From Picocystis sp. L7 (taxonomy: Eukaryota > Chlorophyta > Picocystophyceae > Picocystales > Picocystaceae): DNA of 64,000 nucleotides. Below are positions 1 through 64,000 of this stretch, in pieces. The first letter of the stretch is position 1, and every line of letters starts with the position of its first letter. Where the stretch lies: contig QXJR01000015.1 in assembly GCA_020975725.1 (NCBI GenBank), positions 186,001 to 250,000 on the forward strand, in the 5' to 3' direction. The position numbers and the translations under genes are program-made. The notes under the pieces were generated by a model. It saw only the letters and a list, made by a program, of their open reading frames with translations. It ran no database searches and was not told the origin of the DNA.

Positions 1-381
1 GAACCCACGTCCGAACGGGTTCGCTGGCGAGGGGGATCCCAGAGGACACCCGAGGGACGTGTCGACGGGAATGGACATGGACGCAACCGCCAACGTCCCA
101 TCGGCGCCTTTTCCTTCGTCGAAGCGGGATGCCAGACGACGAAGAGGTGGGTCTGGGACGCCAGGAACCGTCGGCGTTCGCTCTGGGCGCGGGAAACACG
201 CGTCCCTCGCGCTCGCCTGGGCACTCGGAGGCGTCCAAGCGCAGGTTTCCGACCGTGGAACGTGGGAATCCTTCCCTGCACTCCTTCGTTCGCGCGCCGA
301 AGCGATGGCACACGTCGCGGATGGGAGCCCCAGGTCTGCTTACACGCGTGCCTTTATTGTTCGTGTGAAAGGTGCGACGAC
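1..381. other. Left-edge flank, no gene supported
   Basis: This G+C-rich stretch lies downstream of the DHODH stop codon. Short open frames exist but none resembles a known family or has a convincing start. I see no RNA gene or repeat. Confidence 0.5.
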
Positions 382-1692
382 CTAGGCGGTGGTGCGATGC
401 GCGGAACCCACGGCGTCCGACACCGACGACCAGCCGTCTCGACGCAAGCAGTCGACCAGTTCGCGCTTGATCCGCGGCACCAATGCCGGACCGTCGTAGG
501 CGAAGGACGTGTACAGCTGGACCAAGCTTGCACCCGCACATATCTTGGCGTAGGCATCCTCTCCGGACGAAACGCCACCGCATCCCACCAGCGGGATGCG
601 TCCATGGGTGAGCTCGTACATCCGATGGAGCACTCTGGTGGAGCTTTCCATCAGCGGTTTTCCGCTCAATCCTCCGGTTTCTTCGCCGTGTTTCGCCGAA
701 GCCACCTCCGGCGGACGTGCCACGGTCGTGTTGGACACGATCAATCCGTCCACGCGCAACCGCGTGGCCACGGATGCCACGTCCTCGAGGTCCTGCTCGG
801 ACAGGTCTGGCGCGATTTTGATCAGCAGCGGCGGTGGACCTCGTATTCCCCAGGTCATGGCGTTTCGCGCTTGGAGGACCTGCTTCACCAAGGTTTCCAA
901 CTGCTTCCGTCCTTGCAGCGCACGCAGTCCAGGTGTGTTGGGCGACGAGATGTTCACCACCAAGTAATCCGCGAACCTCGCCAACCGCTTGACGCCCGTC
1001 ACGTAATCTGCAGCCGCGTCCAAGCTGGTCTTGTTCTTGCCCAAGTTGATGCCCAGCATGCCCAGCTCGTTGGTGCGCTGGCTCAACCGACGGGCCAGCT
1101 TCGCGTGCACCTCTTCGACGCCTTGGCTGTTGAATCCGTACCGGTTGATGACGGCGCGCTGGTCCACCAGTCGAAAGACGCGCGGCTTGGGATTGCCAGG
1201 CTGCGGCTTGGGCGTCACCGATCCCACTTCCACGTGTCCGAAGCCGAGGTCCAACAGGCCGTCGACGGCTTCTGCGTTCTTGTCGAAACCGGCGGCCAAG
1301 CCGATGGGATTGCAAAACTCGCGTCCCCAGAGCACCGTGCGCAAGCATTCGGGATCCGGACGCGTCTCCTTGGGCAGGAGGCGATGCTTGGCCGCCCAGA
1401 CCGCCAAGTCATGCGCGGTCTCGCCGTCCAACGTGCGCAGCAGCGGCACCAGTGCGCTGCTGGCTTCGAACACGAGGTGCCGCACCCACGGCTGGTCCGA
1501 TATCCCGTATCCGATCCCCGTTCCCACGCCAAAGGCGACGCCCACGCGCGCCAGGCGCCTCCTCCAGCTCGTGGACGACGCCGCACGTCCGGTTTCGCGC
1601 GCGCCAGGTCCGCTTCGGAAGCTGCGGGCGCCTCCTGTGCGCCACCGGGTCGCATGCACGGCCCATGCGTTGGCCATGGCCCTCCTGCGCAT
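382..1692 (-). CDS. DHODH: Dihydroorotate dehydrogenase, class 2 (mitochondrial type)
   Basis: It oxidises dihydroorotate to orotate with quinone as acceptor, the fourth step of pyrimidine synthesis, normally at the mitochondrial inner membrane. About 436 aa, the usual class 2 length. The N terminus is Arg-rich (presequence-like) and is followed by a Gly-rich hydrophobic anchor (VGVAFGVGTGIGYG). The FMN/substrate barrel follows, with GLAAGFDKNAE, NRYGFNSQG, the catalytic-Ser loop NISSPNTPG, and the C-terminal VGCGGVSSGEDA. Catalytic Ser in place of Cys marks class 2. The frame is open much further upstream but that part looks like noise; I chose the ATG at 1692, and an ATG at 1677 is equally possible. 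It is divergent from DXO and shares a ~560-bp upstream region with it that carries paired TTGTGAA boxes. Confidence 0.93.
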   Translation of the reverse strand: MRRRAMANAWAVHATRWRTGGARSFRSGPGARETGRAASSTSWRRRLARVGVAFGVGTGIGYGISDQPWVRHLVFEASSALVPLLRTLDGETAHDLAVWAAKHRLLPKETRPDPECLRTVLWGREFCNPIGLAAGFDKNAEAVDGLLDLGFGHVEVGSVTPKPQPGNPKPRVFRLVDQRAVINRYGFNSQGVEEVHAKLARRLSQRTNELGMLGINLGKNKTSLDAAADYVTGVKRLARFADYLVVNISSPNTPGLRALQGRKQLETLVKQVLQARNAMTWGIRGPPPLLIKIAPDLSEQDLEDVASVATRLRVDGLIVSNTTVARPPEVASAKHGEETGGLSGKPLMESSTRVLHRMYELTHGRIPLVGCGGVSSGEDAYAKICAGASLVQLYTSFAYDGPALVPRIKRELVDCLRRDGWSSVSDAVGSAHRTTA

Positions 1693-1827
1693 TCCAGGAC
1701 CCTCCCACGAGCACGAACGCGATCCCACGCGCGAGGCGAGAGCGCAGCACGCGCAGCACGCGCCTCGAAATGGCGGTGGAAGCTCGCCTCGGTGCAAGAC
1801 CCCCTTCCCTTTTCCCACCGGAAAACA

Positions 1828-1850
1828 CAGTTGTGAACGGGGTTGTGAAG
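1828..1850. promoter_or_regulatory. Paired TTGTGAA boxes in the DHODH/DXO divergent promoter
   Basis: Two copies of GTTGTGAA lie about 12 bases apart, some 140 bp upstream of the DHODH start. The same word recurs upstream of COG2 and between ESS2 and the RanBP9-like gene. Function is inferred only from this recurrence. Confidence 0.5.
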
Positions 1851-2249
1851 ATCGTCGTGCTTGCTTCCGTCGCCTTCCGAGGACGTCGGAAAGACGCGTC
1901 CTTGTCTTCAGGGTCGCCATGGATCCTCCATGGGACTTCCAAGAGAGGCAAGGCGTCTTCCGGCGCGTCCTGGTCCCGGAATACGATCGGAAACCGCGCC
2001 GCGGTGCGTCTCCTCCGCCATCGCCTCTCGCGAAGGAATCCCAAGGGACGAATCCCCTTCCCTCGATCCCCCATTCGTCAGAAGAACACAGGACCCTTCC
2101 CTTCTCCATCGAGATCTTCCGAAGAGACATCGATGCCTTCCCGATGGGAACCGTAGTGGGTCGGGTCCAGGTGGGCGAGAACCGTACCAAAGCACGGACC
2201 AAAGCACGAAAGCGCCAAGAAGGCGGGAACCACGTGCACGTTGGCGGCG

Positions 2250-3471
2250 ATGGCGAAGGCAGAAGGGAGACGAACGAAGCTCGTGGGTGCCGTGGAGGTA
2301 CAGGTGAAAGCACGTCCCGTGTCCATGCAGCAGCCGGTGGAAATCGCCGCGTTCAGCAAAGGGAGGGACGAGGACGCCTTCGACGAAGAAGGAAGGAAGA
2401 ACTTGGTGCGTGGCGAATTCGGACGCGAAAGAGATGTCCAAGCAATGAAAAAACGGTGTCCGGAAGGGAGTGGAGACGACGTCACGATTCCATGAACGAG
2501 ATACCCCAGGTTCTCGAACGCAAGCGCTGACCGAACCCACGACCACCGACGTGCAGAAGGCGTACGTGCGTCCCACGCTGCCGTTCGACCTGAACGATGG
2601 ATACGACAGGTTTCGAGACAAAGACAGGTTCGAACTGCATCCAGGATCGCTGGATCCCATCCTCACCAGCGTCCTTCGAGCTTCGCCAGAGCAATTGGAA
2701 CGAGCGGATTTCGTCACCTGGAGAGGAGCCCTCACGTTCATCATGACGACGCCCTACTGCAGGAAAGACAGCTGGCACCTAGAAGTGCAAAGAGTGGGCA
2801 CGACGATTTTCTTGAACGTGGTCAATCCACCGGAAAAGATCGAATCGGAAAGGAACAAAACCAAAAGGGACCTGACCATGTGCTACTGGGGGTTCTCCTT
2901 CGAGGACAAGTGCTGCAATGGGGGCAAGAAGGAACCGATAGACTGCGAAGAATCGTTCATTTCCGTCGTCAAGACGAAAGTCGGAAACAATCGGATCGTC
3001 ATGGGAGGGGAAGTCGATTGTTGCACGCAAGAAAGCTCCCCCGAGCATGGCTACGAATATCTGGAATTGAAAACTACCCGTGACATGAGAAAGGAGGGAG
3101 AATTCGTGTGGTTCAAGAAGAACAAGCTGATCAAGTGGTGGGCGCAGTCCTTCTTGCTGGGCGTCCAGACCATCATCGCGGGATATCGAGACAACAAGGG
3201 AATCTGCACCAACATCGGAGAGTTCAAGACGCTGGAAATCCCCCGAATGGTCCGACAGATCCCGGACGGATGGGACGGGAACGTGTGCATCGGGTTCTTG
3301 CATGAGTTTCTGGAATGGTTGAAACTGCAAGTGCTGCCAAGGAGTGCGAGCAAGAGATTCAGGATAGAGTTCAACCCAAGGGTGAACGATAGGCAAATAA
3401 TTCTGGTGGAAGACGATTCCATCCCCCCGTTTATTTCACAGGAGTACTTGGAGCACAAGTACGGCCTATGA
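2250..3471 (+). CDS. DXO: DXO/Rai1-family decapping exoribonuclease (two exons)
   Basis: Family members remove aberrant or non-canonical 5' caps from RNA and degrade it 5' to 3', mainly in the nucleus. I read exon 1 at 2250-2405 and exon 2 at 2557-3471, giving 356 aa. Exon 1 holds the family's N-terminal pattern QPVEIAAFS. Exon 2 holds FDLNDGYD, FVTWRG and MTTPYC, the metal-binding GEVDC (about 202-206), ELKT (about 222-225) and the KWWAQSFLLG helix. All acidic metal ligands appear present. Exon 2 has no in-frame ATG before its conserved region, which is what exposed the intron. Close to plant and animal DXO in length. It ends 66 bp before the convergent methyltransferase gene. Confidence 0.9.
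2406..2556 (+). other. Spliceosomal intron in DXO (151 nt)
   Basis: Begins GTGCGT and ends GTGCAG, phase 0. A GCTGAC branch-point-like motif lies about 28 nt before the acceptor. Splicing joins ...GRKNL to KAYVRP..., which restores alignment with the DXO family. Both alternative frames are closed. Confidence 0.8.
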
Positions 3472-3537
3472 TCCCACCTTTTACGAGGGGTGGGTTTGCT
3501 CGATCAAAAAATAAGTTTGCTGCATCAGAAGCTGCAA

Positions 3538-4611
3538 TCAAGGTTTGCGGAAGAGGTAATGGCCTACCATCCATTCTTCCCCATCGTTGTACTTGAACAG
3601 CTCTGAACATGCCATGTAGAAGACCCTCCAACGAGTCCACCACACTATCTCTTGTTCCTTTCCATAAGTCTTGCTGATGATGGGAAAGCAAACGTCCTTC
3701 TTCTTGTCCATCTCCTGCAGCCAAGCCTCCAGCGTTTTGGAGTAATGCTTGCCGTTGACTCGCCAGTGGTCTTCGATCTTGAGATCCTCCTGGAAGTACA
3801 GCAACAGGTCGTCCGATGGCATGGTTCCTCCTTCGAAGAAATGCTTCGTCATCCAGTCGTCTTCATTTTCCACCACGTAGTGGTAGGCATACTTCCTGTG
3901 TGCGAAAATGTGGACGAAGAGCAGACTCTCCGGTTTCATCCACTGGGACACCCTCCTCAGCAGTTCTCCGTAGTTTTTCATGTGCTCGAACATCTCCACG
4001 GACAGCACTCGATCGAAGGATCCGGGCGATTCGCCCTTTTCTCCATAGAAGGCCATGTCCTGGGTGAGTACGGCGAGGTTGCCGAGGTTCCTTTCTTTGG
4101 CCTTCGCATCGATGAATTCCTTCTGGGTTTTGGAGTTGGAGATGGCCGTCACCCGGCTATTCGGATACTTGGCCGCCACGTACAGGCAGAGGGAACCCCA
4201 TCCGCATCCGAGTTCGAGCACGTCTTGTCCGTCTTGGAGCTGGGCACGTTTGCAGTACAGTTCGAGCATGGCTTCTTCTGCCTCTTGCAAGGTCTCGTCG
4301 CCACGAGGGTACAGGCAGCAGCTGTATTTGAGGTGGGGTCCCAGGCAATGCAAGAAGTATTCCGTGGGCACTTCGTAGTGCTGTTCGTTGGCTCTTTCTG
4401 TCTTCACCGCCACGGGCATGCTACGCAGCTCACGCACGAAATCCATGAGGTTGTTCTGTTCGCTTTCCGCACCTCCAGCGCAGGATTCCAGCCGACCACG
4501 CAGGAGGGATCGGATTCCTGTGCGCACGACGCTATCCGGCACCCATCCTTTCTCCATGGCACGCACGGCAGCGCCGAAACACGCCTCGTACGCGCGCGAA
4601 GTCCACGCCAT
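3538..4611 (-). CDS. SAM-dependent methyltransferase, CFA-synthase / coclaurine-N-methyltransferase-like
   Basis: 357 aa from the ATG at 4611; an upstream TTG at 4662 is not used as a start here. The fold is the cyclopropane-fatty-acid-synthase superfamily, with the SAM motif VLELGCGWGS (motif I), then FDRVLSVEMFEHM and the C-terminal WRVFYMACSELF. The early segment HYEVPTEYF is typical of the plant and algal branch usually annotated as coclaurine N-methyltransferase-like. Substrate cannot be read from sequence: an alkaloid role is very unlikely in an alga, and lipid or small-amine methylation is possible. No signal peptide is obvious. Convergent with DXO. Confidence 0.85.
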   Translation of the reverse strand: MAWTSRAYEACFGAAVRAMEKGWVPDSVVRTGIRSLLRGRLESCAGGAESEQNNLMDFVRELRSMPVAVKTERANEQHYEVPTEYFLHCLGPHLKYSCCLYPRGDETLQEAEEAMLELYCKRAQLQDGQDVLELGCGWGSLCLYVAAKYPNSRVTAISNSKTQKEFIDAKAKERNLGNLAVLTQDMAFYGEKGESPGSFDRVLSVEMFEHMKNYGELLRRVSQWMKPESLLFVHIFAHRKYAYHYVVENEDDWMTKHFFEGGTMPSDDLLLYFQEDLKIEDHWRVNGKHYSKTLEAWLQEMDKKKDVCFPIISKTYGKEQEIVWWTRWRVFYMACSELFKYNDGEEWMVGHYLFRKP

Positions 4612-5807
4612 CTTCGTCGCACACGTCGAATTCGTGCTGTGTTCGTCGAGGACTCGTTCCAATGCTTCACCTCCTCAGTTAAGCTCAAGATGTAGGTGTT
4701 AATGTCCAACCAAAGCCAAACCAACGAGGTGAATTCCACGTCCAAGGATGGCCTCGAAGGTGATTGTGGCGAAACCAGGCACCACCGTGTCCTTCGGGAT
4801 GCTCGCGACGTCGTGAGTAGTCCGCTCGGCAGGATTGCGCTCTGGTTGCCGCGAGAAACGAAGGGACAACTCCGTCCGAAAAAGTTCGAACGTCGCAGGG
4901 TCGCGAGTGGACGCGTGTCGATCGGAGCTTGAGCACGGACAACCATGCAAGGCCCACCTTGCTAGAATCGATGCAAAAGTAGCCCAAGGGACACGCGATT
5001 GCTTGTGTTCACGTGCCATGCACGGAGGAGCAAGAAGAGTAGCAAGGACGAGGCGAGGCATGTTGGGGAAGCGACTCGACGACATTCGTAGATGCAGTCA
5101 CCAAACCTGAATTCGTGAGCCTTCACAAGGAGGAGAGGGGATGGACCTCGAGTTGTCCTTTGACGACCTGGCAACAATTGTATTGAAGGCCCCGATCTTG
5201 CAATGGGCGAACCGAAACATGGTTGTGACATTGTAGACGAAACATCCAAGTCCGAGATTTGATCAACCCACGACGTTGATGTGGCACAGTGCGAATTTGG
5301 ACGACACAAACATGGATCGATCAAGACGGTCGAATTGCAGCCCCAACCTACGTCCGCCACGATGAGCGACCACGGACGATTCGCCGCGACCACATGAACT
5401 CGATGCACCCCAAGCCGCGCGCGGTCCGTTGCTCATCCTCCGGCTTTGCCTTTCTTCTCCCATCCGGCTTGTCCATCGCGAACGGCAGCACGTCCAAGCA
5501 AGGCACACCACCGTATGGACCTTTGGGATCCAAGACCCCACCCGTCCGCGAGACACGCAACGGCACGCAACCTTTTGCACGTCGACGCAAGCGGTGGGTT
5601 CGTGGCCCACTTCGTTCACGTCCCTTTCTTCACCTCGGTTGAAACCGATCCCGGACCCCGAGTGGCGGTGGTCCTACCTCCCACCTCCATCCGACGTGGC
5701 AGACGTCCACGTGGCATATCCGTACGGATCCCGGGGAGGGATCTCGGACCACGTGACCCCCGGATCCGCCCCGGGGGGGGGGGGACGAGTCGTACGGAAC
5801 TTCGGAA
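4612..5807. other. Intergenic between methyltransferase and TruA
   Basis: About 1.2 kb upstream of both divergent genes. No conserved frame was recognised. A run of about a dozen G sits at 5773-5784, shortly before the TruA start. No tRNA-like fold was noticed. Confidence 0.5.
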
Positions 5808-6599
5808 ATGACGTGTCGACGTTATCTTTTGGCGTTGGAGTACCTGGGCGGCGCGTTTCGCGGATGGCAAGCCACACCATGCACGCCGAGCGTGCAACAG
5901 GCGCTGGCGGAATCCCTCGCTGACCTGGGACAGGTGCACGTGGTGGGATCCAGCCGCACCGACGCAGGAGTGCACGCCTGGAACAACGTGTGCCACGTGG
6001 ACCTGGTTTCGAAGGTGGACCGTCCCGCCAAATCCGTGCGTGGATGTGCCAACCAACACTTCCATCGTAATGGAAAAGAAGTGCAAGTGATCAGTGCGCA
6101 GATGGTGTCCAAAGATGTCCATGCCAGGTTCTCTGCCAAGGAAAGGACCTACGTCTATCGCATCCGACACGGTGTAGATCACGTCTCCGTATTCGAAAGA
6201 GGAAGAGTGTGGCATCTCAGGGAGCACCTCGACGTGGAAAATATGCAAAGGGCTGCGAGAGCGATGGAGGGACGCCGAGACTTCGGAAGGTGGAGAGGAG
6301 CAGGATGCCAAGCTTCGTCCCCCCTGAGAACGTTGGACGAATTCAGCGTGGAACGCGAAACACAGGGAGACAGCACCTTGCTGTCCATCAATGCACGTGC
6401 CAAGTCCTTCCTGTATAAACAAGTGAGGCTGATGGTTGCCACACTGGTGGCCTGTGGACAAGGATCACTCGAAGTGCAGGACATTGAAACCATGTTGCAA
6501 GACAAAGGGTACCCGTGCAAACAGCCCAAGCAGATTGCTCCACCACACGGTCTGTACCTTGCCAATGTGAAATATGACTTTCCCATTGTCAATGAATAA
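5808..6599 (+). CDS. tRNA pseudouridine synthase, TruA/PUSL1 type
   Basis: It isomerises uridine to pseudouridine in tRNA, in the bacterial enzyme at positions 38-40 of the anticodon arm. 263 aa, the usual TruA length. It has YLLALEYLGGAFRGWQ at the N terminus, the catalytic-Asp loop SSRTDAGVHA (Asp near residue 52), the ARFSAKERTYVYRI strand, and the C-terminal FLYKQVRLMVATLV helix in place of the usual FLRHMVR. There is no long N-terminal extension, so it could be cytosolic, or target an organelle through an internal signal. Start ATG 5808. It ends about 100 bp from the convergent COG2 stop codon. Confidence 0.9.
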   Translation: MTCRRYLLALEYLGGAFRGWQATPCTPSVQQALAESLADLGQVHVVGSSRTDAGVHAWNNVCHVDLVSKVDRPAKSVRGCANQHFHRNGKEVQVISAQMVSKDVHARFSAKERTYVYRIRHGVDHVSVFERGRVWHLREHLDVENMQRAARAMEGRRDFGRWRGAGCQASSPLRTLDEFSVERETQGDSTLLSINARAKSFLYKQVRLMVATLVACGQGSLEVQDIETMLQDKGYPCKQPKQIAPPHGLYLANVKYDFPIVNE

Positions 6600-6700
6600 T
6601 TAAAAGAGAGCATTGTATGCTGTGCACCTTCGGAATAAATGCTGCTTGCCATGCACATAACCAGCGTGTGGAGGGCCACAAAAAAGATTGGGCATCGTCA

Positions 6701-8991
6701 TCAGGATGCATTGGGAGGCTCTTCAGTCTGTTGGTCCACGGATCCAGTCGTCTCCTCGTGCACCCGTGGCACGTCTTTTGGCAAGAGTTGCACACTACCC
6801 TTGGCATCTTCTGGTGCGGCTGCCTCCCAAAGATCAATGTAAGCCTGGAAATTCTCAGGGTCCAACCCGGCTTGTTTCAATTGATTTCCCACCTCCTTTA
6901 CATCAAGAAACAGCTGTAAGCAGATCTTCTCCGTGTCTGTCACTTTGGCTACAGCATCTGAGGAAGCTTGCTTCTTCAGGCGCTTCAAGGACGACTCTGT
7001 CTTCTTTACCGTTTCAATCAGTTCCGTGATCATTGCCCTATAAACATTGCAAACAGAGGCGGCAGCTCCTTCCAGAAGTACCAGATTGCCATCTACCATG
7101 CTGGAGAAAGAAATTATGGGTGCCATGGCACTCGTCACATACGGTGACGGTCTTGTGGGCGAAGGCTTGTTAGTCATCCTGTAAGCAGCCGTCACTCCTC
7201 TCATTTGTTTCAAAACAAGAGCGCATTTTTCTGAAACCATTCCTATCAACCTATCTTGAGCAATTTCGGCCACATCGTCTAATTTGTGTGCTGCATCTCG
7301 CAGTAGATCCAACGAGGAACGTTTCACCTCAGCGGGCAAGCTGCCCAACCGCTCAGAGACGGTCCCAACGTAGATTTCTAGGACATTCCCACTCAGAGCC
7401 CTAAGATCCCGAACAATCGCATGAAGGCATTTTGTCGGGTCGGCTCCCAACCACGGTTCAGCGCTCTCTCCTTCGCTGGAAGAGGCTGGGACCTGCAAAC
7501 CCTGCTCTACCCAATGGCCATACCGAGCCAACACCTGTAAAGAAAGTCTCAGGAACTTATCTGCAAGTTCTTGCAGATAGAAATCAGGAGAGAAGCATTT
7601 GCCGAGGCTCTCCCATACAGCAACAGTCGACCCCAGTACAAAGCCATCTTTGGGTTCAGGCAACGTCGTTGGTTTAGTTCCAGAGAGATGCCTCTCCAAA
7701 CTTGTGGCCACATCTTGGAAGCGAAGGGTGAAATAGACGCTCGTATTCCACCTCTTTAGCAAGGATTTGTAGTGTTCTGATCCCCGGAAGTTGTCCAACT
7801 TCCTCTTGCTAATGCAATACTTTTCCAGTTCTTCAAGGAAACGAATCGTGGCCAAGTAGTTCTTGTGAAAAGTACTCGGGATACCCGGGGAAAAGGATGT
7901 TGCTCTCTTCTCGCCCAGGGTGGACTCGACTTCAGCCAGAACACTGTTAGCCAAGAAATTGAAAGCGTGCAGTCCTGAGTGAGGTGTGTTCACCAGTCTC
8001 AACAGCACACCCAGGCGCGAAGACACCCCGTACGAAATGTCGGTGTAGAGAGGTTCGAGTTGCTCAGGTTCATGGGCCTTCGCTTGGATGAGCGTAGCAT
8101 ATGCTTCCAAACACTCATCCAGGAGTGGCTTCATGATCTTATCTTTCACCACTGCTTCTGCACGATCCACAGCATTCACTGAAGCGAAGGACCTAAGGCA
8201 CTGCTGCAGATTGGCAGGAGATTTGGTGCGCAGGGAAGCTTCTAAGCTCTTTTCAAGCTCTGACAGGAACAATTCCCTCGCCCGTTGGATCCTCGGGCTC
8301 AGGTTTCGCAGCGAAGGCAATTCGCGCCCCTTGGCTACATAGAACTGGATCCTACTGAGCTCACTCGCAATGCGTTCAAGCAGCCTAGGGAATGCTTCCT
8401 CGTAGTTGAGTGCGGGTCCATTCTCCATCTCTTGGATCAGCTTCTCCAGTTTGGACACAGCATGAGATGTGTCTTGTATGATTTCCAAGCGTGCTCTGTC
8501 TCGAAAGTTCTCTTCCCTTTTGGTGAGGCAAGCGTTGAGGTTGGCGATGACCGCCATGATGTCGGCCCGAACACTCTTCATCTTCCCTTCCACGTCTTCC
8601 AGCGGTTCGTCCATCTTCGAGACGGCCTCCTCCACGTCCATCACCTCGGAGGAGAGGCCCACGAAATCGCTGTATTCCTCGTTGATGGTATGCACGAGGT
8701 TCTCCTCGATGCGTTGCGCTTGTTCGTGCAGTTCTTTGCGCAGCGTTTCCAGCGGGACCTTCCGCATCGCGCATCCCATCCCAATCCGTCAGCTCCTTCC
8801 TCTTGCCTTCCTTCGTCTTCCTGCCTCCTTCGAATGGCGTTTGTCGCGACACGTACGATGGCTTTGAGGTCGCGGATGTATCCATCCACGTCGTAATCGT
8901 CGTCCCAGAACACCTCGGCTTTCAACCACGCGGGCGATTGCTCCAACATGCGGCGTTCCAGCGGATCCATGGAGGCTTCCACGGCCTCCAT
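6701..8991 (-). CDS. COG2: COG2, subunit 2 of the conserved oligomeric Golgi complex (two exons)
   Basis: COG2 belongs to lobe A of the Golgi vesicle-tethering complex. Exon 1 is 8857-8991 (45 codons) and exon 2 is 6701-8758; the product is 730 aa against roughly 750 in plants. Exon 1 supplies the N-terminal FWDDDYDVDGYIRDLKAI, matching the plant pattern before VPFETLR. Exon 2 starts VPLETLRKEL and contains the DFVGLSSEV coiled region. The C-terminal part has RMTNKPSPTRPSPYV, a hallmark of COG2 rather than other COG subunits. Without the intron the frame would begin at an unconvincing MGCAMRK. Start ATG 8991. Four TTGTGA boxes lie just upstream. Confidence 0.92.
8759..8856 (-). other. Spliceosomal intron in COG2 (98 nt)
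   Basis: On the minus strand it begins GTACGT and ends GGAAG, phase 0, with a GCTGAC motif about 30 nt before the acceptor. Removal fuses DLKAI to VPLETLR, exactly the arrangement seen in plant COG2. Confidence 0.85.
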
Positions 8992-9130
8992 GGCCGTTTC
9001 CACGTCCAACAAGACGCCTCTGGCCGCAAAAAGAAGCGCGAGACGCGCGCGTCGACGAAGACGATGGCGCGGAATGGAACGGCCATCGTCGAAACATCGA
9101 GATCTACCCCCTTCTTCCCGAAAGAACACA

Positions 9131-9256
9131 GTTGTGATCTGCAGTGAGATTCCAAATAAATAACAGTTGTGAAATGGGGTAGCGAGCTGGGAGGGAGACG
9201 TGGAGAACCCGGTTGTGAAAATGGGGTCGGAGGAGAGGGGGCGATAGTTGTGAAGA
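9131..9256. promoter_or_regulatory. Array of four TTGTGA boxes upstream of COG2
   Basis: TTGTGA occurs at about 9132, 9168, 9212 and 9248, all in the same orientation and roughly 35-45 bp apart, 140-265 bp upstream of the COG2 start. Three of the four read TTGTGAA. The spacing and repetition suggest a transcription-factor array. Confidence 0.5.
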
Positions 9257-12200
9257 ATGGAACACAGGGAACGAGGTAGGATGGGCGTGAAGCGTTCATA
9301 CGATGGGTGGTTTGGGACCGTCAGGGAAGTGACAAAGGAGCCGTCGGGCGCATGATCATGGCTAAGGATGCCTGAGGTTAGCCGTCCGATCTCGCCGTTT
9401 GATGGCTTGAAGAGAGATGAATGAGGTCCACTATTCTAGCACTTCGAAACTACCAAGATGGAGCAATCAAATCCACATCAAGCGTTGCATGGGCAAGCGA
9501 CAATACCACCAAAGCACGGCTTGCACTCGTTTCAGCAACTTTCACATCATCAACCAATTTGCACGCACAAGAAATGAAATCGAAAAGTGGAGTCTCAATC
9601 TCCAAGTGTTACTTGATCCATCACCATGCTTTGCTCGATTGGTGAGGAAGTTAGCACAACTTTTCAACGACGTAATTCGCTTCGACGGAGAGGCAAAATA
9701 CGTTTCGATTTCCTCTCTTCGCCCTCTAGGCACATGTTGCACTCGCAAGGAGTACTTCATGATGTGCATGCCCTCGGGCTTCGTGAGAGGACTGATTGCG
9801 GCTTGCGGAGAGGTGTATGTCATGGGCAATGTCACGCTTCATACAATAATAGAACATTTTGAGACCAAGCGCATCACAACACAGAAATAGCGACGAATTT
9901 CTTTCTCCTCGCCTTGTTTTAATCCCATACAATAGCTATTTGGACTAGCAGTGACCCCTCATAGGATAACTTCATAAGCACGTTCCTCTCCCCACTCCAA
10001 GTTCAAGCCTTGTAGACCCAAATTCACGGACAGTACTATGTCAAGGGCGGGACCCGGGAAATCCTAACAATTGCATCGAGGTTGGATATTGTCGAGAAAC
10101 CTCCTTCATTTGCTATAAAACCCAAGGACGTTGCGAATAGCTATTTCCTCCAATAGAACAAGGATGGCACCTTTCGAAGCAAGATTCGCAACATCGACAA
10201 TCGCGTGGATCCGTCGTTTGTTGGGGCACAAGTATACTCGTATTGATCCGTTTTGATCGTCTAAACAACGGATAGAGATAATTCGACATAGCGCTTTGCA
10301 TGGAGTGGATTACTTGAACTTTCGAAGCTTTTTGCGTGGGTTTGTGCATTGACGGGTTGGAGCACAGGGTGCAAAACCCTCATAGTGCGATACCAATGAC
10401 GATTATCCGGGCCCTTTCCTTTCAAACAAGCTAGCGTTGAATAACTAGTCAAAGGGTATGCAAATTTCGTTTGAAAATTTCAATGATAAAATGATATGAT
10501 CTTGATGAGAAACAAACCTATTTGGCATTATGTGAAAGGAACGCACTTGAAGGTTCAACGAATGTAATATAAAGTACTATCAACCATTGGCACATGTCTA
10601 TCAATGCGACGGTTGTGAGAGAACTCAAGGAGAACGCACGGGCAAATAGAGGGCAAAAATTCGTACGACGATGGCGTTTCATCTTTGTGCACACTCAATG
10701 CACTTCAAACGTGGGTACTTGTATACTCGTACAACATTCTTCGCGATTAGAAGAACTTGAAAAAAGCAAGGAGGCCGGAATCCGTTGCTAGTAATATCTC
10801 CCTTTTTCATTACAGAGTACACTTCAACAATGTTTATGACACCAAATATAAACCCATCCTTTGCATATATAACGATGGGCATCCAAACAACGTGTACATG
10901 AACACGAGCCTTAATAAAAGTAGGACGATAGCATTCAAGTGACGAATACTTGGCGGATTGTTTTTGTTACTTGTTAAACGAGGCGGGTGGTTTGCAACGG
11001 TGCACATGCGGGTACCATGTCCGTGAAAAACCGGACCCTAAGAATAAGTGATGAAGGAAGATGGATCGAGAGGCTTATATTTATACTTATCGTCCCTTAT
11101 ATGGCGAGTACTCGCAATCGATCCGTGTCGAATTCTAAACAAGTTTATAGATGGGGTACACTTAGGAAAGTGTAAATCAAGGGACGCGCCATATTAACCT
11201 GTATATGCAAAGATACCTTTGGGATGGACGCGACCATGACGTACAAGAATGTTGACGGCTATAAAGAGCTAAGCATCACGTGGTAAAAACAGTAAAGGAT
11301 AGTTTATAGACAACATCATCTAGCTATCTTCAACCTAAGAATCGTACTCCATTTGCCATGTGGACAAGATTGTAGATGCGAAGGTTCTTTCCATGGCGGA
11401 GGGTAGAAATCCCAAGCAATTGGCAAGAAGACGGGCTTGGCTCTCTTGTGCCCAGGTTCGTATATACAAAGGGCTGCCACGTTCTTGCATAGAGCTACAC
11501 GATACTTGTCGTGTTGATGTGTCCAAGGCGTAAAAATTCCAAGGGGTGGATCGATTAAAAATGCTCAACCTTCTACACTACTTGTGCAATCTTTTACTTC
11601 CTTGCAACAGGCACATAAAAAACGTGCCCAAAACATCACAAAAATGTATAAATAGGAAATGCTACCAAACTTGACGTTTGGCTTTGGATGCCCATTGGAT
11701 GTGTTTTTATGAATATCTGAGCATTTTCCTCTCTTGCAATGCTGGTGCCGTTCTCAACATTCTGCTATGAGGAATGCTTCAAGGAAGTGCTCAAGCACTC
11801 GGGTGGAGTGCATGATTCCAATTTTCGAGGATTTCATTTGCCCACTTGTGCCAAATGAAGCTGGCACATAGGTTGCCAGCTAAAGCATTGACTCAATAGC
11901 CGAACGATACAGCTGGGTTGTAGGATGCTCAATCTTCCTTTGATGTAGACAGCCACCTGGCATGGAAGAGTTTGGGGTGAAAGGGGCACGGCAAAAGAAA
12001 GTGAATGGCGGGCTTTCCTTATTGGTGCACACGATACCCTGTAAAATCCGAGAATGCACTAGGCTACCAATTCATTCTCACGACAAAAAAGAGATCCAAC
12101 GCTGATGCAATCCAAACAGATGGGCTTCTTAGCAAATTAACAGCCTACATTGCAGGGCCACAAATGTTATTCAAACTAAGCAGTTGGCCCAGCCTCTTGC

Positions 12201-12302
12201 ATGCAAGAAGCTGAAAGCTCTTGTAGATTTCGCTGTTGCCCTCAGACCACCACCACAAGCGCTCAACATATGGAATACCAGATCCCCTTGGAGCACTTGC
12301 CA
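9257..12302. other. A+T-richer 3-kb stretch without supported genes
   Basis: This stretch lies between the COG2 upstream region and the topoisomerase 3' end. It is visibly richer in A and T than the gene-bearing DNA on either side. Open frames are short and match no family I know. It could hold decayed mobile DNA or a fast-evolving or non-coding transcript. No terminal repeats or tRNA-like structures were recognised. Confidence 0.5.
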
Positions 12303-15300
12303 TCAGCTGGGTGGGTGTGTGAAGGAGTTCAATGTATCTGCTCTCTCCTGGAGCACCCTCTTGTCTTCTTCCTGCATCTCCTTCCATTGCTGCGCAACTT
12401 CCACCAATTTCAATCCAGCAGCACACTTCTCACTCACAAAAACATTGTAAGCAGAAACCCGTCGCAGCAATTTCGGCTTCTCTTCCACCATGTTCTTTGC
12501 TTGCTGTTTGCCCTTCTTTGTGGATGTTGATTTTGACGTGTTCCTTTTCGCCGAAGCAATTCGCTTCTGGGTCGCTTTTCCTTTTCCCGAGGCCTTGAAT
12601 CTTGTCTTTCTGGGAACTTTTCCCTTTTCATCTAGTACCCTAACAGCCTCATCCAAGCTCATCCCAAACAACGAGTCCTTCTCTTGTGAACACAGCGGTT
12701 CAGAAGCCAGTGCAATCAATGCCTCCCTCCACGTTTCCTTAGGAACAGAGGCAAACTTCTCACCATCAGATAGGTAAGGACCGAAGCGTCCACACCGAAG
12801 ATATATTGGTGCATTGTCAGAAGGACGGTCTCCAACATGGAAAGGGAGTCGTAGCAATGCCAAGGCAAGCCTCAGCGGCACTCCTTTGTTGCAAACTGGG
12901 TCTTCGGCAAAACATGGTGGAACACTTGAGCGGGGTGGCTTCTGCTGGACAGCTTTCTTCGATTTTGCCTCCTCAACAAAGGGAAGCTTACTTCCTGTCT
13001 CTTCATTGTCTGGTAGCTCAAGCTCTAAGTAGGCGCCATATCGACCTTCCTTCAATCTCACAACCCGACCAGTCAGTGGGTCCTTTCCAAGGTACTCTCC
13101 CAAGGAATCAGCGCTTACATACTCGCCACGTCCTAGTGCTTCTAAATCTGGTACCCGCAGCGGCATTTGAACAGTGCACTCTGGGAAATTGCTGCAGCCT
13201 ATAAAACCCCCACTTTTACTTGATGGCTTGAATCCCAGCCTTCCAGTCTTACAAGCTGGACAAGTGCGGGCTTGTCGCTCTTCTTCTGCTGTGATAGTAT
13301 GAACAGTACGTGGAATCACATACTCACTTTCTACGCTGTTGCTGTCGCCCAATAATAGCCGCTCCCTTTGTTTTGCTGCATCTGCCTGCACTACAGCTGA
13401 CCGAAAAAGATGCGATCCAAGTGTGTCGTCAATGTGATCTACCACATCTGTGACAGCAATACCATCTGCTGCTTCAAGGTCGGTAGAAAGCTGCGACCAG
13501 AAACCCTCAAGCGTCTGTAGGCGGTTTGCACTGCCTCCTGCAATATCATCCAACATGGCCTCCACTTGAGCTGTGAACTCGGATCTACAATAGGAGGAGA
13601 AATACAGTGACAAGTATGCCGAAGCCACCCTTCCAGGAGTTGTTAGCAGCAACGGAGACCGTGCCCCTCCTTCTCGCTCGATGTATTTCCTGTCTCTCAA
13701 AGCAGAAAGCGTGGGAGCATACGTTGATGGGCGACCAACACCCAATTCCTCCATGGTCTGGACTAAACGTGCTTCTGTAAACTTTGATGGTGCCAAAGAT
13801 TTATGATGTGAGATGTGCAAGTACGTGCAGATGGATGGATTTGTCGTTGTCGCTGGAAGCTTTCGCATGCCCTCTGTCTCTTCCTCAGGAGGGTGGTTAT
13901 CCTCTTCACTCTGTATTCCTGTTGATTCCAAACCAGCGACGACTGAGAGAGTGTTTCGAATCTGCTGTCGAATGTCTGGAGAGAGAGCCTGCCATGCCCC
14001 TCCTTGCAAACTGGCTTCGTCAGATTGGACCAGCGGCCAGACTACATCTCCCTCCTCCAGTGGAGGTAGTGGACGAATTTCTTGCTGCTTCCCCATGCAG
14101 CACATCCACCCAGGCAAAACAACGCGCTGAGAACTGGCTCGAAATGTAAGCAAACCTTCCATATCTTTCCCTCCCAGTTCCACTTCATCCACCTCGAGGT
14201 CTGCGTTCTCCATCTGCGCGGCAACTGCACGTTTCCAAATGAGCTCATATAAATCTGCCGCTCTCTTGTCGTCGATTGATTCTATGCTGTGCCTTTCTCG
14301 AAGCATTTCAGGGGTGAGCATAGGATTGGTTGGCCGAATCGCTTCATGAGCGTCCTGAATTTTCTTTGCCGCGGATTTTCTGTTTCCTTGTCTGGGTGTC
14401 GTGGGTACGGTGCTCTTCCCGAATTCCTTTGCTGCTACCTCTCTGAGCATCTGCAACGCTTCTGGGGATATCCTTGTAGAATCAGTTCTCATGTATGTAA
14501 TCAATCCCGTTCCAGCATTCAAGGCATGTCCTTCGTACAGTCTCTGGGCCACGCTCATGGCCGTGCTGACCCTCATTCCCAACTGCTGCGAAGCCGAGAC
14601 TTGTAGCGCGGCTGTGTTGAGCGGCGGGGGCGGTGCTCGAGTTTTGCGCTTGGTCCTTCTCTGGGTCACTACCAAGCCATCTTGGCCTGCAATCACCGCG
14701 GCCCTGGCCGCCACTTTGGACGTCAAATCCAAGCTCTTCAGTCCGTACCTTCCCAACGGCTGGCCATTTACAGAGACGAGCAGAACACGTAGGATTCTTG
14801 CATCGGACTTGTCCAGCTTCTCCTGTGTTTCTGGCCTTTGGCGGGTGGATACGTCCAACCAAACCTGGTGATATTCGGTGGGCACGAAGGCTTCGGCCTC
14901 CCTTTGCCTTTGTTCGAGCAGTCCGAGCGCAACGCTTTGCACGCGTCCAGCCGAATTGGATCGGCTTCCCAGCTTCCTCCACATGCGCGGACTCACTTCG
15001 AATCCGACCAGGAAGTCCAGGGCTCGCCTGGCGAGTGCAGCTTCCACGAGGTTCATATCGATGGGTCTCGGATTTTCCATCGCTTTGGCGACGGCATCTG
15101 CCGTGATTTGTGCGAACGCGCATCGATTGGGGCCTTCCGCCGAGTTGGGCACGAGTTCCGCCACGTGCCACGCGATGGCTTCTCCTTCGCGGTCTGGATC
15201 CGTGGCGAGTCTCAGCTGCAGGCCGTCTTTTCCGGCTTGTTCGATGGTTTTTCGCAGCTGTCTGGCGTTTTCTCGTTCTTCCCAGAGCATGGCGAATCCT

Positions 15301-15560
15301 CGGCTGGGATCCACCGACCCTTTCTTGGGCCGCAGATCCCGCACGTGTCCACGCGTGGCCACGACGCGCCACGCCTTGGGCAGCATGGCTTGCAGCACGT
15401 TCGCTTTGGACGGCGATTCCACCACCACGAGCATCGGTCGATCGGTCTCCGCGGCGCCCTTTCCCGCGTGGGTGCAGCACAGGCGCATCTTTTGCCTTCC
15501 ACGTCGCGGAAACGACGCCAGGATCCCTCCTCGAGGCGCGGAAGACGCCATCTTGGCCAT
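12303..15560 (-). CDS. Bacterial-type DNA topoisomerase I (type IA) with C-terminal HMG-box-like tail
   Basis: It relaxes negatively supercoiled DNA through a transient 5'-phosphotyrosine, probably in an organelle. About 1085 aa. The N terminus is Arg/Ser/Ala-rich and transit-peptide-like. The Toprim domain follows (VVESPSKA, then ATDPDREGEAIAWH), and the active-site Tyr is in GLITYMRTDSTR. A four-Cys zinc ribbon (TCPACK...GCSNFPEC) comes next, then two TopA C-terminal repeats (EGRYGAYLEL; CGRFGPYLSDG) as in bacterial enzymes. A Lys-rich linker leads to about 55 residues with SAYNVFVSE and QWKEMQEEDK, resembling an HMG box. Start: ATG 15560 (15551 is alternative). The open frame further upstream runs into transposon sequence and is not part of the gene. 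Confidence 0.9.
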   Translation of the reverse strand: MAKMASSAPRGGILASFPRRGRQKMRLCCTHAGKGAAETDRPMLVVVESPSKANVLQAMLPKAWRVVATRGHVRDLRPKKGSVDPSRGFAMLWEERENARQLRKTIEQAGKDGLQLRLATDPDREGEAIAWHVAELVPNSAEGPNRCAFAQITADAVAKAMENPRPIDMNLVEAALARRALDFLVGFEVSPRMWRKLGSRSNSAGRVQSVALGLLEQRQREAEAFVPTEYHQVWLDVSTRQRPETQEKLDKSDARILRVLLVSVNGQPLGRYGLKSLDLTSKVAARAAVIAGQDGLVVTQRRTKRKTRAPPPPLNTAALQVSASQQLGMRVSTAMSVAQRLYEGHALNAGTGLITYMRTDSTRISPEALQMLREVAAKEFGKSTVPTTPRQGNRKSAAKKIQDAHEAIRPTNPMLTPEMLRERHSIESIDDKRAADLYELIWKRAVAAQMENADLEVDEVELGGKDMEGLLTFRASSQRVVLPGWMCCMGKQQEIRPLPPLEEGDVVWPLVQSDEASLQGGAWQALSPDIRQQIRNTLSVVAGLESTGIQSEEDNHPPEEETEGMRKLPATTTNPSICTYLHISHHKSLAPSKFTEARLVQTMEELGVGRPSTYAPTLSALRDRKYIEREGGARSPLLLTTPGRVASAYLSLYFSSYCRSEFTAQVEAMLDDIAGGSANRLQTLEGFWSQLSTDLEAADGIAVTDVVDHIDDTLGSHLFRSAVVQADAAKQRERLLLGDSNSVESEYVIPRTVHTITAEEERQARTCPACKTGRLGFKPSSKSGGFIGCSNFPECTVQMPLRVPDLEALGRGEYVSADSLGEYLGKDPLTGRVVRLKEGRYGAYLELELPDNEETGSKLPFVEEAKSKKAVQQKPPRSSVPPCFAEDPVCNKGVPLRLALALLRLPFHVGDRPSDNAPIYLRCGRFGPYLSDGEKFASVPKETWREALIALASEPLCSQEKDSLFGMSLDEAVRVLDEKGKVPRKTRFKASGKGKATQKRIASAKRNTSKSTSTKKGKQQAKNMVEEKPKLLRRVSAYNVFVSEKCAAGLKLVEVAQQWKEMQEEDKRVLQERADTLNSFTHPPS

Positions 15561-15610
15561 GCGCGCGCGCACGCAGCACGGACCAAAGCACGAAACTGAT
15601 CCAGGCCCTC

Positions 15611-15633
15611 GAGTTAACCCATGGGTTAACCCA
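15611..15633. promoter_or_regulatory. Paired GTTAACCC motifs upstream of the topoisomerase gene
   Basis: GAGTTAACCC and GGTTAACCCA lie 12 bp apart, about 50-75 bp upstream of the topoisomerase start. AGTTAACC also recurs upstream of the CXC, zinc-finger and PEPC genes. Confidence 0.4.
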
Positions 15634-15644
15634 GGACGGGACCC

Positions 15645-15655
15645 CCTCCTCCCCC
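15645..15655. repeat. Target-site duplication, left copy (11 bp)
   Basis: CCTCCTCCCCC precedes the first base of the MULE terminal repeat and is repeated exactly at 27054-27064 after the other end. Mutator-like elements usually make 8-11-bp duplications. Confidence 0.85.
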
Positions 15656-16316
15656 GGTTGCGACTGAATTTTGGCCCCCCCCTCGACTGAATTTTCACCC
15701 CCCCCCCAGATGCACCCTCGTTTGGAAAGATCACACCCTAGTCCCACGAGTTAAGTCGAAGGGGGACTCCGATCGATCCCCGCGGGAATGGAAGGGATCG
15801 AAACAGAAGGGAGAGGTCCAACCCATAGGACTTCGGGTCGATTGGGAATGGACCGGGTTCGACGTACCCATCGAAACCAAGGGAAAAAGGACCAAGACCC
15901 GAATCACAGCCCCAGATCCAGACGAAGAAAAAAGACCGACGCATCGGAACGGATCGGAACGCGACGCGGCGTTCGTCGCGGGCAGAGGACGCGCAGCAGG
16001 TCAAGACGCCGCAGACGAAGAAGGAAGAGCACCTGGATGGGCAAGACGCGTCAAGCCATGCGGAAAGGACGCGGGAAAACGAGTGTGGGAAAACGTGGGA
16101 GCGTGCGAATGCACGGCACATCTGTGGCTCTGCCATCGATGGGCCCTGCACTCGCACCCAACTCGACTGGGTTGGACACCCCTGGGTACCTCGTCACGGT
16201 AGGGGAGGGGGCGAAAAGGGGGCGAACACCAACGTGGGGGGAGGACGACGAAGACACACCAACGCGACTGCAACGACGGGACGGGTCGAACGTGACGAGG
16301 ACAGGACGGATCGAAC
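15656..16316 (+). repeat. MULE left terminal inverted repeat (661 bp)
   Basis: Reverse complement of 26393-27053 with only a handful of differences (for example around 16022-16036). It includes G/C homopolymer runs and an AGATGCACCC word near 15709 that matches a host promoter motif. An Arg-rich open frame reads through most of it in both copies but looks incidental. Confidence 0.9.
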
Positions 16317-16584
16317 TAGCCGACTCTGGGTAAGGTAGCGCAACTGTCCGAAGGAGTCGTCGAGTCAAAGTACATCGTGGGTACCTGCATCGGCAGCGAT
16401 TCTTTCCCGCCAAAAAGGTTGTTCAAAACGGGGGTCCTGAAGTGGGTCGTACAAACCAAGTCGCCACGGTTGCTGTACGAGCAAGGTCGCGAGTTTGCAT
16501 AGGGGGTCGACAGGTTGATTTTGGGGCTCTTCCATTTTGACAAAGGGGCTAGAAGTGTTGACCGGGCATTGCGATTTCAGAAGG
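16317..16584. other. MULE internal non-coding segment
   Basis: It lies between the left terminal repeat and the first ATG of the transposase. It probably holds the transposase leader. No known motif was recognised. Confidence 0.4.
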
Positions 16585-16957
16585 ATGGATACATCCGTGG
16601 CATGTCCAACCCCGGAGACAGTGCTACCATCCGAGTGGGTGAGAAGGGCAACGTGTCCAATTTTCCATGGGCAGGGGCATCTTCACCTTTGTGATGAGGA
16701 ACAACAATGGTTGACAGTAGAGCTTTCCAAGTTGCAAGGGGATAGCTTGGCCAAGTGGGTCAAGCAAAGCTCAAAGGGTGCTGCAAAGGCCAAGTACCCA
16801 ATCCTTGGTTTGGATGGAGTCGCCAAATTGGGAAGATGGGTATGCAATGCATCGTGTGTATGCGGATGCAAAGCTCAAGCATTGATGCAAAGAGAACCCC
16901 AAGGGAACCTTGTATTGCTCTCGAAAGGTGCGCACAATCATGAAATCGAGAAGATTC
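16585..16957 (+). pseudogene. MULE transposase, N-terminal part (interrupted)
   Basis: About 124 codons from the ATG at 16585 to the retrotransposon boundary. It contains a FLYWCH/WRKY-GCM1-like zinc-binding pattern: Cys residues in CNASCVCGCK, then LLSKGAHNHE. That domain normally binds the terminal repeats. The reading frame resumes in phase on the far side of the retrotransposon at 24577, as expected for a clean insertion into an intact gene. Confidence 0.75.
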
Positions 16958-17604
16958 TGTTACAAAGCGTCCGTGAGGAGCACTTTTACACACGTTTCGC
17001 TCTGATGAGCTTCGAGCTTCCACGGGCGAAGGTGGGAGAGGCCGGTTGGGCCTTGAAGCGATTCCTTTCTTGTTCTCGCGAAGGGGGGGGTTCTTCGGCT
17101 CCCTAGCAAGAGGGACACCGCGAGAAAGCTTCCAGTGGTCTTCAAGAGCAGTTGGCGTGTGAAAAATGGCGCGCCAAGCTCGTGGGAGAGGCGACGTGGC
17201 TCTCGATGGTCAAGCAAGTTCTCTCTATTTCAAGGCAAGGGTGGCTCCCCTAAGGGCCACCATAGGAGGGAGCGCTCCAAGCGGAGCTCCCTCTCAAACC
17301 AGCGGTTGCTGGTGGTCACGTGGACCCCGCGTCCCGATCGGACGGTCCAGCACTGAGCTTGTGATTCACCGAATCTATCCGGACAACATCCGCACCCTTC
17401 GTTGTCCCTTGAAAGATTCCGAAAGATTCGCCCGTTGCTAGGTCCCTTTCAGTCCCGGTTCTCCCGGACAATTCGTCGACTAATCGAGAGATTAGTCCGG
17501 GGGGATGTCCAATGAACTGATCAGCAGTTGGGGTCTTGTGTCTAACTGCTAGTGGTACAAAGAAGAGCATGGCTTCAAAGGAGTCAGGCTTACCCGGCGT
17601 AACA
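16958..17604 (-). repeat. 3' LTR of the Ty3/gypsy element (647 bp)
   Basis: Matches 23926-24572 in full length, with no difference seen by eye. It is bounded by TGTTAC and GTAACA on the plus strand. The preceding ATTC (16954-16957) is one copy of the target duplication. Confidence 0.93.
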
Positions 17605-17631
17605 CTCTCCTGGCTCCTGGCATTCAGCTCA

Positions 17632-20600
17632 TCATAGCTGAAAGTCATAGACATAGGCCACAGGATCGTAGAGCATACCCTTGACCTGCTGCTCGCTGTA
17701 CGATTCTGTCTTTCCATCTGTCCACATTACTTCCAATTGTCCTCCACTGTCATTGGTCACCACTCCCTGATAGTATGCAGATTTGTGATCTCCCATGTGG
17801 AAGAACTCTTGTACCACACAGCCAAGCAGGTTGACTGGCATAGTCACTTTGGGCCTGCGTCGGGTTTGGTACGGCAGCTTCGCGTAAGTCCAGGTGTTCA
17901 CCATTACAGGTTCTGGTGATTGGAGGTATACTGTTTTCTTGTGTGTCCTGACAGCATCATAATTAGTTGGGCTGATGCCCTGCTCAGGTATACATCCATT
18001 GTTTTCTTCGAGCGGTAAGAATTCCTCCAGCAGGGTGGAAGTTTCATCCACCCAAAAGAAGCGTTGCGATGCATCGGCCAGGTTGCTTTCAATCCAGTAA
18101 CGTACGGGGCGCGTAGGAAATACAGAGTAGTCCCGTAACAAGTATCGTCGAATACGATAAGCGGCGGCTTCATTTTGCATGGCTGCACTATCCGGTAGCG
18201 GCGCCGTAGCAGGCTGCGTATGCTCGTCCATGGGGAAGAGAGTAAGATCTGAATCTACCCAATGTTCCAATCTGTTGGCATGGATACGGTCTGAAAAGGA
18301 AGAGCCTGGTGGTAGGTCCAGTTGGTAGGCTCCATTCTTCAGCACTTTCTTGATGAGGTAAGGACCTACAAAGTAAGGGTCCAATTTGTGTTTGTCAGTG
18401 GGTCCCTTGAGCCCATACTGAACTTTTACCTTGTCACCCACAGCAAAGACCTTCTTCGGTCGGTGCGCAGTTGCTTCAGCCACTTTCTGTGCAGCCTTCA
18501 ACAGATTCTCCTGCACAGCCTGATACACCGTGCGGTGTTGTTCCAGCAAGGTTGTAACTCTCCTGTCAAAAGTTGTGACCGTTTGATTATCAGCAGTTCC
18601 ATCCCTTCTGGGTAGTTGAAGGTGCCATGGTAACCTGGATTGGCAGCCGTACAGCAGCTCAAAAGGGGAGTGCTTGGTAGCATCATGCACGGTATCATTA
18701 TATGCATGTGCTGCTGCTTGCAAGTACTGATCCCAATGATGTTTGTCAGCACAAGTTGTTCGGAGGGTCTGCAGCAGCGTACGATGTTGCCGTTCAGCAC
18801 CACCTTGTGACTGCGAGTGATACGGTGTCCCAGTAACATGGCGGGCACCCAACGCTGCGCAGAATGCTTGGAACAGCGCTCGATAAGCCGGTCCATTATC
18901 TGTATGGATATGCACAGGTGTGTGAAACCTGTAAATTAAATTGTCCATGAGACATTGAGCTTGTCTATGAGCACTCCAGGTGGAATGGATGGGTATATAG
19001 ATAGCATATTTGGTAAATCTGTCCACTACTGTCAGCACTGCGTTGTGACCCAGAACTGTAAGGGGCAAGTTCTCCACCATGTCCAGCACCACTGTGTGGA
19101 ATGGGTAAGGGTAAAACCTCATCTCAGGACAGAGTGGTATGTGTCGTAACCGGTTACCAGGTTTCTGAAGCTGACAGGCAGGACAGCGAGCGACGAAGTG
19201 CTCGATGTGCGATCGAATCCCAGTCCAGGTGAAATGTCGCTTGGCGTCTGCGAGCGTACGGGCTGATCCAAAGTGTCGATGATCGTGTACCATGTGCAGC
19301 AACTCCTGTCGTAGAGCGTTATCTGCTGGTACCACCAAAACTGGTTGAGCGTTTGTCGATTGATCGAACAGTAAACCATCGCGAACAGTTGTGCCCTCCG
19401 GCGGTGCGTCCAGTAATTTCTGGTAGTCAGGATCCGCTTTAGCGGCGACGCGAATTCTGTCCAGTATGGGAGGTAACTGACCAGTAAGACCTGTACGCAA
19501 CGATTGCGCTGATTGCTGATCTGTAATAGACGCGATTGACCCACACACAGTCCCAGCAGGACTGCGGCCGGCTAGCAGTCGAAGCGTCCGTGTGTTGTTC
19601 AGCCATCGGTGTAACATGTGTGCAATCCAACCCATGGGGAAGGCGTTGCCGCACATGCGCTGCCGGCTGGTTTCGCTGACGTTGAGCGCTGCAGTGTCAC
19701 CAACCTGCATACCGACGAGTCTTTCTCGCTCGCTGATGGTCAGCGGGCGTAGAGTCCCATCTTGATCGTGCACCCAGGTGGAACGTGAACGGTCGCTGTG
19801 CGAGCGTTCGCTGGCCATTAAAGTGGGGCACTTCAAGCGGGGTCGATTCAATGCGTCTAACGGCACCTTTGATCCAGGTTCTAGGCAATCCTGCCAGGTC
19901 ATAGGTGTTGCCCCCCTGTGTTCAGGCTCATGCTTGAGGGGTGGTAGAGAGGTCCAGCACAGCCGGACTCGCGCTTGCGCACAATACTTTGAGAGGTCTT
20001 CGCATATGGGCTCTCCAAACCAGTGTGCAATCTTGTCCAGGTGGGTCTTCAAGTGCGCCGCAAACGGCGTGCATTCCAATATGTAATCAGGCGATCGCAA
20101 CCGTTCGTATATTTTTGCTACTGCTGTGAACAGTTCGCGCGTATCGTACAACCCAAGCGGCGGTTTCGAGGGATCGGTGTTCGCCCTCGAGAATGGCTGA
20201 CAGGGCACCCCAGCAATCAGCAGGTGGACTTGGGGGAGCTTCCGTCGATGCGCCAAGGCGGTCACATCGTCTCCATAGCGAAAGATGTCCTTACGTGTAA
20301 ACAGGCCAGGCCGTGCCAAGCGAACCTGATGAAACACGCGTGCGATCACGCTGCGGCAATCCTCATTCTCTTCCACTGCGATGTAATCCAAAGTAATGTT
20401 GCTTGATTCTGGTATCGCATGTTCCAGCGCACGCAAGGTGGTTCCCATACCTGCACATAAGTCCAGAATGCAGTACGTATCGGTGTCGTTGACCTTGGCT
20501 GAGTGCCTGGAAAGGTAATCAGGTCCAACATTCTCTGTGCCTGGTCTGTACTCCACCTTGAACGGGGCGAAGTAAGCCAGCTTTTCGATCCATCGCATTT

Positions 20601-22617
20601 CGCGCGGCGACAACTGCTCCGTAGCCTTTGTTCCAATGAACTGACTGGCCTTGTTGTCAGTGATGACAGTAAACTGCTGGCCAAACAGGAGGTGTCTCCA
20701 ATGCTGCAGTGCATACAATATTGCACAGGTCTCTTTCTCAGCAGGATGATAGTTTTGCTGAGCTGTGTTGAATTTCTTGGACCAGAACTCCACAGGACGC
20801 CAATTCCCTTGCTGGTCCTGTTGCATTAAGGCTGCTCCCATTCCCACATCTGAAGCGTCGGTTTCGACCCGTATAGGTCTGTCTTCATCGAAAAGCGCTA
20901 GTACAGGTGCGGTGGTCAGGGCTTTAATCAGTTCTTGATAGGCATCCTCCTGCGGCTCCTTCCAGTAGGATGCGAAGCCGTGCTTCAGGGCTGCTTGATT
21001 CAATTCAGTCAACGGGGCCGCCCGTTCCGCGTAGCGAGGAACGAATCGCATGTAAAACTGGCAGAGTCCAAGGAATGCCATGTTTTCACGCTGCGTGCGA
21101 GGACGCGGAAACTGTTTGATCTTGGACAGCAGGTGATCGGTGCACGCGAGCTGACCGTTGCGAATGCGGAACCCAATCCATTCCAGTGTACTCATGAAAA
21201 AGTGGCATTTGGACCTTTTCAACCTGATATCGGCACGATCGCAGGTGGCAAAGAACTCTTCAAGATGTTTGAAGTGTTCTTCAACTGTTTCTGAGTGGAC
21301 AAGGATGTCATCCATGTACACTTTTAGGTACAGTAGATGACCAAACACCCTGTTCATCATACGTTGGAACATCGCGGGTGCGTTTGCTGCCCCCATGGGC
21401 ATCACCTTCCATACAAATGAACCGAATGGGGTGACGACCGCTGTCTTGTCGATGTCGTCAGGGTGCATACGGATCTGGTGAAACCCATCCAGGGCATCAA
21501 GCGATGAGAAGTACTTGGCTCCTCTGAGGTTTTGTAAGTAATCATCGATCCGCGGCAGCGGATATCTGTCTTTGATGGTTACATTGTTCAGCAGGCGATA
21601 ATCGAAAACGACTCGCCATCCCCCATCCTTTTTTGGGACCAGGATCACTGGGGCACCCCAACTGGATCCTGCGCATAGGTCCATCTTTCCAGCCTCAACA
21701 TACTCGGTCACCAGCTCTTTGAGGGCAGTCTGCTGTTGGGGGGATAACCTATAGTAATTTCTGTATTGCGGAGTCGCTCCTTCCTCCACCTGGATCTTGA
21801 ATGTTTCGCCCGGGACACGTTCCGGAGGCAGTTCTGTACGGGGCTCGAATAAATGCTTATACTGCTTGTTCAACAGGTCATCGAGCCGCTGTCGATGAGC
21901 GTCGTCCAGGGGCCACTCATCGCTAACCTGGCTGTGCATGCCGCCAAAGTCTGAGTCTTCGCTGATGAGTTCCGGCGTTTTGTCCACAGGCTGAATCATG
22001 AGGAGTAGGCAGCCAGGCTTCTTCACCGCTTTACGTGCTTCGCTCCTGGGCACGATCAGGTCCAGTTTTCTTGAGGCAATGAACTGGTGGTCTCCGTAGA
22101 CAGTAAATTTTGTGCCATGGTTGTTTCGCAGCACCATGCGGTGATTCTGCCAGTCCAGTGCTGTCAAGTGCTTATGACAGAATGTGGCTCCTAGAATACA
22201 GTCAAATGTTTCTAAGGGAGCAACTCCGAAGTCGATGTTGGATTGGAATCCATCGATCGAGAATCGAGCCTTTATTACTGGGGCAGTGTGAACCTGCTGG
22301 CCCACAGCCACGCTGTAATTGAAGGCTGTTGTTGTATACTGCCAGGACAGACCCTTTGGGTCAGCTTGCTGCAGTTCTTTGAAGAGGCGTTCGCTAATGA
22401 AGCAGTAACTCGCTAGGGTGTCCAGGTAAGCTTGCGTTCTGACTTTGTGTGGTTTGTTTCCAAAGTAGGTTTCAGCAGCCAGGAATTCATGTCTAGGCCT
22501 GTCATTGGTGAGTGAATGCAGGCAGACTGGATTCCCATCCTTGGTAACCGGGGCGGCTGCAGGTTTCGCTCCCGGCTCCGTCCCGGCAACCGTAGTTACC
22601 GGACGGAGGGTCTTCAG
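17632..22617 (-). CDS. pol: Ty3/gypsy pol reading frame with embedded C5-methyltransferase
   Basis: The frame is open throughout and has no ATG near its start, consistent with expression as a gag-pol fusion. Modules by position: retropepsin-like DTLAS near 22,420; reverse transcriptase with YMDD near 21,310; RNase H with ETDAS near 20,860; C5 methyltransferase about 19,600-20,490; integrase with an HHCC-like finger and D-D-E residues (LDMVE, HTDNG, GAERQ) about 18,800-19,300; GPY/F module near 18,370; chromodomain-like WIESN...FFWVDE near 18,080; Tudor/Agenet-like VMWTDGKTE near 17,690. The methyltransferase has motif I (LDLCAGMGTT), IV (PCQPFS), a VI-like Glu, VIII (QARVR), IX and X (MCGNAFP). 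Family placement is certain; catalytic activity is inferred. Confidence 0.92.
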   Translation of the reverse strand: MKTLRPVTTVAGTEPGAKPAAAPVTKDGNPVCLHSLTNDRPRHEFLAAETYFGNKPHKVRTQAYLDTLASYCFISERLFKELQQADPKGLSWQYTTTAFNYSVAVGQQVHTAPVIKARFSIDGFQSNIDFGVAPLETFDCILGATFCHKHLTALDWQNHRMVLRNNHGTKFTVYGDHQFIASRKLDLIVPRSEARKAVKKPGCLLLMIQPVDKTPELISEDSDFGGMHSQVSDEWPLDDAHRQRLDDLLNKQYKHLFEPRTELPPERVPGETFKIQVEEGATPQYRNYYRLSPQQQTALKELVTEYVEAGKMDLCAGSSWGAPVILVPKKDGGWRVVFDYRLLNNVTIKDRYPLPRIDDYLQNLRGAKYFSSLDALDGFHQIRMHPDDIDKTAVVTPFGSFVWKVMPMGAANAPAMFQRMMNRVFGHLLYLKVYMDDILVHSETVEEHFKHLEEFFATCDRADIRLKRSKCHFFMSTLEWIGFRIRNGQLACTDHLLSKIKQFPRPRTQRENMAFLGLCQFYMRFVPRYAERAAPLTELNQAALKHGFASYWKEPQEDAYQELIKALTTAPVLALFDEDRPIRVETDASDVGMGAALMQQDQQGNWRPVEFWSKKFNTAQQNYHPAEKETCAILYALQHWRHLLFGQQFTVITDNKASQFIGTKATEQLSPREMRWIEKLAYFAPFKVEYRPGTENVGPDYLSRHSAKVNDTDTYCILDLCAGMGTTLRALEHAIPESSNITLDYIAVEENEDCRSVIARVFHQVRLARPGLFTRKDIFRYGDDVTALAHRRKLPQVHLLIAGVPCQPFSRANTDPSKPPLGLYDTRELFTAVAKIYERLRSPDYILECTPFAAHLKTHLDKIAHWFGEPICEDLSKYCAQARVRLCWTSLPPLKHEPEHRGATPMTWQDCLEPGSKVPLDALNRPRLKCPTLMASERSHSDRSRSTWVHDQDGTLRPLTISERERLVGMQVGDTAALNVSETSRQRMCGNAFPMGWIAHMLHRWLNNTRTLRLLAGRSPAGTVCGSIASITDQQSAQSLRTGLTGQLPPILDRIRVAAKADPDYQKLLDAPPEGTTVRDGLLFDQSTNAQPVLVVPADNALRQELLHMVHDHRHFGSARTLADAKRHFTWTGIRSHIEHFVARCPACQLQKPGNRLRHIPLCPEMRFYPYPFHTVVLDMVENLPLTVLGHNAVLTVVDRFTKYAIYIPIHSTWSAHRQAQCLMDNLIYRFHTPVHIHTDNGPAYRALFQAFCAALGARHVTGTPYHSQSQGGAERQHRTLLQTLRTTCADKHHWDQYLQAAAHAYNDTVHDATKHSPFELLYGCQSRLPWHLQLPRRDGTADNQTVTTFDRRVTTLLEQHRTVYQAVQENLLKAAQKVAEATAHRPKKVFAVGDKVKVQYGLKGPTDKHKLDPYFVGPYLIKKVLKNGAYQLDLPPGSSFSDRIHANRLEHWVDSDLTLFPMDEHTQPATAPLPDSAAMQNEAAAYRIRRYLLRDYSVFPTRPVRYWIESNLADASQRFFWVDETSTLLEEFLPLEENNGCIPEQGISPTNYDAVRTHKKTVYLQSPEPVMVNTWTYAKLPYQTRRRPKVTMPVNLLGCVVQEFFHMGDHKSAYYQGVVTNDSGGQLEVMWTDGKTESYSEQQVKGMLYDPVAYVYDFQL
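19600..20490 (-). other. C5 cytosine DNA methyltransferase domain within pol
   Basis: About 295 residues. Visible motifs in order: I (LDLCAGMGTTLRALE), IV with the catalytic-Cys loop (GVPCQPFSRAN, near 20,200), a VI-like ILEC retaining the Glu, VIII (QARVR), a recognition-like segment (KCPTLMAS), IX (LTISERERLVGMQ) and X (RMCGNAFP). The set and order match eukaryotic C5 methyltransferases, and the recognition segment recalls the DNMT3-like branch. Prokaryotic origin is not excluded. Confidence 0.88.
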
Positions 22618-23879
22618 TTTTTTGGGGCACCCATTACGGATGCCATTTTACAGGCTGCCTGGTCATGGCCGTAACGGCGGCAGCGCAGACACAGTGCATG
22701 TGCCAGGCACAGGTCCTTCTCTTCTGGAGACAGTTTCGCACCAAGGGGCTTGCTGGCCAGTTTGGTCTGCACCTTGACAATAGAATTCTTCTGGTCTTCA
22801 TCCAAATCATCAAAGCGCTTACGCTGCCGTTTGGCCGATCCACTTCCACTGGATCCACTGCCGTACTTCGTCGATGGGAGAGCGGCGGCCACTGCTGCTG
22901 TTGTCCGAGGAACAAAGCTCCGCTGAAGCTCCCGATTGCGACCGATTGTGGACTGTGGTTTCCAGGTGCTTGGTGACTGCCTCGTGTCCTTTCTGAATCG
23001 ATCGTTCTCCTCCCTTTCCAACTTGAAGATGATGGCAGCAAGGTTCCCAGGCTCCATGTCAGGAGCCTTGTCCACTTCAACCAGGTGGTCCAGGTGCTTG
23101 TAAAGTGCACCTTGCAAGTAACTTGGGAGGCCATGCTGAAGACGGGCAGATATGTCATGCTCTGTGAGTGTGCGGCACACTGGTGAGGTGCTCGCATTCA
23201 CCACAAAGCTCAGTTGTACCAGCCTGTTGAGATATTGGAGAACATTTTCTGTCCGCTTCATACGGGCAGTATGAAACTCGCGCCACGCCTCGGGACCAGG
23301 GTCTTGGCTTTGGAAAGTCTTGCGGAGGTACCGGTACAGGTCCTCTACGGACGCGAGGGAGGCTGGGTCCCGCATGATCAGATTTTGGACCATGGCTTTT
23401 GCGGTGCCAGCGAGGGCTTGATTAATGGCCAGGACAAGCTGTTCCATTGGCCTATTGAAGGCATAAGCTTGACACCAGCAAAGAACATCCCTATACCAGT
23501 AGGTGAGGGCATAGGGGTTGTCCTCGAGCTCGAGACCGGTGAACTTGTCCGGTTTCTCGAGCGACACCTTCGATATGTTCTTCGAATCTTGAAGGGCTGT
23601 ACCATATAGACTTATCAAGTGCGGCAAACCTTCACGCTCTGATGGAACCATGTCCATCAAAGCTTTCGCATCCGCTTCCGCTTGGTGAACCCCTTCGGTA
23701 GGGTGCGTTCCTTCTTCGCCATCAGTTTCTTCAACTTCCATGGCTTCCGATGCTTGAAGATCTTCAACAAGTTGCTGAAGCTCTGCAACTTTAGCTTCTA
23801 GAGACCTCTTTTGGTCTCTTTCTTGCTCAAGCTCCCTTCGTAGGGTGCCCATGCGGGTGGCATGGTCCCCTTCCTCCAT
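22614..23879 (-). CDS. gag: Ty3/gypsy gag
   Basis: 421 aa from the ATG at 23879. The N terminus is a heptad-rich coiled coil (LRRELEQERDQK...) followed by an acidic stretch. The middle is a capsid-like region (REFHTARMKRTENVLQYL). The C terminus carries a CX2CX4HX4C zinc knuckle (CLRCRRYGHDQAAC), the nucleocapsid signature. An A-AAA-AAC heptamer (22617-22623), in the correct phase, stands directly before the stop codon. This is the classical site for -1 ribosomal frameshifting, which LTR elements are known to use to enter pol; the pol frame is exactly -1 relative to gag. Confidence 0.9.
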   Translation of the reverse strand: MEEGDHATRMGTLRRELEQERDQKRSLEAKVAELQQLVEDLQASEAMEVEETDGEEGTHPTEGVHQAEADAKALMDMVPSEREGLPHLISLYGTALQDSKNISKVSLEKPDKFTGLELEDNPYALTYWYRDVLCWCQAYAFNRPMEQLVLAINQALAGTAKAMVQNLIMRDPASLASVEDLYRYLRKTFQSQDPGPEAWREFHTARMKRTENVLQYLNRLVQLSFVVNASTSPVCRTLTEHDISARLQHGLPSYLQGALYKHLDHLVEVDKAPDMEPGNLAAIIFKLEREENDRFRKDTRQSPSTWKPQSTIGRNRELQRSFVPRTTAAVAAALPSTKYGSGSSGSGSAKRQRKRFDDLDEDQKNSIVKVQTKLASKPLGAKLSPEEKDLCLAHALCLRCRRYGHDQAACKMASVMGAPKN

Positions 23880-23925
23880 TCCGTGGTAAGCAAGCGAAGT
23901 ACAAACAAAGCTCAAGCTTCGACAG

Positions 23926-24572
23926 TGTTACAAAGCGTCCGTGAGGAGCACTTTTACACACGTTTCGCTCTGATGAGCTTCGAGCTTCCACGGGCGAAGG
24001 TGGGAGAGGCCGGTTGGGCCTTGAAGCGATTCCTTTCTTGTTCTCGCGAAGGGGGGGGTTCTTCGGCTCCCTAGCAAGAGGGACACCGCGAGAAAGCTTC
24101 CAGTGGTCTTCAAGAGCAGTTGGCGTGTGAAAAATGGCGCGCCAAGCTCGTGGGAGAGGCGACGTGGCTCTCGATGGTCAAGCAAGTTCTCTCTATTTCA
24201 AGGCAAGGGTGGCTCCCCTAAGGGCCACCATAGGAGGGAGCGCTCCAAGCGGAGCTCCCTCTCAAACCAGCGGTTGCTGGTGGTCACGTGGACCCCGCGT
24301 CCCGATCGGACGGTCCAGCACTGAGCTTGTGATTCACCGAATCTATCCGGACAACATCCGCACCCTTCGTTGTCCCTTGAAAGATTCCGAAAGATTCGCC
24401 CGTTGCTAGGTCCCTTTCAGTCCCGGTTCTCCCGGACAATTCGTCGACTAATCGAGAGATTAGTCCGGGGGGATGTCCAATGAACTGATCAGCAGTTGGG
24501 GTCTTGTGTCTAACTGCTAGTGGTACAAAGAAGAGCATGGCTTCAAAGGAGTCAGGCTTACCCGGCGTAACA
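23926..24572 (-). repeat. 5' LTR of the Ty3/gypsy element (647 bp)
   Basis: Same length and, by eye, the same sequence as the other LTR. It is followed on the plus strand by ATTC (24573-24576), the second copy of the 4-bp target duplication. Confidence 0.93.
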
Positions 24573-26282
24573 ATTCCAAAAGGTAGAAAAGACGGTCTCT
24601 CTCGTAAAATCAAACTAGAGCTATTGAAATTTGTGGAAAGCGACTTGATTGTCCCGAAAATTATTTGCCACCTAGAGAGTTCGGGATTCGAGTTGGAAGG
24701 AGCCACAAAGAAGCAAGTGAAGAACTTTTTGAATTACAAGCGGACGCTACTTGCAAGCAGCAACAAGCTCGGAGATTTTATCAAAAGCATCAAAGAGGAT
24801 GTCCACATGGAAAACAAAAGCTATGCCAAGGACGAGTGCTTTGTGGTCAATCATGAAATTGTCGACGAATTCTCAAATGAAGATACGTTGAAAACATTGA
24901 TGATCAGTTTTTCATGCCCATTAATGGTCACATGGTTGAAAGAATGCATGGAAAGGGGTGGAACTAGGCAAATTACGATTGATGCGACATTCAAGATAAT
25001 TACAGGGGATGAGCATATCTTAATGGCAAGTGGTTTCACAAATCCACAAGGGCATTGGCTCCCAATACTTTATAGCATTGTGCCGGGAGAAAGTACAATT
25101 ACAACCACCTTCCACTTGAATTCATTTTGGGACTTGTTGGGAGAAGATGCGAGTGCTTTTTTTGATGGTGTTTATGTGTTGAAAGATGCAGGTTCAGGAC
25201 TCCACTCAGGTGTGCACTCTTTCTTCAATTCGAAGGGATGCAAATGGCATCAACAAGATTGTTATGCACACTTGAGTCGAGTCGATGGCAACTTGCAACA
25301 AGCATTCAAGAAGTACCAAGTACCAAGTGCCATCGGAGTTTACATCGCCGGAGTAGTGAGGCAAATCTCATACTCACCAAGTAAAGAAGTTCGAGAGGTG
25401 TTGATGGAAATGTTTGAGAGAGAGTTTGAGAAGCACAAGGACTTCATGAGGTGGTGGAAATCAACTTATGGAGGGCCATTCAAGAATTGGGCTAGATGTG
25501 ACGCACCCGAAGGGTATCCAGTTAGCAACCAAGGTCACGAAAGTAACAACAACACCTTGAAGAAGGTACACATGCCTAGCAGATGTACGCAACGAAGAAT
25601 CGACCTCCATAAATCAGTTGTGCCTTTAAAGAAAGCAATCTCATCTTTGGTGAGAGAAAAAGAAAGAGAGTATCGGTGTGGTCACACAAATGAGTCATCA
25701 TTGCCACTCAAATTATGGGAAGAAGTAGACCAATTCATGATGTGCACGGATTAGTTTCTCCGACAAGAAGTGAAGGACCTTGCATTGTTCCCATCGAAAA
25801 GAACAATAGAAGCTACCATGAAATTGGCGATTCAGCGAACATCTACACAATTCAAGGAATTGATGATCCACTCATTAGATGCAAGCAAAGAATTGGTGGA
25901 AGAGATGGACTTACAAATGCACAAGTTGTTGTTTGAAGAGGCAAGCAGCTTTTGTGAGAAAGGACTGTTGCCTCATCCTAATGAAACACTACAAAAGTTC
26001 TTTGAACGCACAAGTGCTTGGGTGATGCTTGGTACAACTTGTACTTGTTACACATTTCAAGATAAAGGTGTTTGCAAGCATTCCCTAGCTCGAAGAGTCC
26101 ACAACAATGAGCTTCAGATTCCAATCAACGCAAGACTGCTGAAGCATTCCAAATTCGATCGTTTAAAACTGACTTATGAGCAAGAGCGTACCAGGAAGCA
26201 AAAAGCAAGAGAGGCAGCCAACCTCCAACGCAAGAAGCGCTTCAAAGAAGGGGTACTAGAACATAACTTCCAAGGAACTTGA
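24573..26282 (+). pseudogene. MULE transposase, catalytic and SWIM part (interrupted, one in-frame stop)
   Basis: It continues the frame broken by the retrotransposon. The DDE catalytic core shows Asp in ITIDATF, Asp in VLKDAG, the following CYAHL segment, and Glu in NQGHESNN. A SWIM zinc finger follows (TCTCYTFQDKGVCKHSL, pattern CxCxnCxH). A single TAG at 25752-25754 lies in frame between DDE and SWIM parts; sequence on both sides is transposase-like. Either this copy has decayed by one substitution or the codon is read through. With the insertion it cannot make a normal transposase. Confidence 0.85.
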
Positions 26283-26392
26283 TTGTCCATCACTTAGTGC
26301 TACGAATACCTACGACTGTAAAGTGTATTGTTCATTCTCCTTCACTCTATGGGTGGTTCCAAATATCCTAGCATTCACAGCCTTCCTCTCAC

Positions 26393-27053
26393 GTTCGATC
26401 CGTCCTGTCCTCGTCACGTTCGACCCGTCCCGTCGTTGCAGTCGCGTTGGTGTGTCTTCGTCGTCCTCCCCCCACGTTGGTGTTCGCCCCCTTTTCGCCC
26501 CCTCCCCTACCGTGACGAGGTACCCAGGGGTGTCCAACCCAGTCGAGTTGGGTGCGAGTGCAGGGCCCATCGATGGCAGAGCCACAGATGTGCCGTGCAT
26601 TCGCACGCTCCCACGTTTTCCCACACTCGTTTTCCCGCGTCCTTTCCGCATGGCTTGACGCGTCTTGCCCATCCAGTTGTTCCTCCCTCTTCGTCTGCGG
26701 CGTCTTGACCTGCTGCGCGTCCTCTGCCCGCGACGAACGCCGCGTCGCGTTCCGATCCGTTCCGATGCGTCGGTCTTTTTTCTTCGTCTGGATCTGGGGC
26801 TGTGATTCGGGTCTTGGTCCTTTTTCCCTTGGTTTCGATGGGTACGTCGAACCTGGTCCATTCCCAATCGACCCGAAGTCCTATGGGTTGGACCTCTCCC
26901 TTCTGTTTCGATCCCTTCCATTCCCGCGGGGATCGATCGGAGTCCCCCTTCGACTTAACTCGTGGGACTAGGGTGTGATCTTTCCAAACGAGGGTGCATC
27001 TGGGGGGGGGGTGAAAATTCAGTCGAGGGGGGGGCCAAAATTCAGTCGCAACC
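26393..27053 (-). repeat. MULE right terminal inverted repeat (661 bp)
   Basis: Inverted copy of 15656-16316. It ends CAGTCGCAACC immediately before the second copy of the 11-bp target duplication. It carries the same AGATGCACCC word on the minus strand. Confidence 0.9.
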
Positions 27054-27064
27054 CCTCCTCCCCC
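27054..27064. repeat. Target-site duplication, right copy (11 bp)
   Basis: CCTCCTCCCCC, identical to 15645-15655. Confidence 0.85.
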
Positions 27065-27078
27065 ACCTGCACTCCCCT

Positions 27079-27215
27079 CCCTGTGCGGTCTGTGGCCCCT
27101 CTCTTTGGTTGTCATCTCTCGATCCAAGTCTCTCCCTGTGCGGTCTGTGGCCCCTTCTCTTTGGTTGTCATCTCTCGATCCAAGTCTCTCCCTGTGCGGT
27201 CTGTGGCCTCTGGTT
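27079..27215. repeat. Tandem repeat, about 55-bp unit, about 2.5 copies
   Basis: Units start at the word CTGTGCGGTCTGTGGCC at about 27081, 27135 and 27192 and contain CTTTGGTTGTCATCTCTCGA. The unit length varies between 54 and 57 bp. It lies just outside the MULE and leads into the (TC)n tract. Confidence 0.8.
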
Positions 27216-27335
27216 GTAAACTCTCTCCCTGTCCCTGCCCTCTCTCGCTGTGCTCTCGTGATAGCCTCTCTCTCGTTGCCATCTGTCTCTCTGTGGTCTC
27301 GTTATAGCCCCCCTCTCTCTGTGATCTCGTTATAG

Positions 27336-28409
<1,074 letters not shown>

Positions 28410-29468
28410 TCACCGATGGGCGTGTGCAGATTCTCTCGGCGTTGTTGGTGTGGATGCAGGGGCTTTGGCATAACTCTCCCTTAGCTTCGTGTCTCTGTGC
28501 AGCAATGGTGTGTTGCCCAAGGCTCGAGTTGCCAGACGCTTGCCTGCTGGAGACAGTGGACTTCCTGGATGCGTGGAAGTGAAACCTCTTCGCTTCGAGC
28601 CTCGCTGGTCCAGCCATGGCGTGCTTTTACCCAGCGTCCGTGCCACTGCATCTCTCTTGGGCGTGGGTGGGATTCGAAAACGGATCTCTTGGGCAGACGA
28701 TTCGTCCTCCTCGAGCGGCACAACATCGTTCACGCTTCCCCAAGTGACAATGGGGGTGGCACCGCCTTCACCCGGTCGAATGACCGGCGTGGACAAGTAC
28801 TCGTGCGTCGGACTTTGCAAAGCACTGGTGCCGCCGAGAGAAGTGCTTGTTTCGGATGCGGAGATGTCGCCGCGTCCCACGGCGAAGCGTGTGTTTTGGG
28901 CCACCATCTTGGTCCCAACTTTCCGCTTCTGCGACCTGTCCGCTCCAGTGCTGCCACTTCTGTTCCCGTCTTCCAAGAGAAACCTACGCTTCCCATCCCA
29001 TGAAGAAGCTTGTGGAGGAGGCATGCAGGTAGACGTCACACCTGTAGAACCTCGTGCCGCATCGTCCATTCCAGCAGATCGAAGCCTTTCGTTTCGTTTC
29101 CGAGCGACTTTGTCCACCACCTTCCGGAAGGCGTGGTTGTCTTCGCTGGTGTATCGGTTCAGGAAGCCTTCCAACGAGACTTTTCCGCCCTCTATCTCTC
29201 GATGAAGATCGTGCAGCATCTTCTCTCGCTCTTCCACGCTCCTTCCATCGCCGTCCCATGCTTCAACAGGCGTGTCCCAATCCCCCACGCCCGTTTGGGA
29301 TCCGTCCGCCTCCGCTTGGCTCCTCGTACGCACACCTCCTTCTCCAGCGATCCAGGAACACCTCTGTCGCATCTCCAAGAGGTCTGGGAAGAAATCCCGC
29401 TCCACGATTCGCTCCAACGCCGAAGCGAAGGCATCTTCTTCCAACACCACGTGTCCGCTTGCATCCAT
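28410..29468 (-). CDS. ESS2: ESS2/DGCR14-like spliceosome-associated protein
   Basis: 352 aa from ATG 29468. The N terminus VLEEDAFASALERIVERDFFPDL is the family signature. SLEGFLNRYTSEDN follows, and near the C terminus FRIPPTPKRDAVARTL plus SPLSPAGKRLATR, the conserved end segments. ESS2 (nuclear protein DGCR14, Bis1 in yeast) associates with the spliceosomal C complex. The middle is low-complexity and Ser/Arg-rich as in homologues, and the protein is somewhat shorter than the animal form. Divergent from the RanBP9-like gene, sharing a 371-bp promoter packed with TCACAAC boxes. Confidence 0.88.
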   Translation of the reverse strand: MDASGHVVLEEDAFASALERIVERDFFPDLLEMRQRCSWIAGEGGVRTRSQAEADGSQTGVGDWDTPVEAWDGDGRSVEEREKMLHDLHREIEGGKVSLEGFLNRYTSEDNHAFRKVVDKVARKRNERLRSAGMDDAARGSTGVTSTCMPPPQASSWDGKRRFLLEDGNRSGSTGADRSQKRKVGTKMVAQNTRFAVGRGDISASETSTSLGGTSALQSPTHEYLSTPVIRPGEGGATPIVTWGSVNDVVPLEEDESSAQEIRFRIPPTPKRDAVARTLGKSTPWLDQRGSKRRGFTSTHPGSPLSPAGKRLATRALGNTPLLHRDTKLRESYAKAPASTPTTPRESAHAHR

Positions 29469-29510
29469 CCTTTCCTCCGTTTCGTGTGGTGCTCCACCGA
29501 CCCTTCCCTT

Positions 29511-29812
29511 TCACAACCCTCCCCACCGGACAACGTCACAACCGTGTTCTTCCCTCGATCGATCCCGGGGAAGGAACCGACGCCTTACCCTCCTGGGAAA
29601 ACAGGGAACGAAACATCACAACTGTCGAACGCCAAAGAACCTCGTTTCACAACCCTCAACGTCTGGGGACCCCTCCGCGACCGCGTCACAACCATGCTCC
29701 TCCTGGGGCTGCCGGAGGGGGCTCGCGCCTTGCTTCACAACCGTGCTCCCCTCTCGAGCGGGCGTGGGCCGGGAGGCTGCAGGGGAGACGAACGGTTGTG
29801 ACGTGGTTGTGA
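29511..29812. promoter_or_regulatory. Eight TCACAAC/GTTGTGA boxes in the ESS2/RanBP9-like bidirectional promoter
   Basis: TCACAAC occurs at about 29511, 29536, 29616, 29647, 29686 and 29735, and its complement GTTGTGA at about 29795 and 29806. All lie in the interval between two divergent start codons. Boxes nearest each gene point in opposite directions. Same core as upstream of COG2 and DHODH. Confidence 0.6.
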
Positions 29813-29839
29813 CGTCAGTCGACGTCGGTCTCGGACGCG

Positions 29840-31303
29840 ATGGGATCTTTGGTGTGGCGCATGTTTGTGGACAGCATGGAGGACGTGGACGGCGTGGAGC
29901 TGACAGAGAACGCAGGAGAAGAAGAGGGAGAAAAAACGGGACTGGAAACGCTGCGAACGGATGCGGTGCTGCCGAGCGAACTGAACACGAAGAACACCGG
30001 AAGCTTCCTCGAAATCAGCCGCGACAAATGCACCGTGCGTTACACCGGACATGGAAGCCACGATAACGACGTTGGATCCGTCCAGTCAGACGTGGGAGTG
30101 CCTTCGAACGTGCCCGTGTACTACTTCGAAACCAAGGTGGTGGACGGCGGGGAAAAGTGCTGTGTGGGGATCGGATTCACAGACAAGAAGTTCAAAGTCA
30201 CCAGGCAACCAGGATGGGAGCCAAATAGCTATGGGTACCATGGAGATGATGGGAAAAAGTTCCACAACAATGGATTGGGAGAGAATTATGGACCGACCTT
30301 CAACACGGGAGATGTCATCGGGGCCGGGATCCTGCTGGAAAAGCAGGAAATCTTCTACACCAAGAATGGAAAGTACCTGGGTGTGGCGTTTCGGAACGTG
30401 TCTCTGCCGCTTTACCCTACTGTAGGATTGCACAGTATGAATGAGTGCGTGCAGATCGACTTTTTGGGAAAAAAGGGATTCATGTATGATCCCACCGTAC
30501 TGGTGGCGCAAGTGGAGGAAAACACGAAACAGGCGGTGGAAAGAGTTCCGATGTCTGCGGTCATGACACATCAGCTCGTGCGAAACTACCTCAAGCACTA
30601 CGGGTATGCACACACACTGAAGGCCTTTGACGATTTGAGCGGGGCGGGCACTTTGTCGAAGGAGTCCGATGCCTCTGAAAATGCTGCCTGTGCTGTCAAA
30701 CGCACGAAACTGTCCTATGCAGAGAAACTCAGGTCGTCCTCCAAAAGGACACAAGAAGAAAGCTCAGCACCAACCCAGCCCCCCCTCGATACCAGTCTTG
30801 CATTGCGGTCTGCTATTAGAGCTCACATTCTAGGCAGAAGCCCCGAAGATGCGGAAGTCCTCCTCCAGGAAAAGCTTCCTCAAATGTTCGAAGAGAAGAA
30901 CCGATCGATCTGTATGCTAGTCAAGGCAACGCTAGCGTGTCAAATTTTCATCAAGCTGATGCAAGAGAATAGACTCGTAGACGCGGTCAAGTATGCGCAA
31001 GACAGTCTGGTGGAATATAGAGGTATCTCTAGAGGATTTGATGAAAAGATTCAGGATGTGCTCGCACTCCTGGCGTACCCAAACATGAACGAATCACCGG
31101 TTGCCCACCTGCTGACTTGTCAGCATACAGATGCGGTTGCAGATGTGATAAACAGGGCCATTCTGTACCTCATGGGGGAGCACACGATTTCCGAGCTAGA
31201 AGTGGATTTGAGGCAGCTATTGCTGGTGCAATGGGAAATTCGGAGTGCAAACGGTTCGCAAGGGAAGGTTTTCAACCTAGAGGAGGCGATGCATGGAGTA
31301 TGA
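29840..31303 (+). CDS. RanBP9/10-like SPRY-LisH-CTLH-CRA protein (GID/CTLH complex scaffold)
   Basis: 487 aa from ATG 29840. SPRY domain at about 70-190 (YYFETKVVDGG; CVGIGFTDKKF; GWEPNSYGYHGDDG; DVIGAGILL; IFYTKNGKYLG). LisH follows (LVRNYLKHYGYAHTLKAF), then CTLH and CRA regions to the end. This order is that of RanBPM/RanBP9 and yeast Gid1, the substrate-recruiting scaffold of the GID/CTLH ubiquitin ligase. Plants have a similar protein. An acidic N-terminal stretch precedes SPRY. Complex membership is inferred from family. Confidence 0.92.
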   Translation: MGSLVWRMFVDSMEDVDGVELTENAGEEEGEKTGLETLRTDAVLPSELNTKNTGSFLEISRDKCTVRYTGHGSHDNDVGSVQSDVGVPSNVPVYYFETKVVDGGEKCCVGIGFTDKKFKVTRQPGWEPNSYGYHGDDGKKFHNNGLGENYGPTFNTGDVIGAGILLEKQEIFYTKNGKYLGVAFRNVSLPLYPTVGLHSMNECVQIDFLGKKGFMYDPTVLVAQVEENTKQAVERVPMSAVMTHQLVRNYLKHYGYAHTLKAFDDLSGAGTLSKESDASENAACAVKRTKLSYAEKLRSSSKRTQEESSAPTQPPLDTSLALRSAIRAHILGRSPEDAEVLLQEKLPQMFEEKNRSICMLVKATLACQIFIKLMQENRLVDAVKYAQDSLVEYRGISRGFDEKIQDVLALLAYPNMNESPVAHLLTCQHTDAVADVINRAILYLMGEHTISELEVDLRQLLLVQWEIRSANGSQGKVFNLEEAMHGV

Positions 31304-31475
31304 GGCACACCATCTCAAGAACAACGTAGGGTGCTTGCTGTGTATCCTAGCCCCGATTTGATTTATTTCTAACCACGAACCAGCTCATCTAGGTTTTGCT
31401 GCTCCAATGATTGTAGTAGAGTGTGTGATGTTGGTGCTTGCTTGTACCTCTGCACGCATGTAATTATTGGACAAC

Positions 31476-32534
31476 TCACTTCCCATTCATTGGCATCCCA
31501 GCCATAGCGTCCCGTCTCTCTGCAATCGCCACGATGTGCTTGAGACAGTCTGCAAACTCTCCAAGGACTGCACCTTCCTGCTGGATGTACAGGTCTGAAG
31601 GCGACTCACCACCCCTATCCCTTGCGATGTTTTCTTCTCCTGCTGCGTTCATCCCATCCTCTGGAAGCACTTTCTCCATGCACAACAGGGACTTTTCGGT
31701 CAAGTCTTCCTCTGAACCGCCTTCCTGCATCTGGTCTTCCGTGGCTGGTCCTTTTCGCGGAGCAATGGGAACATAGTTGGCTGCCCTTTCTTGCGCAGCC
31801 ACCAGTAGTAGGTTGCACAAATCTTCCACCGCCTGGTTCTTCACAATGCCTGAAAGGTGTCCGTGCACATCGGTATTGTTTTGCGTTCTGGCCAGGTTTG
31901 ACCGGCTAGGTCCTTCCACCGGTGTGAAAAGTGCCACGCGCGCTGGAGATCCTTTGGACGGAGCTGGTGACATCGATATCCTAGTTCTTTTGCTGGCAGA
32001 GGGCGACGGTGTGACCATTTTTCCAGCTCTCCCCGCCAAAGCAACGGCTCTTTCAGCGGATCCTTCGAAGTTTTTGCAGTCGATGCACCTGCAGTTTTCA
32101 GAGCAGAGTATGCCAGCTTGGAAGCACTCGCAGTACTTCTTCAGACAGCCCGATTTCTTGCAATGGCATCCTTTGTTGTGCTTTCCGGCGTCTCCATCGG
32201 TTGGGTCTGCTGCGATCTTCGGTCGGAAGGCGTTGGGATTCCGTTCCAGCGTGATTTCTACGGCTTGTTTCCGAATGCTTTCGTGCTCCACGTTGTTACA
32301 GCAGTTGACGCAGTTGCATCCATCGCAGTACCTTCCCGAGGCGAAGCATTCGCAGTAGAGCTTCAAGCACCTCGAGTTTTTGCAGTTGCACAGCTTCCTC
32401 TCCCCTCCTCCGCCCGGCGAGAACGTTCCGCGTCGGCTGGCGGTCGGCAGGCTTCCTGGAGTCTTCACCGGTCCGCTCGGCGTGGACGGAGGCGCCTTTC
32501 CATCGCCGTCTTTCGCGTCCATCGCTTCGTCCAT
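31476..32534 (-). CDS. CXC-domain (TSO1/tesmin/LIN54-like) DNA-binding protein
   Basis: 352 aa from ATG 32534. It has two Cys-rich CXC modules, CNCKNSRCLKLYCECFASG and CHCKKSGCLKKYCECFQAG, separated by the conserved RNPNAFRPKI hinge. This is the CRC domain that binds TTYRAA-type promoter sites in the DREAM/MuvB complex and in plant TSO1/TCX proteins. The remainder is low-complexity and Pro/Ser-rich. Likely a nuclear cell-cycle regulator by family. Divergent from the small zinc-finger gene, with AGTTAACC motifs between them. Confidence 0.93.
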   Translation of the reverse strand: MDEAMDAKDGDGKAPPSTPSGPVKTPGSLPTASRRGTFSPGGGGERKLCNCKNSRCLKLYCECFASGRYCDGCNCVNCCNNVEHESIRKQAVEITLERNPNAFRPKIAADPTDGDAGKHNKGCHCKKSGCLKKYCECFQAGILCSENCRCIDCKNFEGSAERAVALAGRAGKMVTPSPSASKRTRISMSPAPSKGSPARVALFTPVEGPSRSNLARTQNNTDVHGHLSGIVKNQAVEDLCNLLLVAAQERAANYVPIAPRKGPATEDQMQEGGSEEDLTEKSLLCMEKVLPEDGMNAAGEENIARDRGGESPSDLYIQQEGAVLGEFADCLKHIVAIAERRDAMAGMPMNGK

Positions 32535-33194
32535 CGCCTTCTCGTTTCACGTCTCAAATGAGCTCGATTCGGGTTCCAGGACCAAGACTGGTTTTGGAAT
32601 CCAAATGACCCAAGGACCACCCCCGAGGAACGGACCGGGGCGTCCTCTGCAGGGAGGGGAGAAAGGGGAGGAGGAGGGTCGGGGAGGGGAGCGGGCGGGG
32701 GAGGGAGAAAGGACGGGGTGCGCAGAGCCTCGGAGGGGGAGGAGGAAGGGACGTGGTGGGGATGCGAGGGAGGGAGGTGGAGGGAGGAAGGAAGGGAAAG
32801 AGATCGTGTGCCGACGAGGATGGATCCCCCCGAGTCCCGAGGGATGGGACCGTTGCACGGGGAACAGGCGTCGAAAGGGAACCGAACCGGGTTCGAACCC
32901 GAGCCCTTGAAACCGACGAAAGGAAACCGACGAAAGGAGAGCCCGTCGATCCAAACCCCTTTTCCGTTGAAGGGTAACTCGCATCTTCAGCCCACCGCCC
33001 CCATCGGTTAACTGTTTCGTGAACCTAGAAAAAAACTCGCCCTCCTCCCTCGTTCCCTCACGGATCACTGGAGTTAACCTCCACCCGGATCGACCTCCTG
33101 CCCCCCTCCCAGCCCCAGGTCGAAAAGTTAACCTCGAGTTTACAGATCGGAGGATTCAAATCCGAACGAAGAATCGACGTTTCGAACGTCGCGC
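32535..33194. promoter_or_regulatory. Divergent promoter with GTTAAC motifs
   Basis: GGTTAACTG at about 33006, AGTTAACCTCC at about 33072 and AGTTAACCTCG at about 33127 lie between the CXC and zinc-finger genes. The first half of the region is a purine-rich stretch (32640-32800) on the plus strand. No coding sequence is supported. Confidence 0.45.
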
Positions 33195-33803
33195 ATGGCG
33201 CGACACGCGAAGCTCGTGGAAGTGCTGGCGAGCGCACGCGAAAAAGGAGTCCTGGAATCAGAAGACAGGGAAGGAAGTCCTGCCTGTGCACCGAGGACGG
33301 GCTCGGAAAACCATCTCCATCGCCTGCTGGTGAGACGAAACAGGAACGTGCAAACGCAGGAAGGACAAGTTCACGGCGACGAAAACTCGGATCTGCCGTC
33401 GAACTTCATGCACGTCAAAATGCCCTGCACGATTCCAAATCCGTCAGCACCACGAAATTGTCCCGTTTGCCAGGAAGCGTTCACGTCGCAAGAGGAGCTG
33501 GACCGCCACGTTGAGGAGGAACTGACGATGGCAATCGATGGAGGCAACCGCAGAGACTCGGGTGAATGGTTTCTGCGTCCAGCATTGGATGGAACATACA
33601 ATCAAAATCAAACCATTACTATTGGGTCTAGACCCTCACGAAAACCCAGCGTGCCAAAGCTGAAAAAAAGGAGGACTTACTTCAATCACTACGAGGAGAT
33701 GAGGCAATCCATCGCAGATGCGAGCTCGTTGAACATCCATCAAGACACGGATGTATGGGAGTGCGGAATAGGAACCTGGAATCTGGGACCAAAACTGGAG
33801 TAA
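33195..33803 (+). CDS. Small zinc-finger protein, possibly RNF220/Sina-like finger
   Basis: 202 aa from ATG 33195. It has one Cys2-His finger, CPVCQEAFTSQEELDRHVEEEL, at about residues 93-114. The pattern CPVC...LxxHxxxEL recalls the fingers in RNF220-type ubiquitin ligases and UBZ fingers, but no RING follows. A basic patch (PSVPKLKKRRTYFNHYEEM) could be a nuclear localisation signal. Function unknown; probably a real gene given its clean start, finger and divergent promoter. It converges on PEPC, with only 47 bp between them. Confidence 0.6.
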   Translation: MARHAKLVEVLASAREKGVLESEDREGSPACAPRTGSENHLHRLLVRRNRNVQTQEGQVHGDENSDLPSNFMHVKMPCTIPNPSAPRNCPVCQEAFTSQEELDRHVEEELTMAIDGGNRRDSGEWFLRPALDGTYNQNQTITIGSRPSRKPSVPKLKKRRTYFNHYEEMRQSIADASSLNIHQDTDVWECGIGTWNLGPKLE

Positions 33804-33850
33804 AAGGAAAACATCGCACCGCTAATCTCCAGTTTTCAATGGCGCTCGCA

Positions 33851-36712
33851 CTAGCCTGTGTTCTGCATGCCCGCCGCAATACCCTTCATGGAAATAATCA
33901 AGGTATCCTCAATGCCAGAGGAGGCAAGCTCATTCAGTTCAAGTAGCTCTCTGGCCCAAGGAATACTCTCAATGCTATCTGAAATTGGGGATGGAGCTTC
34001 CGTAACACCATCTTCGATTTCTCTCAGCTTCTTCAAGCACTCCACCTGAATCACGTTAAGGGGTGTGACGTAGGGTGCTCTCATATCTAACTTTTCCTTC
34101 AAGGAAGATTCTGCACTTCCTGTGGTCTCCAACAGCCTTTTCTGACTGGTCAGTTGAAGGAGAAACTTTACTGTCTCCTGCAATAGACCCCTCAAGTACT
34201 CGCCAAACTCCTGGAGATCTTCACCCACCAACTGTTGGTCGTACATCTTTGTCACTCGAGCATCGGCCTTTGCAAGGACCATCTCGACCATGTCCAAAGT
34301 GACCTGAAAGAATGGCCAATGCTTGTACATTTCCTTGAGGATGTCAAATTGGCCCACACTGGCGACCTTCTGAAATGCTTCAGACATACCTAGCCAGACT
34401 GGCAGATGAAAGCGAGTCTGAGTCCATGCAAAGATCCAAGGAATGGCACGTAGGCTCTCAATGCTGGCGTCTTTCTTCCGTTTGGCAGGCCTGCTACCAA
34501 TATTCATCTTTCCAAGTTCGGTTTCTGGGGTTGCAGCCTTGAAGTAAGCCACAAATTTGGGATCCTGGAAAACAATGCTCCTATATTGCTCACAAGAGGC
34601 ATCTGACATGAGGTTCATAATTTCCCTCCACTCAGGCTTTGGTACGTTGGATGGCATGAGCATGTGCTGCAAAGTTGCGGAGGTGTACAGATCAAGTGTA
34701 CGGAAACAAGTGTCTGCCTCACTGAAGTTTTGTTCGATGATCTCCCCTTGGACTGTTACCCTCAAAGATCCGTTGATGGTCCCTGGCGGCTGAGACAAGA
34801 TGGCCAGATGACTTGGTCCACCGCCCCTGCCCACAGTGCCACCACGCCCATGGAATATGGTGAGTTTTATTCCAAACTCATCAGCAATTTTGCTACAAGC
34901 TTCCTGGGCTTCATACAGTGCCCATGCTGCGGCAAGACGGCCCGCATCTTTGCCTGAATCTGAGTAACCAATCATGATCTCCTGCTGGCCATTGATGTGC
35001 TTCTGATACCAAGGAAGGGAAAAAAGCTGCTTCATGACGCGAGGTGCGTTCTTCAAATCGTCCAATCGCTCAAAAAGGGGAGCAATTCGAAGCGTCTGTG
35101 GGGGGGTATCCCGTGTGCCATTCTCAAGCATAAGTAAGAGCACTGCCAGCACATCCGAAGCAGATGTAGACATGCTGATGACATACGCACCAAGAGAATC
35201 TTGACATTCGTGCTTAAGTTGACAGATTGTTGCCATGGTATCCAACACCTCCTTGACGTCTGCTGACATGGGAAGATCGAACGGGATGAGCGGGCGCTTA
35301 CCGTCCAGCTCTTTGACAAGCCACTCAATCTTCTTCTCCTCCGGCCACTCCTTGTAAGATCCAAGGCCAAGGTATTGAGTGATACAGTCAATGACCTCTG
35401 CATGTCTACCACTCTCCTGTCGTACATCCAATCTGATGAGGGACATTCCAAAACAATTAATCTGCCTGATAAGGTCAAGCAGATGCTGCTTTGCAATACA
35501 CTTGTCCCCGGTGTTGCACAGTGACTCGTAGCACATGATGAGCGGCTCAAGTAGCTCCTCGGACTCCGAAATGATCTCTGCATCAGAATACTTTCCAGCC
35601 AGATTGTGTTGCAAAGCATCTTTGGTCTCATAAAGCTTGTCGCGGAGTTCTGACAGGACCACCCTGTAAGGTTCGCTGAGGGGCAAAGGTCTCCAGAACT
35701 CAGGATAGTTCCTTTGTTTGCGTTCATCAACAACACTCTCGGCATCCCAGCCGTATTTTGTCATGATACGTTCATTCGTGTCGATGGCACGCTGCTTCAA
35801 AGTTTCGTCAGCACGCCATATTGACAGCTCAAACATGAGTTTCTGAACTTCGTTGTAGTAGATCTCTGCAGCATTGTAGCGGGCAATACGGACGACATCC
35901 TTCGTGACCTTGGCTGTCACGAAGGGGTTACCATCCCTGTCACCTCCCATCCAACTGCTGAAGCGAAACAAGGGCGATGAGATGGGAAGAGGCTCCATCC
36001 CTTTTTCCACCAGAGCGCTGTCCATACGACGCAAGAATGCCGGCAATCCAGGGAAGATGGTGTTTCTAATGTACGAGAGGCCCGAACGAAATTCATCTTC
36101 GGGGCTTGGCTTGCTCCTCCCAAGCTCATCCGTCCTCCATGCAGCCTGTATGTGAGCCTTGATTGCTTCAATGGTTTCTCTTTTCTCATACTTGGTCAAC
36201 TTTTGGAGTTTCATACGCAGCACCAGCTTGCGTATCTGTCCAAAATGCAGCAGCAATTCCCTCTTCAGGGCTTGAGTTGGATGGGCAGTGAAAACGAGGT
36301 CGACGATCTGGTTGCACAGCGCGTTGTAGATCACGTCTTTGTCCATGCCGGAATTGAGGAGGGCTCCCAGCGTCTCGTTGGTAGATCGGTTGTATCTCTT
36401 GCTTTCTCCGAGTCTCTGCTTCCTCTCGACGATGGAATTTTCGATTTCTTCCGATTGGTTGTGCAGGTTCAACATATTGCTGAAGGCCGAGCACGTGAGC
36501 AGTTTTTCGTGCTGGGCGAGCCTTCCCAGGTACTCCTGCAGGGCCACGAAGTCTGCATCTGCTCCTGTGCTGCAGAATGTCTTGCTCAGTGCATAGACGA
36601 GGTCGATTTTGTTGGCCGTCACCTCTCCGACGGTTTCCTTGAGATCTTGGACGAAGAGGGATCGAAGGAAGATGTCCACGCTCAGCAGACCTTCCGACAC
36701 GGTGAGATCCAT
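33851..36712 (-). CDS. PPC: Phosphoenolpyruvate carboxylase (plant-type)
   Basis: It carboxylates PEP with bicarbonate to oxaloacetate, feeding the TCA cycle in the cytosol. 953 aa from ATG 36712; an upstream TTG is rejected. Key motifs: VFTAHPTQ (about 140-147), GYSDSGKDAGR (about 582), GRGGTVGRGGGPSHLAILSQ (about 619), WIFAWTQTRFHLPVWLG, and the C-terminal QNTG required by the plant-type clade. The N-terminal phosphorylation Ser motif of land-plant enzymes is not visible, so regulation by PEPC kinase is unlikely. Full length for the family. Confidence 0.96.
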   Translation of the reverse strand: MDLTVSEGLLSVDIFLRSLFVQDLKETVGEVTANKIDLVYALSKTFCSTGADADFVALQEYLGRLAQHEKLLTCSAFSNMLNLHNQSEEIENSIVERKQRLGESKRYNRSTNETLGALLNSGMDKDVIYNALCNQIVDLVFTAHPTQALKRELLLHFGQIRKLVLRMKLQKLTKYEKRETIEAIKAHIQAAWRTDELGRSKPSPEDEFRSGLSYIRNTIFPGLPAFLRRMDSALVEKGMEPLPISSPLFRFSSWMGGDRDGNPFVTAKVTKDVVRIARYNAAEIYYNEVQKLMFELSIWRADETLKQRAIDTNERIMTKYGWDAESVVDERKQRNYPEFWRPLPLSEPYRVVLSELRDKLYETKDALQHNLAGKYSDAEIISESEELLEPLIMCYESLCNTGDKCIAKQHLLDLIRQINCFGMSLIRLDVRQESGRHAEVIDCITQYLGLGSYKEWPEEKKIEWLVKELDGKRPLIPFDLPMSADVKEVLDTMATICQLKHECQDSLGAYVISMSTSASDVLAVLLLMLENGTRDTPPQTLRIAPLFERLDDLKNAPRVMKQLFSLPWYQKHINGQQEIMIGYSDSGKDAGRLAAAWALYEAQEACSKIADEFGIKLTIFHGRGGTVGRGGGPSHLAILSQPPGTINGSLRVTVQGEIIEQNFSEADTCFRTLDLYTSATLQHMLMPSNVPKPEWREIMNLMSDASCEQYRSIVFQDPKFVAYFKAATPETELGKMNIGSRPAKRKKDASIESLRAIPWIFAWTQTRFHLPVWLGMSEAFQKVASVGQFDILKEMYKHWPFFQVTLDMVEMVLAKADARVTKMYDQQLVGEDLQEFGEYLRGLLQETVKFLLQLTSQKRLLETTGSAESSLKEKLDMRAPYVTPLNVIQVECLKKLREIEDGVTEAPSPISDSIESIPWARELLELNELASSGIEDTLIISMKGIAAGMQNTG

Positions 36713-38477
36713 GTCGCTCTTCTCGTGCAAGGCGTTTCACTTGCGTCTCTCGGCGGTTTGGACGGTTCTCCTCGCCACCACCGTTTCGTCGCTCCCTTGG
36801 CCCACCGCACGGGCTGTTGTTCCGTCTCCTTCGTTCCACGACGTTCCTGGATCACGTGCACGCTTCTTCTCTCCCTTTCCTGCGCTTCGCACGTCCGTTT
36901 TTCCGAAGAAATGGCGGCGCGCGACGCCTGCTTCGTCGTCGCGATGCGCCGATGTGGTCCCACGTGTTTTGCAAAAAGTTAACCTCGTGGATCCGGGAGG
37001 GTTTCTCCTCCGTCGGTTGGTTGGGGAGGGTTCGGGGCCGGGCGAGCAGATGCACCCTCCCGGATGCAGATGCACCCCGATTGGAAGGGAGGGAAGGGAT
37101 GGCCCGGGGGCAGTTGCACCCTCGAGGGGGAGGGTACACGCCGCCACCCGTCTCTCCCCCGATGCCCCCCCCCCCTCCATCCGCTCGGGTTGCCTTTCGA
37201 ACGGGACCAGGATCCCCTTTCGATCGGAAACGCGTTCTCCAATCGAAACCGAAGGTGGGGCGGGTACAAAGGAACCCCAACCCTCGTCCCACAGACCTCC
37301 CTGGCGGCGGACCCCCCCCCCCATAGAATCGTATCGAATATTCGCAAGGGAGGACCCACGTGACTCCCCTCCGAGGGTTCCGTACAACCGCCACACTTGT
37401 AGCCGCGAATTTCGATGCGACACCACCGAGACGCTCGGGACTTGGGAAAAAGACCGATGAACGACACAATTGCGTCTCCATTGCCTATGCCCATGGACAT
37501 CGGAACAGAGTGATCGAGTGCTGTCCTAAGTACACACGCCGACACTCCCACTCGTGCATGTGTGGGTTCATCCAGGCGCCTTTGGTACGAGGAACGTTCC
37601 ACAAACCCCTCGAATGGACGCGACCGTTTCATCCGACGTGTCGTTTCGATGTCGATCCATTCCATGCGCAATGCTCGCGTTGTGACAACGTAGGTTCGTA
37701 GCTCCTTCCAAACATGAGGTTTCGACGTGGTAGATGGGTCATACCTCATAGGAATGATCCAACGAGCTATCATGGGCATCGGCCATGTCCCTCTTCTTTA
37801 CTCCTGATGCTTCGGCTTCTGCGTTCTCATGTGTGAGAGCACACGGATCGGTTCGTCCGAGTCTTGGGCGAGCGTCGGGTTCTACACCACCTTGGAGTGT
37901 CGAGATGGGAGACGTACTTCGCCACGACCATCACAAGCCACGAACTTGGTTTCCCGTGATTGGTCATCTCCTCGTTCTCCACTCGTTCCTCCATTCCATC
38001 CGATGAATCTTCGCCATCGATAGGGAAAGGGCATTCGAGAGTGAATCGAGAGGGAAAGGTGGATGGAAAGGGTGGATCGAAAGGGGATGAAAGGGTGGAT
38101 CGAAAGGGGAAGGGGGAATCGGGAGATGTTATCGGTTTCACCTGGATGCATGGAGTTGGTGATGGCGACACATGCACGTACACGCACACACGTGCGCGTC
38201 CATGCGCGCCGTCTCGTCCGCTCGTGCGTCCGCGAAGGGAAGGGAACGGACGTCCACCATGTCTACGCCTGCTTCCTGCTTCTCTCCTCGGATCTTCCGC
38301 GTCGCACGGAACCCACGAGAGGTCCGTCCGACGCGCCTCGCATTCCGTCGCTCCAATGGAACGCTGCGATGGCCATGATTGCGCCCACGCGTCTCCTCTG
38401 CGCCTTTACACGCGTCCGAGACGTCGTTCCATCGCCTTGCCTCTCGTCGCAGGATCCCATCCGTCCATTTCGGAGGC
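36713..38477. promoter_or_regulatory. PEPC/aminotransferase divergent region with GCAGNNRCACCC motifs
   Basis: AGTTAACCTCG at about 36976. GCAGATGCACCC at about 37046 and 37066, and GCAGTTGCACCC at about 37110. Homopolymer C runs lie at 37165-37172 and 37313-37322. No gene is supported in these 1.8 kb. Confidence 0.5.
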
Positions 38478-39785
38478 ATGTGGAAGCGCATCGCGACGCA
38501 AATCGGCACGTCCAGGATGCGCGTCGCGAGCGCACAGCGTCCTTCCACGTCCTCGCACGCGCCTTCGGATCGCGTTCGAAGCACGGATGCGCCATGCATC
38601 GGACAAGTGCAGGCTTGGATGCGCCAGAATCCACAGGCCAAGTCCTTGGCGCAAGGCATCGTGCACTGGTCGCCGCCGGATGGCGCGGTGCAGACGGCGA
38701 TGGACGCCGTCCACGGTGGATTCGCGCATGGATACGGCGCAGACGACGGCCTGCAAGAGCTTCGGGAGGCTCTGGTGGACAAGCTGCGCCGTCAGAACGG
38801 CCTCGTGGACGTGGAGGTGATGGTGACGGCCGGTGCCAACCAAGCGTTCACCAACGTGGTGCTTTCGCTGGTGGACGCTGCAGACGACGTCTGCCTGTTT
38901 GCACCGTACTACTTCAACCATCTCATGGCGCTGCAGATGACAGGAGGCGCTGAACACGTCCTCGTGGGACCAGTGCGACCAGACACCTTCATGCCGGACC
39001 TGGACTGGTTGGAAACGAGGCTACAAGAACGCCGTCCCGATTCCAACCAGGAACAAGAAAGGATGGAAAAGAAAGAGAAGAAGATCGAGATGGTGGTGCT
39101 GGTGAACCCATGCAATCCCACAGGGATCACCATGCCACTGGAAGAGCTGCAGAGGGCCGCCCAGCTGTGCCACAAGCACGGGGCATGGCTGGTGGTGGAC
39201 AACACGTACGAAGATTTCGTGTACGAGGAGGCCGTGCATCGGACCGTAGAAGGGCCAAACGTGCTCAACCTGTTCTCCATGTCCAAAGCGTACGGCATGA
39301 TGGGATGGAGGATCGGATACATCGCTTATCCCAAGGCCCAACCGAACATGGACCTGGGAAAACAACTGCTCAAGGTGCAGGACACCATCCCCATCTGTCC
39401 AGCCGTGGTCTCCCAATATGCGGCGTTGGGAGCCTTGAAAGCAGGCAACACCTGGGTGGCTCAACACGTGAGCGGGTTGGACAAGAACCGCAAGATCGTA
39501 CGGGATGCCTTGATGCCCTTGGGAGAGGAAAATATCAAGGGTGGGAACGGAGCGATCTATTACTTTTGTAAGCTGCCCGAACGGTACCAAGAAAAGGACC
39601 AAGAGGTAGTGCAATGGCTGGTCGAAAAACACGGCATTTGCGTGATCCCCGGTAGCTCCTGCGGCTCACCCGGCTGGATCCGTGTGGCATATGCCAACCT
39701 GGAACCCGAGGCGTGCGCAGAAGCAGCCGGACAGCTCAAAAGGGGACTGGAAGAGCTGGTCAAGGACCAGGGAATTATTGTTTAG
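38478..39785 (+). CDS. Aminotransferase class I/II, ISS1/VAS1-like
   Basis: PLP enzyme, 435 aa from the ATG at 38478; an in-frame TTG upstream is rejected. Motifs: SLAQGIVHWSPP, HGYGADDGLQELREAL, MVTAGANQAF, VNPCNPTGI and VVDNTYEDF, with the PLP Lys in LFSMSKAYGMMGWRIGY (about residue 270). The plant homologue (ISS1/VAS1) uses methionine as amino donor to aromatic 2-oxo acids and so links auxin and ethylene precursors. In an alga it more likely balances Met and aromatic amino acids. The N-terminal 60 residues are basic and Ser/Arg-rich, so organelle import is possible. It converges with the RING gene, 32 bp apart. Confidence 0.88.
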   Translation: MWKRIATQIGTSRMRVASAQRPSTSSHAPSDRVRSTDAPCIGQVQAWMRQNPQAKSLAQGIVHWSPPDGAVQTAMDAVHGGFAHGYGADDGLQELREALVDKLRRQNGLVDVEVMVTAGANQAFTNVVLSLVDAADDVCLFAPYYFNHLMALQMTGGAEHVLVGPVRPDTFMPDLDWLETRLQERRPDSNQEQERMEKKEKKIEMVVLVNPCNPTGITMPLEELQRAAQLCHKHGAWLVVDNTYEDFVYEEAVHRTVEGPNVLNLFSMSKAYGMMGWRIGYIAYPKAQPNMDLGKQLLKVQDTIPICPAVVSQYAALGALKAGNTWVAQHVSGLDKNRKIVRDALMPLGEENIKGGNGAIYYFCKLPERYQEKDQEVVQWLVEKHGICVIPGSSCGSPGWIRVAYANLEPEACAEAAGQLKRGLEELVKDQGIIV

Positions 39786-39817
39786 AAACACGTCAAAGAC
39801 GTGGGGCTTGTGTACTC

Positions 39818-40900
39818 TCAAACGGGGAGTGGTTCCCCTGATTCGCCGCTTTCGCAGCCTTCCTCCCCTTCCTCTTCGTCTTCCAAAATACCCTCCCTGC
39901 AAAGTGGACAAGTGGGATTCAAGGATAACCACTTGTCCACGCACCCACTGTGGAACAAATGCCCACAAGGCAATTCCCTGACCATGGATCCCTCTTCAAA
40001 CTCCTCCAGACAGATGCTACAGGTGGCTTCACTCTGGGGAATACCCTTGCCGTTCAGCTTCCCGTTCTCAAACTTGTACTCCGGCAGCTGCTCAATCACT
40101 TCCCTTGGTGCACCCATGTTGTCCTGCAGACCACTGCCCAGCATGGTGATGGCCACGATGGCGCATGGCAAGCAACAACAGATGGCTATGCACATCAACA
40201 GTGGCATGATGAACCCCACAAATCCCAACAATAGGTAGACGGTGCACACTGTGTAAAGCACTTGATCCTGGTTCGTGCATGGTTCGACGGTGTGCACCCA
40301 TATGTTCCCCACCACGAACCAGACGGCATAAAAGACATCCATCAGGAAGGAAAGGCGTTCGATTCTGAACTGCGTCAACTCATCTTCCTCCCGTGTTGGG
40401 TCTCTTTGCCTCTGTCCAGCACTTGAATTGGACCTGGCGCTACCAGGAGGGCTGGTGGGGCTATCAGGCCTTCTTGTTCTCACCCTTCTTGGTCTTCGGT
40501 GTTGCTCGTTCGCTTGGCTTAGCTTGTACCTGTGCCAGAGAATGTACAGCAGCGCGACACACCGTACAATGTATCCAAAGAGCCACAATCTCAAGTAGAA
40601 AAGATCAGCACAGGATCCGATCTCTTTTCCCTGCAGCAGAGCCCAACAACCCACCAAGATCTGCGTGATGCGGAACCCAGCCAGGAACGCCAACACCGGC
40701 TTGGAGTTGAGCGCACCACTGGACACAAGGCTGTTGGCGTTGCTTCGGACCGTGTTTCCCGCATGTGAGCGATTTCCGTTTCCTGAACCTCTCCCAGTCG
40801 TCGTTCCAGAGTCGCTGGCATCCATGGTCATGGGAATCAGCGGTTGCAGGTCCCTCGGCTCTCGGATGCGCACGAAGATGCTGTTCCTCGTTCCATCCAT
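39818..40900 (-). CDS. Membrane RING-H2 E3 ubiquitin ligase
   Basis: 360 aa from the ATG at 40900. Four or more hydrophobic segments: FLAGFRITQILVGCWALL, LFGYIVRCVALLYILW, DVFYAVWFVVGNIWV, then a long double segment (LLLGFVGFIMPLLMCIAICC). An Arg/Ser-rich loop (HRRPRRVRTRRP) separates the pairs. The C-terminal RING-H2 is canonical C3H2C3 (CSICLEEF...CGHLFHSGC...CPLC), followed by a very acidic tail. The layout matches plant membrane RING proteins of unknown substrate. Probably endomembrane. GCAGNNRCACCC motifs lie 350-500 bp upstream. Confidence 0.88.
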   Translation of the reverse strand: MDGTRNSIFVRIREPRDLQPLIPMTMDASDSGTTTGRGSGNGNRSHAGNTVRSNANSLVSSGALNSKPVLAFLAGFRITQILVGCWALLQGKEIGSCADLFYLRLWLFGYIVRCVALLYILWHRYKLSQANEQHRRPRRVRTRRPDSPTSPPGSARSNSSAGQRQRDPTREEDELTQFRIERLSFLMDVFYAVWFVVGNIWVHTVEPCTNQDQVLYTVCTVYLLLGFVGFIMPLLMCIAICCCLPCAIVAITMLGSGLQDNMGAPREVIEQLPEYKFENGKLNGKGIPQSEATCSICLEEFEEGSMVRELPCGHLFHSGCVDKWLSLNPTCPLCREGILEDEEEGEEGCESGESGEPLPV

Positions 40901-41629
40901 GGTGTATTCCAAGTATCACGACTATCGTTGGGGACCTCGTATCTTTCCCTTTTCGGTACGTGGGACTCCTTGGCCCGTTCTTGGCGCGTTTCACGCGTCT
41001 TCACGACGTGTAGGATGCGTCCGTGCTCTGCACGTGCCTCGTGCTTCTACGCTCCGATCCGGCCTTTTCGACGTCGACTTCGTCGCGCGTTTCGCGTGCT
41101 TCGTTCCCAGGAGGTTCAGGCACGGTCTTTGGTACCTCGGACGCACGTTTTTGCGTCCGGATGCGCGCCACGTGCGCACGTCTTCGTGGAAGCACGCGCA
41201 CGAATGGCGACGTCTCACGCGCCACTGGTGTGGACACGAGGACCACGTGCGACAGATACACCCCAGCAGATGCACCCTTCCTCGAGGGAGGACGAGGGGG
41301 AAGGAGGGATCGGGACGGGAGCAGATGCACCCCTTTTCCTTTCCAGACGAGCAGGGGAGATCCTCGGGATGTCCAACGAAAGGGGCAGTTACACCCCGTC
41401 TCCCCGAAGGTCGACCACCCGGGTCCCATCACCGGAAGCTCTCGGGTTCAATCGGAAGGTGCTTCGGGTCTAATCCGATGGTACCCCGGGATCAATCGGA
41501 GAGATGTCCACGTCCCAACCGACACCGCTCGAGGAGAAAGCAATTCCGCATCGAAAAAGGAAGAAACAGGACGTCCGAGGATACAAAAGCGCGCAAAACG
41601 AAGGCCGCTCCGTTACACACTGGAAGAAT
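40901..41629. promoter_or_regulatory. RING gene upstream region with GCAGNNRCACCC motifs
   Basis: ACAGATACACCC at about 41252, GCAGATGCACCC at about 41266 and 41321, and GCAGTTACACCC at about 41385, all in the same orientation. The downstream side abuts the 3' end of the calcium-regulated carrier. No coding sequence is supported. Confidence 0.5.
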
Positions 41630-43201
41630 TCATGTCTGCTTGGATTCAATCAACCTCCTGACCAACTCATAGGCTAAGAATGTGATACCTGACATGGGAA
41701 TGATCCTTTGGCTGGCCGGGATGTAACCCCTGAAAAAAGCACCGATGCCTTCCGTGCGGGCTATGGTCTGGATAGCATGGACCATGCCCTTGTACGCATA
41801 TTGCCCTTGATCCAGCTGCATTCTCCGGCGTAGGAACTCAAAAGGATAAGAAATGGTCATCCCTGCCCATCCAGATGCGCAGCCACACATGTACACCGTC
41901 AACATGCCAAGCTTCTCCTCTTTGTTTCGCTCCTTCAAGGTCTTCTGAAGAATGTCGTTGGCTCCATACGTCACAGAAGCGTACGGAAACACGCCAACCA
42001 CGCTAGGGACGATCCCTTTGTACAGCGAACGGAAACCTTCTTCTCGAGTGATGCGAACCAATGCATCAAGCATATTCTTGTACACGTCTTTCTGGACAGT
42101 TATCCGCATGGCCACTACGTCTAGTGGATAGACAAACATAGAAGAGGAGGCCCCAGCAAGACTTCCGGCAAGCAACAAGTCCCTGTCGTTCAGTTCCGTC
42201 TTCTGAAATGTGGCACACAACAAGTTCTTGAAGACGGCAAAGGCGTAGAAGTTTAGAGCCTGCACAGGCGCCGACTGAAGACAGCGACTCAGATTGCCAC
42301 GGAACAATCCCGTCAATCCGTCCTCTCTTACAATGTCTTGAATGGCGGTCAGCGTGGAAGTCCCGCTTGCAGCCGTCGATACAATGGATCTTGCTTTCAC
42401 CACATCTAGAGGGGACGTGAACGTGCGAGACACCAGGCCCGCCACAAACCCTGCTACAAAGTGGCCGAATGCATTCCCTCCCTTCTTGCCCGGGTCCTCC
42501 GCAACTAATTCCACGCCGTTTTCGAAGGCCAAGCTCAAGGAGGACCAGTAGGGGGTTAAATCTTGAAGGTGTTTTTTCTGCACGAGATTGAAAACCACAG
42601 CGAATTCCTCGAAATCGATTGTGCCAGACTTGTCCGCATCCATGGCGTTGAAAAACTTCCGAATGGCATACTTGTTCACAGCGATTTTGGGCAGGTTGGG
42701 GTGCTTATCTTCCCGGGTCTCGTTCATCACCTTCATGGCCGCCAGGAGTTCACTGAAAGAGATGGTCCCATCTTTGTTAGAATCCATTGCATTGAACGCT
42801 TCTCTCAATTCACCTTCTTTTTCCTCCCTTGCAGCCATCAACTCCTCCAATCGAATTTTCCCCTGGCCGTTCAGTGCTTCCAGGAAGTACTCTTTGGGGA
42901 GCTGGTTGGCTTCGCAGAACTCTTCCAGCTCCTCCTGGTCGATGTCTCCACTTTTGTCTTTGTCCATCGAATCGAACAGTTTTGAAGTGGCCAGATGGAA
43001 GCTTTTCGAAGCCTCTTCTACGGTGCTGGTGGCGGTGTCTTCCACCATTCCCACGCCTTCCTGCAGGTCCTGGACCTCGACACTGAGCGTGTCCCCTTTC
43101 CTCTTCAACTTCCACCGCTTCGGCAGGTGCCTGGTGGCATCCCAGGCGGCTGCAGCACGTCCTCCTGCGACCACGGTGGGCGCCAGCCATTTCCAATCCA
43201 T
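41630..43201 (-). CDS. Calcium-regulated mitochondrial carrier (SCaMC/APC-like)
   Basis: 523 aa from ATG 43201; a further in-frame ATG at 43342 exists but that extension is not family-like. The N-terminal half has three EF-hands: DKDKSGDIDQEE, DSNKDGTISFSE and DADKSGTIDFEE. The second half is a three-repeat SLC25 carrier with PLDVVKARS, PLDVVAMRI and PFEFLRRRM signatures. Relatives exchange ATP-Mg for phosphate across the inner mitochondrial membrane when cytosolic calcium rises. Substrate here is inferred from architecture. Confidence 0.9.
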   Translation of the reverse strand: MDWKWLAPTVVAGGRAAAAWDATRHLPKRWKLKRKGDTLSVEVQDLQEGVGMVEDTATSTVEEASKSFHLATSKLFDSMDKDKSGDIDQEELEEFCEANQLPKEYFLEALNGQGKIRLEELMAAREEKEGELREAFNAMDSNKDGTISFSELLAAMKVMNETREDKHPNLPKIAVNKYAIRKFFNAMDADKSGTIDFEEFAVVFNLVQKKHLQDLTPYWSSLSLAFENGVELVAEDPGKKGGNAFGHFVAGFVAGLVSRTFTSPLDVVKARSIVSTAASGTSTLTAIQDIVREDGLTGLFRGNLSRCLQSAPVQALNFYAFAVFKNLLCATFQKTELNDRDLLLAGSLAGASSSMFVYPLDVVAMRITVQKDVYKNMLDALVRITREEGFRSLYKGIVPSVVGVFPYASVTYGANDILQKTLKERNKEEKLGMLTVYMCGCASGWAGMTISYPFEFLRRRMQLDQGQYAYKGMVHAIQTIARTEGIGAFFRGYIPASQRIIPMSGITFLAYELVRRLIESKQT

Positions 43202-44039
43202 CTCTTTTGCGCGCCAAACGCGTCGGATGGGGTCGTCGACCGTGCGTTCCTCCTTTCGTGCGACAGACCCGAACCCCTTCGGTTTCGATCGGAAGCCCGA
43301 TCTCCAATCGATCGGAGGATCGTAGTAGGAGGACCTCCCCATCCAACCGGTGGAGAAAGGATCTTTGGGGATGACGCTCGAGGAACCCTCTCCCCCAACC
43401 CCACGTGCCTCCACTCCCCCCCGATCTCGAAGACAGACCCTTTTTACGGTCTTTCATCGATCCACGCGCTCAGGGCTCCCTTGCCGAGGCGCGGGACCTC
43501 CACACCGACGAAAGACAGCATGAAAGGACGGTCCATGAGCGGTCCTTCCATACAAACTCGGCCGATTTGGGGTCGGTCCATGGAGGATCCGTGGGGGGCT
43601 GGTGTCCCCCCTCACAATCCTCCCTCGAGTCCGATGGAGTACGTGACCCACCCGAACCGGGGAGGGGAAAAGGGATCCCCTTCCTTCCACCGCGTTTCGT
43701 GGTCGGAGCCATCGTCGGCTTCCGACGCAGGAGCTTTCTTCGGCGACATTCGCCATCCGACCGTCCGTTCTTGCCGGTTCTGTCCACCAGGCACAGGGTC
43801 GCATCCGTGCACTCTCCTCCGAGGATCCCACGTGCACGAGCGAATACCGGAGACGCCGAGAGCCACGGATCCCATCCGTCCCCCTCCCCTCCCAGGAAGG
43901 GGGTCCTTTTCCCCTCCCCTCCCAACGGTCCCGGACCCCCCTCGGCCTCCATCCCGGTGTTTCGAAACTCGAGCCTCTCCCCCGAGGGAGAATATTCTCC
44001 AGTGCGCCTTGGACGTGGTCGCGACGCTTCGGCGCGTGC
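43202..44039. promoter_or_regulatory. Divergent promoter with heat-shock-like palindrome
   Basis: GGAGAATATTCTCC at 43987-44000, 39 bp before the channel-phosphodiesterase ATG, contains GAATATTC, the core of a heat-shock element dimer. The same 14-mer occurs at 27802. No gene is supported in the interval. Confidence 0.4.
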
Positions 44040-46487
44040 ATGGCCGCGTTTCGAGCGTCTTTCGCGCGCGTCAAGGCGACCGAAAAGCGACAGAGGGAGG
44101 GAAAAAGGACGCTAAAGGGATTGGACGTGCGGTGGATGGGATCTCGGGGGCCCGGAGGTCCGTCCGGTGGCAGGAGGGAGGAGAACCACAGCAGAAGGCT
44201 GGGAAGGAAGAATCGTGCGCGCGCCACGAAAGAAGACGAAGGACCGAAGTGGGTTCAACCCGTCGTCGAGTTCTTCGACAACCCAGCAGATACCGTGGCC
44301 ATCTCCTTGAAAGATATCTTCTCCCTGACTGCCGACAACACTCGTTTCTCGGCCAAGGGTAGGCTGGCGCGTCTCACCGTCGTCCTTTTCGGCGTAGCCA
44401 ATTTCATAGGATTGTGCTGGTTTATGATAGCATTCTTCGAAGGATTCCCCGAAGACAATGCATGGACGAACCAAATCCGAGGGAGCGGGACCATATCCTC
44501 TGTCAGTGACTATGCGGGCGTCTTCTACTGGGGATTTGTGTTGATGACCGGCTTTGGACCCGACATCTATCCACCGGAAACGCCCATGGAGACCGCATTC
44601 ATGATTGTGGCGCAAGTGCTCGCCATCACGGCTTACACCACACTTCTGGGGAACCTGGTGAGCGTGTACGAAGAACTGAGAATGTCCGAGGTACAGTTCC
44701 AGTCCCGCATGCTTGACCTGAGCATTTGGTCCGAGCAGAACAACCTGTCCGAGGAGTTGAAAGGGAAGATTTTTCGGTACGAGAAGCAAGCTTTTCAACG
44801 AGGGCTCAACAAGCTCTCCCTCTCTACCCTGGATAGCCTTCCGTCTCACTTGGTGAACGAAATCGTGGCACAGATGGAACCCAGTGTCATCAAGCAAGTC
44901 CCGCTTTTTGCGAATGCTGATGCTAGCTTTCAAAGAGCCATGCTGCGGATCTGCAGACCGGTGCTGTGCTTGAAGGGCGACTATCTTATAAGGCAAGGAG
45001 AAATCGGTCAGGAGATGTACTTTGTGAAAACCGGAAAACTGGAAGTTACGGTCAACGGGAAGAAAGTGACTGAGAAGCTCCCTGGGGAGTATGTTGGAGA
45101 AATCTCAGTAGTGTTTGCGCAACCCCGAACTGCCTCTGTGATTGCGACTGAAGATACCGAGCTCCTCTCGATTTCCAAACACGACTTTGACGAACTGAAG
45201 GATGCTGAGGAATACAAAGACACGTTCACACGGATCCGAGAAGCTGCAAAAGATGTCATCAATGAAAGGCTGCTGAGATCTGATTTGCCAAGAATATGCA
45301 TCGACAGTGTAGACGAAGAGGACGAGCTTGTACAGCAACAGTCATCCTCTGCTGTGATGCACCGATTTTTAGATCATTTGATGTCCCACGAGGATGACCG
45401 TGCATCAATCGTTACGCGTCCTGAAGCTGCGCACCAGGAAACTGAGGGGAGCCCCGTGGATGTTGTCCCGAAGCGTGCGGCTCTCCCTCTCGCATTCAAA
45501 GACACGTTCTTGCAGCTGGAGCTGCAAAAATCTATGGCGAAGTCATCCAAAGAGATAGTTGGCTTTGACAGCTTCAGATTTGAATCTCTTTCATGTGATA
45601 GACCCCTGACCCTCCTCGCATTTTATCTGTTTGAGAAGTGGAACCTTAACCGTGGTTTGCAAATCAGCCAAGAGAAGCTTCTGAACTTTTTCTCCTGCGT
45701 GGAGACATCCATGACGCGTATCCCCTACCACAATGCAGTACATGTGACTGATGTTCTTCAGATGTACAATGCCTTGCTCTTTCGTGGGGGGGTATCAAGT
45801 TTCATAGGGGATCGTTTATTGCTATTGTCGAGTTTTCTTGCAGTGCTGATCCATGACTTTGCTCATCCAGGGGTGAACAACGTTTTTCTTGCACGCACGG
45901 ATTCGAAAATGATCCAAGAGTATGGTGCATGCTCTACCCTGGAAGAATACCACTTTGCTTCAGCCTGGAAGGCGCTCTTGGAGAACGAAAACTTCTTTTT
46001 GGAGGCTTTGGAGTCAGAGGATTTAGAAACAGTTAGAGTACACGTGCACGACTTAGTTGTTGCCACTGACATGGCACGCCACGAAGGAATTCTCGAAGAG
46101 TATGAAAATTTCCTTGAACAGTTCCCTGTCGGTTTGGACCCTTCCACCATCTTGAGCGTTGAAGAGCAGAAACTTGTGTTGAAGATTGCGATAAAGTGTT
46201 CTGATCTTGGTCATTTGGGACGGCCATACAGCATCCATCTGCAATGGGTTGATGCTCTGGCAGAAGAGCTTTGTCAGCAAGGGGACATGGAGAAGTCCAT
46301 GGGGCTTGAGGTTGGAATGCTGAATCACCGAGACCAGAAGAAGTTGCAGGTCATCCAACCAGAATTTTATTCAAAGATAGGTATCCCCCTGTTTGCGAAC
46401 TTGGCAAAGCTGTTCCCAAAGACCAAAGATCTCTATGACGAGGCCAGAGTCAACTGCCGCATCTGGGAAGCACGCCTTGAAAAATAA
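44040..46487 (+). CDS. CNG-channel-like pore and cyclic-nucleotide-binding domain fused to class I phosphodiesterase
   Basis: 815 aa from ATG 44040. A basic N terminus is followed by an S5-like helix (LTVVLFGVANFIGLCW), a pore-loop-like LMTGFGPDIYP (about 168-178) and S6 (MIVAQVLAITAYTTLLGN); S1-S4 are absent. A C-linker and cyclic-nucleotide-binding domain follow (about 285-395; GEYVGEISVVFAQPRTASV). After an acidic linker comes a class I PDE domain with YHNAVHVTDV (about 564), HDFAHPGVNN (about 605) and KCSDLGHLGRP (about 719), so the metal ligands are present. The filter is GFGPD rather than GYGD, so conduction is uncertain. It may be a membrane-held, self-sensing cAMP/cGMP hydrolase. One uninterrupted frame, so not a misjoined pair. 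Confidence 0.88.
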   Translation: MAAFRASFARVKATEKRQREGKRTLKGLDVRWMGSRGPGGPSGGRREENHSRRLGRKNRARATKEDEGPKWVQPVVEFFDNPADTVAISLKDIFSLTADNTRFSAKGRLARLTVVLFGVANFIGLCWFMIAFFEGFPEDNAWTNQIRGSGTISSVSDYAGVFYWGFVLMTGFGPDIYPPETPMETAFMIVAQVLAITAYTTLLGNLVSVYEELRMSEVQFQSRMLDLSIWSEQNNLSEELKGKIFRYEKQAFQRGLNKLSLSTLDSLPSHLVNEIVAQMEPSVIKQVPLFANADASFQRAMLRICRPVLCLKGDYLIRQGEIGQEMYFVKTGKLEVTVNGKKVTEKLPGEYVGEISVVFAQPRTASVIATEDTELLSISKHDFDELKDAEEYKDTFTRIREAAKDVINERLLRSDLPRICIDSVDEEDELVQQQSSSAVMHRFLDHLMSHEDDRASIVTRPEAAHQETEGSPVDVVPKRAALPLAFKDTFLQLELQKSMAKSSKEIVGFDSFRFESLSCDRPLTLLAFYLFEKWNLNRGLQISQEKLLNFFSCVETSMTRIPYHNAVHVTDVLQMYNALLFRGGVSSFIGDRLLLLSSFLAVLIHDFAHPGVNNVFLARTDSKMIQEYGACSTLEEYHFASAWKALLENENFFLEALESEDLETVRVHVHDLVVATDMARHEGILEEYENFLEQFPVGLDPSTILSVEEQKLVLKIAIKCSDLGHLGRPYSIHLQWVDALAEELCQQGDMEKSMGLEVGMLNHRDQKKLQVIQPEFYSKIGIPLFANLAKLFPKTKDLYDEARVNCRIWEARLEK

Positions 46488-46648
46488 AACGCAGGGCAAA
46501 AACGGTCATTCTTGGATGCTGTGGTTAGAGTTGTTCCCTATTTGCTACCTCTGCCTCGTTGCATCCATATCCACACCCATCCAATCTGGTTTTTAACCTC
46601 GTCTCCTACCTTGGTGCTGGCCAGAGGTGTCTGAGCTTTGGCGAACTT

Positions 46649-47107
46649 TCATTTTTTGAGGTACTTCCCTGCAAGTCCAGACACGATAGCACCAAGCATT
46701 TCCAGCCCAAGCGACGGTTGGATGAGGGGTTGCCAGAGCGCCAACCAGGTGTCCAACCAGGTTGTGGAATCTGTGGTGCTCTTCTGTACGACCCCAGCTA
46801 CCAGCCACGCAAGGAACCCACAGATGACGAAGAAGTTCGCCACCAGGACCTTGTCCACGACCTGCTGGACGCCACTTGAAGCTTCTGAAGGCGCAGGAGA
46901 GGAAGTATCCTCACGTGAGCGGGCGTCTCGCTCCCGAAAACGTGCAATGTCTTGCTCCAAGCTGTCCAGCTCCTCTTTCTCCGAGGCGCGTCGCACCTGC
47001 GATTTCTGCGTCCTTGCGGTTCGAGACCTCCTTAGACTTCCTTTCCCTTCTCTTGTTGGACGAGGCGACCTCGCCACGACGTGCGCCATGGCCATGGACT
47101 TCGCCAT
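46649..47107 (-). CDS. Small conserved-looking membrane protein
   Basis: 152 aa if started at ATG 47107 (47095 and 47089 are alternatives). The first 60 residues are Arg/Lys/Ser-rich and presequence-like, followed by a charged helical stretch (KEELDSLEQDIARFRERDARSRED). Two hydrophobic segments follow: VANFFVICGFLAWLVAGVV and LGLEMLGAIVSGLAG. I do not recognise the family; the layout suggests an organelle membrane protein. It converges on the channel-phosphodiesterase gene. Confidence 0.55.
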   Translation of the reverse strand: MAKSMAMAHVVARSPRPTREGKGSLRRSRTARTQKSQVRRASEKEELDSLEQDIARFRERDARSREDTSSPAPSEASSGVQQVVDKVLVANFFVICGFLAWLVAGVVQKSTTDSTTWLDTWLALWQPLIQPSLGLEMLGAIVSGLAGKYLKK

Positions 47108-47590
47108 CGCGCTTTCCGACGCTTCCAATCGATGGATGCGAAGGAATGTGGTCCTGCTCTTCATCCTTGGCTCTTTCCCGTTCGCCTCTTGGGTTCGACC
47201 CCGGGTCTCCTCCGTTTTCGAAAGGAACACGAATCCCCTTTCCATCGGAAGTAGAAAGCACCCCCCCCTCCAAGGAGAGAAGTAGACTGGTGAATGAGCC
47301 ATAACTCACATTTGCTTATGCAGGCTTATGTGTGCATATGCGAGCTGCAGCTCATCAAAAACACTATCGAAGAAGCTGTCTTCATACCGGTTGGAAGAAA
47401 GGGATCGAACTGGGCCCCGAATGGGCCTCACATAGAGCTGTGGATCCAGGAAACAAGTGCCGGTTCCAACAATCCTATGGCAATGCCATCGCTACAAAGA
47501 AGAGGGATCCACAAGTACCGGCGTAGGTCTTGTTCTATTGTGCTGCCGACTCTTTCAGGTCGGAAAGCGGGACCTTCTCATTGCATGTTT
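47108..47590. other. Upstream of small membrane protein gene; no gene
   Basis: No supported coding sequence. The right part may already belong to the eroded copia relic next to it. Confidence 0.4.
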
Positions 47591-48723
47591 GACAACTCAT
47601 GGGTCTGTGGCATCGTTCATTGCGTTGATGGCTGCTTGTTCTCCTTCCGTGGTCGATAAGGCTAGTAATGCCTTTTCTGTGATACGGTCTGCTTTCAGAT
47701 AGGACCCGGCTTGATTGGTCGTCAAATCTGCATGTTTTCTTCGTCTCGTGAATTCATAGCTATTGCTGCATCCGGCGTGAAGTACCCCCATGGTTCTAGC
47801 GGATGAACTCAACTTCCATCATTGATCGCTTTGTTCGGATCTTCAATTACAGTTTACGGGTCGCCATCGAAAAAGCAGTAGGTCACACAAGATCCCTGGT
47901 TGAATCATTCGTGAGCCGATTGGCTACGCAATTCAAAGTCATCCCAAGGCTACGATCCGTTGCTTTTTCACTGTTGGCATTTTGGTAATATGCATGTGCT
48001 CCTTATCGGTGCGAGGTACTGCGTTAAACTCCACGGGGATCTTTTACATAAGACTATTTCTTTTGAGAAACGGACGTTCAGGCATTGGTCCATGATCGAA
48101 TTCTTCTGTCTCTCTTGATCAATTGCAATAGCACTTTGTCATATTGATGTCGATTGTTCAGTCAAAAGAGGCACTCTTATCTTGTCTACACTCAGTTCCC
48201 CGCGACATAACTCCAAGATGGTGACAACACTGTTGTAGCTTGCAGGAAGGCCTCCGAGTATCACAGCAGCCACTTCTTTTTCCGGTAGCTCTAGTCCGGC
48301 ATGACCCAATTCCGCTGCCAACAACATAGTTCTTCCTATGTAATCGTCGATGTCTTCGCTTCGATGCAACCGGGTTCGCAAGAGCTTAGCTTTCAGTTTC
48401 TGGGCTCTGGATTGTGCCGTTTTCCGATCGATCTTTTTCAGTAGAGTCCATGCTTGATTGGCAGTTTGGCATTTGCTGATGCTTTTCGTGTACTTCGGGG
48501 ACACACGGTCCAGAATTCTCCGTCTTGCCTCTTTGACGTTCTCGACAACTGCTTTTTCTTCTTCGTTCAGCTCTCCGTCCTTTTCTTTCCCACAATCAGG
48601 CTCTGTTTCAGTAACTTCCCAGAGGTCGTAGATCACAAGGTGGCATTCCATTCTACTGAACCACAACCACCAGTTGGTTCCATTCAGCTTGGGCACTAAA
48701 TGTAGGTCGTCTGGATAGGTCAT
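47590..48723 (-). mobile_element. Ty1/copia retrotransposon relic
   Basis: A fossil, minus strand. A gag segment (48139-48723) starts MTYPDDLHLVPKLNGTNWW and has the copia gag pattern (LRTRLHRSEDIDDYI; ILGGLPASYNSVV). Further left, at about 47600-47780, is a piece of the RNase H end with ALSTTEGEQAAI. The protease, integrase and reverse transcriptase are missing and no LTRs were found, so the element is broken and mostly deleted. It is older than the Ty3/gypsy element. Confidence 0.7.
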
Positions 48724-49960
48724 GCTGGTGGTTTGCTGTCCACACCTTTCTCGTGTCGCAACCTCGAATCTTCTTCCCTTCCTGTTCCTTGAGACGAGTT
48801 GAAACGACCAAGCAGAGGATGGTTGCACGAAATGGCAACGTGCAATGCGATCAAGCGCTGTCTCGCCGTCGCATCCGCTCGTTCCCGCAGGAGAGAAGCG
48901 GCTCCGAGGCGAGGATGGCGGCACAAAGGCGGACTTGCGAAGCGACCGAGTCGACGCTCCTTCGCAGCGAAAGTGTCGGCTTGCACGCGACCGCGCACGT
49001 TTCGTTTTCGCGTTGCTTTCTGACGTGGAGGAAACGAAAGGAAAGGATGATCCTCGATCCCATGGAAGCTTCTTTCGGATAAACAGGAACTCGATGGGTG
49101 TTGTACCTGTCTCCAATCAGGACGAAGTGGGAATAGATGGAACGCCAGGAAAAGAATAGGTTGCTGGCCAACAGGTTCCAACCAAAAATGGAGGGTGGTC
49201 CATCTGATGGTCTTGGGCACAACCTTTCCTGCCCAGGAACAGCTGCAGAGGTAGAGAGGATGTGGTTCCAAGCCATAACAAAGCCCGAAGGACAGATGAA
49301 ACAGTCAAGACATGGATGCGCTCGTGCCTCGGTTTCCAACCTATCCTATTGCATCGACCAAGAGTTGAGAAGCCTTGTTGAAATGCACGCAGAGGAAGAA
49401 ATGCTTCGTGGATCCAAGAAACCCATCTCGATTCGAGGAAGCTAAACAACCACGAATGTAAGAATTCACTGAACAACACCGGTTCCTTCACAGCTCCAAT
49501 CAATACAAGGCAAGAGTCGGACAGATGAAAAGAGGAAAGCACAGTAGGAACTAACGAACAAACGGGACAAAGGTGTGCTGGCAGAGCAAAAGAGAAACAC
49601 ACCCAGCAGACAAATACGATGACGGGGATGAAACATCGAAAAGAACAAAAGAGGTGTCAATCACACACACGGTCCTCGAATGTTGGTCTATGATAGGATG
49701 AGCCACTGGATCACCCTGTGTTAAAAATAGATCGAGCAACTGCCCTGCGGTCCTGTGGGCAATGTGAAAGAAGGACTGGCAGAAGAACGCTGGGTCCTGT
49801 CTGTTGCTCTTCGTTTCCTACCAAAGGTAAAAAATTGAACAACGGGTGATGCATGATCGTTTGTCATTGCTGATCTAGGGCTGTGAGGATGTTTGCTGAG
49901 TATCGGACAGTGCTGTGGGGAACAAGATCGCTGGAGTGCATCTTTGAAGGCAGAACAATG
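48724..49960. other. Intergenic, no gene supported
   Basis: About 1.2 kb between the copia relic and the ARF-GAP stop codon. It has a G+C-rich left part (48724-49130) and an A+T-richer right part. Open frames look random. Confidence 0.45.
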
Positions 49961-51731
49961 TCACCACTTTCCCCAATCGTCCTCGTCCACATCCCCACTT
50001 GCAGTCTGAGGTGTAGAGCTATACGCGGCAAATTTCGTTGGCATTTCGTCCTCCTCCACTTCCCAACCTGCCCAATTGTCTGCACTGCTGGAATGACCCA
50101 TCGTGCGTGGTGGATCTGCTGTACCAAAAGCGCTGGTTCGACCTAAACTGTTTCCGTTAGGGACTTGTCTATCACCCCAGCCTGAACTCGCCACTCTGGT
50201 GCCATTGCCACGTTGCATGTCTGAAGATTCGAACGCTCCAAAGTCCTCGTGTGACAGTTGTTCATATTGGCTCTTCGATTCAAAGCCAGATACTTCTGAA
50301 ACTTGGCTGACAGTCGAGCGGTAGAACGTTTGTAGATTGCTCCATGCCTTGTGGCTCACCTCCCTTGACCTTGAAGCCATTGCATGAGCCGATGTGGAGA
50401 TCTTTTCTCCTGCTTCTCCTTCGCGAAATTCGGATGCCATTTGTTGTGTCTTTTGGCCCACTGCTTTTGCAACGCCAGCCGCAACCAACGAGAGGCTTTG
50501 GAATCCTTTGCTGAGTGCTCCCGAAACTTCCTTCAACACGTCATCTTGGCCCCCACGTGCTGGTTGTATGGGCCCAGAACCAAAGCCCACATACTTCCCA
50601 CCTTGGGATGGTGGCACACCATCTGGTCTCGAAGAGTTTTCAGCCAGTTTTCTGGCGAAGAAATGGTCTTTCTGCGCCATGGAGGCTTGCAATTCAACAT
50701 TGGAAAATCCTTGTTGACTGGATTGGGGTGGGTTCGGTGCATCTCCCCAGCTGTCCCAGCTGTTTTGATAGGTTTGCTTGGGGTTGTGCACCCTCGTGCT
50801 GACTTTGTCCCCACTGGGGACCTTGGGGATGGATTCTTTGACCTCCGCTGGAGAAGGATCAGTGAAGGGCTTTCCTGATGCGATGGCCTTCACTTTGTTT
50901 CGGTATATCTGCGACAAAGGAGGTTACTGTCAGTGGCGGCAATTCGACATTGATCCCCTTACGTACAGCCTCGACTGTTCTGCGCACGTACCTCTGCAGC
51001 TTTCGAGGAGTATTTGGCCGTGATATCGGTTTCTTTGGCAATCCCGTACTTGGCAAAAAAGTCGTTCAACTTCTTGTTGCCGCCCACTTCCATGATCTTC
51101 AGTTGTTCGTTGGACCAGGCGTCCATGTTGACCGATCTGTATCGCAAGCAAGCATGGCCCAACTGTCAGCACTTGTCCTTGCCGAACCCACCTATTTTCC
51201 TTCCGTTGTTCTTCCCATGAAAGGAGTGGACGAGCACTGGTCCTCTCATCACGGATTCATTTTTTGCTTTCGTTTTCCGCTCGCAATCCATCCCTGTCTC
51301 GATTTTCTCGTTGCATTTCCTCGTTCGTTCGTTTGGTACCACTCGATTCTGGCATTGGTTGCATCTTCTTCGTTCTCTCGGTTGCACCAGCACCACCTCG
51401 TTTTCCCTCGATTTCTCCGCCATCTGCCTTTCGACCCACGTTTCAAGCACCACGGCGCGTTGGGCACCGTCCACTCCGTCTCTCGCATGCATCCCTTCTT
51501 CCCATCGTTCTTTCCTGCGCCGTGCACGCTTGCGATCGCGTTTGCGACGTACCTCACGAAGCTCAGGTGGACGCCCAGTCCACGGTGTTTTCCGCTGCAT
51601 TCCAGGCACATGAAGCATCCGTAGGAGACGGACGCCCACTGTGGGTTCTTCTGCTTGCAGTCGCAGCACACGCGGTTCTCTGGATGCGATTGCAAAGCAC
51701 GCAAGCGCTGCGAAGCCTGAGCCGACGCCAT
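49961..51731 (-). CDS. ARF GTPase-activating protein, ARFGAP1/AGD6-AGD7 type (three exons)
   Basis: It stimulates GTP hydrolysis by ARF1 on COPI vesicles at the Golgi. Exons 51553-51731, 50992-51136 and 49961-50908 give about 423 aa. Exon 1 has the ArfGAP zinc finger ([23 protein letters not shown]2-C-X16-C-X2-C) and the catalytic-Arg region [16 protein letters not shown]. Exon 2 has [18 protein letters not shown] and ends KAAE. Exon 3 begins [12 protein letters not shown] and carries a long Ser/Gln/Gly-rich tail with an AVGQK amphipathic-like segment, ending in WGKW. All three exon joins align with plant AGD7. Confidence 0.9.
50909..50991 (-). other. Second intron of ARF-GAP gene (83 nt)
   Basis: Begins GTACGT and ends GTCGCAG, phase 0, with CTGAC about 24 nt before the acceptor. 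Confidence 0.85.
51137..51552 (-). other. First intron of ARF-GAP gene (416 nt)
   Basis: Begins GTACGT and ends ATACAG, phase 2, with GCTGAC about 34 nt before the acceptor. Splicing rebuilds the Arg of [11 protein letters not shown]. Confidence 0.85.
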
Positions 51732-53518
51732 GCCGATCCTTCTCCTGTTCCTTTCCCTCTCCACCTCTCCCTCTCTCTCTCTCCACCTCCCTCTCAACCT
51801 CCCCCCTCTCACCACCTCTCACAACCAACCGGTCACTGGACCTCTCTCCGCCTCTGGTTTCGGCCTCTCACCTCCAACCCACCTCGCATCTCCTGCCCAC
51901 TCCATCGGATTGGTTCACCGACCGAAGGCTTCCCTGCCACAAGGAAGGGGTCTCTACGGCCTACCCGTCACTACTGCACACCTCTCTACGACCCGCTGCT
52001 TTCTACCTTACGCTGCATTGCTCCGGTTTGCCTCCATGATCGTCCTATGCCACGCGTGCATTCAACCACCCGCTCCGTCGCTGGATCCCTTCGTGCTTCT
52101 CTGGAGATGTGATGGCAAACGAATCTGTTCGTACACAAAGTCCCGATATCTACCTCCCTTCCCTGCGAACATCATCCATGCAGGTCTTTTCGAAATCAAC
52201 CATTCATACGCACACGAGTTTGGTCTCCGATTGATCCTCCCTTCACTCTCTCTCGAGTTGGATGTAATTGGGCTTGTTCTACATCCACTCTCCCATGTCC
52301 CATCCGGGTGCGCAATTTGCTTGTAGCCTCATGAACATGTGTGTCAGTTCCACCCCCACCTCGCCCTTGTTACCTTTCCTATCCGACGAGAATGATAAAC
52401 TTTGTCGCAAGACAACCACGCAACCCCCCTTGCTCCATGCCTTGAGTCAACCAAAGGGCGAAGGAGCTAGAAAACTTGGAACGAATGCAGAATAAGCGGT
52501 CACTTTGCCACAATCCTCTGTCACAACCATCTAAGAAGACAATTCGTTTCTTCCTTAAAACGAATGTTGTTAGCGATCCGGCATCCAAATGATATGCTAA
52601 CGCGATTTGTGACCTATCACGAGCACCAATGTATCACCCCGAACGTGCGAAACGTTCGCTAGTGCTCTCTTCTTGATGTACAAGACCACTAGCCGTGCTC
52701 TCAATGTCTGTGTAGAGTTCATTTATGCCCGATGCGCTTTACACATGGAACTTTAATTCACACTTTGGAAAAAAAAACAATAGCAAATGGAAAGAAGAGT
52801 ACATGTCAACTTTGTGGAATACAGTCCCTACCTTGCTTGGTGAAATTGACTTTCGCAACATGCTCCTCGTCATAGGATGGATCGGATTGTGCTTGCGTGG
52901 TACTTTCCGCAACTTTACAATCCATTACATACGCTTTCGACGGGCCAGTGCACATGTACGATTCCTCTAGTAGCTCTTCAATACCAATCAATCCGATCTT
53001 AAACATGGCCTAGGGACGGATGTTTGAATGAGAAGCTCTATCGATTCAGCCATGGTGCATCGTGGAACGGCATAAGCCTTTGGCGTTGCGTTAGGAGAAC
53101 TCTCCTTGCTCTTGAACTTCACCAATGTGGAAGACGTTGCTTTGTAGGATGGGAGGCCCTCGAAAGACGGCTCGTAGCCTTTAAGGTCAAGACCAACTTA
53201 ATAATAAAGTCAAATAAGGTGAGTTACGTACCCTCTCCCATTGAGGGGTAGATAACCCCTTCAATGGGCTGGGAGCCCTAGCTAAGACTCGTGGTCCCCA
53301 ACACGTTGCAAGGAATATACAAGTTATGGACACGCAGGGAAACCCGTTGAAATGGTAGAATGCATTATATTCAAACGGTTGATTCCCAGTCAATGCCGAT
53401 TGGGTTCAAGACGAATTCTACCCACTCACAAGTCGTGTAAAAATAAGTATGCTGAGGAAGCATAGACGCTAGGGTGAAAATGCACACGAGAATGAATAAC
53501 CAGTCCATGGTAAGGAAA
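51732..53518. other. Intergenic, A+T-richer to the right, no gene supported
   Basis: The left part is the ARF-GAP upstream region, pyrimidine-rich on the plus strand (51740-51830), with one TCACAAC at about 51826. From about 52,500 it becomes A+T-rich. A hairpin-like inverted repeat around CCCATTGAGGGG lies near 53,235-53,265. No conserved coding frame was found. Confidence 0.5.
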
Positions 53519-54808
53519 TCAATTGCGATACACAAACTGACGCTTCCATACGTGGTTGCGACGTTTCCGAACAAGCTTGGGTAGGACTAACTTGTCCCCA
53601 GCTACACGGTCAGGTTTCAAGAGAAGCTTAGAATACTCAAACAAACCAAAAAATAAAGCTGACATAACTGTCGTCTGAATCAAGCGAGGAGTCAAGCCCT
53701 TGAAAAAACCCAATGCACCCTCCTCTGTCAACACGGAGCGGAAAGTGGCCACCAGAGATAGTTGCACTTGACCTGTCTGCTGCCGGGTCTTCATGTAGTC
53801 CATGGGCATGGTACAACATGCAGCAATTGCACCAGCCATCCCACCCAGAAGCAGGTGCTCGTACGTTCGGAGTTTCTCGTGCCCACCGTGTTGCTGACGC
53901 GCATGCCGTAAGAACTCATACGTTGAGAATTGTATGGCTATCTCAGGAACATCCCTCAGCAGAGTTGGTATGAACCCACGATACAGACCTAGGACCCCCC
54001 TTTCTTTGATGATGTTTCCCAATGCCTGAAAAAAGTTACCCTGCATGTACGCCTGGACTTGATGTCGTGCCGTGTCTGAAGGCACCCTCACAATTGATGA
54101 CGCAAGTGCACCAGTAGAGGCCGCAACGACGTGTGTGGCAGATGATTGACCCTGTGTCCACACATTCGCAAGTTTTTCCTGCGTCCATTCGTAGGCTGCA
54201 AAGTATAAAAATGCCACGGGAATAGTGCCGAACAGGGAACCAGAAAATCCTCTCATCATGTCGCTGGGGTTCTTGACCAAGTCCAGCGGGTGGCTTCGCA
54301 CCGTGTCCTTCCACATCTGTAGCTTTGGAGACGGCTTGTTTACCTGCATCCTTGTCTTCATTGTATCCAACGGATGGATGAAACACTGGGCAATGGTTCT
54401 TGCCAAGGTACCGGCAACGATGTGCCTTCTATTATCATCCTGAAATACGTGTTGGAGATCCATTTTCTTCCTCTGAATGGGCACAAATATGACCTGTGAA
54501 ACAGTGGACGCCATGGCAGCAACTTGTGCCCTTCGTACCGGGCGGACGCTGTCATTCCGTCCGGAGGCATTTGCAAGCAAGGATTGGGTACGATCTTCTG
54601 CCAGTTCGAATCTCACATCCTTCATGCTCACGTAGGAGCAGCATTTTTTCTTCACGAAGATTCGATCCACGTTTTTAGTCGCGTGATTGGCGATCCTCGA
54701 GGCTTGGTATGCTGTGGCTGTAGCTAGACCACCTGCCAGTGCCACTGCCACACCCACTTTTTTTGACGTGTCGATCACAGGCTGCGTGAGTGCTTCTTCC
54801 GTCACCAT
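53519..54808 (-). CDS. Mitochondrial carrier, S-adenosylmethionine-carrier-like
   Basis: 429 aa from ATG 54808. It has an N-terminal extension of about 120 residues before three SLC25 repeats: HPLDTMKTRMQ, VPSDTARHQVQ and MPMDYMKTRQQ. The second repeat's Ser in place of Leu and the overall motif set are most like plant SAM-carrier-like proteins. Three-repeat architecture is certain; the substrate is not. The extension has hydrophobic (VGVAVALAGGLATATAY) and Cys-rich (KKKCCSYV) stretches that may target it to an envelope membrane. Confidence 0.8.
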   Translation of the reverse strand: MVTEEALTQPVIDTSKKVGVAVALAGGLATATAYQASRIANHATKNVDRIFVKKKCCSYVSMKDVRFELAEDRTQSLLANASGRNDSVRPVRRAQVAAMASTVSQVIFVPIQRKKMDLQHVFQDDNRRHIVAGTLARTIAQCFIHPLDTMKTRMQVNKPSPKLQMWKDTVRSHPLDLVKNPSDMMRGFSGSLFGTIPVAFLYFAAYEWTQEKLANVWTQGQSSATHVVAASTGALASSIVRVPSDTARHQVQAYMQGNFFQALGNIIKERGVLGLYRGFIPTLLRDVPEIAIQFSTYEFLRHARQQHGGHEKLRTYEHLLLGGMAGAIAACCTMPMDYMKTRQQTGQVQLSLVATFRSVLTEEGALGFFKGLTPRLIQTTVMSALFFGLFEYSKLLLKPDRVAGDKLVLPKLVRKRRNHVWKRQFVYRN

Positions 54809-56172
54809 GATCTCTTTATGAAATGCACATGCAGTGTTTTCCGTCTAGGAAGGTACGTCTTTCGCTCCTTCTCGGCGGTTCTGTCCACGCGGTGTTGCTT
54901 CGAGCTCCTCCTTTCCACGGCTGGTTTCCGTCTCGTTCTTTTCTTCCTCCACCCCTTCCTGCGATGGATCCAGAGCTCCTTCGTGTTTGCCTTTCGACCT
55001 TCCTTCTCCTTCCCGTTTCGACGGATGGACGGACGCGTGTGTCTGTTTGTGTCAACTTTCCATCGACGCCATCGGTCGTTGTGTTCGTGGTCCGTCGGTT
55101 CGTGGACCTGGATCCTACTTTTTCCTACACCACGTCCCCAAACGTGCGGTACGCGTGGAGGAACGGAGCCCGCCAGATCCGAATATTCCTCTGCGGCATC
55201 GGATGGAGTGGGTCGAGTGGATCCTCGACCCGTCCAACGGACCCGAACGAGACCCGGTCGGAGGGAGTTTCTTCTCTCCCAGGTGGGTGACTGGGTGTGG
55301 AGGAGAGCGGGAGAGCTGGTTCCGAAAACCAAGGAACGAACGGACCCGAAGCTCCTGTTTCGCTTCCATCCATCCCGTGCACACGTGCCTGAACCCCCTC
55401 TCCTTGTCCCAACCTCCCTCTCGCCGACGCATGTCCACGGACGACGTCCAACCTGTCCTTCCTCTCTCCCTTTCCTTCCATCTCCGACGCGCGAACCACC
55501 CCTCCTTCGCACGTGCGGGTGGTTCGAGGCCGTACCTCTTCCTCCACTCCACGTCCAGTCCGCATCCATCGATCCTTCCTCGCTCGCACGCCACGATGGG
55601 CCGTCCGTCAACCGTCCTCGAGTCCGCGCCTTCCCTTCCCCATCCCTTTCCTTTCCATCCCTTCCTTCTGTTCCTTTCCTTTCCATCCCTTCCTTCTGTT
55701 CCTTTCCTTTCCATCCCTTCCTTCTGTTCCTTTCCTTTCCATCCCTTCCTTCTGTTCCTTTCCTTTCCATCCCTTCCTTCTGTTCCTTTCCTTTCCATCC
55801 CTTCCTTCTGTTCCTTTCCTTTCCATCCCTTCCTTCTGTTCCTTTCCTTTCCATCCCTTCCTTCTGTTCCCTCCCTTTCCATCCCTTCCTTCTGTTCCTT
55901 TCCTTTCCATCCCTTCCTTCTGTTCCCTCCCTTTCCATCCCTTCCTTCTGTTCCTTTCCTTTCCATCCCTTCCTTCTGTTCCTTCCCTTTCCATCCCTTC
56001 CTTCTGTTCCTTTCCTTTCCATCCCTTCCGTTTCGACCTTCTCGCCATCCTTCCTTCTGTTCCTTTCCTTTCCATCCCTTTCGATCCTTCCCTTTCCATC
56101 GGTTCCTTCCCGGTTGGATGGGTTCGGTGCCACCATTCCACCCAACAAGAGTGGACGCGCACGCGGCAACGC
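54809..56172. other. Divergent upstream region with minisatellite
   Basis: 1.36 kb between the SAM-carrier-like gene and the cysteine protease. Very long open frames cross it on both strands, but they arise from base composition and the 28-bp repeat. No supported coding sequence. Confidence 0.55.
55646..56085. repeat. 28-bp pyrimidine-rich minisatellite, about 14 copies
   Basis: Unit roughly CCATCCCTTCCTTCTGTTCC plus CTTTCCTTT-like filler. A few units carry the variant TCCCTCCC or TCCTTCCC, and the last copies are degenerate. All bases are T/C apart from one A and one G per unit, so the array is strand-asymmetric. It ends about 90 bp before the protease ATG. Confidence 0.9.
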
Positions 56173-57969
56173 ATGGCCAAAAACGCGCTTCCCATCGCCA
56201 TGTCCGGCATCCGGACCGCCTGGTGGACGTGGACGATCCTCTCCTGTGCGACCAAGGCACGTGGTGCGACGGAATTCGCAGATCGAAAGGTACAGATGGG
56301 AGGGAACGCTGGGTGGTATCCAACCGCAACCGGTGCAGTGGCCTTTCAACCCAGCGCCAACTACTACGCAGAGCTCAACATCACGCTGCCGTACGGGAAC
56401 ATCACCGAATCCTTGGCCGCCTACGTGGCCGAGAACGGAAACCTGAGGATGGATTTCAACGGAGGGGTCAACTCCTTCCGATACACCGATGGAACCTCCT
56501 CCGAAATCGAACCCACCACGCTGAACCTGGACGGACAGAACGAAACGTTGCACGTGCAACAGACCTGCTTCGTGTATCCGAACCACCCGCTTCCCGCAGC
56601 GAAAAAACCAATCTTTCCAGACGTGTCCTTCTACGTCCTGAAAGAACAAACGGAATCGGTGAGGGGGATCAACTGCAGGGTCTGGGAACACGTCCAGAAA
56701 GAATACACGCATGACATGCTGGGGACTTATCGATGGTACCAGAGCGTGGAAGACGGAACTCCGGTGAGATTCTACATGATGGGTAGGAACATACTCACCT
56801 TCGAATCGCACTACGACGAGTACATCATCGATTACTACAAGTACACGCCGGTGGATCGCTTTCCGAAGCACACGTTCGATCCTCCCAAACACATGGATTG
56901 TTTGGAACCGCCTGCCCAGATGGGCATGAAATTCAAGACGGCGCTGTTGGACCTGCACATGTTCCATCCGGAAGCGCACCTGGAGGAGAAGAAGGGGCTT
57001 TTCGACCAGCACTGCGCGGAACATGGCAAGGTGTACGAGGACCCAGCAGAGTATGCGAAAAGGGCCGTGCACTTTCACCACAGCCTTCGTCTCATCAATG
57101 CCTCCAATCGTAAGGGTCTGTCCTACACGTTGGCACCAAACCACATGGCGGACTGGACACCGGAAGAACGAGCCCTGCTGCTTGGGAGACGGAGAGCTCC
57201 CCGTCCAGCACCAACGAGTCGCGCAGAAGGTACCTACCTGCCCAGAAACACGGTGCTTCCGCACAATATCGATTGGAGGAACCAAAGCGCTGTTACTTCC
57301 GTGAAAGATCAAGGAACGTGCGGGAGCTGCTGGTCCTTCGGTGCGGCTGGGGCGATGGAAAGCCAGTACTACATCAAGACTGGACGCCTTGTCGATCTGT
57401 CCGAGCAGAGCTTGATGGACTGCTCTTGGAATGATGGCAACCTGGGTTGCGATGGAGGTTATGACTACGCCGCCTACAACTGGGTGATCGACCATGGCAT
57501 CCCAGCGGAAGAAGCTTATGGAGGATACAAGAACCAAGACGGCGTATGCCACTTTGCGATCGAAGGGTCGAACGTCCCCACTGCTGCCTTCATCACCTCG
57601 TACCTTAACATAACAACGGGGGACATGCACTCTCTGAATGATGCACTCGCATTTGAGGGCCCTCTGTCTGTTTCCCTCAACACCCCAGATTCTCTGTACT
57701 TCTATTCACACGGGTTGTACTACAATTCGGATTGTCTGAGTGGCCAAGACGACTTGGATCACACGGTGCTGGCAGTGGGATACATAACCGTGGACGGAGA
57801 AAGATATACAATCATCAAGAACAGTTGGAGCACGAATTGGGGAGAGGATGGTTATGTTTTCATTTCACAAAAAGATAATATCTGTGGGATTGCCACTGAA
57901 GCTGTGCTGGTTCAGATTGACTGGAACCAGCCTGCAGGGAAAGGGCAGCGTGTCGCCATGCAGCACTGA
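56173..57969 (+). CDS. Papain-family cysteine protease, 26/29-kDa type
   Basis: 598 aa from ATG 56173. The N terminus is hydrophobic (AWWTWTILSCATKARG), consistent with a signal peptide. Residues about 40-250 form an extra domain with FNGGVNSFRYT, as in the insect 26/29-kDa proteases. An I29-type inhibitor region follows (FDQHCAEHGKVYEDPAEYAKR...NHMADWTPEE), then the C1A domain: QGTCGSCWSFG with catalytic Cys near 385, LDHTVLAVGY with His near 530, and KNSWSTNWGEDGY with Asn near 550. Likely vacuolar or secreted and made as a zymogen. Start chosen as the first ATG after the minisatellite. Confidence 0.88.
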   Translation: MAKNALPIAMSGIRTAWWTWTILSCATKARGATEFADRKVQMGGNAGWYPTATGAVAFQPSANYYAELNITLPYGNITESLAAYVAENGNLRMDFNGGVNSFRYTDGTSSEIEPTTLNLDGQNETLHVQQTCFVYPNHPLPAAKKPIFPDVSFYVLKEQTESVRGINCRVWEHVQKEYTHDMLGTYRWYQSVEDGTPVRFYMMGRNILTFESHYDEYIIDYYKYTPVDRFPKHTFDPPKHMDCLEPPAQMGMKFKTALLDLHMFHPEAHLEEKKGLFDQHCAEHGKVYEDPAEYAKRAVHFHHSLRLINASNRKGLSYTLAPNHMADWTPEERALLLGRRRAPRPAPTSRAEGTYLPRNTVLPHNIDWRNQSAVTSVKDQGTCGSCWSFGAAGAMESQYYIKTGRLVDLSEQSLMDCSWNDGNLGCDGGYDYAAYNWVIDHGIPAEEAYGGYKNQDGVCHFAIEGSNVPTAAFITSYLNITTGDMHSLNDALAFEGPLSVSLNTPDSLYFYSHGLYYNSDCLSGQDDLDHTVLAVGYITVDGERYTIIKNSWSTNWGEDGYVFISQKDNICGIATEAVLVQIDWNQPAGKGQRVAMQH

Positions 57970-58175
57970 CCCTTGTGTCTACTAGCCTTGAAATAGACGA
58001 CAAGCGCACTGGAAAACTTCAGCATAAAAGCTTCGTGCCCAGCCGCGCCCTGTCTCTGCGTGCGCGTGCGATTCCTCAAACAGCTCAACTCACAACCATG
58101 GCATCGGTATTGTTCCAATCTCTGGCCGCGCCCTCCTCCAAAAACAAATCAACAAATTCCCGCAAAACGGATAGA

Positions 58176-59153
58176 TTATTTCGAAAATTGATTCAACTGT
58201 CTCATGATCAGCTCGTAGCTGGTGATGGTAACGGCAGCCGCGGGTGTGGTGCGCAAGAGATTGGTACCGCAGCCCCTGTAGAAACCCACTGCTCCATTGT
58301 CTTTCAGCACATCCTTGCAGCATTTGAGTATTCCTTTGAATGGTCCTGCCCCGGAGACGTGCATTCTCGAGCGCACAACTTCGTGTGGATAGGTGGCAGA
58401 AGACGCGACGACTTTGGAAAAGGCAGAAGCACCAATCAGCTCTTCCAGGTGGAGTTCATGGGTGGATACGTTTCTACGTGCAGCCAGGCGTGTTTTCAGG
58501 TCTTCGTAGAGCGGGAACTGGACCACAACATGCAGGACACCAGCCAGCGCAGGTGCCAATCCGCTGTACAATCCTTTGAAACCTTCTTCTATGCGTATTC
58601 TTCTCAAGGCTTCCAAGGTACCGCCGTAGGGCTTCCTGACCCAGTTGTGCTTCTCGGCCAATTCTCCCATGTATTGTGTCTGCAGCCTCGTTTTGACCAC
58701 CCAGAGCGGATTGGTGACCACGACTGTAGCGCTGCCGGCCACGGCTGCTGACAAGATGTTCACCAATATGTCTTCCCATCCACGAATCTTCGGCGTGACC
58801 CACAAGTGTCGATCTGCAGCCAAGTTCTGCCTCATGGCGTTGTACACGGTGAAGTAGACCGCCCAGTTGGGCAGCAGGGCCATGAGGGTGGGCGAGAGTC
58901 CGCGGTACAGCCCACGTACGCCTTCTTCCGCGAACGTGCGACGCAAGGTGAACTTGATCCCACGTTCTTCCGCCTTCTGCGACGCATGCACCTGCATTTT
59001 GGTCTTGATGACGTCCAGTGGACAGACGAAGGTGGCGGACACCGCTCCTGCACCTGCACCAGCAATTCCATGCGCCACTTCCGCCTTGGACATCGCATCT
59101 CCCATCCATTCCAATCGCGTCCGACGCGCGCTTGACGTGGGACCTTCCGCCAT
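58176..59153 (-). CDS. Mitochondrial carrier, NAD+/folate-FAD type (NDT/SLC25A32-like)
   Basis: 325 aa from ATG 59153. Three SLC25 repeats with CPLDVIKTKMQ, NPLWVVKTRLQTQ and YPHEVVRSRMH. The Trp of NPLWVVKTR is typical of the pyridine-nucleotide/folate/FAD carrier subgroup, and GIAGAGAGAVSATFVCPLD fits plant NDT1/NDT2. It likely imports NAD+ or a folate or flavin cofactor into mitochondria or plastid. The family member cannot be settled by eye. It converges on the protease gene with about 200 bp between. Confidence 0.87.
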   Translation of the reverse strand: MAEGPTSSARRTRLEWMGDAMSKAEVAHGIAGAGAGAVSATFVCPLDVIKTKMQVHASQKAEERGIKFTLRRTFAEEGVRGLYRGLSPTLMALLPNWAVYFTVYNAMRQNLAADRHLWVTPKIRGWEDILVNILSAAVAGSATVVVTNPLWVVKTRLQTQYMGELAEKHNWVRKPYGGTLEALRRIRIEEGFKGLYSGLAPALAGVLHVVVQFPLYEDLKTRLAARRNVSTHELHLEELIGASAFSKVVASSATYPHEVVRSRMHVSGAGPFKGILKCCKDVLKDNGAVGFYRGCGTNLLRTTPAAAVTITSYELIMRQLNQFSK

Positions 59154-60434
59154 CGCCACCACGAATCGATGGGAAAGGGGAAGGTGAACCCACCGATCTG
59201 GGGTTGATCGGGACCCACACGCCTTACTGTTCCTGGTTGAATGGGGTCGGATCCAGGGGAGGTTCGCCTTCTCCTCCCTCAATCCATCGGAGGAACAGAT
59301 TACCGACAGTAGGACAGAAGGGCTTCCTTGTCCTCGAGGGGAAAAGATGGGAAAGGGAGATGGACATTCGTGTTGTGAAGGGGCAGAAAACTCACAGGTG
59401 CTTAGACACATTCCCCTGTCACCTCTTTGACAACACTCACGGACAGCCTTCCCCTTCCCTGGGCCCAAATCCAAACCTAAAACCAGGATTGGTGGGAGAG
59501 AAAACACAATGAGAACAGATGCAAGAGAAGACACACCACAGCGCCAATGGAAGCTTTTCCTGAAGGGTCCCATGAAAATTCAAGGCAGGGCTGGATTCGA
59601 CGACGAGGATGAACCACTCCGACACTCCAACGCAGTCACCATGTCCTTGTAGAACGAAACAGCGCGGTCGTATCGGCAATACATTGCAATATACAAAGAC
59701 AACGGAACGAGATCCATGATGAAAGAAGACTACCAATCAGGCAAACATGAACATATAATTGCAAGGGGGTATCCTATAATGGGCCACGTCGCCTGATAGA
59801 AACGAACTGAAAATCTTTCGCTGAGCATACAGTCATACAGTAAAAGAACCTGCACAAAGATGCAACAGCCAAGGAACAAAGGAAGGGCCAAAAAGGGAAC
59901 ATGCATGTCAAAAGGCAGCAGGCAAACATGCAAACCAAATGTCCCCCGTCCTCATGGATGGATGAAAGTTCAGCATGCCATTGAACAGATGCAACTCTAC
60001 AAAAGCCCACCCTCGCCAGGTAACACGCGAATCTGGGATGAAGACCTCATACACGTGCTTGAGAGAACTTCAATGGTTGCTACATTATTGAATTTATTAG
60101 TTGGGCCACCAAACTGCCCACAAGTTTCCGTGAGTTGCCACTTACGAAAATTAGAGGGTCGCATGCCAAGACCAGTGTTCAGCTTTGAGCAGTAGGTGCC
60201 GAGCAAACCCTTCAACTTTTATGCAGACCAGTGAGTACAGAGGAGACCGTGCATGGACGAAATCACGAGTGCTGTCGGGTCTACCAAAAAGTAAGAAGAT
60301 GCAAAGAATGTTGTCTGGCTACGGCCAACTCTGAGTTTCGTGCTTGCAGGAAGCTACATCGCTCCTACAATCAAACAAACTCCTTCCAAGCAGCAATGAT
60401 TCCTGGCAACTGATATCGCAAAACCCTCTGTGGT
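59154..60434. other. Intergenic, no gene supported
   Basis: 1.28 kb between the NDT-like carrier start and the VPS16 stop codon. The left 250 bp is G+C-rich promoter-like DNA, and the rest is A+T-richer. No conserved frame, RNA or repeat was recognised. Confidence 0.5.
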
Positions 60435-63174
60435 CTACGTACCCATCTTTGCAAACAAACGAGTGATGAACTCACTGTCTTTATCCTGTTGAAGAATAGC
60501 TTCAGCCTGCGTACTGAAGTTGTACTGTGAGAATATTTCAGCTCTCTGACGTGCATCAGGAACACACTGAATCAACCCTTCGAGTACATGCCTCGGTGCA
60601 CCACCATTGCCTGAACATGCAGCAAGATTGACCAAGTAGTCGTGTGGTAGGGGAAGGCGCTTGTTTCCAGCAAGAGCTAAGAGCTGCTCCCAGTTCTTTG
60701 TTTCTGCAAGAGAAGCAGCCTTGATGGTCAAGAAGGCACGCTCCGTCAGCCTGAATTCACTTTTCAATTTCAGTGCTGATTTCTCATGCCCCGAGACAAT
60801 GAGTTGCGAAATGGTTTGTGAAAGACTGAGGCCTTTCAACGTAACTCTTCCCAAAGAACTCTCCAGGTCCAGCTGCTGCCTGAGCAGCTTCGCTGCTTCC
60901 TCTGCGGATTTAGATTCCACGAGGCAATTCCTACTCTGAGAGTAGGCCTTGGCAGCTCTCTCCATCAGCTGGGGAGTTGCAGGGAGGGGGCCTTTAGGAA
61001 CTGCTTCACCTGAATTCCTAGACAAGACTTGTTCGATGCAGGCATCCGCAATACCTTCCGGCCTGTTCATGTACAAGTGGGCAGTCTCAAGAAGCTCTGG
61101 CTCGTTGGCTCGACAATGAGAAAGGAACAGGTCCCGTGCATGAGGATGGTCCACCACTACCCGTAAGAAGTCCTTCAGTTGCCAATTTTTGAGCATGTGG
61201 AAGAGGCACAGGTATATAAGGTCCTCATCTCCACTGTCAATAGACTTTTCCAGTGCACGCACATCTTCACCAAGCTTGAGATACAGTGGGACATACCGAG
61301 ACGGCGATGATTCAATCTCTAAAATTCTGGTCGCAAGTTTAGGTCGACCTGAAGAGTGAGCATACTGGGCAATGTGTGCGATTGGAATGCCCACACAGCT
61401 TCTTAATTTTGGGGACAACGCCCCATAAAGGACATCATCAGATAGCCCATTGCTAATCTCAGACCTAATCTTGGTAAGGGCCCAGTCAAGAACCACATCT
61501 TGTGCACCTGAACCTATCATCTGTGCTATTCTTAAAGCCAGCAGGTGCTGCTTAGATTTTGCTAGCCACGTGAGGAGCATTGGCATACCCAGTTGCACAA
61601 GCTGAGGATAAGTAATCAAGAACCCAATGTGTGCCTCTCTGACAGCGTTCAGTACCCTGAGGGACTGACAGGCATTCTTTAAGGTGTCTGGATCTAGGGA
61701 CTTGGATTTGTAGTAAGCAAGTCCATATGCAGCAGCTTGCAACAAGGCCTGCTGATGGATTGGCTCCCACTCGCTCAGGCCTGCTTCGATACAGTGCTTG
61801 ATGGCGAGAGGTAACTTTTCTTCTCCAATTTCTCTCATGTTTTCGTCTGCCTTGATCGACTTCTCATCGAAATACCTTTTTGCATCGTACAAAAGCGCAC
61901 TTGGTGCCACACTACCGATTTGAAATATGTTCTGGGATGCAGTTGGCACCCTTCCTATAAATTCGACTTTGGAAGATGAAAATACCCGTGCGCCGTCGAT
62001 CTCCTGCTTCAAAAACACTAGGTCTTCGTAAGGATAGCGGATGGAATCTCCATAGGGTCCAATGAGCAACAGTGAGTCCTTGCAGTCCAGCAGAACTGCA
62101 TCAAGCCCGCACCATGTCATTAGTCTTGGACTCGCAGCCACACCGGTTTCAAAAGCCGAGAGGTGTTTGGTAAAGTCTGTTGATAGGACCCGTATCCAAC
62201 CACTCGTATCCAGGATTGCTATAAGTTGTCCATTGGGAGAAATTGACATATCTTCAACTGGTTGGGGTAGATTGAGGAGCTGGTCCTCTGCACCGTACTC
62301 GTCAATAACTACCACAGAATTCCCCACCGCGACCAATACTTCGACTCGAACTGAATACCCATCGGTGGTTTCAAGAAGCTGCACACATGCCGGTGGTTGT
62401 AAGAATTCTGTGCCTGGCAGGATTTTTGCCATGGGTTCTGTGACATCTTTGACCATCACAAAGCGGTTTTTGGAGGTGCGTGCAACCATTGCGTTCTCGC
62501 CACCATAGACCTGGACTACTTTTTGCTCCTTTGCCAAGGACCCCAGGAAGAACCCCCCTTCGGCAATGTTGTCTCCGGCAATGTTGTATTTGTGGACGTA
62601 TCCGTGGTCGAGTACACACAGGAGTTCCAATCCCGTGGTCCAGAAGAGCCCGGCCATTCGTTCCATTTTGGAGATGTTGATGATGCATCGCTTTTCTCCG
62701 GACGAGGAGAAGATATGCACGGCTGAGAGGGGCATCGTTCCTGCACCTAGGAGCATGGGTTTGTCCATGTCTCGAAACAGCGCGAGTGGTCCACCATGGC
62801 TCGCACACACAAGTTTGTAGTTGTCGAATTCGACGTAGGACCATTCTGCTTCGTACACCTGGTGTTTCCGAAAGAACACCTTCCCGTCGTCTCCCAGTTG
62901 GTCCCATTCTCCTAGAACATTCCATCCATCGCACGTGTTCGCACGTATCGAGGGACATCACGTGCGCATTCGATCGTCAGCTACGCTGGTGTCCTTGGTC
63001 CGTTTCGTCGAGGTGCGTTCGTGTGGGATTTCAAGGGAGAGGATCGCTGCTTTCGTGGTTTCTCCCCGTCCAATCCCACCCTCCATGATTCTGTCGTGCT
63101 CTCGTCCCACGATCCTCCAATCCATCGCCATTCACGTGCGTCGCACCTGCGGGTTGGAAACGATGGCGCGTCAT
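60435..63174 (-). CDS. VPS16: VPS16, core subunit of HOPS/CORVET tethering complexes (two exons)
   Basis: It supports fusion of late endosomes with vacuoles or lysosomes. Exon 1 is 63147-63174 and exon 2 is 60435-62911, giving 834 aa, the normal VPS16 length. Exon 1 encodes MTRHRFQPA; exon 2 continues EWDQLGDDGKVFFRKHQVYEAEW, matching the plant pattern EWQLL...YYRKPEIY. Next come GGPLALFRD, WCGLDAVLL, FQIGSVAPSALLYDA, KADENMREI and RVLNAVREAHIGF, all typical of the N-terminal beta-propeller and C-terminal helical solenoid. The C terminus ends LFAKMGT. Without the intron the frame would lack an ATG before the conserved start. Confidence 0.92.
62912..63146 (-). other. Spliceosomal intron in VPS16 (235 nt)
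   Basis: Begins GTGCGA and ends TTCTAG, phase 1. An AGCTGAC branch-point-like motif is followed by no AG until the acceptor about 65 nt later. Splicing rebuilds the Gly codon of ...PAGEWDQL. Confidence 0.82.
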
Positions 63175-63195
63175 CGCCTTCACGTCGACCACGGA

Positions 63196-63285
63196 TGCAG
63201 ACACACCCCCAACATCCTTCCGAACCAGCAGACACACCCCAGGACGGGAGCTTGGAATCGGAAAGAAAACGAGCAGTTGCACCCT
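63196..63285. promoter_or_regulatory. GCAGNNRCACCC motifs upstream of VPS16
   Basis: GCAGACACACCC at about 63196 and 63228, and GCAGTTGCACCC at about 63273, all within 110 bp upstream of the VPS16 ATG. Same motif as upstream of PEPC and the RING gene. Confidence 0.5.
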
Positions 63286-64000
63286 GGATGCCACTTGCAC
63301 CGACACCTCCCAAGGGAGACCAAGACGAAAGTGCCACCAAGGAGAACCATGCTCCTTGCTTCCAAACACGCGACAAGCAAGGTGGAAACGGACGTAATTC
63401 ATCGCGTGGTCCATCCCACGCCGTTGTCGAGGGTTCGAGAAGGACGCACCGTCGTCGATTTGCGGCCACCAAGGTGTACGTCTACTTCCACACCAACGCT
63501 GTTTAAAAAAGGACGAAACGTCGATGCCCGCCATGATGTACGAAAACAATGCACACGTTCTTGTGCAATTGAATCCACAAAAGGGCCGGCACGCGGTGCT
63601 CCTCGAAAGGAAAGGAAGTGCTTCGTGGAAAACAAAGACTCCAATGCGTACGGCAGCGAAAGGGTGTTCATCGCAGCAAATTGATCCACAAACCTATGCG
63701 ATGCACTTGCACAAGATTGTTTCCATCACAACGCGAATCTTTCGTTTCCTCACCTCAATCTACTAAACTTCGAACCGCATGTGGCATGAGCGCTTTGGCT
63801 CCCTCGATGCTTGTGCCGAAAGCAAGCAAGACCTTTCTAAATCTGTGCGAAAAGAAACGCCCGAGGAAGAGCAACACATTTTCTTACAAGAGAAGTGGAG
63901 AAGAAAGCTATTTCCCCCACGACACCTCAAACTGGTTCGTGCTCCCCGTCATACAACAATGAAGCATCCGTGCGCGGAGAATTCGAAGAAACTTCATAGC
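63286..64000. other. Right-edge flank, no gene supported
   Basis: About 700 bp with only short, unrecognised open frames on both strands. Possibly the upstream region of a gene beyond the window. Confidence 0.45.

Follow-up and report, generated by a model that had tools for sequence, protein, structure and literature searches.

A Ty3/Gypsy retrotransposon of a green alga with a DNMT3-class cytosine methyltransferase domain in pol, which may methylate its own new cDNA

Cytosine methylation is chiefly familiar as a means by which hosts defend themselves against transposons. In the compact 20.5-Mb alga studied here, in which no DNMT3 was found among the host candidates scored, transposons themselves carry a cytosine methyltransferase, including most of the Ty3-type elements scored. 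One of them lies in the window, by which we mean the whole 64,000-nucleotide stretch that was analysed, and it raises the question of what such an enzyme does for a retrotransposon. With moderate confidence, we consider it to be a Ty3/Gypsy element whose DNMT3-class domain in pol would methylate its own new cDNA.

We have found an intact Ty3/Gypsy LTR retrotransposon on the minus strand at 16958-24572. It is bounded by direct 647-bp LTRs with TG..CA ends (TGTTAC...GTAACA), the 5' LTR at 23926..24572 and the 3' LTR at 16958..17604 (both minus strand), which show 0/647 mismatches, and by a short target-site duplication, ATTC, whose left (16954..16957) and right (24573..24576) copies were identified by flank comparison and empty sites. 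The gag frame (22614..23927, minus strand, 437 aa stop to stop) gave a Retrotrans_gag match below the Pfam cut-off (E 7.8e-4), and direct reading of the sequence showed a CCHC zinc knuckle close to the frame end. Immediately 5' of the gag stop (TGA) is the ribosomal frameshift-type heptamer A_AAA_AAC (22617..22623, minus strand), which we take to be a classic -1 heptamer; L037 and L040 carry it too at the end of gag, and L032, L035, L038 and L039 do not. The stop-free pol frame (17632..22647, minus strand, 1671 aa by frame reading) lies downstream of gag in the -1 frame, and considering this frame and the heptamer, its expression by frameshifting is predicted. Along pol, all on the minus strand, we located a protease-like region (22177..22440; weak Pfam matches below the cut-off), the reverse transcriptase (RT; 21163..21639; PF00078, E 8.9e-36), RNase H (20569..20964; PF17919/PF17917), the DNMT3-class C5-cytosine methyltransferase domain (19600..20472; profile, motifs and fold), the integrase H2C2 zinc-binding domain (19159..19323; PF17921, E 6e-16), the integrase catalytic core (rve; 18814..19047; PF00665, E 4.1e-12) and an SH3-like domain of the Tf2-1 type (18265..18408; PF24626, E 1.6e-6, just below the cut-off). 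The order RT - RNase H - integrase (rve) is that of Ty3/Gypsy pol, and the nearest solved relative in the PDB was the Ty3 Gag-Pol (E 5.7e-106). This Pfam anatomy confirmed the claim of the preliminary description that a single Ty3/gypsy pol frame holds a C5 methyltransferase between RNase H and integrase.

The retrotransposon is nested inside a DNA transposon bounded by 108-bp inverted repeats (16209..16316, plus strand, 100% complementary to its partner at 26393-26500). When the flanks were joined with a single ATTC, five uninterrupted copies at 99% identity and one at 90% were found in the genome; since these empty sites exist elsewhere, the insertion is genuine. The DNA transposon has a frame at 24489-25754 with no Pfam match at 1e-5, and its other copies lack the insertion. 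A host gene for a bacterial-type DNA topoisomerase I (12303-15737) adjoins the nested transposons. An assembly or annotation artefact was ruled out, because the same architecture occurs at many genome loci and in 20 database proteins. That a methyltransferase gene was falsely joined to pol has a negligible probability, as one of these proteins, P0003, bears the label of the alga's own data set.

The motifs of the domain follow the canonical C5-methyltransferase order, unlike the rearranged DRM. On the minus strand, the catalytic Cys codon is at 20200-20202 and the motif VI Glu codon at 20074-20076. The catalytic motifs had been described as intact, which is borne out: Pro-Cys of motif IV, Glu of motif VI and both Arg of Arg-x-Arg in motif VIII are present in 39/39 copies, the Gln of PCQ in 38/39 and the motif I Gly in 37/39, and 37 of the 39 copies available as sequence combine the key residues with the absence of a stop (scored by aligned columns; a stricter regex count gives 28/39). 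The key catalytic residues do not vary among 13 lineages; identity to the window domain is 29-79% for the 12 lineages besides its own. The closest C5 class is DNMT3, both by profile (DNMT3A, 51 bits) and by fold, as the first 37 fold matches among the 1000 chains ranked highest by Foldseek were DNMT3. In the phylogeny, which holds a single DNMT3 fragment and long branches, the domain tentatively groups with DNMT3, with a support of 88. In structural alignments it is 21-25% identical to the catalytic domain of animal DNMT3A/DNMT3B, from which it differs in being embedded in a retroviral-type polyprotein; Pfam gave no match to ADD, PWWP or another recognised chromatin-reading domain in pol. It also differs in motif VI, which is ECT in the window domain and ENV in the animal enzymes; this replacement of Asn and Val (ECT/ECV) counts against our main reading. 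Accordingly, by fold and profile the domain is a DNMT3-class C5 methyltransferase, for which CpG activity is predicted. This class also bears on a reading in which the domain methylates RNA, either genomic RNA or the primer tRNA, during particle assembly. RNA has been raised as a substrate for LINE-borne DNMTs in the accessible part of de Mendoza and colleagues (PMC5890265), but the profile class here is DNMT3 rather than DNMT2, as are those first fold matches, and we regard this reading as quite improbable.

Further copies in the same genome, which the preliminary description had suggested as a check, are plentiful. Searching the 20.5-Mb genome (30 contigs) in six frames with the methyltransferase domain returned at least 135 domain matches of 49-100% identity, two of which look like pieces of one copy; scoring covered 134 of 188 candidates, hence the lower bound. 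The domain is stop-free in 120 of the 135, and among the 60 matches in frames of at least 1660 aa, 57 have no stop in it. The window LTR gave at least 43 matches, with 40 of 58 candidates scored; among them are pairs as well as LTRs that seem to be solo. In seven elements belonging to several lineages, the LTR-pair mismatches were 0/647, 0/728, 0/436, 0/226, 1/224, 0/356 and 1/660, with the LTR ends as drawn by script; L034 and L036 yielded no LTR pair. Since the pairs are identical or nearly so, insertion has been recent in several lineages.

The domain is under purifying selection, which is weaker than that on RT. Using each locus once, NG86 dN/dS was calculated for 32 sequences (496 pairs, 426 of them saturated). 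In the domain, one split, that between the window subfamily and L060, is represented by six pairs with values of 0.082-0.098; a second (L021 and L023 against L025 and L026) has three pairs with 0.066-0.072, and L071/L075 gave 0.065. For the same splits in order, RT-RNase H gave 0.014-0.047, 0.023-0.035 and 0.033, so that over the three splits the constraint on RT (0.014-0.047) exceeds that on the methyltransferase (0.065-0.098), which we count against the main reading. The median domain dN/dS was 0.36 for 14 young pairs (dS 0.02-0.3) and 0.085 for 40 pairs with dS 1.5-3.

The trees of RT (42 sequences, six short or mixed ones dropped) and methyltransferase (41 sequences) have 30 of 38 splits in common. 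Of the strongly supported splits, 24/25 of the RT tree recur in the methyltransferase tree, and 21/23 of the latter are found in the RT tree. On the other hand, identity of the two topologies was rejected (AU p 0.0004), which also weighs against our main reading and indicates some exchange between lineages. We read these sequence comparisons as suggesting long co-inheritance of methyltransferase and RT with occasional recombination. In one probable recombinant, L069 (G000:C4:1116773-1119080), RT falls in the window clade and the methyltransferase is more basal, outside it. Taken together, the element has the features of DNMT-bearing retrotransposons sensu de Mendoza 2018, namely a domain in its own frame, several copies, conserved residues and purifying selection. 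In the available text of PMC6338049, it was proposed for transposon-borne methylases that they work for the host, with DNA viruses as one possible target, and persist through the advantage they give to carriers. Here, however, the domain largely tracks the element phylogeny and copies were recently inserted in several lineages, and no separate host gene of such a type was seen among the PF00145 matches scored; we consider this reading very improbable.

Among 150 scored RNase H matches (of 204 candidates), 118 have the methyltransferase at the expected place and 32 do not. Carriage by retrotransposons had been called very rare; this could be true of eukaryotes as a whole, but it is not true of the present genome. 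A Dam (PF05869) match lies downstream in 26 of the 32 methyltransferase-less elements and in none of the 118 methyltransferase-bearing ones. Copies lacking the domain had been named beforehand as evidence against the element's methyltransferase; 26 such copies exist, all Dam-bearing, but the six that were read (L041, L044-L048) form one family, a sister clade. The persistence of this family without a C5 methyltransferase counts against our main reading. Six of the 32 showed neither domain, and two were read in sequence: at C7:51551 the methyltransferase is present on reading, though listed by neither search, and C18:84904 belongs to the Dam family but lacks its 3' end. The other four could be truncated copies of the window clade.

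In the one Dam-family element read fully (L041, L058 and L059; G000:C19:155900-165600), a 2669-aa frame extends into the 3' LTR. The Dam-like domain of this family is encoded inside the LTR and hence stands alone in the 5' LTR too; a second Dam match upstream on the same strand in 22/26 elements is as expected if the domain sits in both LTRs. Genome-wide there are 101 Dam matches, 49 of which have no scored RNase H match assigned to them and represent solo LTRs or other elements. The Dam-like domain passes the Pfam cut-off (E 4.2e-12). Dam-type enzymes have D/N-P-P-Y/F/W as motif IV, and since the motif here is HPPC, activity of this domain is doubtful.

At the place of the methyltransferase, the sister family keeps about 200 aa with no PF00145 match and no motif IV. 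This 201-aa stretch shows a diagonal alignment to the N-terminal half of the methyltransferase domain. In a plain hmmsearch it ranked 10th among itself and 2000 shuffles, and profile alignment gave P 0.0055 and 0.0023; its score of 25.6 exceeded 600/600 shuffles (best 23.1) and 224/224 overlapping chunks of ten window frames (best 22.8). Its predicted structure has a pLDDT of 37. The stretch is likely an eroded methyltransferase. In the most diverged pair not obviously decayed, L041/L046, it shows an uncorrected dN of 0.053 and dS of 0.257, which suggests some constraint. The retention of this stretch fits a methyltransferase domain that has no catalytic activity and persists as a spacer or for a structural role in pol. 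A spacer, however, would not need the key residues that are unchanged in 39/39 copies and 13 lineages, and we hold this reading to be improbable. In the RT tree, which was rooted on P0020, the Dam family is nested among methyltransferase-bearing lineages with printed supports of 99-100, labels that can shift on rerooting; because of this nesting, loss of the C5 domain in the Dam family is the simpler reading. It is conceivable, though doubtful, that a methyltransferase is near-obligatory for the Ty3 elements here and the methylated base interchangeable, with C5 in pol in one branch, and C5 eroded and a Dam-like domain gained in the LTR in the sister family. If both the C5 and the Dam-like domains were active, the function would be a generic self-mark for new cDNA, like restriction-modification, and not 5mC silencing as such. 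The C5/Dam split between sister families lets one ask whether the mark must be 5mC.

Returning to the window element, the methyltransferase is expected to be co-packaged in the particle, because RT, integrase and this domain are all produced as parts of one polyprotein. Once inside the particle, the domain would methylate the newly made double-stranded cDNA, with CpG as the probable target, either ahead of integration or in its course. Host DNMT1 would then maintain the mark, so that the new copy arrives resembling methylated host DNA. By this means the element may evade a response directed at unmethylated foreign DNA, or dampen its own expression; the two effects are inseparable here. We infer packaging and cDNA methylation from the place of the domain in pol and, by analogy, from the CpG activity of dinoflagellate DIRS DNMT3 domains, which was demonstrated in yeast according to the accessible part of PMC5890265. 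In the same text, the Klebsormidium Gypsy DNMT3 had no activity in yeast, a result that its authors call inconclusive and that we count against our main reading.

Alternatively, the methyltransferase could travel with the integrase and methylate the insertion site or nearby host chromatin, thereby marking or silencing the landing region. Consistent with this, the domain directly precedes the integrase zinc domain in pol, and animal DNMT3 enzymes act on chromatin. However, no recognised chromatin-reading domain adjoins the methyltransferase, and cDNA would be the first DNA that the enzyme meets; we regard this alternative as rather unlikely. As for methylation of the element's own cDNA, CpG is not clearly depleted, with an observed/expected ratio of 0.78 in the element, which falls within the 0.68-1.03 of seven other stretches from window and host, so there is no mutational footprint of self-methylation; this, too, counts against our main reading. 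The C5-family loci gave 0.78-0.81 and one Dam-family locus 0.99, flanks included and with few loci. This alga offers a small sequenceable system in which long-read methylation mapping can ask whether retrotransposons mark their own cDNA.

DNMT-bearing retrotransposons are already known. KnitGypsy-Dnmt3 of Klebsormidium nitens, as described in the available portion of PMC5890265, is likewise an LTR Gypsy with a DNMT3-class domain inside pol, and compared by description it shares conserved key residues and purifying selection with the window element. On the other hand, its repeats are described there as DIRS-like, whereas the window element has ordinary direct LTRs, and it lives in a streptophyte that possesses a multi-exon DNMT3 gene, whereas the host here is a chlorophyte-type alga with no DNMT3 seen among the candidates scored; its copies are fewer than those in Symbiodinium. 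In the same portion, SymbioDIRS-Dnmt3 and SymbioLINE-Dnmt of dinoflagellates resemble the present elements in DNMT domains, high copy number and purifying selection, and they differ in class (DIRS/LINE), integration enzymes and host lineage. The sister family is comparable to DIRS elements with a Dam-like domain (accessible parts of PMC5890265 and PMC6338049), in that a DNA methyltransferase-like domain sits on a retrotransposon, but it is Ty3-type with an rve integrase and has the domain in the LTR. One sentence in the available text of PMC6338049 states, with no data, that red and green algae have Ty3/Gypsy and DIRS elements encoding DAM and DCM. In the literature as judged by titles and abstract openings, no description of such a Ty3 family in a chlorophyte was found. 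As far as this literature goes, the chlorophyte-type host, the high share of scored Ty3-type elements with the domain and the complementary Dam-like family are new.

In terms of origin, the host's own enzymes are unlikely donors, because the family profile scores of host CMT (16.7 bits), DNMT1 (12.4) and DNMT2 (6.6) are far below that of DNMT3A (51 bits). The host PWWP gene scored below zero with frames that may miss part of the gene. Among PDB sequences, the best profile matches after DNMT3A/B were 3lx6 and 3me5, which we take to be bacterial enzymes, and an old bacterial source of the domain may be considered. Genome contigs searched for such a source gave five loci, four of them distant (30-48% over short stretches). 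The fifth, L053 (PUNI01000121.1, a 4.7-kb contig of a Rhodobacteraceae MAG), matched at 75% and is probably eukaryotic contamination. A viral origin has no support, as viral contigs gave no relative of the window domain; the family profile had four distant partial matches of 26-33% there. The database protein P0020 (1832 aa) is a distantly related Ty3-type pol. In the corresponding position it has a C5 methyltransferase (28% identity), and close to the C-terminus a PHD finger is weakly matched. P0020 may represent a much earlier capture or else a second event.

The host C5 genes comprise DNMT1 (RFD, BAH), CMT (BAH, chromo), a gene resembling DNMT2 and another with PWWP, the last of which fits the ChloroDNMTs in the available part of PMC12344493. 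No DNMT3 was seen with PF00145 among 123 scored of 177 candidates, and an ADD_DNMT3 search gave no match in the host and none in any control either. Likewise, the accessible text of PMC9998398 reports no DNMT3 in MMETSP green algae. The preliminary description had entertained a red-algal host, but light-harvesting proteins of the Lhca3/Lhcb type and a plant/green-type DNMT1 identify a green alga. One light-harvesting protein is closest to Lhca-d/Lhca3 entries; the other matches the Lhcb type, its top match by summed score being the repeated LHCI protein of entry 9vfj. Among named records, the nearest to host DNMT1 come from green algae, Micractinium and Coccomyxa among them (47-49%); host DNMT1 is also 87% identical to an ENA protein and 100% identical to a EukProt entry named Pavlova_lutheri. 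From these matches we concluded that the EukProt label is misleading or contaminated, a label or culture problem in the data set. P0003, P0022, P0136 and others are EukProt Pavlova_lutheri entries that match the present green alga, and several methyltransferase-pol fragments bear this label.
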